64,000 nt of DNA from Pneumocystis sp. 'macacae' (taxonomy: Eukaryota; Ascomycota; Pneumocystomycetes; Pneumocystales; Pneumocystaceae), in NCBI GenBank assembly GCA_018127085.1, contig CM030728.1:310001-374000 (forward strand), given 5' to 3'. A program made the translations under genes and the position numbers. This document shows, one piece after another, positions 1-64,000 of the stretch. The notes beneath the pieces were generated by a model. It ran no database searches. It worked only from the letters and a program-made list of their open reading frames with translations, and was not told the origin of the DNA. Position 1 is the stretch's first letter; each line of letters begins with the position of its first letter.

Positions 1-581
1 TTTGTTTGATACTTGATATCTTTGTATATTGAATAAGATAGGTGGATCTATGTCTAATAGTATAGTTGGTATGGGGAGGATTGTTCGCTGGGAAGAGCCT
101 ATTTCAATTATTACTTTGGTGGAAAGAATTAAGAAATTTCTTCATTTGAATCATATTCAATTGGCTCTTTCGGATAAGCATAAGAAGGAAGGTGGTAGGC
201 AGATATATAAAATTGGAATATGTGCTGGTTCAGGTAGTATGCTAGAAAAAATAAAGACATTAAAAAATATAGGTGGATCTATTTTAAGAAATGTGCATGC
301 TGATGTACTATTTACTGGTGAATTAAGCCATCATGATATATTGAGTGCAATTGAAAAAGGAATTTCTGTTATTTTATGTAAAATTATGATTTCTTTTTTA
401 GTTTTTAATTATATTCTTAGGCGGGCATTCGAATACAGAGAGAGGATTCTTGTCTTGTGTAATGAAGAAGCGACTTCAGGATGTTCTTTGCGAGGAATTT
501 CGTGACATACAAGATGACGAAATACTAATACCAGAAGTAGTAGTAAGCGAGGCAGATAAAAATCCTTTAGAAATCGTATAA
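1..581 (+). CDS. nif3: NIF3-like (DUF34) protein, 3' part only
   Basis: C-terminal part of a NIF3/DUF34 family protein, a conserved metal-binding family whose biochemical role is poorly settled. Exons read 42..377 and 421..581; the in-frame stop near position 14 and an AG at 40-41 indicate that the first visible exon is internal and the true start lies left of the window. Visible family motifs are a GRIV segment followed by EEPIS, an ICAGSGSS-like block (residues AGSGSM), TGELSHHD, and after the 43-nt intron the signature HSNTERGFL, where His and Glu are the usual metal ligands. The join completes a Cys codon and gives CGHSNTERGF, a good match to the family. Ends at TAA 579-581. The convergent neighbour vps51 ends 119 bp downstream. 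Confident on family; the N-terminus is absent. Confidence 0.82.
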
Positions 582-700
582 ATACTGTATTTTTGTCCAT
601 AATTGGTTAGGTAAGGTTTTATGACGTATGATCTAACATTCTGTGAATAATGTAAAGAAACTACATATTATAGATCTTCTGTTTTTCTCTGTATTAATAA

Positions 701-1177
701 TTAGCCCAATAATGTTGATAATGTTCCTATATGTGCAAGCGTTGGTTCCAGTATAGCAATAATGGATTCTATGGATTTTGCATTGTTTTTCATCTAAATT
801 TGATTATTTTTTCCTTTTAAAAGATGTTTTTTTCACTTTTTGAATGGTGTCCCCAATAGAAAGAAGCTTTGTATAATTATCATAAACTAGTATTTTTTTT
901 TCGCATTCTAAGCTATGTATTTCTATCAAATTTACTAATTAGATATTTTTTTTATTTGAAAACCTTGGATTAATGTATTTTCTAGATTTAATAGGCTTTG
1001 GGGGTCACTGCATAGAGCGTCTTTAACGTATTGCTCAATATCGAAGCCATCTGCATCAAGTTTTGGTAGTTGTGTTACAAATTGAGTAGTAGGTGTATCA
1101 AGTTTATAAAATTCTCTTAAAGTTTGTTTGATTCGGATATCTTTATTATATTTTTCACTATTCTGGCAAAGGCTCAT
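701..1177 (-). CDS. vps51: Vps51, GARP tethering complex subunit
   Basis: Small coiled-coil subunit of the GARP complex, which tethers endosome-derived vesicles at the trans-Golgi. Exons complement(701..793, 837..907, 964..1177) give 125 aa. The N-terminal part carries LREFYKLDTP, then FDIEQYVKDAL and LLNLENTL; the second exon gives LVYDNYTKLL followed by GDTIQK; the third gives a helix with ESIIAILEPTL. This order is the Vps51/Exo84/Cog1 N-terminal module as in Vps51 (Leu-Val-Tyr-x-Asn-Tyr, then Asp-Thr-Ile). The protein is short like yeast Vps51 (about 164 aa) and lacks the long C-terminus of animal homologues. Intron joins at 908-963 and 794-836 keep frame. Start ATG 1177 is the only one upstream of the domain. 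Exo84 or Cog1 are less likely alternatives. Confidence 0.78.
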
Positions 1178-1376
1178 TTTTATTTTATTTAAGTTTGAAT
1201 CAATATTTTATTTTTTGATATTTTAGAAAGTTTGAAATCGTGATGGAAGGGGGAATTTTTTGGTATAAGAAAAAATCAAATATGATGTTTTATATAATAA
1301 GGAAAGCTAAATAAAACGAGTATTTCAGAATACAAATGTTGTGAATAAATTCCCTACATACTCGGTTTTATATATA

Positions 1377-3218
1377 TTACGTATTTGTATCTACGGGCAT
1401 TATATCATTACCACTTGTAGGTTTTTCAGAATTTGGACCAGAAAAATATTTAACAAAAGACAAACCGAGAGGCCTATTTTCTTAAAAAAAGATGTGATAA
1501 AATAAGTGAGAATGTTTACCTCCCGCCATATTCATATCCTTGGAATTTTGCTGGAGAGATTAAATAAGTACCAAAAAAGAAAATACATACATATGGCAGT
1601 TTGCGCTGTAATAAGTGCATCAAAACGAACAACGCCTGCACCCTTTGATCGACCAGAAGGCTCATATTGTATCTCAGCTTGTTCTACTTTGCCAATTGTA
1701 GTAAAAAGCTCAACCAAGTCTTCGTTACTGGTTGACCAAGGCAACTATTATAAAGATTAGAAACACAAATACGTCGAAGTTATTAAAAATTACATTTTTA
1801 ACATAAATGGTCTCACTAGGTTCGCCGTTTCCCGTGGCCCCATCAGTAAAGTCGTTAGGAGGAAGCGGGTTTTCGTAACCATTTCTACTATAATTCCCAC
1901 CATAACCACCACGAAATCCTTCATTATATCCTCCACGAAACCCACGATTACCAAAACTCGGGGGACCTGCAAATCTATCTTCGCGAACTTCAATAATACG
2001 ACCTTGCCAGTCATATCCATTGAAAGTTGCTTGTGCATTTCGTGCTTCTTCTAGCGTTTCAAACAAGACAATACCTGTGCCTTTAGGACGACCATCTGGT
2101 GTTAAATGAATATCAGTGCGAATTACGTTCCTTGCTTTATATAAGTTATAAATAGCATGCTACAAAAAAACATATCTGCTGAACGGAAAAGATCCTTAAT
2201 ATCTTGCCATCCGACATTGTAAGGAAGCTAGTGTAATGTAAATACTTAGATATGCATTAGGATAAATAAATGTACATTTTGAATAAAAAGTTGCCGACCA
2301 TTTAATGAATTGTATGAAGATCCTCGTGTATCTCCTGAATAACCACCATACGGACGATGTACTCCCAGTGGGGGACCTCCAAATCGAGGTTCCTGTTCAC
2401 GATCCTACAAGAAATAAGTAGTTATTTAAAAAAGTGAAAAAAGTACTTCTCGAACATACACTATTCTTCCCATTAAAGTCTGGTTACTAAGTGTATTAAT
2501 AGCATTTTGCGCTTCGTCGCGTGTTGCATATTCTGCTACTCTAAAGAATGATATTTGAAAAAGGGAGTAAACAATAAAATACTAACCCACAACCCTGCAA
2601 AGAGGAAAAAGATAAGTTGAACAAACAACATGGGAACACAACATACCTTTGACATGCCATTAGGCAACATTAGTACGTCTGCAAAAATGACTTCTCCGGC
2701 TATAAAAATATAAGTATATTAAATTAAAAAGGTTCTAAAAAATGCATGAATTTTCAAAAAGCATTTTAGGGACATGTGATATATTATATATGAAATTAAG
2801 TAGATACCTTGTTTCATGAAATCCTTAAGATGATGCCATTTAACATCGTATGATAAATTCCCAATATAAACCCGGCGATCTTGCTGAGAGGCTTCACGGA
2901 TATGGTTCATCATGGCATTTCGTGTTGCTTGCCGGTTATCATATGACCGGCGGTGAGCTGGTGGTGCCAGTGGGCTACGTGAACGTCTTCTTCGCGAAGA
3001 CGAATTTTCTAATGATGGCGAGTTGTTACGCGGCGAATATGAACGCCTAGGAGTCCATGAACGTGAGCGACTATGATAACGAGGAGAACGTCGACCCCAG
3101 CGCCGTTGATCCCCAGCTGCTTCGTTCCAGCGAGGATTCGGTGCTGTCGATAAATGTTCATTCCCTTTCCCCCAGTCCGTCAGCCGGCTGGTCCAGAACC
3201 TCCATTACTCCTACCCAT
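1377..3218 (-). CDS. gbp2: Hrb1/Gbp2-type SR protein with three RRMs
   Basis: Nuclear poly(A)+ RNA-binding, export-coupled SR protein of the Gbp2/Hrb1 family. The reconstructed CDS is complement(1377..1473, 1520..1550, 1591..1744, 1794..2130, 2172..2227, 2276..2404, 2447..2540, 2587..2594, 2647..2699, 2808..3164, 3200..3218), 444 aa, frame-consistent throughout. Domains: an Arg/Ser-rich N-terminus ([23 protein letters not shown]); RRM1 starting [15 protein letters not shown] and ending with IVYVREDR; a Gly/Arg linker; RRM2 ([24 protein letters not shown]); a second Gly-rich linker with GGY repeats; and RRM3 ([20 protein letters not shown]). Odd points: one internal exon is only 8 nt (2587..2594), and the first exon is 19 nt followed by a 35-nt intron with donor GTTCTG. 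The ATG at 3218 is a best guess; everything from the SR region on is secure. Confidence 0.87.
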
Positions 3219-3639
3219 TTCACACTTACAGATTATATGTGCTATTCTTCGCCGTAATTTTTTATAATAATAATCTGTTGAATTACACAAATTCTACTCT
3301 CAATAATAGTTAGATAATACCAATCAGAGAACCTTTTTCCCTTATATTTTAACCTTATTTCTTGCAATGTCTAGAGTAAAGATTATGTCTAGACTTGCTT
3401 TTTGAGTATATTAAGACGGGTATTTTTTTTATTGCAGATCGTCCCGTCGGTAGATCGGGAGAATGGTGGGTGACTAATATCGAATGTTGGTGTGAATGAT
3501 TGGTTGATGTTGAATAATTTTATTGTTTTTTCTTGATTGAGTATATTGTAAAGTTTCAATTTTTAATATTGTTTTTGACATTTTTTGTTTTCCATATTTT
3601 TATGATTATTTATTTAGTACTATTTTTAGAAGGTGATTT
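3219..3639. other. Gene-free spacer with inverted repeat
   Basis: Upstream region of the Gbp2-type gene and downstream region of rrp14 (both on the minus strand). I see no coding potential. It holds a short direct repeat of TGTCTAGA (about 3369 and 3384) and an inverted repeat GACGGG (3415-3420) / CCCGTC (3443-3448) around a T-rich loop, the only GC-rich spot in the spacer. It could be 5'-UTR sequence of the minus-strand gene or a small structured RNA; nothing decides between them. Confidence 0.4.
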
Positions 3640-4898
3640 TTATTGTTTATAGTAATTTAGTGGCATCTTTATGTTATTTTGATTCTTTATGCGCAGTGAA
3701 GCTTCAAAGCCTGAACGTCGTTTTTTTTTTGCCAATCGTTTTTTTTTTTGCATTGCCCGACGAGCTTCTATGTTTTCTTCTCTTTTCTTCTGTCGTAGCT
3801 GTTTAGCTTTTGAGACTTGCAATAGACGGTCGTTCCTTGTTTCTTAGTTACTTTGAAATGTTTTTTTTGGATAATTTACCATGCTTTGGCACTTTTTTTT
3901 TTTTGTCGTTCTTGACGTTTAATTGATTTTTTCAATAATGTTTCATTATCTTTGACTTTTTTTCCTTCGCTTAATAGAAAGGCTTTTTTCCATGCATCCG
4001 ATTCTATGATTTGTTTTTTCTATGATAATTTAATTATGTTTTTATGAAATATATTATATAGTAAGTTATTTACTTTCTCATCACTCAATTGATTTAAGCG
4101 CATTCTTTTTACTTCTGCATGACGTAGAGCTCCTGCTAAATCCATGCATTGATATTTTTTTCGAGTAGGTTTAGGTTCATTCTTATCGGATGTAAGGCTT
4201 ATTCTTCCATATAAAAGACTGCTTCCTTTGGGTTCATATAATTGATCTCCTTTGTCTTTATACTTTTCTTCCGTAATTTTGTGTTCTTTTTTTTCATTCA
4301 TTATGCTTTTTTTTTCCTTCTTTATTGGATTTTCTTTTTTTTTCAGGTAAGCTTGTTTTTTTATTTTTCTTGTTTCAAGGATGGAATCCCTATTTCTAAC
4401 TAAATTATCTGTTATATTCTTTGAAGCTTTTCGGTTCGCACGAAGCTCCTCAATACGAGATGCTAGTTTAGCTCGAAGATCAGAAATATTAGAAGCCCGT
4501 TGTGTTTGTGTTTCTGTTTTTCTTTCTATATGTAAATTATCTTCTTGTTTTCCTGATTTTTCCTTTTTTATAATTTTTTCTTTGTTTTCATTTGCTAAAG
4601 GCTTTTTACTGGTTTTATTTTTAATACAGTTAGATATTTTTAGATTTTCATGAAATAGCGTATTTTGATTATCCTTTTGTTCATCTTCAAAAAGTCTTTT
4701 CTTTTCTTTTTCGCTATTATTCCTATTTTTTTTATTCAAGGTTTCATTTAATCTGAAGAAGGGTTGTATTTTTTTTTCATTGGTTTGTGTATTAATATCG
4801 TGGCTGTTTAACTGAGAATCTGGATCAAGCTTTAGTTTTCGTAGATATCTTGCTTCTTCTTTTGTTCTTTTTCTTCTCTTCCATGAATCCTGGCCCAT
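3640..4898 (-). CDS. rrp14: Rrp14 / SURF6 ribosome biogenesis factor
   Basis: Nucleolar SURF6-family protein needed for both ribosomal subunits. Exons complement(3640..3835, 3880..4019, 4074..4898), 386 aa. The N-terminus starts with SWKRRKRTKEEARYLRK; a central conserved helix reads SDLRAKLASRIEELRANRKA; then LLYGRISL; the C-terminal SURF6 domain has SDAWKKAFLLSEGKKVKD, LLKKSIKRQERQ, and RQKKREENIEAR ending in a KKRRSGFE stretch. This is the usual order for the family (SRIEELR block, then LLKKxxKRxEKxK, then REENI). Both introns (4020-4073 and 3836-3879) are needed to join the C-terminal halves; the second has a GTAACTAAG-like branch site. The protein is highly basic and Lys-rich, as expected for a nucleolar factor. 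Transcribed in the same direction as the neighbouring Gbp2 gene. Confidence 0.88.
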
Positions 4899-6318
4899 TG
4901 TGAGCCGATTTTGTTATCTCTTGCATTGTCTTAACCTTTAAAGTTTTTTCGTTATAGTATTTTGGTGGAATTAAAGAAACAAAAGATTCAAATTCATTAT
5001 TGTATGATTTTATTCTTTCCTAATGTTTGATAAATAACTGATTCCATTTCCTGTATATGCATTACATTTATTTCAAAGCTATTTGACATTTTTAAATAAT
5101 GGTGATAATGGTGATGCCGATATCGTAATATCGACTTGAAGATGGGTTTAGTGTTAAGATTAAGAAATGCTATAGTATAAAATATAAAAGATCAATTTTA
5201 TTTTTAGAAAAAAGAACTTTTATTGTATATTTTTTGCGTGTTTGAATAATTTTTTGTTTAAAAAAAATAAGATTTTTAGTATAAATATTTGATAATTTTT
5301 AAGTTTTGTATAGATTTATTATTAAATATATTTTTATGATATAAAGATGTTTGATAGAATGCCTTAATATTACTATTTGCTTGATATTTGTTTTTGAGTC
5401 TAAAATATAATACTGTTTTGATGGATATATATTGTATATGATGTTTATTTTTAGAATGAACTTTACTACTGTTGAAGTTTTCTTTTTAAATTTAATATAT
5501 TTTTTACATTTTTTGGATATTGTTCTTTAAAATTTTATGTATTTCATATATGTTTATTATTTAGGATCTTTTTGGATATTGTGTAAAAGTTTTGATTTGT
5601 TTTATTCTAATTATTGTCTTTTGTTTAATTCCCTTTTAGTTTTATTAGTTTGTTTATTGATAATTTGTTAGTACCATTTCTGTTAAAAGATTATTAATAG
5701 TTATTAGCGTATCTTATATTTAAGCTTTTTAAGATCTATAATAGCATTTTTAGACTATAATTATATAGATTTCCTTGATTTACTGTATATTTATGTATAT
5801 TTTAATTTAGACATGTTTTGTAAGATTATGTTAAAATTTTACTATTGATTTTTAAAAGTGTACTTAAAGTTGAGTCAGAGGTATTATTAGAAAAATTTTT
5901 AAAATTTTTTTAAAGTTTTTTTATAGAAAAAAACTTTTTATATATGTATTTCTAAATAATTTGATTTTTGATTTTATATTCAATTTGATATTTTTCGACA
6001 ATTTTTTTCTTAGGATTTAAATATAACTGTTATATCTTGAATAAAATTAATAGCCCTTTTAGAATAGTATTTTTTTCTTGTTTATAATATTATATTATCT
6101 GGAAAAATAAGTGTATGAGGTCTGAATATGGAGAATAAAATAAATAAATGGTTTAATAAGAAATATGTATTAATAGGAAAATAGAGAAAATTGCTTAATT
6201 GAGTATCTGTAAGATAGGAGAGATATAATATGCACTTAAGAATGGAAAATGTCCATATATAAAATGATTGATAGATGCTAAAAGAATGAATGATATTAAA
6301 CTTAAAAAAGCAAATTTT
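4899..6318. other. Gene-free AT-rich spacer
   Basis: About 1.4 kb between the rrp14 start codon and the bsd2 stop codon. Reads in all frames are broken by stops; composition is strongly A/T with many T runs. It must hold the rrp14 promoter near 4899-5150, where a GGTGATAATGGTGATGCC stretch is the least AT-rich part. I recognise no tRNA, snRNA or repeat unit. Confidence 0.45.
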
Positions 6319-7309
6319 TTATACTGCTGCTTCAGATGTTTCGTTCCGTGTTGTCTGAGTAGTATTGGATGGTGAAGATGTCTCCCTAACACACATTTCA
6401 ATGCGTCTTGCTCTTAAAAATTCTGCAGTAGACCGAAATAAAAGAAACCAACCAATAATCATTAGAAGATACGAAATAATAATATGATCTAGAGAATCAC
6501 TTTGATATTCTTGATTATCATCTTCCAGATTACTATCAGGTGTATCATCATTAAATACGTTATTTTTGATAGATCGCATATAAAATCCATATTGGATAAG
6601 TGTTGTTCCAAGACCTGCTTTTGAACCGCATTTTGCTGCATATGTTGTATGCAATAAATATGTGAGAAGAAAACCAATGAATTGAAATGAAAAAGAGACT
6701 AAATGACAGATTAGTGTTGGTTATTGAAAAATATTAGAAAATACTTAGCATATTCCATAAAAAACCAAAAATATTACCAATAGGGAGCCCACTAATAAAT
6801 ATTTCGTCTTCAGATATACCAGGTGCAATCATTGTATTTTCCCAATAAGAAGGTGTTGCATCTGCCGCTAGAGAGTGTTATCAGCAAAATAAAAAATAAA
6901 AGTAGATACCAGCTTGCTCATAGGATGGTGGGAATTCTTCGAACTTTTCTTTAGATACTTCTGGTTTGGCATTTAAGTTCGCAAAAACGCCATCATTTTG
7001 ATGGAACGTAGATGTATAATGAGATGAAATCCGTGATGCAAAAGAACGTATAAATGATTTAGATGTTTTGTTTTTCTTTTTCCCTAACTGTTCGTGCTTT
7101 TTTTCATCTTTTGATTGCTGAAAAGGAGTAAATTCGTCTTTTTGAGTATTTTCATGTAAAAGATATGTTGATGCAGACGCTGATGGATTTTCATAATTTT
7201 CTGCACTCGTATATGGTAAAATAGGTGACAACAGGTCTTCCTCCGTCTCATATATGGTTTCTACTTCTTCACTAGATCGATTATCTTGATTTTTGTTAAA
7301 TGTTTCCAT
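6319..7309 (-). CDS. bsd2: Bsd2-like NEDD4-adaptor membrane protein
   Basis: NDFIP/Bsd2 family adaptor that brings the Rsp5/NEDD4 ubiquitin ligase to membrane transporters (metal homeostasis in yeast), in Golgi/endosome membranes. Exons complement(6319..6698, 6745..6867, 6910..7309), 300 aa. Visible features: an acidic N-terminal half with no helix-forming hydrophobics; DGVFANLNAKPE; the WW-domain ligand PPSYEQ; then ATPSYWENT; a conserved IFISGLPIGNIFGFLWN segment leading into the first membrane span; a second span after LLHTTYAAKCGSKAG; and a third hydrophobic stretch IISYLLMIIGWFLLF. The three-span topology with upstream PPxY matches the family. Joins complete Ala and Ile codons. Divergent from rba50, sharing a 380-bp promoter region. 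Confidence 0.88.
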
Positions 7310-7689
7310 TTGAAAGCTTTATATGCTTATTTTTAAAATAAAGAATAAGTTGTTTTCTGTATTTTATAGTATTTTTCTATAAAAATGTATTTTAGTATGG
7401 CAAATGTTACTTTCTTTTTTTATTTTAACTATTTTTATTAAAAAATGTTTATTTTTTTGAAATTATCGTTCAGCAAAATGAAATGATAAAAAATATTAAT
7501 TAAAATATTAAAATGATAAAAAAATAAAAGTATTAAATATATTAATATTATTTTAAGAGTACTCGTTAAGAAACATTCAGATTCTTTTGTCATGAAAAAA
7601 AAACAATTTGTTTGAATGAAAATACTTAAATTTAGAGAAATAAAAAAGTAATTATAAATTTAAGGAAAGGTGTTATTTAATTAGATCTT
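7310..7689. promoter_or_regulatory. Divergent bsd2/rba50 promoter region
   Basis: 380 bp between two divergent start codons, no ORF, A/T tracts on both strands. It must contain both promoters; I see no named binding motif. Confidence 0.4.
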
Positions 7690-8874
7690 ATGAAAAATTC
7701 TGGTAGATTTCTAATAGGTGATCGAGTGGACATGCCTTTAGGTGGAGAATCTGAACTTTTAGAGAAAGATTTAAAGCTACATAAGAATTCGGTGAATAAG
7801 TCAGATATTTCGAAATGGTTGATGAGAGATGTTATTGAAAAAGATCAGTGTGATGCAGATATTTCAAAGAACTTGTTTTTTGTGCCAAAAAATGCAGAAT
7901 CAGGTTTTCCTATTCCAAAAAAACTTAGTTGGAGGCCATTAGTAATGCAGTACGAATATTCAAATAAGAAATTGGGAAAAGAATCTTTCTTGAGTGACAA
8001 AATTAGCGAAGAAAACGTGCGAAATATTTCTAAAATGACGTCTGAAGAAATCAAAGATGCAAAAGAAGAATTGATGAAATCACTGAATCCTGAATTGATT
8101 CAAAAGTTAATGCAGAAAAAAAAACTTGATAAAGATATTGGTAATATTACAAACAGATCGAGAAAGAGCGTGCGTTTTTCGTGTCCAGATGAATGTAATT
8201 TGAATATATCGCCTGCTTTTTCTAATCAGAAAAAACAAAAGTCATTTCTATTAACTGATATACATTTTCCTGCGCCTCCGTCGTTTGGAGATTTGGATCC
8301 ATCATCACCTGATTTTCTGAAACATCTTCATTCAAAGTATTTCCCCGACTTTCCCGTAGATCCATCTAAACTTGCTTGGATGACTCCACCAACAAAGGCT
8401 GAAGATGAGATGGAGTATCATGAATCTATGTCAGAAATAGCTCCTGAATCCATAAGATTCGATTTTAATGGAGATATTTTATCTCCACGTATTTCTAGGC
8501 AAATTCCAATGTATATAGGGCTACATCATCATGCAGATGCTCCCGTAAGAATTATTTTAATGTAACAAATGAATTAATTACATTAGTTGGCGGCGGGTTA
8601 TTCTATACCAGAGCTTGTCCATCTTTCACGCTCAACATTCGCTGCACAGAGATGCATAGCTATATTGATTCTTGGAAGGATTTTGTATAAACTTTCAATA
8701 GATACATATGGGTCTGTAGTGACAAGTGCACTAAAAGAAGTTATAGAGAATTCGAGTGCCATTGATAGTTTAGTCGAAGCAGCATGTGAAAAAACAACGC
8801 GGCACTTAAGTGTAAAAGTGTATGCTCAAGAAGCATTGTATCTTGCATATTGTAAACAAAATAAAATTGTGTAA
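7690..8874 (+). CDS. rba50: Rba50 / RPAP1, RNA polymerase II assembly factor
   Basis: RPAP1-family protein, which associates with RNA polymerase II and is needed for its assembly and nuclear import. Exons 7690..8544 and 8587..8874, 380 aa. The N-terminal RPAP1 module is seen as ENVRNISKMTSEEIKDAKEE followed by SLNPELIQKLMQ; the C-terminal module as IRFDFNGDIL, IGLHHHADAP and, across the 42-nt intron, AAGYSIPELVHLSRST then QRCIAILILGRILYKL. The size is similar to yeast Rba50 (about 440 aa) rather than animal RPAP1 (over 1300 aa). The intron is a standard GTAAGA...TTAG, phase 0. Convergent with the 144-aa unknown gene. Confidence 0.88.
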
Positions 8875-8987
8875 ATTGGATGTAGAGATATTTTGTATGT
8901 AGCAATAATTTAAAGCTGTTTTTCGTTAGAAATCAATTTATAAATACTTATTACATAACCATAAGACTGGTCTATTTTATGTATAAT

Positions 8988-9604
8988 TTATTGTCGAAAG
9001 CCAAACCATTTTTTAAAGAAAGAAAACCTGTGAGTTTTTGGCTTAACTAATTCAATTAGTCTACGATAGTAGTCTGGGTTTTCTGTTGGATGAAGAATTT
9101 TTTTAGATAATGGAAACTAATATCTAATTAATTTTAATTTTTTTAGTTTGTTAAGTATTACTTTCAACTTATATCTATTATCAGCTAAATATTGTAGTGC
9201 AAGATATTGGTTAAACGGTTCTTCTGTATTTTTCTTTAAATCATCTAGTTTTATGTTTTTTGTTATTTGAACTTTTTTGGCATAATTATATGCTCTAGAT
9301 CGCAAAATAGTTTTTAAATTTGCATGTGGTCTTAGAATATCATCTGGTATTTTTCTATTTATTTTATTTGTTAGTAAATTTGCTAAAAGAACTTTAATAT
9401 TTTACTTGATTAGTTTTAAGAGGTTTTTGAAAGAAGGAGGTCGCATTTGTTTTAGATATGCAGAGGGTTTGATTAAATGGTTAAAAAAAGGCTGAAAAAA
9501 TACAATGAAAAATATAATAGGAAACAGGATGAAAGTATATATTAGAAATAGAATGAAAGTATATATTAAAAATAGACTTGTGTTAATAAAGATGAGAGGC
9601 TCAT
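8988..9604 (-). CDS. Conserved small basic protein, function unknown
   Basis: Exons complement(8988..9116, 9162..9354, 9406..9491, 9578..9604) give a 144-aa basic protein. The frame is open after splicing: the apparent in-frame TAA near 9403 lies inside an intron with a textbook TTTACTAAC branch site. Motifs: KPSAYLKQMRPPSFKNLLK, then KKIPDDILRPHAN, ILRSRAYNYAKKV, a QYLALQYLADNRYKL helix and HPTENPDYYRRLIEL near the C-terminus. The small size, basic charge and the helical AYLKxMR and LRSRA motifs suggest a mitochondrial LYR-like or assembly-type protein, but I cannot name a family. The alternative start at an upstream hydrophobic ORF (repeat-encoded FLIYTFILF) is intronic in this model. Gene reality is supported by coherent splicing; function is open. 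Confidence 0.6.
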
Positions 9605-9771
9605 GAGGCAGTATGATAACGGAGATTATCAAGTATGAAAGCAATAATTGAATCTTGGAGAAGTTAAGATGTCAAAAGACTCTAAAAAAATGAGAAAAGG
9701 CGAAAGCCTTGACAAAAATAAGCGTGGAAACCTTTTTTTTGAAATGAAATATGTATCGATAATTGCTTCTT

Positions 9772-10785
<1,014 letters not shown>

Positions 10786-11001
10786 TTCAATTCCAAATAT
10801 TCTTTTCTTTGTTTTCTAAATTGTTCTTTTTTTCTTGTTTTATGTTTTTTTCTTTTTGGTTCTTCGAACTTGTTTTACGGCTTTTGTCAGATGTTTGTTA
10901 TGGACACATAAAAAATATATATAATATAAATGAAATATATAGTGGATGCATAATAAATACATTAAAAATGTTTGAACAATTATAGAAAAGTTTTAGGCTA
11001 A

Positions 11002-12666
11002 TTAATCGAGAAAATCTTCTTCTTCTGCTTCTACGATTTGGTTTTCGATGCGCTTGCGTGCAGATTCGGCATTTTCAATCTCGCGTTTGTGAATATTCAT
11101 AGGGAACCTCATCGCCTATAAAGATTAGGTATGGTAAATGTATAGAAGGTCTATACTTTGATGTTTGATGCATGAAGATTTAAACAAAATAAAATTCGAT
11201 CATGAAATGCTATTTGTGGTTCATGTGTTGAGTAAATATCGAGAATTTCTTTGCTTTGCATGTATCCTTTTTCATGTTCTAAATTCGCTTCAATTACTCC
11301 GTCACGAATAGCTTTTGCAACCATATATTCAGCTGATTCCTCGGAATCAAGATGGAGTTTGAGACATATATCACGCAATGATATACGTGAGTAACTAGTC
11401 GACATCATTCGTATACCTGTTCTAAGTACATTTTGATGCAATCTTAATATAAGACTAGATGTTCCATCTAAATGAAATTTATTCCCATGTCTGTTAAATG
11501 CATCTGTAAAAAGTGTAATATCGCCTTTTCGTACAGCTGTAAATATTTAATTTTGATGATGTTTTTTTTTTAAATTTACCTTGAACAATTTGCAAATATG
11601 GAATAAGGGCCTTTTCCAACATAGGTTGTCTAAAAATAGATCGCTCTGGGATGCCACCCATTAGTAAATCAACAATAATGTTTAACTTATGTGCAGCTTG
11701 AAGGAAGCCCGCTGCATTTGCTCCTTGAGGTGCTTTTCGAATCGCGCCTACAAGGTGAGAGTGTGCTGATGTATAGTCTAACTGAATAGCTCTGATTCTC
11801 CCTAAGTAATATAAATATCGTACAATAAGATTATTTGATGCCGATTCTGGGAAGTTTATCTTTGACACTAAACGGTCTGCTTGGTTATACAAGTTATAGT
11901 GAAGATAATTACGTAACAGAAGAATTATTGCCATTGAGGTAGTTTCGTTATCATGGCGTAATGTTGCTGTTCTTTGTGTTGTTAAGATAACACTGTCATG
12001 GTTAATGTATGTTTATTATAAAAGTAGTATTATACGGTCTGATTTCTGAAAGTTTTCCTTGAATTTCGAAAAAATATGAATAGTAAAAGTAAACTTTTGC
12101 TGAAATTTTATCCATTGATCGGCGATTAAATGTTCTGAGCTTTTCAACAAGTTGTTGAGAAAAAATAGCCCCTTTTTCATATTTTTTTGTATCTAATAAA
12201 TAGAACTGTATAATCAAATGAATGTAAATGTCTACTTCAGGTAATATTTTCTCATCTTTTTCCCTGAAATCAGATAAATCTATATTATTGGATTCCTGGC
12301 AAAAATTAAATATGAAATATAATAAAAAATAAAGTAACTACTTCAATAACATTTAAAAGATAGCTCATACGTTTTTCTTTTTGAAAATATATACTTTTTA
12401 TTATTTTTTTCAAAATTTCGGTATTCCAATGTTTTCTCAAGGATAATGTTGTTCTTAATACTTTTGAAATTAAATACGGTTCAAATTGCTCTACTGCTTG
12501 CTCCAAAAGGTAAATATTGGATTTAATTTCTTTTTAATATAAATAAATTTTATAAATTTATAATACTATTGTATTCTTTACCTGAAAATATAGATGATTC
12601 GTCGTATATTTTACTTTTAATTAAAGAGTCTGTCATTTCAACTTCTTCAGTTGTTGTAGACTTCAT
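11002..12666 (-). CDS. rpn3: Rpn3/PSMD3, 19S proteasome lid subunit
   Basis: Non-ATPase lid subunit of the 26S proteasome, with TPR-like helical repeats and a C-terminal PCI domain. Exons complement(11002..11115, 11157..11536, 11580..11992, 12036..12295, 12342..12529, 12582..12666), 479 aa, close to yeast Rpn3. Landmarks: [13 protein letters not shown] near the N-terminus; [18 protein letters not shown] then [37 protein letters not shown]; the PCI region from [12 protein letters not shown] through [13 protein letters not shown] and [13 protein letters not shown]; and the acidic tail ending EEEDFLD. Intron joins at all five sites keep codons and family identity. Divergent from spc34. Confidence 0.93.
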
Positions 12667-12860
12667 CACAGTTTAATGATATAAATTTTAGAAAAAAAAA
12701 AACGTTCTTTTGTTTATTTTTAAAAAAAAATAATTCAAGTTTATTGTAAATTGTCTTTTCGTTTTTTTACGTTTGTATTAATGTTTTAATAAATCTCTAA
12801 TTATAGATTGGTTGCTGCGGTAACGTTTCAATCATTACAAATATTAAATGAAAATTTATT

Positions 12861-13543
12861 ATGAAGATTGAAAGTTGTTTTCAGAGTATTGAGCATTCAA
12901 TTGATAGTATTTTATCTCTTGAATTTAACTATTCTCGGCATTTTACTAACTCTTTACTTAAATCGAAAAATATTATTACATTGATTCGAGATGCAGAGCT
13001 TTGTGAAAATAGGTTATTTACAGCTGAGAAGGGGCAAAAAGAGCCCCAAAAGACAAGGAAAATATATAAATATATAGTCTGTTTCTGATTTTAGTAGACA
13101 ATATCTTAGAATGTCTATAACACCATTAAAAAGTAAAGAACCGCAGTCACCAGAAACATTGCTAATTGTAGCAAAAAAGCTTTTAAATATATGGTATGCA
13201 ACATGTTAGGGAGCTTTGGCTGTGTTCTGATTGTTTTAAGTCATTTTCCAGAAATGGAAGAACGGATTACGTTATTATATGAGAAAAATCGTAAGCATCT
13301 TGAAAAAATAGAAGATTTGAAAATAAAAATTGATTCGGTGCGTACTTTATTGTTTTGTGAGCTGTATTGAATATAATATAGCAACGTGCACAGCTTGACA
13401 CGCTTTTAACAAATAACCATTTCAATTTTCAAGATAAAAGTGAATTTATAACAGATGAGATGATTCAATATGAGAAGGATGAAATAGAAAAATTGGAAGA
13501 AGAACTGGAACTAAGAAGTAAAGAGTTATATGGTATTTCATAG
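12861..13543 (+). CDS. spc34: DASH/Dam1 complex subunit Spc34
   Basis: Subunit of the fungal DASH ring that couples kinetochores to microtubules. Exons 12861..13033, 13095..13193, 13241..13337, 13382..13543, 176 aa (fission yeast Spc34 is about 164 aa). The N-terminus has HFTNSLLKSKNIITLIRD, the family's FTNxLL...ITxLIRD signature; the middle has SPETLLIVAKKLLNI followed by ERITLLYE; the C-terminus is coiled coil with EKIEDLKIKIDSQRAQLD. The second intron only works with acceptor AG at 13240. The first intron has no usable GT donor: the best reading uses a GC donor at 13034 and acceptor at 13094, which keeps the frame. Family call good; first junction uncertain. Confidence 0.82.
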
Positions 13544-13612
13544 CTTGATTGTAGTCTCTACCTAAAAAGCAAAAATGCATAATTCAATAGGCTAACTTAT
13601 ATTTAAATATTT

Positions 13613-14325
13613 TTATATTGCTTTAAATTTTATCGAGTTTATTATTTTTTTCTTTTCCTGTTTCTTCCTTCCAATTTCATGTCTTTTCTCTATTCTCGAT
13701 AAATATTGATTATACATAAAAATTTCAGCTATCGCTATTAATGCTCCAGAGCTTATGGCTGCCATAACTCTCTAAATATAAATTATGAATATACTAAAAT
13801 TATTAAATATACCATTGGTATTATCCAGTTTTTACACCATATCCAAATGGCAACAATAACACTAAAAATTGATAGAAGAATGTTAACTATGGCAAATATT
13901 TGATTTTTAATTAATTGATATTCATGTTTATTAAATTTTTTATTTTTATAATTAAATTCTTTTGCGCCTATAAGTTTTTGGTATTCTATTTCTTTTGCAA
14001 TAGAGTGTATTTTTAATATGTGTTCTTGTTTTTGGGTTTTCTAATGATGTTAAGTTATTTTAAAATAATGAATAAGATATGCCTTTTCTGAGTTATTTTT
14101 TTGTTCGTGATAAATATATGTACCTCTTAGAATATAGTCTAGACTTTTTTTTTTTTTTTCTTCGATGTTGTGGTTAACATTCTTTAAAGTTGTTGAAATA
14201 TCTATAATGATAAAATGAGGAATAAAGCTACTTTCTAGATATTTAGATATGTTTTCTTTATTATGCAATGATGAATATTCCTTTAGTGCATCTTTAATTC
14301 TTTTTGTTTGGATAAGAAGAACCAT
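13613..14325 (-). CDS. vph2: Vph2/Vma12 (TMEM199), V-ATPase assembly factor
   Basis: ER membrane chaperone for assembly of the vacuolar H+-ATPase V0 sector. Exons complement(13613..13771, 13813..14040, 14083..14325), 209 aa (yeast 215). Landmarks: YILRGTYIY in the N-terminal cytosolic part; IAKEIEYQKLI; then two membrane spans, QIFAIVNILLSIFSVIVAI...W and VMAAISSGALIAIAEIF, followed by a Lys-rich tail that ends in a KKxx-like basic stretch. The first intron must start with GC (14082-14081), since no GT lies between the last coding codon and the acceptor, and the GC donor gives a phase-0 join. Convergent with spc34 (69 bp apart). Confidence 0.8.
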
Positions 14326-14761
14326 ATTATTTAATATTTGAGAGTTAATGAAAATTCTACAGTTTCGATCGAGTTAGATCGGGTTTATAAAATGTTAAGA
14401 TAAAAATATTAGATTCAATACAAAAATTTAATCTATTGTTAATAAAATTTCAATTTTATTGTTTTAATATATTTTTTGTATAAATTTAATTGTATGATCT
14501 TTTAGGAACATAAAAATGTTAAGTTTATAAAATAATATTTATTAAATAGAATTATGATAGATATTTTTTGTTTCTTTCATATGAACAATAAATAATTTCT
14601 TGGGCTAAATATAAATTATATAGTATTCTGCAGACTGAATATTTATTTTAAGACTAAATATATTTTTTATTTGAATATATTATAAATGAGAAAAAATAGA
14701 TAAATAACTTTAATACCGAGTAAAACTTTACAAAATATTTCATTTTTTAAGTTATAAAAAA
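14326..14761. other. Gene-free spacer vph2-utp22
   Basis: 436 bp of AT-rich DNA between the vph2 start and utp22 stop. No ORF or RNA gene seen; it must carry the vph2 promoter. Confidence 0.4.
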
Positions 14762-17700
14762 TTAATTAGTATTATTTATATAGTCAAGATTTTTTATATC
14801 TATTTTTTTTATAAGATTACCACCAAGTCTTTCTATCTCTCCAAGCATAGATAGAATATTTGCACTTACTATGTCCTTTAAAAAAGTTAGTTTTTAATTT
14901 ACTAGGAAAAAAATACTTTTTTTGTTTTGTTATTTTGCAATGGCATAGATGAAAATCCTAAATTTACTCTCCAAGATCTTGCTGAAATGATATGAGGATT
15001 AACAACTCCTGTGATTACTGATCTTTTTAGTTTATTATAGAAAAAAATAAAAGAATCATCATAAATATTCTAGAAAATGTTAATAATTTTGTAATAAAAA
15101 GATATCAAACCTCAAGTTGTTTTACAAACATATCAATTATATCTGGCTCAGGAAATATAGCTGTTATTAATTATTAAATTACTTTAGAAAAAAGATGTTT
15201 ATACCTTGTTCAAATATTTTTGGATTCGTAATTTCTGACGTTTTGTTAAGATAAATAATAAAATCGAAATCTTCTAAAGAAGGTAAAAAAGCTTTCTTTT
15301 AAAAGTTAGACTATAATTCAAAAAGCAATAATATTCCTAACATATATTTCTTTTTTGTTCATTAATTTAAGAATATGTAAAGATTTTTTGGCTAGTATAG
15401 TAATTCTTCCAGAAATTGCACGACTAGGTTTATCTGAAATCCATGTATAATAGTTATCTTTATAAATACATGCAATATACATCGCACCACAATTAATTCC
15501 AGGGTCTTGTTTTCTAAAAGTTGAAAATTCGTTTTGTATTAGTTTATGAGTTTCAGAAGACATGTTTCCTGAAAGATTAATTATTAATGGACTTGATCTC
15601 CAATCCCACGACGCAAGCATATATAAACATCTAAGAAATCCTACGTTTGCAGTACCTGGTGGACTCCATGGTCCTGAATTGATAAATACTTCGACAACGA
15701 TAAGTTCGATTAATATTTCTGGGACATGGAATGATAATAAATGAAAGTGGAACCATTTTTTTGTCAAACGAATGGAAAGTGATAATGCTTTAAATTTATG
15801 GCAAAGATCTTGAAAAATTAAAGTATGATTTGGTTCCCATATATATGTTTCATCGTATAGTTTTAATCCTTTTTTTAATATATCTCGTTTATACGGAGAA
15901 GATACCGTATTTTTTAAATATTTTTCTAAAAGAGTTCTTTCTCTATCATGATGAATTCTTAAACGAAATATAAAACCTTTGTATTTAATGTCTAGGAATC
16001 CTGAATTTAAACATTCTGCATCGACATTTTCTAAACCAACTCTTGAAATTATGTTATTTTTTTGAGAATATAATTCTTCTGACAATTTAATTAAAAAAGC
16101 AAGTTTAGTTTTTTGGATAGCTTTAAGATCATCTGGCCATTTCCCTGAACTTTCGAATTTAATAATAATATCACATGGTCCTATGTAACATTTTTCGAAG
16201 TTATTTGTCTCAAAAAAAAAAGAAAAATCAGAAGCTGTGTATCTTAAGAATTCACTAGAAGGAATTATAGAAGATACTTGAAGTGGAAAATTTTCAATAT
16301 TTTTTATTTGTTTTACTAGTGAATCAAATGCTGTTCTGATTTGTGAAAATTCTACAGGCCAATTTGTTTTTGGCGAATCAATATATTTATCATATTCTGT
16401 ACCAAAAAAACAACATTTTTTAGATATATTTTTTTCAATATGACGATCGATAGCAAATTTTATAATATCTTTGATAAGCCAAAGCTTATTTTTAACATCC
16501 CATACTACGCTTTCTAAAATACTTCCATCTTTAAATCTTCGAAGTTCTGATTTTTCTCCCCAAAATTGTTTAAATTTTTTGATAGCACTAACATGTTCTA
16601 GAGATGGACCACGTTCTACAATCCTTTGAGAATTTTCTTGGTTGATAAGAATCCCTATGTAAAGTTCATTTGATATAAGATTTAAAGGAGGTTCTGAATC
16701 TAAATTCCAACTTACATTTTCTGGATTTGTTATTGAGACTACTTGAAATATTCTATCTCCAAGTGCTTCTTTAATAGTATTTATAAGTTTTAGTGTAAAA
16801 GATTTTTGTTTTAATGAAACTTGATATAAATAATCTTTAGATAATTCAGCCCAGTTTTCTGGAATAGGAATGCTTATTTTATTAATTTCTAGATCAACTA
16901 TAAATATTGAATATTACCTATAATAACAATCAAACTGAAGGGGAATGATATCTATTTTCTCAAGAAAGATTGATTTAAAGTAATCTTCAGTAGAATCATT
17001 CAATGATTTTAACGTAATTGATGCATATAATTGTATCTGAAAATAATTAACAAATAATCGTGTATTTTTGTTTTAATACTAGTTCAAAATCGAAATATGA
17101 TAAATTTTCTAGTATGTTTATACCATTAAATGTAAAAAAGAATGGTTTTTTTCCCGATAAGTCGATAGTATATTTTTCAGGATTTATATATATAGGGTTT
17201 TTTAACAAATTTTGTGTTGTTAAGAAATTTAATGCCATTTTGAAAAGATGATAAGAGCTATATTCTTGAAAAAGTTGGTTTTCTCTTTGTTGCAAATTGT
17301 ATATAATGATCATATTCCATTCAAAACTCCCAAAACCTATTTTTTGAGAAGTGAATCCTCTCCTTTTTAACCACACTTTACCTAAGATGGATGCATCTTT
17401 AAATGCTGGACATGATTGTAAATAAGAATGTTGTATTATATGATGTTGACGAATTGTACAATCTGATAAAATAGAAAAATTATAGTTAGGAGTTGGACAG
17501 TTTGAAAAAGTAACACAAGATTTGTCTTGAAAAAGTTTATATGATTGAAATATATTTTGAGAAATTGATGGTATAATAAAAATATTCCATTCTTTTTTAT
17601 GATTAAAAGGTTTATCATCTGATAATTTTAAAAGAATGTTTCTAAAAAGTTTTCTTTTAAAAACCTTCTATATATGATATTACTATTATTGGTTTTAGTT

Positions 17701-18439
17701 CATCTCCATTTAAAAATTGAAAAGACAGTTTTCCTTTAAACTGACGAGATTTTTTTATACCTGCTGCAAGGGATGCTAAATAGTAAGAACGTTTATAAAA
17801 GTAACGATAATTCATGTAGTCTTTTTTTTGAAACATTTTCTTTTTAAATAAATATGAGTTGAAATTTTATAAAAATAATACCTCAGGCATTTCAACAGTT
17901 AAATCAATACTAAGTTCTTCCTCGATTGATGTTTTCAAAGAAAAACTCCCTATAATGTTAATATTTACTGGTTTATAATATGAAAATTTATATTTTGAAT
18001 CTTTAGGCGGCTTTGGTTGAGGAAATGGTATAGAAATATTAAGTTCCTCCATTTCTTTTATAATAAAATTTATCTAGATTCGATTAATAGGCGTTTATTA
18101 TAAAAAAAAAATATTTACATCATTTTCTTCTTTGTCTGGTATATTTTCTATTATATTTTTGATTTCAGATATATAATTTTTTATGTTTTTTATATTGTTA
18201 GAATCTAGAGTTACTTCACGTAGCAATTCATCTACCTGTAACTTGAAGTAATTTGACTTAAATAGATTTTCATTTTTCTTAAAATTTTCTACTTCTTCTT
18301 GAGTAAGAAAGTTTTTTTTATGTTTTTCACTTCTTATGGAATATTTATGATTATTAGAGAGATGATTTTTGTCCATATTAGTATCATTTTTCAGAAATGA
18401 ACTATTTGACTTTTTATTTTCAAATTCTTTTTCTACCAT
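14762..18439 (-). CDS. utp22: Utp22/Nrap, small-subunit processome protein
   Basis: Nucleolar Nrap family protein of the SSU processome (UtpC module), required for 18S rRNA maturation. Exons complement(14762..14875, 14917..15069, 15111..15160, 15205..15295, 15342..16872, 16918..17036, 17080..17618, 17665..17839, 17882..18046, 18119..18439), 1085 aa, matching the family length. Landmarks: an acidic, charged N-terminus; IPFPQPKPPKDSKY; YYLASLAAGIK; LGKVWLKRRGF; RIVERGPS; FWGEKSELRRFKDGSILESVVW (positions split in the text by the usual family wording); GPCDIIIKFESSG then WPDDLKAIQKTKLAFL; GPWSPPGTANVGFLR; LASWDWRSSPLI; and the C-terminal IFPEPDIIDMFVKQLE. The polymerase-like catalytic residues are not expected in this family. 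Nine short introns all keep frame. Confidence 0.94.
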
Positions 18440-19055
18440 TTCTCTTTTTTTTATTATTTATTAATTACCTTTTAAATTTATTTACCTTTATTTTTAATCA
18501 GTATTTTTTGTTTTCTGTTTACATTATATCTTAGTTCTAGAGTGAAATATAGAAAATCACTTTATATTTCTGTAAGATTTTATAAATATTGTCTTTCATG
18601 TTTTTTGATCGTTAATTCTTTAGAAAAAATGTTTAAAAAAAAAACTTTTTGTGATATTATTTTAAGTATTTTATTTATATAGGAAGAAACAAAATTTATA
18701 TCTTAGTAATACTTGTTGATAAAAATGAGTGTAAGTTATATTTGTATCAAACATAATATACATTTGCTTTAGAAATTCTTTAAAATAATTTTTTTTGTTA
18801 TTTTTTAGTGTAACATGTTTTATGGTGTATTTAGTTTTTTACATTATATAAATTAAAGAAATAAGTTTTTAGGAATAAGAAAAATTGTTTTTATATGAAA
18901 TAGATCTTCATTTTTGGGTAAATTTGAGTGCATTTTTGAGAAATTGAAAAAGTATAATAATAAAAAATATAAGTACATGAAATTGGATTATTTGATTTTT
19001 TTTTTGATTTGGAACGCTTATACTTTGATAAAAAACGGTTTAAAAACAAATATCC
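18440..19055. promoter_or_regulatory. Divergent utp22/smc6 promoter region
   Basis: 616 bp between divergent start codons of utp22 and smc6. AT-rich, no coding frame with family similarity. Two ORFs crossing its right part (from about 18891) are out of frame with smc6 and read through its introns. Confidence 0.4.
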
Positions 19056-22000
19056 ATGGTTAAAAGGAAAATTAAATATCAAGAACTTTTTGATGAAAAG
19101 ACTTCTGGTGTTTTTCAAGAAAAAGGATCTAATGTGTTTTTTTTTGTTTGAGTTTTATGAAATTGATGAAATGCAGAAACATAAATTAAATGAATTTTTT
19201 TTAAATGGTCATACGCTAAATAAAAATGATATATATGAAGATATATTAGATGAATTGTCTGGAAATAGTGAATATAAATCATCTGATGTTGAATCAAGTG
19301 TAGGGGATCTTGATTTGTCTGTGCAAAATAGAAAATTTACGGTAGGCTTTATATCGTTTAAAGATAAATATTTATTATATTAGTCATGTGCTGAAGCTGG
19401 AATTATAAAGTCTATTGAGCTTGTTAATTTTATGGTTTGAAATATGTTGTAATGTTTCTATAATTGCTAATTAATAGTGTCACAAGTACTTAAAAGTCGA
19501 TCTATGTCCTAATATAAATTTCCTTGTAGGCCACAATGGAAGTGGGAAAAGTGCTATACTGACAGCAATTACTGTATCTTTAGGAGGAAAGGCTATTATT
19601 ACTAATCGTGGTTCTAATATTAAAAGCTTGATTCGAGAAGGCGCAAAGTACACTTTTTACGTGTTTTTTATGTTTTTAACAACATGTAGCTCGTCTTCTG
19701 TAACAATTGTCCTTAAAAATACCGGGAATGATGCATATATGCATGATGTTTATGGAGATACTATTATTATAGAACGAAGATTTACTAGAGAATCTGGTGG
19801 TGGATATAAAATTAGGTCCTCCGATAATCGTGTGATATCTACAAAAAAGGAAGAACTAGATGCAATTAATGACCATATGGGCTTACAGGTCGATAATCCT
19901 ATGACTATTCTTACTCAAGATACTGCTCGTCAATTTCTTGGTAATTCTACTGCCGAAGAAAAATATAAAGTATGATTTTTGATTTTTCTTTATTCTTAAT
20001 TTTTTTAGTTTTTTATGAAAAGTGTTCAATTAATTCAATTAAATAATGATTATAATTTAATCAATGAAACTATTGAAACTACAGCAAATATTATTAAAAC
20101 AAAAAAAGAAGGTTTAAGTACTTTAAAACAATCAGTAAATGATGCATGTGTTCGTTTTCAAGAAACTTTTAAGATTCGTGAAATGTATGAGCAGTTAGAT
20201 AATCTTAAGGATGAAATGGCATGGGCTCAAGTTGAGGAGCAAGAAAAAGTATATTACTTGAATATTTATGAAAAGGGCTAATTATTTAGAAACTTGGTGA
20301 TATTAATGGTTTTCTAGAAATTCAAAAAAAAAAAATGCTTCGTGCTCAAGAAGAATATCATAAATTAGAATCTAATCTTTCTGATTTGCAAGTTAAGATT
20401 ATAGATACTCAACGGAGTTTTGATTCTATAAAAGGAAATGAGTTATCGCTCTTGAATCAAGAGTTTTTAGAAATAAAACATAAATTGGATTTAAATAATG
20501 AAGAAATTAAAGAATTGATGGTGCAAGAACGTGAACTTCAGGCTCAAATAAATATAGCTAATGAGGAAATTAAATCTTGTTTGCAAAAGATTTCTTATGA
20601 GAAAAAGTATTTTGATATTGATGGTAGTCATCAAGAAAGGCTCAAAGTAAGAAAAGAACAATTAAATTTAGAAATTTCAACATTAAAATTAAATGATTCT
20701 GAAACAGATATTTTAATAGAACAAGTTCAAAAGGACATTGAATTTGAAAATAATAAGTTTTTAAAGACTAAAGATTCTATTATAACACAGGGTAGAATTA
20801 TTAAAGTTTTGTCTGATCAATTAATGTCTTTTCAACAAGCAAAAAAGGATCGTTTAGCTGCATTTCATCCGAGAATGCCAATATTAGTACAAGCAATAGA
20901 ACAGGAGACTCGATTTTTTTCAATTCCTATTGGTCCTTTCGGGAAATTTATTGAGGTGTTAAAACCTGAATGGTTGTCTGTTCTTGAAACATTTTTTGGA
21001 ACAACACTTAATGCTTTTTTGGTAAAAAATACTGAAGATGAGAAAGTATTGAGAAATATTATGCAAAAATGTAATTGTTTTGCGAGTATTATTATAGGTA
21101 GTGATGATTTGTTTGATTATTCTAAAGGAGAACCTGATAATGAATTTGATACTATACTCAAAATTTTAGACATTAAGGATGAGTTTATTAAGCGTCAACT
21201 TATAATTCATCATCAAATAGAATCAACTATTCTTATTAAAGATAGATATATAGCTGATGAAATTATGTATAATAGACCAAATAACGTTACTGCATGTTAC
21301 TCATTGCATAAAAATGGGCGTGATGGATTTAAAATTGGAGGTAAGCATGGTTCTTCTAGTAGTATACCTGTAGATGGTTGGAGAAAGGCTCCTCGTCTTT
21401 CGGAGAATACAGATAACCAAATGTTGTCAATACAAAAATCAATTAGTAATGCTGACTTAGAGTATAAATCTCTTTTAGAAGCTCAGAAGTCACATATACT
21501 TTCTTTAAAAGAAATGAAATTTAAAAAAGAAAATTTAGAAAATCAAAAAAAGAATTTAAAGCATCAAATGAATGAAAAATTTAATGAATTAGATGATATA
21601 AATGAACAATTTAATGAAAAGAAAGATATGGGAAAAATTGAAATTTTTGAAGAAAATATTAAAGATGCAAATGAATTAATAGAAAATTATCAAGGACAAT
21701 ATGGTGATATTTTGGATGCTACAAATAAATTAAATAAAATGAATATTTTGATTAAAGACGAATTAGCTTTAAAAAAGAAGCAAATATTACAGAGTGAAGA
21801 GTCAATTGAGCAATTAAAAAAAGTATTAAATGATCTTATAGATGAAAGAATTCAAAAAAAGGCTGATTTTGAACATTATAAGAAAAAGGCTGATGAATAT
21901 TTGGTAAAAATTTCCGAGATTAGTGAGAATAAAATAGAACAGGAAAAAGTTGTTAACTTATTTATTAAAAAAGCTTCTCAGATTAGTAAGAGAGTTAAAG

Positions 22001-22895
22001 TTAATCATGATGCACATTATTTAGATAATCTTATTAAACAAATGGTTAAAAGGCTTGATGATGCTCAGCAACGTTTAGGTTCTACTATAGAGGATATTGC
22101 TCAAGAGTTCGAAAAAGTGCAGAAAGATTTTCAGGTTGTTTCTATGGAAGTTAAAGAGCTTGAAGTTTTGCATGATGTATTTTTATTTAATTTTGTGTTT
22201 TTTTAATATATGGTAGGATTTGCAAAATACTTTAAAAGAAAGACGTTTGAGATGGAAATATTACAGAAGTATGATTACATTACGTACGAAAATGTTGTTT
22301 CATCATTTTTTGTCTATGAGAGCATTTAATGGAAAGTTAAAAATAGACCACAAAGCAGAAATTCTTGAGCCTATTGTAAATATTTTGATTAAAAAATTAT
22401 TTTCTTATTTCATTAGGTTTATACAGATCATGTTACAAATGAAAAAAACATGTTTAGGAATAATACTACTAAAGGTTTGTCTGGTGGAGAAAAGTCTTTT
22501 TCAACGGTTTGTTTACTTTTATCTATATGGGAAGCAATGGGTAGTCCTATTCGTTGTTTAGATGAATTGTAAATATTTGTTTTTAGTGTTATATAATGTT
22601 AATTAATTAATAGCGATGTATTTATGGATGCTATTAATCGTAGAATAAGTATAAGTATGATGGTAAATTAATTTTTCCAATTTCTTTCATATAATTTCTT
22701 TTTAGATAGATGCTGCACGTGATGCAAGTACTACACAATTTATTTTAATTACTCCTCAAGATATGGGAACTATAGGATTTGGGCCAGACATAAAAATAAT
22801 TAAGTAAATATTGTTTCAATGATTGTGATTAAATTAATGTAAAAAATAGAATGAAGGATCCTGAGAGGAATCAAGCTACATTGACTTTTGAATGA
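19056..22895 (+). CDS. smc6: Smc6, SMC5/6 complex ATPase
   Basis: Structural maintenance of chromosomes protein of the Smc5/6 DNA-repair complex. Exons 19056..19133, 19177..19341, 19384..19434, 19478..19647, 19690..19969, 20009..20248, 20290..22176, 22217..22375, 22417..22568, 22614..22662, 22706..22803, 22850..22895; 1124 aa (fission yeast about 1140). Landmarks: Walker [12 protein letters not shown] after [26 protein letters not shown]; long coiled coils either side of a hinge ([12 protein letters not shown] to about [13 protein letters not shown]); ABC signature [13 protein letters not shown]; Walker B with CLDEFDVFMD; and C-terminal [11 protein letters not shown]. The start ATG at 19056 is selected because it lies in the spliced frame; longer upstream ORFs are in another frame. 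Confidence 0.95.
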
Positions 22896-23902
22896 AAAGT
22901 ATTATGTTTATAATTTCTGTTTCATAGGAAAAGTTAGCGTTATTTTAATATAGATTGATTATAGGAGTTATAAATTTAGTCTATTTATTTTATGTAGTGA
23001 TTGTTGGTAGTTAAGATATTTTTTAGATAAAGATAAAAATTATTTAGAAATTATTTTTATAAAAGAAAATTAATTTTAGAATGTTTTTAAGAATTGAATC
23101 TGAATAATACTTGATTTATAGTAACTAAATTTGTAGTTATATATATATTATTATTGTTATTATTTTTGTTATTATTTTTATAAATAATTGCTGATTTATT
23201 ATTTTATTTTAAAAGGATATGGTTTAATTATAATTTTATCATTTATAGAAATAGTTAATGGCAAATATTGAAATATATAAGTTGATTTCAATTTTATAAA
23301 AACATAAAAATTATTAGATTTTTTGTTATTTATATGATAAAATATAAAATATTTAAAATAGAATTTTTTTATGACAATTTTTGTTTTAGATATAAAAAAA
23401 ATAATTTATTAAATTGATTTAAATTATAATTTTTTTAGAAATTTTATTATGTTTTATGAATTTTGAAATATATTTAAACTATAAAAGTTTAAGTTTATTC
23501 AAATGTTAAAATATATAAAATTAAAAAATAAATTTTATAATTGAGCATTAAATAATTACATTGGATGTTTTTACAGTGTTTTCTATATTAAGTTTTTGAT
23601 GAAATATTTTATTTATAATTTTTTACTTTTTTGTAAAGAATTTTACGGGGCACCCGTGAAATAAATCAAGGATTGTGTGCAGACAACGAAAGAAATATTT
23701 TAAAAATTTAGCATTGATTTAAATATTAATTTTGGTTTTTTTTTCTGAAGGGATTTGTTAACGTTTTTTATTTCTTTTTATAAATGTTTTTATTGACTAT
23801 TGTTTTACTAGGTAATATTAAGGAAATACGTCTTAACAAAAAGTTTGAGATAATTAGAGCTATAAAGTCTTATAGTGAGGATATAAGATATTTGTTTTAG
23901 TG
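22896..23902. other. Gene-free AT-rich spacer upstream of dhh1
   Basis: About 1 kb between the smc6 stop and the dhh1 start. No ORF of note. It contains one GC island at 23641-23660 with a perfect small hairpin ACGGG-GCA-CCCGT (23645-23657). The segment from about 23800 to 23902 probably holds the dhh1 promoter and 5' UTR. Confidence 0.4.
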
Positions 23903-25793
<1,891 letters not shown>

Positions 25794-26870
25794 TTATTTC
25801 AATAATGGTTTAGTTTTAAAGTTCGAATTGGCATTGACATTTTTTGGGCTTATAATTATCAGCATAATTTAATCAAACACTATGAGTTATTTTATATTGT
25901 AGATATTACTGATATATTTATTTGTATAGCAATTTTTTATTTTTGATTTATCTACTTGATATTGAATTTTTAATTTTTTAATGAATGGTGTTTGGTTAAT
26001 TTTAGACTATTTTTTGCAGATGTCTATTAAATTTTATGTTGGTTAAAGTTCAAAATATATATATTTATGAGAATTCGAATTTAGTTGTTTAGCTAAACCT
26101 ATGGGATTGTTTTTAATATTAAAAAAGTACTTTATTAATTAATATATGGTGCTTTTTATTTTTTATGATATACTATTTTTTTCCCTGAATGAATTTTTTA
26201 AAATTAAGTATTATCATATTTTGATTTAGTTTTGTAGAATTTATGTTTTGTAACATATGATAATACCGATATATGAGTTTTGCAATTGTATTTTGTTTTA
26301 GATTAATTGAAGTTTTTATATTTTTAAATTATTTGAAAGTATATTTAAATATTTAGAAATATTAATTTAAATAATATTATTGATTTAATAATATTTAATA
26401 TTTTTGAAATTTATTTTGTTCAATAGTATATTTATGGATTATAAAATACATAGATTATATATTGATATTTATTAATATTTGAAAATATTGTTGATTTCAT
26501 AATTTAGATATTTTTAGGAAATGTTTTGTTAAATGAATTTATTTATATTTTTATAAGTTTGATTTATATCTTTAAATCTTATATTGAAATATAACTTTTT
26601 TAAATTATACTTATATTTTTGTTCGTGGTATTTTTGTTTCAAGACTGTTTTTAAAAAAAATTGTAATTTTGCTTAAAAACAATTCTTTATAATTATACAA
26701 ATATTAAGTTTTATAATGTTGTGAATATACGATAATTTTTATATTATTATAAATTATAAAATAAAGTTATAATTAAATTTGAAAAAAATTATAGATTTAT
26801 AAAATAAATTTAACATTATTAATTTAGTTTTAATTATATAAAGTTAATTCACAAGATACGAAACATAATA
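25794..26870. other. Gene-free spacer between convergent dhh1 and cog6
   Basis: 1.08 kb of very AT-rich sequence where two transcription units converge, so no promoter is required. No ORF over about 60 codons and no RNA gene recognised. A GTTCGAATT match near 25819 resembles a tRNA B box, but no A box or clover-leaf surrounds it. Confidence 0.4.
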
Positions 26871-29093
26871 TTATAATCCTAGTAATAAGTTTATCTCGGC
26901 TGGTGTCCAATGAAAGTACATTTGATAATCATTTGTAATTTGAGAAAATATATCTATTAAATCTGATATTTTTTTGACAAACATTTTAGCTGCTCTGTTT
27001 GTTATTTCTGAAGCATCAGATATTTTTAGATATTTTATTCTATCAAGTGCATTTGTAATTGCAAAAGGTAAAAAAAAATCAAAGTTTTTGGATATTTGAA
27101 TTAATGCTGTATTAAGTGATTTTTGTAAATTCTAGATAAAATTTAGTAATAATATATATTTGGAATATAAAATTACATTTCCTTCTTTTGATTCTACAAT
27201 ATTAATTATGTTATTTAGTCCAGAAGAATTTAAAAAATAATTAAATTGGTTTAATTCTAAAATTTTTAAAAGATTATTAATATTACTTTTAAATTCTTGT
27301 AATTTTGAATTTACGAAATTGAAATGCGAAATATTTTCCTAAATTAAATATTTAATATTAAATATGTTTAATATGTAATGTATTTATACTTCGCATATTT
27401 TCCAGCAATTTATTAAAAATATTGATTTATATGGTTCATTTAACTTATTAGAAATATCATGACACAACTCACAATATGGATTTAGTGCAATTTCTAAAAT
27501 AGCCTTAAATTCATCTTCAAAGGATTTTGAAGAACCATATGTAGCTTCAAATGATTCACTGATTATTTTAAATTCTGAAATAGCATTTATCAAAAAAGAT
27601 GGTGGATTTAGTTGAACATCTGCTGATAGGTTATTATTTCTTATAGAATATATTTTTTCTTGTATATTTTGTGAAAATATATTTATAATATTTTTTCTGG
27701 TGCTAAATATATATAAAAAATTAATATTTATTATACTTTGATTCTTACCCCTCAAGGACTCTTAATAAATGAGAATTGTTTCTTAAAATTCTTTGTAGTA
27801 TAGATTGATAAAATTGTATTAAATTTGAAATTTTATAAATTGTAATATTCTCAACTCTAAAAATTACTGATTCAATTTTTGTCTATTATTTTTAGTATAT
27901 ATTTAGATCATCTATTTTAAAAAATACCTCAAAAATTTTATATATATGAAGAATATTATTGTCTATAATTTCGAAAATAATTTTATTAATATTTTTATAT
28001 TTTAAAGAATAAAAATTGAGAAATTTTTCATCTATAATTTCAATTGATTCTAAATTTATATCAACTTTAAATAAGTTTTCAAAGAATTCTTTTTCGTCTG
28101 CAACAGCTTGATGAATCCAGGCTAGCATATCACTAATATAACGTAAAGGATCATATGCTACCATTTCAATTGGATGTATAGATGTTAAAGGGTTTCCAAA
28201 TGCTAGAGCTTTTTGAAAACTATTTGATAAAAGAATTTGTCTTTTTTCGGATATAGTTTCTAGACATTTGCTATAATTATTTAATAGGAAATAGATTTAA
28301 CATTTAATAATTTACTCAAATAAATCAGGTTTCTCAATTAATATGTATAATGCTTTTTTGACAATATCCTTTATTTCATAAGATTCATATTGTGTCCATT
28401 TGAGTTCCTGTTGTATAGTATAGTATAATTTTTCAAATCCCATATTTAAATACTTATCTGTTTTTTCTATAATTTCAACACTATTTTATTATTATACAAT
28501 ATACTTGTAGTATAATATGTTTACCTGAGTTTTTTATGCTCTGTTATTAACAATTTTTGGCAATCTAAGTGAATTTGTTTAACTTTAAAGAAAATTCGAA
28601 AAAAATTTTTATCTATAGGTTTTAAAATAGATGCTAATAATGTTATATCATCTTCTTTGACAACAAAATGATGATTAAATGACTCCAATAAATCTTGTTT
28701 TGTATTAGTTATTGTTTTTTTATCATATATAGTGATTATTTGTTCCAATAAACGCGCTGATTTTGAATTAATAACATTAATGTCTTTTTCTATTTCATTT
28801 ACTGAGTTCTGTATTGCTGAAATATCATTTCTAATTGTCTTAAATTCCTAAAAAGATTAATAATATATAATTATATATGATAATATTTTTACAATTATTA
28901 TTTTTTCAAATTCTTTGATAATTTTAGTATTTATAGAAATTATATTGGATATATTATTAATTTGAAATTTCTGTCTCGATAGTTCATTATTTTTAAATTT
29001 TGTTTGAGATATAATTTTAAATAATTCTTTGATTTCTATATCTGTATATGAATATGACTGAATTTGAGATAACTTTAAAGATAAAGAATCCAT
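26871..29093 (-). CDS. cog6: Cog6, conserved oligomeric Golgi complex subunit
   Basis: Lobe-B subunit of the COG tether for retrograde intra-Golgi traffic. Exons complement(26871..27131, 27177..27338, 27390..27702, 27749..27882, 27928..28270, 28316..28480, 28525..28847, 28893..29093), 633 aa. Landmarks: N-terminal coiled coil; the block KALAFGNPLTSIHPIEM; then the diagnostic AYDPLRYISDMLAWIHQA followed by ADEKEFFENLF; C-terminal NPYCELC, LPFAITNALDRI and the end HWTPAEINLLLGL. The DPLRYxxDMLAWxHQ motif is specific to Cog6. Seven introns keep frame; many residues are Ile/Asn/Lys because of AT bias. Confidence 0.92.
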
Positions 29094-30776
29094 ACAAAGT
29101 ATTTTTTCAGTATTTTGCGTTAATGAACTTTATATAGTTTATGTGATACTTTTATATTTTTCATTATAAAATTCTATGTTGTAATGAAATGAAATATTGA
29201 AATATTTGTTAATCGTAGATTTTTTTATGAAATTAAAAAAAATAATGTTTTAGTATTAAATACTTGAAAAAGTAATTGAATATTTATAATGAGTAATTTT
29301 GTATTTAACGTATTTTAATTTAGATTAGTTTATGAATTTTTGAATAATTATATCTAATCAGAAATTATTTTTTGATAGATTTGGATAAATGTTACATTTG
29401 AAAAATAAATTTGAAAATATATTTTATAATTTGTTATATTTTTTGGTTATTTAATTTTAGATCTATTGAGATATTAATATTAAAGTTTAATAATTTTGAA
29501 ATAAAAATGTATCTATGATTAAGTATACAAAAAATTATGATTTTAATTATTGTTTGTTAGAAAATAAAATATTTTTTAGTTTTATTTATTTTATATTTGA
29601 TTTTTAAAAATATATGGAAATGGATTATTCTAAAAAAATTTTAATATATTTTTTATTTAAGTTCATTTTTTAAAGTTTATAATAAATATATATAATTATG
29701 TAAGAAATAGAATATAAAATATTATTTTTGAAATTTTAAATGTTTTTATTTTAATTTTATTAAATTTATTTTCTATGTTTTTTGTAGTAAATTTAAAAAA
29801 TTTTAAATGTATTTTTCTAAAAAAATATTTTCTTTATGATTTTTTGTATTTTTTATTTATTTTTAATTTTTTATATAAAAATTTTAAGAATATTATAGAA
29901 ATTTACATAGGATATTTTTGTTTTAATACTTTTTTTCTAATGAATCAAAGTTTTAGAAATTCAATTATTATTATGATTTCTAATAAAAAAATTAGTTATT
30001 TCTTTAATATTTAAACATGCTAATTAATTTTTTTTTATAGTTTTTATATTAGTTTATTTAATTTTGAATTTTTTTATTAAATATTATTTCTAGTAATATT
30101 TTATTTCTACTAGACAATTTGAACTAATATTGAATATTATAAAGTTTAATATTGAAAGAAATAATATATTTTAAAATTTATTCATTGTAAAAAAGTATTA
30201 ACAATATGTTATAAAAATTGGTTTAAGAGTTGTTATTTATATACAAAAAAATTTAATTTTTTTCTTGAGTTCAATAATAAAATAGTTGTTTTATAAACCT
30301 ATAGTTGAATTTTTATATTTAATTTTCCTTAGTTTTGAATGCTTTGAAAGTTAGAAAATTTACCTTATGAAAAATTTAGCAATAAAAAATATTACTTAAT
30401 ATAAATTATATGTATCATGTTTTGATATAGAGCAAAATAAGTTATTTTGAAAATTTATTATTATTTAAGATATATTACTTGTTCTAAATTAGTACTTTTT
30501 ATGAAATAGAATGTAAGTTTTGAAAATAATTTGCTTTTTAAATTTAAAAAGAAAAACATATTATATCTGTCATAATATAAATTATTTTTAATAAAGTAAT
30601 ATGTTTATAAATCTAAATGTAAAATATGAAGCTTTAGTAATTATAAATTTAAAATAATGTTTTGTGATAATAGATGATTTTTCTTACATATAATTGTTTT
30701 ATAATCTTTAAAAAATATTCTTTGATATTCCTAATAATATTGTAGTTATTAGAATATTAAGAAACATATTTCATTA
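29094..30776. other. Long gene-free AT-rich block
   Basis: 1.68 kb between the cog6 start and the MYST gene stop. Extremely A/T-rich with long T/A tracts. A 79-codon frame at 29775-30014 is almost only Phe/Leu/Ile/Asn/Lys and looks like an AT-bias artefact. No GC islands, repeats or RNA genes seen. Confidence 0.45.
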
Positions 30777-31882
30777 TCACGAATACAAAATGGTTGTATC
30801 TGGGATTATAGGCTTAAGGTCTATATTTTTTTGTTTTACAAATGATTTTAAATTTTCATATGATATTATAAATTGATTTTGAGAAGAATTCCAATTCTCA
30901 ACTACATTTAATGCTTTTAATGCATACATGACGTCTTTTGGTCTAGAAACGGATTAAAAAAATGTACTTATGTAAAATAATTATAACCTTATTGCTGTTT
31001 TTTCGCATATTTCTCTAACTGAAAAATTATATGATTTATCTCTCGTGTTCTGTAATAAAAATGTAGCAATTGATTGAGTCCAGTATGATAAATAGCTAAT
31101 AAAACCGAAACTAGAAAGAGGTTTTTCTGGAGATCCCCATTTTCCCTCTGCTTTTGAGAGTTCATACGATAAAGCAATTAAAATTTTTCCATAACCATGA
31201 CGTTGATACGGTGGGAATATTAATATACATGCAAGATTATATTCATCCCAAGAAAGCTTTTCCTTGGAGAAAAAACCAATTGTCTCTTCTATATTTCTAT
31301 TTGTTTTTGTAAGGATATAAAATAAAAAATTCTCTACATCAAAGCATATTGATTTATTTTCGAGAAAGAGTTTTGCAAATAAGGAAAGACATTGACAAGT
31401 TAACTATTTTTGTTATATTAAGTATTTTTTTTATAAATTACATACTTTATGTTGTTTTCCATCTAACTCCTTAATTTTTAATGATGAATTTTTGAATACA
31501 ATTTTTTCTTGCGATTTTAGTGAAAAACATATTATCTATATATTAGTTTATTATATAAAAATTCATAGATGTTACTTCATGGTCAGCTATTAGGAATTCA
31601 TTAGTAGAATATTTAAAGCATTTATTGCAAACATAAAGTAAAGGTGATTTTAAGTTTCCTGAGTTACTAGGGTATGGTGAGCTAAACCATGTTTTTATCT
31701 GATATTGACCTAGAATAACATATTCGATATTATTTTTCGATTCCTAGTGAAAACTAAGAATATTAGTTAGACAAATTTTTTATACTTGCATTATTTAAAA
31801 TGTTTTTTGTATTGATAAATTCTGTTTTTTTAATACAATGGTTTTTTGATTCTTTAATGTTTAAATTGTCCTTTATTAACAT
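30777..31882 (-). CDS. Compact MYST-family histone acetyltransferase
   Basis: Lysine acetyltransferase of the MYST family. Exons complement(30777..30942, 30988..31403, 31446..31535, 31576..31743, 31790..31882), 310 aa. Landmarks: QYQIKTWFSSPYP; a C2HC zinc finger (CNKC ... HEIIC); LFLENKSICFDV with the Lys that is autoacetylated in MYST enzymes; GFFSKEKLSWDEYNLACILI with the conserved catalytic-site Cys; the acetyl-CoA loop QRHGYGK; SPEKPLS with the general-base Glu; and the C-terminal helix REICEKTAIRP. It has no chromodomain, PHD or Tudor domain; 310 aa is near Sas2 (338 aa) and much shorter than Esa1 or Sas3. Subfamily cannot be fixed by eye. The first intron begins GCAAGT (GC-AG). Confidence 0.85.
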
Positions 31883-32205
31883 AAATCTAAATTTCACTTT
31901 TTTTGCAAACGAAATATTGTTAAATTATACATCTAACAAATGTTGAATGATTTTAATTTTTTTATCGAAACGGAAAATATTTTACTAATTTTGTTTGAAG
32001 ATTTTAAAAATATTTTTTGGTGAATTATAAAATAAGTTAAATTATTAATAAATTTAATATTTTATAAAAAGATATTATAATTAATGATTTTCAATAATTC
32101 ATGAGAAAAATAAAAATAAGTTTTATACTTTTAAAAAATTAATATTCATGGAGTGATGTAATATATATAATAGATTAAGAATACATAAACATAATTATAT
32201 ATTAG
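31883..32205. other. Gene-free spacer MYST-cdc7
   Basis: 323 bp, AT-rich, between the MYST start codon and the cdc7 stop codon. Nothing recognised beyond the expected MYST promoter. Confidence 0.35.
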
Positions 32206-34016
<1,811 letters not shown>

Positions 34017-34153
34017 TTATTTTTGTTAATGATTTAAGGTTTTATGTTATAACGATTGTAAATTTTTTGACAAAATTAGTTTATAAGATTTTAATATAAA
34101 GATATAGTTTTAATATTAAGGTTAGTTTTTAAGAAGTTGATTTTATATAGAAT

Positions 34154-37100
34154 ATGGTATTTGATTTAAAAAAAAATCTTACTGTCTATCTTAATGATCC
34201 TGAAAATTTTCTTTTAAATGAAAATATAATAAATATTTCTAAAGATAATGTTAATTATATTATTGATAGTAAATTTTCTATTATTTTATTTGAATTGTTT
34301 TTATATTTTTAGATATTATTGATGTTACTTCCTCATCTTTAGGAATAATTTTAGAGGATGAGCATATGAAAAATTTGTTTGGAATATTAAGGTTTTGAGC
34401 AAATAAATTACTAATTTTATTTTTTTCTTATTTTTTAGAATTTTTGATTCTATTCCTGTTAATTCTTCTAATAAATTTATTGATTTAATTATTTCAGGTT
34501 TGAATTTTTTTTATTTATTTATTCTGTAACTTTTCAAGGTCTTCAATTAGTTGCAGAGTCTCTTTCAAAAGATATTTTAGAAAATGAAATAGATATTCAG
34601 GACCAAAGAAAAGATATATTGGAAGTCTTCAGCTTTTCTCTTTATTGGCTTATTTCCATTATAGAGAGGACTATTTCTAATTCTTCTTATTCCCAGAATC
34701 TTTCACGCGGACTTAAATATTCTAAGTCTACTAGAAAAGCTCAAAAACAAGAAACTTTGGATCTTAGTCATTTTTTTCAGAATTCATTGGATGTTATGTG
34801 CAAGATTCTTAATCTTAGATTAAGTAAGTTATGGCCTATAACTTCTGAAAGAGATGTATTTGTTAGGTAATTTTGTAATTTTTTATGGGTATTCATTTAT
34901 TATTTGTTTAGCCTCTTTATTCGATCTGCATATTTGATATTTGAAAATGAACAGTTAGTAAAAATTGTTCCAGTTAAAATGAGAATTTTTAAGCTATTAT
35001 GTGTTGCAGTTAAACACCAGGGTCATGCTTTTGGTAGGGTTAATTTGATTGTATCTCTATCTTATGTTTCCAGGAGCACAGACTTCACTTATTCAAGATT
35101 TACAATATTATGAGCATTTAGCAGAACCAGTTGCGGAATTTTTACAGATTCTTTCTGAACAGTATGATTACCCTCAATTGTTAGATGAAATATTGCGGTA
35201 ATTTTTATAACTAAAAAGTTATTTCTTACTTTTTTAGCGAATTGAGTGTGAAAGAATTTAATAGTAATGATAATAAAGGCCCTAAGTCAATTTCTTTGTT
35301 TTTAGTAAAGCTTTCTGATATAATGCCAAGAAATGTTTTAAAACAAATGACTATGATAATCAAAATTTTAGATAGTGATGTACAGAATATATATTTATTG
35401 TTAAAGTTTGACATTTTTAGTCTTATACTTTACGATGTGGTATAATTGAAGTTTGTGGGAATTTAATTCTAGCTTTATTTCATTTAGAAGAACAATCAGA
35501 GGATCATAAGAGTCAAATTGATAGTTTTTTTGATATATTAGAAGAAAGATTTCTGGATGTTAATCCTTATTGTAGAAGTAAAGTAATTCAGGTCTATATA
35601 AAACTTTGCGAGTATGTATTTCTCATTTTTACTTATTTATTTAATTTTTTAGCTTAAACAATAAATTTCCAAAGCGTCGACAGATTGTTACTGATTTGTG
35701 TGTACGTAGTCTTGAAGATAAGAGTAGTAATGTTCGGAAAAATGCAATTAGACTTTTATCTAAATTGATATCTACTCATCCATTTTCTCTTATGCATGGC
35801 GGTCAACTTTCTAAAAAAGTATGGCATGAGCGTTTGGAGTTTGTAGAAAAACAATTAAATTCTCTTAAACCTTTACTTGAGTCAGCTGGTTTGGCTAAAA
35901 AAAATACATTGGATGATGATGATGATGATGATGAAATACTTCAGAGTTTTAGTTATGTTAAATTAGAAGATCAAGAAATTACATATAAAAAAACTTCTTT
36001 GGAGGTGTTAGAAAATGAAAAAAATGGGATTGATTGTAATGTTTGTACTGAGGGTTTTATGAAACTTCATCTTACTAGAAGATATTATTCTGAGGCATTG
36101 AAGTTTATAGAAAGTTTACATATGGGTTCAGTAATTATTAATCAATTATTAACTTCTAAAAATAAAAGTGAAGTTCTTGAGGCAATGGAATTTTATGTTG
36201 TTGCTGATGCGTACAAGCTGGAGGTTTCTAAAGTATGTAAGGTATTGTAGTTATATGTATTAATTGTTCTAGAGCGGAATTCGTAAAATGTTGCATTTGA
36301 TATGGACTAAAAGTACAAGTGATGAAGGAAAAGCTGTTCAGGCTAAGCTTATTGAATGTTATAAGGGATTATTTTTTGATCCTCCTGATGGTATTAATGC
36401 TAATGATGCTGCTAATTACATTGCACGAAATATGATTAGTCTTACTTATAGTGCAACATTGGCTGAACTCACATCTTTAGAGCAGCTTTTATCCATAATG
36501 ATGAAAGAAGGACATATATCTGATAGTGTGGTTAAGAAACTTTGGGATATTTATGGGACTCAAAAAGAAGCTATTTCAAAACAACAAAGACGAGGTGCAA
36601 TAATTATTCTTGGTATGCTTGGATTAGCAGATAACGATATTGTAGCTATTGGGTTAGAAAGTTTGTTACATATTGGTCTTGGTTGTTATGGAAAAATTGA
36701 TATGTCTCTTGCTCGTTATTCATGTATTGCATTACAAAGATTAAAACAAGTAAATAAGAAATCAAAAGGTATAGTTATATATAAGCATAATGTTATTGGT
36801 TTAATTTAATAAGGACATTTTGATAATTTTCAAGAAAGGCTTCCTGATGATCATGTTATTTTTTTAAAACTTGGAGATATTATTTTATTGCCAAGTGAAA
36901 ACATAGAATGGTATATAATGTAATTTATGTTTTTTGTTTATATTTTTAGGTTTAGTGTTGCTGAACAAGCTATTAATACTATTTATCTGCTTGCGCGATA
37001 TCCTGATAAAATTTGTACAGATTTATTGCGTTCTAAATGTAAAAGTGTGTTTAAAAGTTTATCTTTTAAGAAAGTGAGTTCAGATGATAATTTTCTTTCT

Positions 37101-38419
37101 ATTAAACCATCTTCGTTACTTTCTCAGTTGCTGTTTATAGTAGGACATATAGCATGTCTGTGTTGAATTATTTTTATTGTGAAAATTTAACAAAATATAG
37201 TAAAGCAAATTGTTTATATTGAGTCTTGTGAAAATGAGTTTAAAAAGAAAAAATCAGATGATGAAATAGGTTATAATATTGTGACATATTTAGAAAAGCT
37301 TATAATATTAGTTAAAAAGTTACATTCTTATTCCTCGGAAACGTTTAATGTTACTAACAATAATGAATTAGATTTTGTTGCTGGAGCCATTGAAGATGAT
37401 TTTTCTGAAGCTATGAATTATATAAGGTTCTATTAGTTTTGTTTTTTATATATATATTGATTTATGTTTGATAGAGAATATGAGCTTTTATACGGGCATA
37501 ATTCTTTATTAGCTAAATTTGGTCCTTTAGTACGAGAGATATGTATTAATGGCTATTTATATAATGTTATATTGTTTGTTTATTTCTAGTGTTATTTATT
37601 TTTGTAGGATTCATGTTTACAATCTATTGCAGCATTAACTTTGGCTAAAATGATGTGTGTTTCAGGTGTTAAATATATAACAAGTATGCATATGATTAAT
37701 TTTATAGCCCAGTTTTGTGAGCTGAATCTTAATTTGCTTTTTTCTATTTTACAAAGATCAGAAGATCCATTAATACGTAGTAATTTAATTATCGCTCTTG
37801 GTGATATGGTTCGTATATTTAAATGATGTTTTTGTATTTTATTAATTTATATTAGAATGTTTGCTTTAATCATCTTATAAATGAAAATGCAGATTTTTTG
37901 TATAGTCGTTTGAAAGATAATGATCCTTCCGTTAGGAAAACATGTTTAATGACTTTAACTTTTCTTATTCTTGCTGGACAAGTAAAGGTTAAAGGACAGC
38001 TTGGACAAATGGCTAGATGTTTAGAGGATGATGATCGTCGAATTATGGATTTTACCAAAATGTTTTTTACTGAATTATCTACGAAAGATAATGCTATTTA
38101 TAATAACTTTCCGGATATTTTTAGTTCTTTAACGACTGATTTTGATCTTTTAGACGAAGCTAGTTTTAAGCGCATTATGCGTTTTTTGATATCATTTATA
38201 GAGAAGGTATGTATATATACACATAGCATTTGTTTTATATTGTAACAGGAAAAACATGCAAAACAATTAGCTGATAAACTTATGGCAAGATTATCGAAAT
38301 CTAATACAGAGAGGCAATGGAATGATACGGCTTTTGTGATTTCTCTTCTTCCTCATAAAAATGAAGCCATTCATAAAATAGTAACGGATGGTTATCGTCA
38401 TGATATTAGTATAAAATAG
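34154..38419 (+). CDS. cnd1: Condensin HEAT subunit Cnd1/CAP-D2 (Ycs4)
   Basis: HEAT-repeat subunit of condensin, needed for mitotic chromosome compaction. The coding span is cut by more than a dozen 35-50 nt introns. Recognisable blocks in order: N-terminal FDLKKNLTVYLNDPENFLL; ILKPLL-type linkers; the diagnostic VRSLEDKSSNVRKNAIRLLSKL then HPFSLMHGGQL; an Asp run (DDDDDDDE, about 35908-35932); GAIIILGMLG; IMKEGHISD; then LARYPDKIC; the C-terminal HEAT pair around NLIIALGDM, YSRLKDNDPSVRKTCLMTL and LILAGQVKVKGQLGQMA; FFTELSTKDNAIYNNFPDI; and end at KIVTDGYRHDISIK. Order and motifs fit CAP-D2/Cnd1, not CAP-D3. Ends TAG 38417-38419. Exon joins in the first 1.5 kb are less certain. Confidence 0.9.
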
Positions 38420-38664
38420 CCCATTAATACATCAAAATCCAATATGATTGACTTAGCAATAATTTACAATACTTTAAGTTATGTTTATATAAAACTTTAT
38501 ATTCTTAATGTAGATTATGATACTATTTATTATTTATTAATATAGCATTTTAAAAAGTTCATATTTGTTTTTTTGTTTGTATATTTTGATAATATGAACA
38601 AGTAGGTTCTTTGAATTTTAAAATAAATCTTCAGAAAATTAGTATATATTATTATTATTATGAT

Positions 38665-39283
38665 TTAAATGTCAGACCTGTACGCATCTGATGCATTTAA
38701 ATAATATTTATGTAGTCTTTTGTCTCTTATAAATCCAAAATTTTCATATAATATCATTGCTTCTTTATTGGTAACTTCTGTTTCTAGGACCACCTTTTGT
38801 TTTTAGTAAATAAAAATATTTATGATTTAATTACTTCTTCTGTATTTTTTTCTTTCATAATTGACAATATTTTTTCTACCATTTTACTAGCTAAAAAACT
38901 AAATAAATAAATAAACAAATAAATAAAGCACCTATTCCTCTTCTTCTATATTCTTTTTTCACAACCAGCATAGCAATGTAGCCACGAAGATATTTTTTAT
39001 GGTTTTCGAGTTTACATATAATAGTCCCAATAATTATATCATCTTCTTTTGCCTAGTATAATTAGAAACTAGAGGAAAGAAATGCTTTTTCTACTAAAAA
39101 ACATAATTCTGGCCTGCAATTTAAGCTTATATAAAGAAATTAAAGAGTTTCATCTTTATACCATTGATATATAAAATATCTAAATACATATATTGAATAA
39201 GGTTCACTTAGATCATGTGCTATAAGATTCATTATACTTCGTAATTGGGATTCATCTTTGTAATTTTCAACTTTAATTTTCAT
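38665..39283 (-). CDS. mak3: Mak3/Naa30, NatC catalytic subunit
   Basis: N-alpha-acetyltransferase of the NatC complex (acetylates Met-Leu/Ile/Phe N-termini). Exons complement(38665..38793, 38835..38890, 38932..39052, 39095..39113, 39162..39283), 148 aa. Landmarks: N-terminal [20 protein letters not shown], typical of Naa30; [19 protein letters not shown]; the acetyl-CoA loop with [27 protein letters not shown]; and the C-terminal KRLHKYYLN. One exon is only 19 nt. The intron at 38891-38931 is made largely of TTTA repeats. It shares a 125-bp divergent promoter with lro1 and converges on cnd1. Confidence 0.92.
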
Positions 39284-39408
39284 TGTGAATAAGCTTAATT
39301 TTGTTTATAAAAACGCTAATTTTTGAATACGTTTTAGATTTTTAAAATAATTAATGAAATTTTGTTTTAGAAAATATTAAGTTTCTGTTTAAGGGATTAT
39401 TTAAGCAT

Positions 39409-42400
39409 ATGTCTACTAAGAGTAAAGATTTATCAATAAGTTCAGAATCTTCTATGAAATCCAATTCTGGTTTTTTGAGGAATAGATTATCAAAAATAGC
39501 ACTTGTAAAAAATGGTTTGCCTATTAAACAAAAAAATATATTTAAGGGTAGTGATTTTAAGAGACGTTTTGTACAGTATAAGAGGGTTGTTTTTGTTTTT
39601 GGTATAATTGTTGGTGCTGTTATGACTGGAATATTTATTAAACGATCAAATATTGTTGAATTTGATTGGGAGTATCTTTTAGGTTTTACTGATATTGGAG
39701 ATTTTATGGAAGAGCTACGTAATATTCTTCCGGCTTCTGTATTTGATGATGCTAGAAAATTATCATATTATGATAAGAATTCTGATTATGAAGCTTTTTT
39801 TGTTGGAAATCGTTTACGAGAGCAAGGATATAAACCACACTTTCAGTATTTTTTCATTTTTTTTCTCTGTTTTTTATAACTTTCTTTAGTGTTGTTATAG
39901 TTCCTGGTGTTATATCTACGGGTTTAGAAAGCTGGTCTACAACTAATTGCTCGTATGTATTTAAATTTTAAATATTCTATAATTTGTTAATTTTTTAAGT
40001 TTACCCTATTTTAGGAAACGCTTGTGGGTATACATTTTGATTCTTTTTGTATATTATTTTTTATTGTCATTTAGGGAAGTTGGACTATGCTTCGTGCTAT
40101 TTTGATGGATAAAAAATGTTGGGTTAGTCATTTGATGCTTAATGAGACTACAGGACTTGATCCTGAAGGCATAAAGCTTCGTGCTGCTCAGGGATTAAGT
40201 GCTGGTAAATTTGATATTTATTTATTATATTTTAATTGTTTTAAAAGCTGATTTTTTTGTAACTGGTATAATTTTCTTATGTTATTATTTAATGTTTAGT
40301 CTTTCTAGGATATTGGATATGGAATAAGGTGAATTCGGATTTGTATAGTAACTTATCTAAGATTATTTCAAGATTATTGAAAATCTTGCTGCTATTGGTT
40401 ATGATCCTAATAATATGTTTAGCGCTGCATATGATTGGAGATTATCTTTTCTAAATCTTGAAGAAAGAGGTATTTTTTTATTATTGTTGATGATTTATAA
40501 CTGTTTTAAGATCATTATTTTACTAAGTTAAAGGTAAAAAAAACCAATTGTTTTAAAATTAATGATTAATCATTTAAGTCTTCTATTGAGATTGCCAAGG
40601 CCACATCTGGGAAAAAATCTGTTATAATATCACATTCTATGGGTAGCCAGTTAACATTATGGTTTCTAAAATGGGTAGAAGCATATGGTTATGGCAATGG
40701 TGGAGAATCTTGGGTAAATGATCATATTGAAGCATTCATAAATGTCTTTTTAATTTTTTTATTGATTTTATTTACTATTTTAGATTTCTGGATCGCTTTT
40801 AGGTACTCCCAAAGCAGTAACTGCCTTACTTTCTGGTGAAGTAAAGGATACTGCACAGTTGAATGCAATTTCTGTTTACGGGTATGGTATAGTTTTTGGT
40901 GATTTATAAATTGATAAATTTTTAGATTGGAGCGTTTTTTTTCAAGATTCGAGGTCTGTCTCTTATAGATAATTATAATGTTAATTTTTATTATAGAGGG
41001 TACAGTTGCTTAGAAGTTTACCAGGTTTGTTTTTATTTATTCTTTTATGATGAAATATAAATTAATTAGGGCTTGCTTCAATGCTTCCAAAAGGTGAAAA
41101 TATTATATGGGGAAATGCAACATGGGTATTAATAAAATTTTAAAAAGAAAAAATTAAACATAATTAGGCACCTGATGATATATATATACCAAATTCTCGT
41201 AATGTTTCTTTTGGTTCTTTTATTAATTTTCGGGGAAATTCTAGAACATCTAAATTAAAAAATTTAACAATGGTTGATTCTATTGATTATTTATTAGCTC
41301 AGACACCACATACTTTTCATAAGGTTTACTAGTATAATTATTCGTTAATATATTGAATTTTTTAAGATGTTACGTACAAACTATTCACATGGTATTTCAT
41401 GGACAGAAAAAGAGATTAAGAAGAATAATAAAAGACCTGAGAAATGGATTAATCCTTTAGAAGTATTTTTATCGCTTTTTTTTTTATATATTTAATCTAA
41501 TAAGGTGAGTCTTCCGAATGCACCAAATATGAAAATATATTGTTTTTATGGAATATTAAAATTTATGATTATTTTTTTTTTTAATTGTTTTTAGGTATTG
41601 GCAAACCTACTGAAAGAGCTTATTGGTATGATCAGAGTTTAAGGGATAATGATTTACCAAAGAATATTAAAGTTAATTCATGTGATTGTGTAAATAATGT
41701 ATTTTTTATTTGGATTAATTTGTCTCTAATTGTTTAGACTATGGGAATGTTCTCTGATTTTGATATTTCAGCTCAAACTCCGTTTATTGATAGCACAGTT
41801 AATATTAAGCCTCATACGGTAAAATTATTAATAACATTGTTTCTTGCTAATTAAGCTTATAGGAAAAGGTAAATTTTCAAATAAATATATAATAAAGGAT
41901 TAATGATATGCGATTTAGGGTGTAGTGATGGGTGAAGGCGATGGTATAGATTTTATTTTTAAATTTTATCTTTAAGAGTAGTTTTAGGTACTGTTAATAT
42001 TTTAAGTACTGGTTTTATGTGCGTTAAAGGTAATATAATATGTTATTAATTGAGTTTATTTATCGTTTTATAGGTTGGAAGCAACGTCGATGTATGTAAT
42101 TAAATAATTTGATATAGAAATTAAGTTTTTTTAATGTATATAGATAATCCTGCAAATATATCAGTTATTGTACACGAAATGCTTCACCAACCTGATAGAC
42201 TTGGTCTTCGTGGAGGTTCTAAGACTGCTGACCATGTACTGTATTTTAGATTTTTTTCATAATTAATTTTAGTAGGTCGATATTCTTGGGAGGTCTGAAT
42301 TAAATGAAAGTTTTTCTTTAATTATTTATATTATTCTTAACCCCATTCTAGGAATTAATACTTCGTATAGTCTCTGGTAATGGAAATACAATATTAGAAA

Positions 42401-42505
42401 ATAAAATATTGTCAAACATAAGGTAGATTTTTTTGTTAATATTCCATCATTTTTAGTTGTTTTAGCTACTATTCTGACAAAATAAATATTGATAATAAAA
42501 ATTGA
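39409..42505 (+). CDS. lro1: Phospholipid:diacylglycerol acyltransferase (PDAT)
   Basis: LCAT-family ER enzyme that makes triacylglycerol by moving an acyl chain from phospholipid to diacylglycerol. It starts at ATG 39409 with a basic cytosolic tail and one membrane span (VVFVFGIIVGAVMTGIF). Then come the lid region VIVPGVISTGLESW with its Trp, WTMLRAILMDKKCW, LDPEGIKLRAAQG, AAYDWRLSF, the nucleophile elbow ISHSMGSQ (catalytic Ser), ISGSLLGTPKAV, WINPLEVSLPNAP, GIGKPTERAYWY, and the catalytic Asp/His region ending with GLRGGSKTADHVDILG. More than a dozen short introns. Near the 3' end the frame before the last introns does not join cleanly (42300-42352), so the C-terminus is uncertain; the favoured reading ends at TGA 42503-42505. 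Confidence 0.9.
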
Positions 42506-42636
42506 AATATAATTTTAAATATTCTATATTTTTGGAAATATATATGTATAAATTTAACAATAAAAATATACTTGATAATTAAATTGTTAAATTATAATAT
42601 GATATTTTTATATGTAGTACTAGTATAGCTATTTTG

Positions 42637-44433
42637 TTATAATAAAAGTTTTCTAGGATCTTCTATGTATTCTTTAAGTAGGCGTAGAAACGTAACAGAT
42701 TCACGTCCATCTACAAGACGATGATCATATGTTAAAGCCAAATACCTAGTTATTTAAATAAGGAATAAAGTTGTTTAAAATGATCTTACATTATAGGGCG
42801 AGCAACTATTTGACCATTTATTACTACAGCTCTATCTTTGATAGCATGTAACCCTAAAACAGCCGTTTGTGGAAGATTTATAATTGGTGTGCCTATTATA
42901 TTAATATAATATTTTTATGGAAAAAAAAATTATTACTTAACATTGATCCAAAAACGCCTCCATTAGATATAGTGAAAGTTCCTCCAACTGTATCCTCTAT
43001 AGTAAGTTTATTTTCACGAGCCTATATAATTAGATTTCATATTTTAAAAAATAAGAAAAACCTTTGAGGATAATTCTGATAATGTTTTTTCAATTTCTAT
43101 AAAACTTAATGTTTCAGCATTGCGGATTACTGGTGTAACTAGTCCTTTAGGTGTAGCTACAGCTACACTGATATCTACATAATCTCGATAAATAATTTTA
43201 TCCCCCTCATTTGGTCCAGTAATAGATGCATTTATAACAGGGATTTTTTTTAATGCTGCAATAGATGCTTTGATAAATGCACTCATGAATCCTAGCTTTA
43301 TGCCTGTTTCTTTAAGAATTTCATCTTTATATAAAGACCTCATCTCAATTATGCTTGACATATCTACTTCATTAAAAGTTGTTAAAAAAGCAGTGGTATT
43401 TTGGGATTCTTTGAGTCTAGAAGCAATACGTGATCTCATTCGAGTCATTTTTACCTTTAAATGTATTTAGGAAATGACTAAAAATTATGGTATATTTACA
43501 ATATGTTCTTGTCTATTGCTTTGAGATACTTTAGACATACTAAATGAACTAAATCCTGGTTTTTCTGAAATAGGTATAAATTGGTTAACATTTTTTGTTT
43601 CAGTACTTTCTTCTTTTAGTACATTTTTTTTGAATTCTATCTTTGAAGGTTTAACATCATTGTTAGATTGAGGTTCTTTTGATTCAGAAACAGTTTCTGT
43701 ATTTTTAATATTTTGAAGATGCTTAAAATTTAACGTATCTATAAAATATTAGTTAAAGTTCATAATTAAATTTGGACCATATTATTTACTTTTTGACTGT
43801 TCATTGCTCAATTCAATCACACATATGTTTTGACCAGTTTGTACAATATCTTCTTCGTGTTTTAAAATTTCTTTTAAAATCCCTGAAACTGGTGAATTAA
43901 CTGAAACATCAATCTATGGATATAGTTATTTATTTAGAAAAGAAAAATACGGATATACTTTATCTGTTTCTATTGTTGCAATTTCGTCATCTTGATTTAT
44001 AAAATCACCAATTTCTATGAAAAGTTTAATTGTTTTTGAAAAAAATTGTTTTTAGGATACTCTTATTCCACTGTTTTAGTGTTCCTTCTGTTATTGATTC
44101 TGCCATTTGAGGTACCTGAATGGTTTTGGTTGCTATATTTTTATTAGATTATATTAAATTTTTAGAAGATTTACCATATGTTTGAATTTTATTTAATTGT
44201 TTGATTTTATCTGGAACATATTGAAAACTGTTCAAATAAATTGTTTAAAATAAGAAAAACTATTAAAAAGGTATTAAACTTTACTTTTTAATATACGAAG
44301 TTTCAAAAGTATTGTTAATTGTTTGAAGTTTATAAAAGCTATTATATGATTTTGATACTTTTGTAAATCCATGAGACATAATAGTTTGAAGTCTTTTTTG
44401 ATACTGTATGCTTCTTGATGTAAAGAACCGCAT
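42637..44433 (-). CDS. kgd2: 2-oxoglutarate dehydrogenase E2 (dihydrolipoyl succinyltransferase)
   Basis: Mitochondrial E2 core of the 2-oxoglutarate dehydrogenase complex (TCA cycle). The start at 44433 gives a presequence rich in Arg/Ser/Lys and poor in acids ([18 protein letters not shown]). The lipoyl domain follows: [16 protein letters not shown] and ETDK with the lipoyl Lys. A Pro/Glu/Ser linker comes next, then no obvious E3-binding domain, as usual for this E2. The catalytic domain begins [17 protein letters not shown], with [45 protein letters not shown] and the active-site motif DHRLVDGRE. Stop at 42637-42639. At least six short introns. It converges on lro1. Confidence 0.93.
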
Positions 44434-44735
44434 TAGATACAAGCTATTTAATGGTTTTAATGTTTTTTTTTTTTGATTTTAGTTATTGCGATTGTATATT
44501 ACATTTTTATACGAATTAGAAAAAAATATAATTGTTAAATTTAGTTAATATATATAAACTTAATTTACAATATAAATTGCGAGATTCTTATTTTGATATA
44601 TTGGTAATAAAATTATAAAGGATAATATTATATGTATTCTTAAAATCATTAAAATTTTCAATATCGAAAGAATTTTGCTTAAGAACTATATTAAGTGCTG
44701 TTTAAGATTTAGATATTTAATATTATTAGAATTTA
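44434..44735. promoter_or_regulatory. Divergent kgd2/NDUFB9 promoter region
   Basis: 302 bp between start codons of two mitochondrial respiratory genes. A shared promoter is likely; AT-rich, no motif I can name. Confidence 0.4.
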
Positions 44736-45089
44736 ATGAAATTACATTTTTCAAATTTTCATCGGTCTAGAGTGCTTTCTCTTTATAGACGTGCTTTAAA
44801 ATTATCACTCGATTGGTGTATTAGGAGAGATGTTTGGAGAATAGAAGCATTAAAAATAAGATCTCGTTTTGAGTCTAATAAGAATATTTGTGATCCGTGG
44901 CGACTTTCGGCTATTCTTGAAGAAACTGAAGCAATTTTGAAAATGTATAAGCATCCTGATCCTTATATTGGTTAGTTCTAGAAGTTTTTTAACATTATAA
45001 TAAAATAAACTATTATAGTTCCTACGTCGCCAGGGGGTTCAAAATGGGAACGAAATATCCCTCCTACTGCGCATGTATGTAGTTTTTAA
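44736..45089 (+). CDS. ndufb9: NADH dehydrogenase (complex I) B22 subunit, NDUFB9
   Basis: LYR-family accessory subunit of mitochondrial complex I. Exons 44736..44970 and 45019..45089, 101 aa, the usual family size. Landmarks: HRSRVLSLYRRALKLS, containing the LYR motif in the form VLSLYRR; SLDWCIRRDVWR; ALKIRSRFESNK; ILEETEAILKMYKHPDPYI; and PGGSKWERNIPP. The intron join completes Val before PTSPGG. Start ATG 44736 lies directly before the conserved HRSRV block. Its presence says this fungus keeps complex I, unlike fission yeast and budding yeast. Confidence 0.93.
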
Positions 45090-45287
45090 TAATTATATTT
45101 TAGTATAATGTTCAAACAGCTTAAAACTGAACATTAATATAGTATTGATTTTGTTTTTGATACAACTTTAGTATAATGATGTTTTATGAGTATATTATAA
45201 TTTTATAGAATTTATTGTGTATATATATTTTGTATTAATTTTTAATGTTTTAAAATATTTAACTGCTTGCTACGATAAACAAAATTA

Positions 45288-46787
45288 ATGCCATATCTTA
45301 ATTCTAGTGCACTTTTTGAGAAAGATAGGGTGTCTCAAGCACATGCTCCTAAGTTCCTAGGATCTTTAAATACTTGCAATTCTAATACAACTGCGAAATG
45401 TTTCCAGATATTTGATAAAGCTTCTGGATTTTCTATTGTTAAGCATAACTGGAAACTGTCTAAATTAACAAATGATTCTGCCGTTAATAGTTTTAATAAT
45501 ATAGCTACTGCTAGTGGTAATTCAGTAAGTATTTCTAGATATGATTTAACGTTCTTATATTGGTAGATAACTGGGCGAGTTGTTTTGGATAGATTTGATA
45601 GACTTTATGCAAGTAGTCCAATGCCTAAATTAGTAAATGAGGCCTATTTTAAATTGTCGAATACGCTTCCGCATGGTACATTAACAATGGGGTCCTCTGA
45701 TGTTTTAAAAGCGACTAGTTTTTCTTTGGGTATATCTGAAAGTTTTTTTCAAAATTCTTGTCTATTACAGCAAAAAAAAGTAACATATAATGGCGAGATT
45801 ACTCCAAAGCGCTCTAAAAGTTTTGTTTTTGCATCTGGTTTAAAAAAGTATGATAATCCATGTGATTTAGTAAGAAAAAAATGTTTAAAACGTATACCTC
45901 AAAATATGTTAAATTTAAATATTCAAAAACTCAATGATCAGTTGAATTCTTCTGTTGAACCTGGCTATTCTTCTGTAACAAAAAAAGGTGATTTTATAAT
46001 ATTGTATGGTTTAGCTATGATTTTAATGATGTTATAGCGAATGTAAAATTTTTAGACACTTTGGCTTCTAGTGAGTCTGATAAATTTATATCTACTAGTG
46101 AGTCTTTTGGTAATACTTTAAAAGTAGATAAAATTAGTTGTTCTTCGGCTGCTGATGTTTCAAATAAACATGATGCTGTAATAAAAAATGATTTTCATAT
46201 ATTTTTTTCTAGATTATCTAAATGTGATGCTAAAATTCAATGTTCGTGTGTCATGGATGACTACAGGAACTTGCTTACTTTCCTAGATTCTAGTAATTCA
46301 TCTACTAAGGACATATCTGCCGATAAAAATAATGAATTGAATGAAACGTGTTATAAAAAAAAAAAGAATATCAATAGGAAGATTTTTGATGTATTTGCTT
46401 TGTTTAAAAGAAATGATATTGATTTATTTTAGAAGCCTCTGAGAAAGAAGACACGATTTTCTTTAACCGAGAATGAGTTAAAAAATCTTTCTATTTTTGG
46501 AGGTTATATTTCTCAAGAGAAATTAAAAAGAAGGAGGCGTCCACCGGGAAAATGGTGGCTTGTAAGCTCAAATCGTTCATGTGATTCTCTAGAAAGAAGC
46601 GATACATCTCCAATGCTAAACAAAAATAGAAATTCTAGTTTTCGACTTATTAACAATAAACGTGATAATAAACGTTCTGGTGATTCTTCAAGTTTAATAG
46701 GTAAATATAATTATGAATTTTATTTTTTCTAAAAACAAATAAGTAAATCTTAAGCATACTGCGAACTTGTATGATTTTTCCGATTAA
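45288..46787 (+). CDS. Unrecognised Ser-rich protein with basic C-terminal motif
   Basis: Spliced gene with no family I can name. Exons 45288..45524, 45567..45987, 46038..46390, 46433..46700, 46744..46787 give 440 aa; if the last intron is retained it stops at 46730-46732. The protein is Ser/Asn/Lys-rich and probably mostly disordered. Short conserved-looking parts are VLDRFDRLYASSPMPK, NTLPHGTLTMGSS, CDLVRKKCLKRIP, and near the C-terminus KPLRKKTRF, NLSIFGGYIS and the striking KLKRRRRPPGKWWLV. An Arg cluster followed by Pro-Pro-Gly-x-Trp-Trp suggests a nuclear or chromatin docking motif, possibly kinetochore-type; that is a guess. All four joins keep frame, which argues for a real gene. Confidence 0.6.
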
Positions 46788-47092
46788 ACATTTATGTAAT
46801 ATTAAGTCTAATATACGAATACAATATACATTTGTTTCTTGTAAAAACAATGATAAATGTGTTGAATTTATTATATTTATATATCCGGTTTTATAATATA
46901 TACGAGATATTGTGAGATATTGGAAAACAAACACATTATAAATCCTAGATCTTTAAAAAGCAATATATTAATGAGAAGATATTAATCCACTTGTTAAGTT
47001 AATGTTATTATATACAAAACAACAATACAGGAAAAAAACATATTCTTGTTTCAGTCATTCATATAGATCTGAATGTATATAAAAGTGCATAA
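46788..47092. other. Spacer between convergent unknown gene and H2A
   Basis: 305 bp where the plus-strand unknown gene and H2A converge. A minus-strand 94-codon frame crosses it but overlaps the end of the plus gene and has no family features. Confidence 0.35.
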
Positions 47093-47663
<571 letters not shown>

Positions 47664-48246
47664 TTCTATAGTTTTAGAATATTTTCACTTGGTTTTTTTA
47701 TTGAATTTTCTTGGTTTGCTATGATAATATACGGGACAACACGGAATAATTACCTCGTTATAATAAATTCCGCATCAATAAAAATTCTAAATTTTATCGA
47801 AGAACTTGACGTGTTTACATTCCTCTGTTGCTATAGTGAAATTATGAAAAAAAAAATAATTAGATATTATATAAAATAATGAAATACATCGTGATATAGT
47901 TATTTTTGTGTGTATGTATATGTTTTGTTTTTATATTATTTAGTTTAAAAAAAAAAACAAATGTTTTATAATTTACATAGTTTTTATTTTGCTTTTATTT
48001 TTCTTAGAATGAATTCTTGTGGGTTAGGGGTATTATTATTAGGTCAGTTTTGATGTATTGAAGAAATAAAGGATATATTGATTTAATTTTTATGGTTTAA
48101 TAGTTATTGCATTTATAAAATTGTATAATTGAAATAGTGTTCTTTTTGAAGTATGTTTCAAAAAATTTTTGAAAAAAAGTTAGTTATTTAAGTAAGGGTT
48201 TATCAGAAGAAATATCTATTGAAAAAAAGAATATGAAAAAAAATAA
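47664..48246. promoter_or_regulatory. H2A/H2B divergent promoter with AACCCT-like box
   Basis: Spacer between the H2A start and the H2B relic. It contains an inverted repeat CGGAAT (47742-47747) / ATTCCG (47767-47772) about 80-110 bp upstream of the H2A ATG, and a GGGTTAGGGG element at 48021-48030, whose reverse complement CCCCTAACCC resembles the AACCCT box found in fission yeast histone promoters (bound there by Ams2). No ORF. Confidence 0.5.
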
Positions 48247-48555
48247 CTACTTTTGATAAAAGAAAACTTATCTATCTTATATTTATAAGGTTTTGAAACA
48301 GATTCATCTTGATACTAGTATATCGAATAAGGCAATGTCAATTCTTAATAGTTTTGTAAATGGTAATTTTTATGAGTTAGAAATCTGTTTTAAAATTTGT
48401 AAATATTTTTGAGCGTATTGTTGGTGAAGTTTCAAAGTTTTATTCATATAATAGAAAATTGACTTTTTTTCCGTGAAATTCAGACTTCTATTTGTTAAAT
48501 GTTTCCAGGTGAACTTACAAAACATGCAGTGCCAGGAGCCAAAATTGTAACAAGT
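48247..48555 (+). pseudogene. Decayed histone H2B gene
   Basis: Clear H2B sequence, broken. Recognisable in order: [21 protein letters not shown] then [11 protein letters not shown] (frame from 48263); [20 protein letters not shown] (from 48405); REIQTSIC (48472-48495); MFPGELTKHAV (from 48499). Breaks: stops and a frame change before the TYLSYI block; an intron with donor GTAATT at about 48364 whose acceptor reads TGTAA where TGTAG is expected; a frame change in the T run near 48464; and an in-frame TAA at 48496-48498 where H2B has Leu. One codon is also missing after HAV. Several independent lesions argue against a single sequencing error. The position, head-to-head with H2A, is the ancestral H2A-H2B arrangement. 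Confidence 0.85.
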
Positions 48556-50329
48556 ATTTATTTTTTTATTTTTTGAATATTTGTTTGAATATTTGGTAAA
48601 GTTTATAGAATATTCGTTAAGCGAATATTACTACATTTGTATAATAGTAATTGATTTTTGTTTTTGTTAATGTTTGTAATTTACTTTGATCTTGTTTTCC
48701 ATTATAAATGTTTTTCATTATAAATTTGTTTAATTGTTTAAATATATGTGTAAATGTAACAATTATATTGTGTTGTGTTTTTTTTATTAGATTTACGTAA
48801 ATTTGTTCAAGTTTATAGTATATGTAATGGCTTTATACTTTTAAATATATGCTAATATAAACATATTAATATTTGTGTTTTATTTTAAAATAATTTTATA
48901 GTGTTTGTAATAATATGCTCTATCTTATCAACACTATAGATACATAACGATATGATTGATGTGTATGAATGTATATGAGATTTATGTTTTATAACTATAA
49001 ATATATATTTTAAAAAAATATTGAATAATTTAATTATTCAATGATTTTAGATTTTAGAAAATGTAATTTAATAATATATATATTTAATATATATATTTAT
49101 AATAATATATTAGATAAATATATATAGATTTTAATTAAATATATATAAATGTAATAAATAAATGAAATGTATAATATATAGCATTAAAATATACAATGTA
49201 CTATCAGTTAATAATTATGTAATTTATCCTAATTGTTTTATTTTAATTACATTTTTTTTTTACATCATAATATGATTAAAATATTATGAATTTATATATT
49301 ATTTTTTTTCATAAAATATATTATTTATTTTATTAATAATTAAAATACAATATAATATACACTTATATAATCAATGATATATATGTATTTTTATTTAAAA
49401 AATTTATTTAAATTTAAAAATATATACCAATTTTTTGTAAATTGAGGTTTATATATATATAATTATTTTCTATTGTAATCTATTTTTATTATTTTAATAA
49501 TGTCCTAATAATTATGAAAGTATATTTTTTAATCCATATTTTAGTATAAATTATCTATATAAATTTTAAAATTTAATTATATTTTAGGTATTATATTGTA
49601 TATTCATTAATTATTATGAATATTATATATCAATTACTGTTTATTTATATATAATATTATATAATACATTTACAATTAAATTTAAAGGAAATATATTGTG
49701 TATAGTTAATATACTAATTATTTTTAAAAAATAAATGTTATTTTCTGAATATATATACTAAAAATTAAACAATATACATACATGAGAGTTTATAAATTAT
49801 TATGTCAATTATATAGTAATCAGTTTATAAAATAATATATAAATACACATTAACCCTAATAAAATATATGAAATATCTTTAACTATAAAAATATATATTA
49901 AAAGAGTACAATAGAATAATATATTTAAAATTATCTATAACATTAAAATAACTTTATATTACACTATTTTTACATATGTCTATAATATAAATTTCTCTAA
50001 AATGTTCTCTAAAATGATTCAAATTTTACATATTAAAATAATGATAAAAAAATGACTTAATCATATATAGTTATAATATATATATATTATTTTATTACTA
50101 GTATATTATTTATATGCTAATAACAATATTATAGAATTATTGTACTATAATAAAAAATTATAGTTATTTAATGAATTAAACAAGATTTTATAAATTAATA
50201 CAGTACATAAATTCATATTTTATATGGAATATACAGAAATATTTAAATAACCATTTCAACAATTTTACATAAAAATCATCAATCCAAATTCAACAATTGA
50301 AAATTAAACATATATTTAAAAACATATTT
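48556..50329. other. Extremely AT-rich gene-free block
   Basis: 1.8 kb with almost no G/C, made of TATA and ATAT tracts, from the H2B relic to the cwc22 stop codon. No ORF over 60 codons, no RNA gene. It contains one AACCCTAA element at 49852-49859. I see no tandem unit of regular length; the block looks like decayed non-coding DNA. Confidence 0.5.
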
Positions 50330-52919
50330 CTAACGACTACGTGATCGAGAACTATGTAATTTAGAATGACTATGTATACGAGAATTCAACATCCTAGAAC
50401 GACTATGTGAGCGAGAACGACTTCGCAATCTAGAGTGACCATATATACGAGAATCCAGCATTTTGGAATGATTACGTGAATAAGAATGACTTTGCAATAT
50501 GGAACGACTACGGATACGAGAACCTCGCATTCTTCTAGAACTACGTGACCGAGAACGACATTGCTGTCTAGAACGACTACGTACACGAGAGCCATGTTTT
50601 CTAGAACTACATGATCGGGAACGACTTTGTTGCCTAGAAAAACTACGTATACAAGAGTCATGTGTTCTTCTAGATTCACGTGGTGATTCACGTGGTCGCG
50701 AACAAGATTTTGAAGACCCAGAAGTATCATTGGAATAAGTCTCTGACAAATATGAAGTAGTATATGATGCAGTACTTATTGGAGATGATATAGACTTCGA
50801 AAGAGATTGTTTTGCATTAATATCATCCTAAAAAAACATGATTAAACATATTTTTTCAAGGAAAGATTCAAAAAAATCATACTTTTATAGTTTCTAAATG
50901 CTCACGCAACTGAACAGTTATCATTCCTAACCCTATGGAAGTAAAATAATTTATCGCAAATCTAATATTTTTTGGATTATTTCGAGGAAACATATCACAA
51001 AGAGATTCTTGTAAATTTGGATCTTTTAATCGTGTATCTAATTCACGTATACCAAGAACTCCCATTAACTCTTGAAATAATATTTTAACAAAAATTCTAG
51101 AACTACTAGTCGTCTCATCTTCATTTAAATGAATACAACGCATAACATGCCAACTTATAGCATCAGATGATAAAAGATGACCAAAAAATGTAGCAATATT
51201 ACGAAGCCTATTTGTTTCATAACGATGTATGATATCATAATAATTTAAAAATGTTTGTTCAAAATTTTCAGTCCAAAAACGGTTTAATTTGCAAAATCGT
51301 TCACCAATTAAACCATAAAACCGAGAATAAGTTCTTTCTTGACTACAACATTCAATAATCATATTGCACATTTCAATCTAATAAATTTAATAAGATATAA
51401 TATAAAAAGAATCCTAAAAATACCTCTTGCCCCTCTTGAATATTTATTTTCATAAGCTTATGAGCACATTCTTCAAAATTAACACTAGACATAATAGTAA
51501 GATATATAGTTCGTCGAAGATTTATTAACGCTTGATTTGTTTCATCTTTTATATGCATTTTATCATCACCTACTTTTTAAAGATGAATATTTCTATAATA
51601 AAAAAAAAATATAACCTTGTTCATCTGTACTCTCAGACGAGCTTTCACTATCAGAAGATTCATCAGTATCATCACCTAATATTTCGTCTTTAATCTTTTT
51701 ATATTGATCTTCGTTTTCTTGCCACTGTGGATCATATTTGAATATACCCAAACCTTCTTGAACATCTAACTCATCATTCAAACTCAACATGTGAGTAATT
51801 TGATCACCATCTTCTACTAAATCAAGACCCTCTGGAATAATAGGATTATCCTTATATTTGTCCCTTCTAACTTGAAAAAGCACTTCTATCATATATTGAA
51901 CCCTTTTCTCAATAGCACCTTCATGCAAAATAGCCCGAAATCGTTCAAAAACAGCATTACTACCACGTGGAGAAACATCCGCCAAATATGCTCCAACTTC
52001 TCTCATAAAACCAACTGCAACTTCAACAGCATCATTTGAAGGTCTTTCTAAAAGCAATGCCAATATTTCAAGAGCAACCAATTCTTGAGCGACTTGATGA
52101 TTGATCAAATGAGCGATAAACATAGTAGAAGATAAACAAAAAAACTAAAATTATATGTCAAATTTAAAAATCAGGCTATTATTCTTAAACCTTGTCATTT
52201 CTTTTATAAGCTTTCCGAAATTGTACAATTAAACGAGTAAGAAGTAATTCACCAATAGATGGTAACTTTGTATTAATTATAGCAGTCAAAGCCGAATAAA
52301 TTGGAGTAAATGGTAAAGATACTGCCTGTGCTTTCATAATAGAGCGACAATAAAGACCGCGACCACGAATAAGATTTTCACCAAATAATTCAACAACAAT
52401 ATTTTTAATATTTATAGTATTAACCTTAACTATCAAAAACAAGTATATTCTTGCAACTCAGATACCTTATTAATAAGACCATTGATACTTTTTTTAAGAG
52501 CTTCCCAGTACATACGCTGATATTCTTTACTTTCTTTATCAGTAATCTGTGCTTGCAATGCTTTTAGTCGTGCAGGCGGAACATAAACGCCACCTAATAT
52601 ATCTTAAAAAAACTAAAAAATAAATGCAAAACTTACCAGCACGTGTATTCATTAACCGCTCAAATTCAACTTTTGGATCAAACACTGACTTTAATTCCGA
52701 ATGAGTATAATTGACATTCTCAAACTCATTATTTACTTGATGTTGTTTCATATTTTTAACGTCAAAACTTGTGTTAGGAAGATTATTAGATAAAGATGTC
52801 CATGGAGCAGAAATTCGTTCTTTCGAAGAACCTAAAGAAAGAATCTGAGAACTTTTTTCAAGTGGAGAATAAGGTGATCTTTTAGTATTGAAAACAGATC
52901 CATCCTTAGTATCATCCAT
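50330..52919 (-). CDS. cwc22: Cwc22, spliceosome factor (MIF4G + MA3)
   Basis: Spliceosomal protein that loads eIF4A3 (in species with the exon junction complex) and is essential for pre-mRNA splicing. It starts at 52919 with a Ser-rich tail, then [15 protein letters not shown], then [24 protein letters not shown], the MIF4G domain ([66 protein letters not shown]), an acidic linker ([15 protein letters not shown]), the MA3 domain ([59 protein letters not shown]), and a long RS-repeat tail (to 50330). At least six short introns. The RS tail is encoded by imperfect tandem DNA repeats and may vary in length between strains. Confidence 0.94.
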
Positions 52920-54027
52920 GTTATTTCTTTGAGACTAAAAATATTTAATTGTTATTATTTAATAAAATTTCCAAATACCTTTTATTTTCTAAACGAACAA
53001 TTTTCATGATTACGAATTAATGTTTTTATGTATTAATACATTTTTAAAATTATTTTATAATTTCTAATTTATATAATTATTTCAATAGTAAATACAAGCT
53101 ATCATATATTAACTATATATAAAATTTTAGAACAATAATACACATAATAAATCTTACAAAAAAATTATGTTTAAAATTATTTTATTCTTTCAAAAATTAT
53201 TAAAAAAATAACATAATAATATATATAACTATCAATTCATGAAATAAATTATAGTATTATCTCAAGTAAATTATTGCTATAGTACTATACAAAATGACAT
53301 TAAAAGTCGCTTAAAACATTTTTTTTAAAATATCATACAGTAAAAATCATACGAAAAAGTCATTTTGTAAATATAAATATTTCAAATAATTACGTTTTAT
53401 TACTTATATACTATATATACATTCTTTTTCATAATTCATATATTTTTTTTAAGGAGTTTTAATTTCAATTAAATATTAATTAATTTTCATGATCTTATTT
53501 CATATTATCACATTATTAATTTAATTATAATAATTTATAAATAAATCTAAAATGGTATAAGATATCAAACCTCAATCTTAAAATTAAAATATCAAAAAAA
53601 AATTATTTTTTTATTTATACTTCAAAAATATTTAACAAAAAACAAAAAATTTTTAATAAAAATAAATTTTAGGATTTATTTATTCAAAAACAATATGTAA
53701 TTAACATTTTTTCAGTCATTAAAAACTATAAAATATACCAATTAATATTTTAAAAAAACATTCGTCAAATTTAAACATAAATATCAAAAAAAAACGTACA
53801 AAATAAAATATATTTCTATCATCATTCTCTAAACAAATAAATTCTATTCATATCCAATTTATCAATGTGAATGAACTATTTAACTCAAATTATTTATACG
53901 AAATACCATTTCAGTTCATATATATAATTATAATTATTCAAAATATGGAATTCTACCTTTTCAATCTACTATGTATTTTCAATACGTAAAAAAGCATATT
54001 TAGAAATAATACAATAAAGTATTTCAT
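52920..54027. other. Gene-free AT-rich spacer cwc22-gpc1
   Basis: 1.1 kb, very AT-rich, between the cwc22 start and the gpc1 stop (both genes minus). It holds the cwc22 promoter; nothing else recognised. Confidence 0.4.
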
Positions 54028-55790
54028 TCACCTTTCACACAAATAATTAACCTCACTGTTATTTACATCAGAATCAGCCACAGATTTATTTAATTGAAGT
54101 TCCTGAAATATATAAGAAAAATTATAAATATATATAATGTTTTACTGTTTTTAACGCGCCAGCACATGTATTTAGAAATGAATCACCAGAAATTACTATA
54201 TCATCAACTTTTGATAGATAAGATATATTAGAATTATCATAAGTACTAACTTCTCTTCGAAGATCTTCTAACTCTTTTTGAAAACGTCGACCAAATACAT
54301 CGACTATTTTAAAATTATTTTGCAACCTTTAAATCCAATAGTAAAATTTACCATAATATGATGCACCTATATAAAATATTAAATATTATAAAATTATTTA
54401 CAAACAAACCATTCCAAACACTCCATGCAAATAATGATATTAAAAATATCGTTGATGATTTTTTATGGGAATACCACCAAGGACATGGAGCCATAGTTAT
54501 TAATGCATAAATATACTATTTAGCTATATAGACTTTTACACATATATTTATAAATAATCTACCTGTATTGCCATAAAAGCAAAAGGCCGAGTAGGCTCAG
54601 GAAGCGTCAATACAAACTTTCCTATCCATGTTTTAGAGTAACTATAAATATAAGAAAATTATATATAATTAGCATTATAAACCTCTTCAAAAGCCATGTA
54701 AAAGATGTAGGCCTCCCAGCAGAAATCTTCTCACGTCTTCTAACCTATTAAATTAATATACATATAGAAACTTTAAAACCAAATACTTGAATAAAAATAT
54801 AATATAAAATCTGCCATACAAAATAGGCTATAGAAGTTGCTATAAACGCGGGAAAGATATCAATATGCTCCAATTTCTCCAACGCAGGAAACCTTTTATA
54901 GGTATAATCAGCTGGAACAATATGAATAATTGTATGTAAAACAGTCGGAGGGAATATATGAATAAATAAGCTTGTAACTTTATCCCTATTTTCTGTCAAA
55001 AAAAAATAAAAATAAACATTATTACATAGAATGAAAAACAAGAGAATTTTTCCAAGCAATAATTGCCCATGATAACGACCCAAAAGAAAGAAAGTACGTA
55101 GAAACAAGAAGAAATTTTGAAGAAGGAAAAATCCAAAGATAAACAAGGAGCTTAATATTAATAAAAAAAATTAAATAAAGAAAGTTACCATCATATTAAC
55201 CCAATAGCAAAGATCTAAAAATTTAAGCAATTAAACAAAAATAGGATAAAGCCTAACCAGCAATAAAATAATGCATTCCTTTACGATGATACGTAATATA
55301 TCTTAAAGGCATAAAATATAAAATTTGAACAGAATACCAAACATGAAGATTTTGAGGAGACATTCCCATCAATAAAGCACTAAAGAATACATTTCCAACA
55401 CCAAGAACAAAAGCAACTTTATCTCTTGCCCTAACAACATTCCCATCTACCCATTTTTTCTGTAATTTATCAACTTTATCCGTTATACGCCCTTTCAACT
55501 TTTCCAATTCTTTGTCAACTTTCCTTTGTAAAGGCCTAACTTTATTTTCCCTGAACTAAAACCATATTAGAAATGTCCTTAGTAAAGAAAAAAAAAACTT
55601 CATCTCTTTTTTTGCGAACATGGCGATTTAAACTACCTAATGTCTTTATAGGAACATTAGAAATAGAATCAAATACACCGAAAAATGTTAAAATTGAAAA
55701 TTCTAAATCATCATCTCCAATATAACCAGAAAAAGACAAAGAAGACTTTTTCCTAGATGACATCTGAGAGGTATTTTCTTCAGAATCCAT
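54028..55790 (-). CDS. gpc1: Gpc1, glycerophosphocholine acyltransferase
   Basis: Multi-span membrane enzyme (DUF2838 family) that acylates glycerophosphocholine to lysophosphatidylcholine for phosphatidylcholine remodelling. The start at 55790 gives a Ser-rich N-tail. Then KDELEKLKGRI-type coiled coil followed by RARDKVAFVLGVGNVFFSALLMG; HVWYSVQILYFMPLRYITYHRKGMHYF (split in the gene by an intron after IA); DLCYWVN; GSLSWAIIAWKNSLVFHS; DKVTSLFIHIFPPTVLH; ADYTYKRFPALEKLE; TSIAYFVWQILYYIFI; EPTRPFAFMAIQ; FAWSVWNGASYYVDVFGRRFQKELE. Eight or more hydrophobic spans in the usual order. The join before VDVFGRR needs the 49-nt intron ending TAG just upstream, which restores the conserved GASYY-x-DVFG. 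Several introns; the stop is at 54028-54030. Confidence 0.92.
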
Positions 55791-55964
55791 CTTTAATTTT
55801 AAATTACAGATTATATTTTGTCGAGATTTCAAAACTATTAATTTTATAAAAAACAACTTTTTTAAAAAAAAAAAAACTAATCAAATCTAAAAATATTTAA
55901 TCACATATCAATAATTTTCCAAATTTTATATGAAAGTAAAATAAATATAAACATTTTATTCAAA

Positions 55965-58330
55965 ATGCCTCCAGTTGTTCCAAATGTTACTCAACAAAAT
56001 ATGGGAAGAACTGTAACTATTGAAGATATGAATCGACTTGTAATGAATTGGCTCTCTCAACACGGATATTCTAGGACGGAGGCTATACTAAGATTAGAAT
56101 CTGCAAGAGGGCCAGAAGCATTAAATTCAGCTAAAAATTCCTTAGATTGGCTCAGTGGTAGTGCAGAAACATATTTCCAATCATATATGTTGTTAAGAGA
56201 TTGGATTGATAGTTCACTGGAATTATATAGAGTTTCCATCTAAAATATTTCATTTTAAGCATCTAATATAATTATATAGCCAGAATTAAGACGTGTTTTA
56301 TTTCCCATATTTATACATTCATATCTTGATTTAGTTTCTAAAAATCAGACAAGTTCAGGTATTAATATATAAAAATTCAAAGATTCTATATAATTTTTTT
56401 CCAGCAAAACAATTCTTCAGTACATACTCATCTGAACACGAAGTTCTTCATGGCTATGATATTCGTCAAATGTCATATATTACTTTACCAGAACATATTG
56501 AAGAAAATGAACTTGTGAAACTTTATCGCCAAAACAAATATAAAATAACAATGTGGAGAACGGCATTTGATTTAATGTTGCATTTTCTTTTTGAAAATGA
56601 ATCTAATGGAGGTGCAATCATAATGAGATTATTAAATCAACATGTTGAGACAAAAATTGTCACAGGAAGACCTGATCAATTCATAAATAATACAATTACA
56701 AGTGATGAAGGGATTTCTGGATATGACGTATATCATTTAGACAGTTTTAATAAACAACCAGTTAAATTAGGTGAAATGCCTTTAGATACAGATTTAAAAA
56801 ACGATATAGAAATGGAACTTGCTATTCTTGATAGCAAAAATGAAAAAAAAAGTCATGAAAAGGGAGAAAAATCGCTTCTTGAAGAGTTTAAAAATAAAAA
56901 AGAAACATCAGATGATTCTCCTATGAAGAATTCTATTCCTTTACCTGCATCGTAAGTTTTTTTTTTCTCAGATTCTTTTTTATAGATTTTATAGAAAAGC
57001 CATAGATGTCGAAAAAGAAATTGAGGTGATTAAAGATTTAAGAAAACGTCTTATACTAGGTCCTCAAGCATCATTACCAAGTGTTTGTATGTACACTTTT
57101 CATAATACACATGATAGGTAGGCTATGTTTTATTTTGATAGTTTACAAACAATCGTAGTCTTAACTGTGCTGATATTTCTGAAAATGCATCATTAATAGC
57201 ATGCGGGTTTTCTGAAAGCTATATTAGAGTCTGGAATACAACCATAAATAAAATTACTAATACAGACTCTTCATCCAATGATTCAGGTATATTTCTAAAA
57301 TTATCTATAAAACCTAAAAATAACCTCAATATTATATCAATCGAAATCTCATAGTCGCCGATTTATTGGTCATTCAGGTCCTGTTTATGGCGTTGCATTT
57401 AGCAATGATAACAGATTTATTTTATCATGTTCAGAAGATCGATCTTGCCGACTATGGTCTTTAGATACTGGTACTTGTCTTGTTGCATATAAAGGACATA
57501 ATCAACCAGTATGGGATATTGCAATAGGTCCATTTGGACATTATTTTGCTACTGCTTCTCATGATCAAACTGCACGTTTGTGGAGTTGCGAACATATGTA
57601 CCCTCTTAGAATTTTTGCAGGACACCTTAGTGATGTTGATGTAAATAATATATATTAATGATTAATGTGCCTAATATTATACAGTGTATTTCATTTCATC
57701 CTAATTCAGCATATGTCGCAACAGGTTCTAGTGATAAAACTTGTAGATTATGGGATGTTCAAAAAGGAAATGCTGTAAGGGTATTTACAGGTCATTCTGG
57801 ACCTATAAATTGCGTGACAATATCACCAGATGGAAAATTGCTTGCAACAGCTGGTTAGTTTTTTTTAAAATACTGTAAACAATTAACAACATTAAAGGTG
57901 ATGATGCACTTATAAATATTTATGATATTGGATCAGGTAGACAATTAAAAACTATGAAAGGTCATACACGAAAATCTATTTATTCTCTTTCTTTTTCAAA
58001 AGAAAGTTCAGTACTTGTTAGTGGAGGATCAGACTGTACAGTACGAGTCTGGGATGTAAAGCGTGATACATCTAACAGTGAAAATATTTCTGAAATATCA
58101 GAGGGATACAATATAGAAACAACTGACACGTTAATTAAAATAGCTGCATCTACCACAAAAGAAAAAAAAGAAAATACAGAAACGCAAGTAATCTATCTAA
58201 AAACATTTTATTAACATATTTTAGACTAGATCATATGGCTGTTTTATATACATGTAAGACACCTGTTTATAAAGTTCAGTTTACAAGAAGAAATCTATGT
58301 TTAGCACTTTCAGTTAGTGGAGTATCATGA
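55965..58330 (+). CDS. taf5: TAF5, TFIID/SAGA WD40 subunit
   Basis: Subunit shared by TFIID and (in yeast) SAGA. It starts at 55965; the LisH-like N-terminus has [20 protein letters not shown]; the TAF5 N-terminal domain has [51 protein letters not shown] and [17 protein letters not shown]; and the WD40 propeller has repeats [67 protein letters not shown]...[29 protein letters not shown] and [14 protein letters not shown]. The HDQTARLW form is typical of TAF5. Several introns fall inside the propeller. Stop TGA 58328-58330; convergent with clpP. Confidence 0.94.
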
Positions 58331-58397
58331 TATTTTACTCTAAATGTATAATAAAAAAACATTACATTATAAGATATACAAATTTTAAGCTAGATAT

Positions 58398-59392
58398 TTA
58401 TATTTTCCCTTTTATTTCTTTATCACGTTTCACTAAAATTTTATCAATAATACCTAATTCAAGTGCCTTGCAAAATTTAATATTTAAACTCAATTTAAAA
58501 CACGTACCTCTTGCGGAGTTAGAAAATAGTCTCTTTCCATCAGTTTTTCTGAAAGAATTAATAATAATGATTTATTGTTAAGACTACCTATATGAGCCAA
58601 ATCCGTAGTTTTAGTTAGATGTTTTTGATAAATAAGATTTAAACGTTCTCTAACTTTCAAAATCTCACGCGCATGAATCGCTATATCACTATCTTTCTAT
58701 TAATAATCATAAATAAAACAAGTACATACCTAGCTTGTCCAGATACACCACCACTAGGCTGATGAATCATAATACTTGCATGAGGTAATGCATATCTTTG
58801 TCCAGGAGCACCTCCTGCTAACAAAAGAGACGCCATTGATGATGCTTGCCCAATACATAGGGTACAAACTGGAGAATGAATATATTGCATAGTATCATAA
58901 AGAGCCAGACCTATAAATCATTAAAAATAATAGAATCAAATCATTACAGACCAGCTGTTACACTTCCTGTTTTATTAATAAATAAAAAATTATATTTCCA
59001 AATCTAAATACTTTCCTCCTGAAGAATTAATATAAAGAGATATAGGTTTTTCAGGATTTTCTGCTTCTAAAAAAAGTAACTGAGCAACAACTACAGCAGA
59101 AACACCATCATGTATCTAGAAAGAATTAAATCGTTACTTCATAAAAAATAATATATACAGGCCCGTTAAGATATACTATTCTTTCCTTCAACAATCTATA
59201 AAAATCAAAATCATATATCAAACATACACACTAAAAATACCTACTAAAAATATCAAAAGTATTAATAAATTTCCCCTAATAGTAAAAATTATCAAAGTAT
59301 AATAGCTAATTTTAATATACATTTTGCTCAATAACAAATGGTACAGAAATATGAGAAAATAACCTAATTTGAGATTTAAAAAACCATCTCAT
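58398..59392 (-). CDS. clpP: ClpP, mitochondrial ATP-dependent protease subunit
   Basis: Proteolytic subunit of the ClpXP protease, expected in the mitochondrial matrix. Exons complement(58398..58466, 58508..58688, 58730..58910, 58952..58962, 59012..59115, 59159..59195, 59241..59275, 59321..59392), 229 aa. The N-terminus [14 protein letters not shown] is basic and amphipathic, as for import. Then [58 protein letters not shown], catalytic Ser in GQASSMAS, catalytic His in [17 protein letters not shown], and catalytic Asp in MERDYFL. The triad is complete. The exon that encodes VTAG is 11 nt; its acceptor and those of the neighbouring introns were fixed by frame. Budding yeast lacks ClpP. Confidence 0.92.
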
Positions 59393-60459
59393 ATTTATAA
59401 TATTTATATATTCAAAAAAACGTTTTTTTTTTAAACAAGTTGAAAACAAAAACAATCTCATAATTTGTACTTTATAATCGTTTCTTTTTTGTATTCGATT
59501 TTTACAAAATACTAATTATTCAAATACTAACATATTTTAATAACTAAAAAAATACATGTAATAAAAAACTGAAACAATCATACATAAATATATGTTATCT
59601 AATTAATTAAAAAATAATATTCTAAATATGCAAACTTATTTTTTCTTCAAAAACATTGCTTAATAAATATAAGTTTATCTTAAATCTTTTTTCAAATATT
59701 TATTATTATAAATAGTTTTATTATTGATATTTTTTAAATATAATTATTTTTTTTTTCAAAAATTACAAAAAATATTAAGTGAAAAATTATATAAAAATAT
59801 TTTAAATAAGATCCAACTTATTAAAATAATTATTTAACATATTCAAACATATTAAATTAATCATCAAAAATTCAATATCTAAATAATATTTGAAAATATA
59901 TAAAAAAGATTTGTTAAAATATAATTTTTATTTAAAAATTAAAATTTCAAAAAATAAACATAAACTTATTCTTTAAATAATATTCAAAATTTCATGAAAA
60001 AATAAATATATTAGTAACAAATATATACATATATACATATATTGCAATTATCGTACATAGAAATACTTCATTTATCAACATATTATAAAAATATATTTAA
60101 AATTTTTTCTACACATTTTTACCAAATAAACATATACAGGGTTAGGGTTATATTATCAGAAGATGAAACATAGTAAAACGAGAAATAGTACTTTAAGAGA
60201 AAAAAGTATCAGAAAAAATATATTTCAAAAAGAATAACTTTCATACGTAATATTTTAAAAATACAAAGAATTCTGAAGGAGCATAAAGATATTCATATTA
60301 TCTATTTCTTCTCTTTTGGGATTAATATTTTATAATCATTAGAAAATTTAAGTCTTCTGTCCATATGTCAGAACCTCCGATCTAACTTTACTACACAAGG
60401 GAATATCCTAAGAAATAATTTTAGAATACATATTCTTATAGGTAGACTAAAACATTATC
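59393..60459. other. AT-rich spacer with telomere-like GGGTTAGGGTTA
   Basis: 1.07 kb between divergent starts of clpP and ccr4, without ORFs. It contains a GGGTTAGGGTTA dimer at 60139-60150, about 310 bp before the ccr4 start. The dimer stands out against the A/T background and could be a binding site for a TTAGGG-recognising factor (Tbf1/Teb1 type). Confidence 0.45.
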
Positions 60460-62793
60460 ATGGCGGATAATGGTTCAAATGTGATTAACAACTACCAACA
60501 ATATAGCTCGTTACCTCAACGACTTTTCCAACCTAGACATACTCATGAATCACCCTCAAGAAATGATACTTCTTCTCCAAATCATCCATCAACTCCCTCT
60601 CAAGCATCTAATCTTCCATATAATCTCACTAATTCTACTCATCATGATTCATACAATTCTACTCAACGTTATTCTAATCAAATGAATATTTCAAAATTCC
60701 AGAAGACACAAGATCATTTGCAGAATGCAAATGGCCTAAGCAATCAACATTCTTTTTCATCAAGAAATACTACTAATATTAATAATAACAATACATCTCT
60801 TACTTTCGACGCTTCAACTGCAAACAGTCCACATTGGCAACAACAATTGTCTTATGCAAAAATATCTAGACAATCGGGTTCTCCTCACCACCATGCAAAA
60901 ACTGCAGTAGCAACTGCTCATACTGTATCCTCAAATTCAACAGCAATTACAGATCCAAATAGTTCAGTTAAAGTATCCATAGATGGAATGCATAGGAAAG
61001 ATGGGCCGCCTGTAGAAAAACAAGATGTTCAAATGAATAATGAAGGAAAAATAAAAAGACAAGACTGGACTAATTTAGATATGGGCGGTATGGGGCTACG
61101 TAACATTAGTCGAGAATTATTTCGATATACTTTTTTAACGTCTCTTTATATTAATCACAATAAATTATTACGACTCCCTCCTGACATTGGACGTCTTAGA
61201 CTTCTTACTCAACTAGATGTTTCTGGAAATAATTTAACTAGTCTTCCTTCAGAAATTGGAATGCTTACAAACCTCAAAGAACTTTTGTTTTTCGATAACC
61301 AAATAACTAATATACCTCCAGAATTCGGTACACTATATCAACTAGAGACTCTTGGATTAGAAGGTAATCCACTACCTGACGCTTTTAAAAGTTTGTTAGC
61401 AAAGGATGGTACTAAATCTTTGATTTATTATTTAAGAGACAGTTGTCCAGGTTCATAACCTAAAGAATATTTTTTTGTTTTAATAATTATAGTACCACTT
61501 CCTCCTCCAGAAAGAGAATGGATTACATTTCCCGGAAAAAAATCAGAAACTCCCTCTGCAGGAAGTGAAACTTTTACTGTATTCAACTATAACATTTTAT
61601 GTGATAGATGTGCAACTGTTATGATGTATGGTTATACACCATCATGGGCATTATCATGGGATTATCGTAAAGAACTTATATTACATGAAGTATTATCGTA
61701 TAATGCTGATATAGTTTGTCTTCAAGTATATATGTTCTATTATAATTAAAGTATCTAACTTGTTATTAGGAAGTAGATGTTGATAATTTTGAAGAATACT
61801 TTTCTCCTAAACTCTCTATTAAAGGTTATAAAGGAATGTTTTGGCCTAAATCTCGCGCAAGAACAATGAATGAAGCTGAACGTAGAGTAGTTGATGGTTG
61901 TGCTACTTTTTTTAAAACATGCATGTATGTTTTCAATATTAAATATTGACAAAAATTAATAATTTAGATTTGATCTTTTAGAAAAACAATTAATTGAATT
62001 TAACCAAGCACCATTACGTCGTGATGGACATAAACTTACACATGATATGTATAACCGCGTCATGACAAAAGACAATATATGTATTGTATCATTACTTGAA
62101 CACCGAAAAGCTGGATATCGTCTAATAATTGCAAATACACATTTTTATTGGGACCCAAAATTTAGAGATGTTAAAGTTATACAAGCAACAATGCTTATGG
62201 ACGAACTTTCGGAAATGGCTGAAAATTATGCAAAAATACCTATTCGTAAAAAACCGTCAAAAATGTTAGATGATACTTTTGATTTTGAATGGAATGAAGA
62301 TCGCCCTACATATTCTTCTGGAACTAAAATACCATTAATTATATGCGGTGATTTTAATTCGATTCCTGGTAGTGGAGTATACGATTTTCTTTCTAGAGGT
62401 CATATTCTTGAAAACCATAGCGATTTCATGGATAGCAAATACGGTACATATACAATAGACGGAAGATCGCATTCTTTTCAACTAAAAAGTTCATACAATA
62501 TAATAGGAGAACTCCCATTTACAAATTATACTCCTGGGTTTTCTGGAGTAATAGACTACATTTGGCATACAACAAATTCTCTTGAGGTTACAGGACTTCT
62601 TCAAGAAGTAGACAAACAGTATTTAAATGGAGTTGTTGGATTTCCAAATGCCCATTTTCCGAGCGAGTAAGCTACAATTTAATTAAATTAATAATTTATT
62701 TATTTATTTAGTCATATTTCAATTCTTGCAGAATTTAAAGTAAAAAAAGAAAAAAATCAACTACCTCCTCCTGATTTTAGGTCTCGAAACTAA
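60460..62793 (+). CDS. ccr4: Ccr4/CNOT6 deadenylase
   Basis: Catalytic poly(A) nuclease of the CCR4-NOT complex. Starts at 60460 with a long Asn/Gln/Ser/His-rich, disordered N-terminus (to about residue 195). The leucine-rich repeats that bind Pop2/Caf1 follow: DMGGMGLRNISREL, LYINHNKLLRLPPDIG, LTQLDVSGNNLTSLPSEIG, FDNQITNIPPEFG. Then the EEP exonuclease domain: TVFNYNILCDRCAT, YTPSWALSWDYRKELIL, VCLQEVD with the metal-binding Glu (split by an intron), MFWPKSRARTM, NTHFYWDP with catalytic Asn/His context, ICGDFNSIPGSG, GVIDYIWHT, and HFPSEHISILAEF with the catalytic His. Four introns. With dhh1 it covers both ends of mRNA decay. Confidence 0.96.
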
Positions 62794-63057
62794 AACTGGT
62801 TATTTCAAAAAATATATTGCATGAAAATTATTAATTTCATCTAATTTTTATCTATAATAGAATCAACCATATTTAATGCTTTTATTCATCTACACTTACT
62901 AATCTTACACAAAATTTAAATAATTACCATAAATCATAACTTCCTAAATCCATTTTTTGTAAATATCCTAAATAAAATGTTTTGAGATGTTTTTTTACTA
63001 TAAACTTTTTGTCTAGTCAAATCTATTTTTCTAGGTTACGATATTACAAAATATTTT

Positions 63058-64000
63058 ATGTATGCAAAACAACTTATAACTAAATCTGATTATCAAAACT
63101 TCCTTTCAGAATTCGATACATTTCTTCTCGATTGTGATGGTATATTTTCAATATTTAATGTTATTTTTAACTAATTCTAGGCGTTTTATGGAAGGGTGCA
63201 AAACTATTACCAAATGTTCCAGAAACATTAAATTTTATAAGATCGAAAGGTAAAATAATATTAATTTTAATAAAGATCTTTAATTATAGATTAGGAAAAA
63301 ATATAGCATTTGTTACAAATAATTCATTAAAACCAAGAGAAGAATATCAAAAAAAATTTATAAGCTTAGGATTTAAAGTAAATTTAGTAATTCAAAATAT
63401 TCAAATAAATTGTATTCATTAATAATATTAGAGTGAAATATTTAATTCATCGTATTCTGCTGCTCTATATTTAAAGAATATTGTTAAATTTCCTAAAGAA
63501 AAAAAAGTATACATTCTTGGAGGAGAAGGAATTGAAAAAGAGCTAGATAGGCAAGGGATAAAATACATAGGAGGAACTGTAGCTATATATTCATTATATT
63601 CTAGTTTTTATAATATATTTATGTTATAAAGGATCCGATCGAAAGAAAAGATATAAGAACAGAAGATTTCGAAAATCTTAACTTAGATTCATCTGTAGGA
63701 GCAGTTTTATGTGGTCTTGATTTACATATAAATTATCTAAAATATTGCAAAGCCTTCAACTATCTTCAAAACAAAAATACATTATTTCTTGTAACTAATT
63801 CTGACTCTACATATCCTACGTCAGGAGGATTATTCCCTGGAGCAGGGTCATGCTCAGCACCTCTTTCGTTTGCATTAGGAAAAGAACCAGTTTTTCTAGG
63901 AAAACCAAATTTAGAAATGCTCCAAGCAATAGAATCCGAATTTAAATTCAATAAATCTAAAACATGCTTTATTGGAGATAGAATCGACACGGATATATTA
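63058..64000 (+). CDS. pho13: Pho13/PGP-like HAD phosphatase, 5' part
   Basis: HAD-family phosphatase (yeast Pho13, 4-nitrophenylphosphatase; phosphoglycolate phosphatase in animals), which removes damaged glycolytic side products. Cut by the right end of the window. First exon 63058..63139, second from 63181. Motif I FLLDCDGVLW has the nucleophile Asp and DxD, split by intron 1. Motif II: VTNNSLKPREEY. Cap domain: VYILGGEGIEKEL then GAVLCGLDLHINYLKYCKA. LVTNSDSTYP; GLFPGAGSCSAPLSF; the motif III Lys in FLGKPNLEM; and the start of motif IV CFIGDRIDTDI. The order matches the family; only the last few dozen residues are missing. Three further short introns interrupt the frame. Confidence 0.92.

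Follow-up and report, generated by a model that had tools for sequence, protein, structure and literature searches.

The closest described counterparts of the locus analysed here are the divergent H2A-H2B pairs of other fungi, namely HTA1-HTB1 and HTA2-HTB2 of Saccharomyces cerevisiae and the single pairs of Lipomyces and Tortispora, in which the two genes lie head-to-head on either side of a short shared spacer (PMC10917516, in the portion of the article available). The same portion describes how Hanseniaspora lost one of two old histone copies, with the disappearance of whole H2A-H2B and H3-H4 clusters, and the loss of paralogous histone genes is thus a kind of event that is already known (PMC10917516). 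The stretch of Pneumocystis macacae DNA analysed here (64 kb, C9:310001-374000; hereafter the window, to whose first letter coordinates refer unless they carry a contig name) contains an H2A gene and the remains of an H2B gene in this same head-to-head arrangement. Unlike in the divergent pairs above, the H2B half is dead and an intact H2B gene is found some 40 kb away; and although an old copy was likewise lost in Hanseniaspora, here the loss touched only the H2B half and left a relic that can still be read, and the gene that survives is an unlinked paralog whose tail differs.

We consider it about 80 % probable that the relic represents, in decayed form, the H2A-linked member of an ancient H2B gene pair, and that the unlinked paralog, designated type I below, appears to supply H2B. 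No description of this H2B case was found in the open-licence literature, where none of the articles retrieved treated Pneumocystis H2B gene copies as judged from titles and the start of abstracts, and a term search of PMC7940399 returned neither "histone" nor "pseudogene".

An intact H2A gene and the remains of an H2B gene

The H2A gene (47093..47663, minus strand) codes for a protein of 132 aa that ends in SQEL and contains the Pfam domains Histone and Histone_H2A_C, as deduced from a splice reading with five exons (47663-47513, 47468-47388, 47342-47242, 47196-47148 and 47109-47093). Its product is 97 % identical to that of P. oryctolagi and 95 % to that of P. canis, the closest Pneumocystis sequences among the matches listed. 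By reading, its first intron (47469-47512) appears to end in AAG and not in TAG or CAG. The spacer that separates H2A from the divergent H2B relic (47664..48152) holds the sequence GGGTTAGGG at 48021-48029, a 9-mer that occurs twice in the 64-kb window, the other occurrence being at 60139, and that is similar to the AACCCT box of fission-yeast histone promoters (PMC4614360, available part). On the other side of the relic lies the gene for the splicing factor CWC22 (50330..52919, minus strand), whose product is 92 % identical to that of P. jirovecii and 86 % to that of P. canis, which probably places this genome nearest to P. jirovecii.

A scan with whole H2B proteins detected three core blocks on the plus strand, collinear with H2B, at 48260-48370, 48402-48464 and 48472-48531, with scores of 145, 64 and 66 (best score of 49 and mean of 28 in a control with 208 chunks of the same window). 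When yeast H2B was compared with the whole genome in six frames, the relic was recovered through its first block and the edges of this alone, with an E value of 3.2e-11 and two stops. In a splice reading, core block 1 (48260..48362) ends in SFVN and is followed, in the right phase, by a remnant intron of 40 nt (48363..48402) that starts with a GT donor and ends in TAA instead of AG. Core block 2 (48403..48464) gives way to a frame change in a T run, where 7 nt are found after 48464 versus 9 in living H2Bs. Core block 3, with a C-terminal piece (48472..48553), reads REIQTSIC*MFPGELTKHAV, then PGAKIVT, which includes an in-frame TAA at 48496 and leaves 7 codons after HAV versus 8 in living H2Bs. 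A probable remnant of a second intron (48554..48608, by reading) follows at the position of the last intron of the intact gene, with its donor (48554) still legible at the 3′ end of the relic, and by eye there is a possible scrap of the last exon at 48609-48622.

The relic extends further upstream than its core. In the core frame, TGA (48254) and TAA (48257) precede the block that starts with KKTY, and a tail remnant (48153..48259, plus strand) can be followed from an old ATG at 48153, whose frame reads MFQKIFEKKLVI and contains further stops at 48189 and 48234. In the whole-protein scan this piece scored 27, not above the control mean of 28. Nevertheless, its site was the best place within 47664-48250 for 8/8 H2B tails tried, and the score was reached by 0/200 shuffles for both type II tails and by 0 to 2/200 for the six type I tails. 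Judged from its placement, the upstream piece is an H2B tail, although the placement scores do not separate the two types.

These results confirm that the relic is an H2B pseudogene, with a disabled frame and relaxed constraint. The preliminary description had proposed an H2B pseudogene head-to-head with an intact H2A, which the block scores, the whole-genome search and the splice reading bear out, and had listed lesions (stops and a frame change at the N-terminus, the splice acceptor, the T run, the TAA at 48496 and the missing codon after HAV) that are all present in the sequence; of the extent it gave, 48247..48555, the core holds, whereas the limits do not, because the relic is longer and begins with the scarred tail at ATG 48153. 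A collinear similarity to H2B, the disabled frame and introns that are still in place by reading agree with an unprocessed pseudogene; a retrocopy was rejected because introns are kept. At the DNA level, 48240-48640 matched the genome at its own location only, a plasmid collection gave no match, and ARAGORN found no tRNA in the 64-kb window.

The intact H2B gene and other histone genes of the genome

The genome searched comprises 8,274,841 bases in 19 contigs, and as the protein searches are limited to scoring the top candidates, any copy number derived from them is a minimum. Yeast H2B produced three matches at two places, the relic and a single intact gene on contig C9, two exons of which were matched with E values of 3.9e-39 and 2.4e-7. 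This gene codes for 134 aa, is interrupted by introns of 37 and 40 nt, and starts with an ATG at C9 398536, 40,383 bases from that of the relic on the same contig. It is flanked by a CDC20/Fizzy WD40 gene and by one for a separase-type peptidase, not by H2A. The search for H2A identified three exon matches, all of them in the window, and one more on contig C5, 60 % identical over 63 residues and with one stop inside, which we take to be probably H2A.Z.

The genome search thus revealed, as lower-bound counts, one canonical H2A gene and one intact H2B gene, which are now unpaired. A functional H2B elsewhere in the genome had been anticipated, and an intact gene is indeed found 40.4 kb away on the same contig; the alternative suggestion, that the locus is one of two H2A-H2B pairs, is not supported, given that no second canonical H2A was found in the genome search and that the intact H2B has no adjacent H2A. 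A second complete pair was rejected because the sole H2A match that this search gave outside of the window, that on C5, is only 60 % identical over 63 residues.

Boxes similar to AACCCT (CCCTAACCC or CCCTAGCCC) also occur at other places: there is a variant about 60 bases before the intact H2B, two exact boxes lie about 0.75 kb 5′ of the H2A-like match on C5, and five are found in C9:1-200000. None was present in the loci of H3-H4 (C2), H3 (C1) and the H3-like gene (C14), and we claim no rule common to histone loci.

Two types of H2B tail in Pneumocystis

The best 120 of 7994 matches to H2B included at least 8 rows from Pneumocystis plus P0017, which is 96 % identical. Their N-terminal tails are of two types. 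Type I (MAPK.., SRKETY) is present in the intact copy from this genome, in P0017, in P. canis PCANB_001197 and PCK1_001163, and in P. carinii, P. wakefieldiae, P. murina and P. oryctolagi; type II (MPQ.., NRKETY) is present in P. jirovecii RU7 (P0036) and P. canis PCK1_001175 (P0028), such that P. canis is annotated with both types. That other species have one type only is judged from annotation among these best 120 of 7994 matches. The type I protein from this genome and type II from P. canis are identical from KETY to the end, and it is thus the tails that carry the signal for the type. The model of P. canis PCK1_001163 (P0007) fuses two type I copies, which suggests a tandem duplication of H2B.

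In a tree of 11 rows, including two outgroups, type I was split from type II plus the outgroups at 96/90, the only starred branch among the eight inner ones. The type I clade contained the sequences from rodent, rabbit and dog hosts together with the intact copy described here, and the two type II proteins formed no supported clade of their own. Shuffled labels clustered as well in 28/500 cases for type I and in 17/500 for type II. Given that type I includes the rodent species and that both types occur in P. canis, the H2B duplication is probably older than the split between rodent and non-rodent species, that is, it would have occurred before the separation of the two main clades of Pneumocystis.

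Type of the relic and alternative explanations

Placement scores of the tails were 26 and 25 for type II and 25 for the tail common to P. murina and P. wakefieldiae type I, and with such a small difference the relic was typed by a codon-based likelihood that allows for gaps, calculated for its tail (48153-48277) at divergences of 0.15, 0.25 and 0.4. A first frame-aware alignment gave a score of 61 to all nine tails, picking up the shared KETY block only. With the likelihood, log-odds at 0.25 were +5.7 for P. jirovecii type II and +1.4 for P. canis type II, and from -2.8 to -16.8 for the eight type I tails, the lowest being a tail without its start; type I from this genome reached -5.2, and the outgroups -7.9 and -19.0. 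Both type II tails led all eight type I tails at the three divergences. Shuffle controls, 60 for each of four tails, had means of -17 to -21 (sd 3.4 to 4.2), and all 60 were exceeded by type I from this genome (-5.2) and, narrowly, by type I from P. murina (-6.1), as expected of any H2B tail. The tail, of about 45 residues, hence appears to fit type II, and best of all the annotated H2B of P. jirovecii. The H2Bs of P. jirovecii RU7 and P. canis PCK1_001175, which share the tail type of the relic and give its best fits, are annotated as intact, whereas the relic is broken.

The alternative that survives best, even if we give it a rather low probability, is that the relic arose recently from the working H2B gene, as a local or a dispersed copy, and died soon after its birth, with no ancient paralog involved. 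The core blocks are compatible with it, because they fit type I from this genome (148, 64 and 66) as well as type II (145, 64 and 66), and the fused tandem model of type I in P. canis (P0007) indicates that H2B copies do arise. Nonetheless, introns interrupt the intact gene at IYK|V and VT|K and the relic at SFVN|D and VT|K, the intact gene having none at SFVN|D, and on account of these different intron positions the relic looks neither recent nor reverse-transcribed. Additionally, its tail prefers P. jirovecii type II over type I from the same genome by about 11 log units, and its head-to-head position with respect to H2A matches that of the pairs in budding yeasts (PMC10917516, available portion). 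Judging by these comparisons, the relic appears to be a long-separated paralog of the working gene and not a decayed twin of it.

Less probable still is that the relic has kept a role other than that of an H2B gene, such as a noncoding transcript or a promoter shield for H2A: the spacer keeps the GGGTTAGGG box and, although the genome is small, the stretch has escaped deletion, but the base composition is drifting to that of the background (23 % GC in the relic, 12-13 % in the far flank). Least credible of all is that a second, working H2B gene has been garbled by the assembly or by the reads, for instance through homopolymer errors of long reads, because, even if some of the changes lie in A or T runs and P. 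macacae was sequenced with Nanopore plus Illumina (PMC7940399, part of the text), the core departs from living H2B at 18/74 positions (with one stop included), stops occur at several places together with a changed splice site and a missing codon, and the genes flanking the relic on either side, H2A and CWC22, read cleanly.

Synteny and proposed order of events

Synteny was judged from locus tags and contig records of the relatives. In P. canis, the type II gene (PCK1_001175) adjoins CWC22 (001176) and is three tags from H2A (001178), and in P. jirovecii the contigs recorded for the type II H2B and for CWC22 have the same length, 518165 bases. The type I gene is 15 tags from H2A in P. canis Ck1 (001163), 18 in PCANB and 37 in P. 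oryctolagi, distances that are in keeping with the 40 kb found here. By tag order, CWC22 stands between H2A and type II in P. canis, whereas here it is the relic that has H2A on one side and CWC22 on the other; a small inversion or the tag numbering could explain the mismatch. H2A and CWC22 are separated by one further tag in P. canis Ck1 (1177), P. canis PCANB (1214) and P. oryctolagi (1981).

Under our preferred reading, that of an ancient duplication followed by decay of the H2A-linked copy, H2B would have duplicated before the separation of the two main Pneumocystis clades, the type II copy (MPQ..) staying near H2A and CWC22 and the type I copy (MAPK..) about 40 kb along the same chromosome. 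Because their histone-fold parts are identical, either copy could have carried the essential function. Once the lineage had separated from P. jirovecii, constraint on the type II copy would have been lost, and stops, frame changes and splice-site damage would have accumulated in it, so that the unlinked type I gene now presumably supplies H2B, its expression being assumed, and H2A probably retains the old divergent promoter region. We infer this order of events, as well as the losses in other species, from the comparisons above. The best fit of the tail to P. jirovecii, together with the intact annotation in this species, suggests that decay began after the two separated. The locus had been regarded as a dated record of histone-cluster decay; an order of events can indeed be proposed, but it carries no date. 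The split between P. macacae and P. jirovecii is dated to about 62 million years, and the genus as a whole is traced to a common ancestor at about 140 million years (PMC7940399, part of the text).

The relic would thus suggest that, within one small and unculturable genus, old H2B duplicates were lost differentially. Histone genes are essential and dose-matched, and, since the H2B copy that shared its promoter region with H2A has been lost, the supply of H2A and that of H2B would be set from two separate loci.

GC-rich islands at histone loci

The intact H2B gene is located inside a sharp island of 3.3 kb (C9:396600-399899) with up to 68 % GC, against a sampled background of 26-29 %. The GC content is highest around the divergent promoter and the 5′ end of CDC20/Fizzy, and gradients extend into the flanking genes; that of separase climbs in GC3 from 0.37 to 0.93 towards H2B within one open frame. 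An assembly chimera was rejected, because the separase frame spans the gradient and pieces of the one CDC20/Fizzy gene occur both in GC-rich and in AT-richer DNA. Among 548 non-overlapping windows of 500 bases sampled from C9:1-200000, the 64-kb window and L038, nine had at least 55 % GC, all in one other island.

Kilobases rich in GC (0.52 to 0.69) are present on both sides of H2B, of the divergent H3-H4 pair on C2 and of the intron-bearing H3-like gene on C14, and the flanks of H2A, of the C5 match and of the second H3, on C1, are not GC-rich (0.22 to 0.31). When loci of 3.4 kb were compared, the C1 and C2 H3 genes were alike over 412 bases (96.1 % identity) and in no part beyond these, as expected of gene conversion or of a short duplication, and the C1 copy was GC-rich only inside the gene.

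As a reading of this pattern of composition, we propose that GC-biased conversion at hotspots may lie behind the islands. It is a tentative and rather unlikely extension of this proposal that sister species run on different H2Bs, which parted before the genus diversified, the human parasite using type II and the present species type I. On this view the gene kept here would owe its survival to a GC-rich island, a long-lived meiotic conversion hotspot that repairs several histone loci and drives them towards GC, while the copy in AT-rich DNA decayed. Searches of the open-licence literature for GC islands, gene conversion and recombination hotspots gave unrelated work only. GC islands at several histone genes would make GC-biased gene conversion testable in an AT-rich fungus.

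Along the same contig as the intact H2B gene, C9:115101-120800 forms a GC island of 5.7 kb, with windows of up to 72 % GC.
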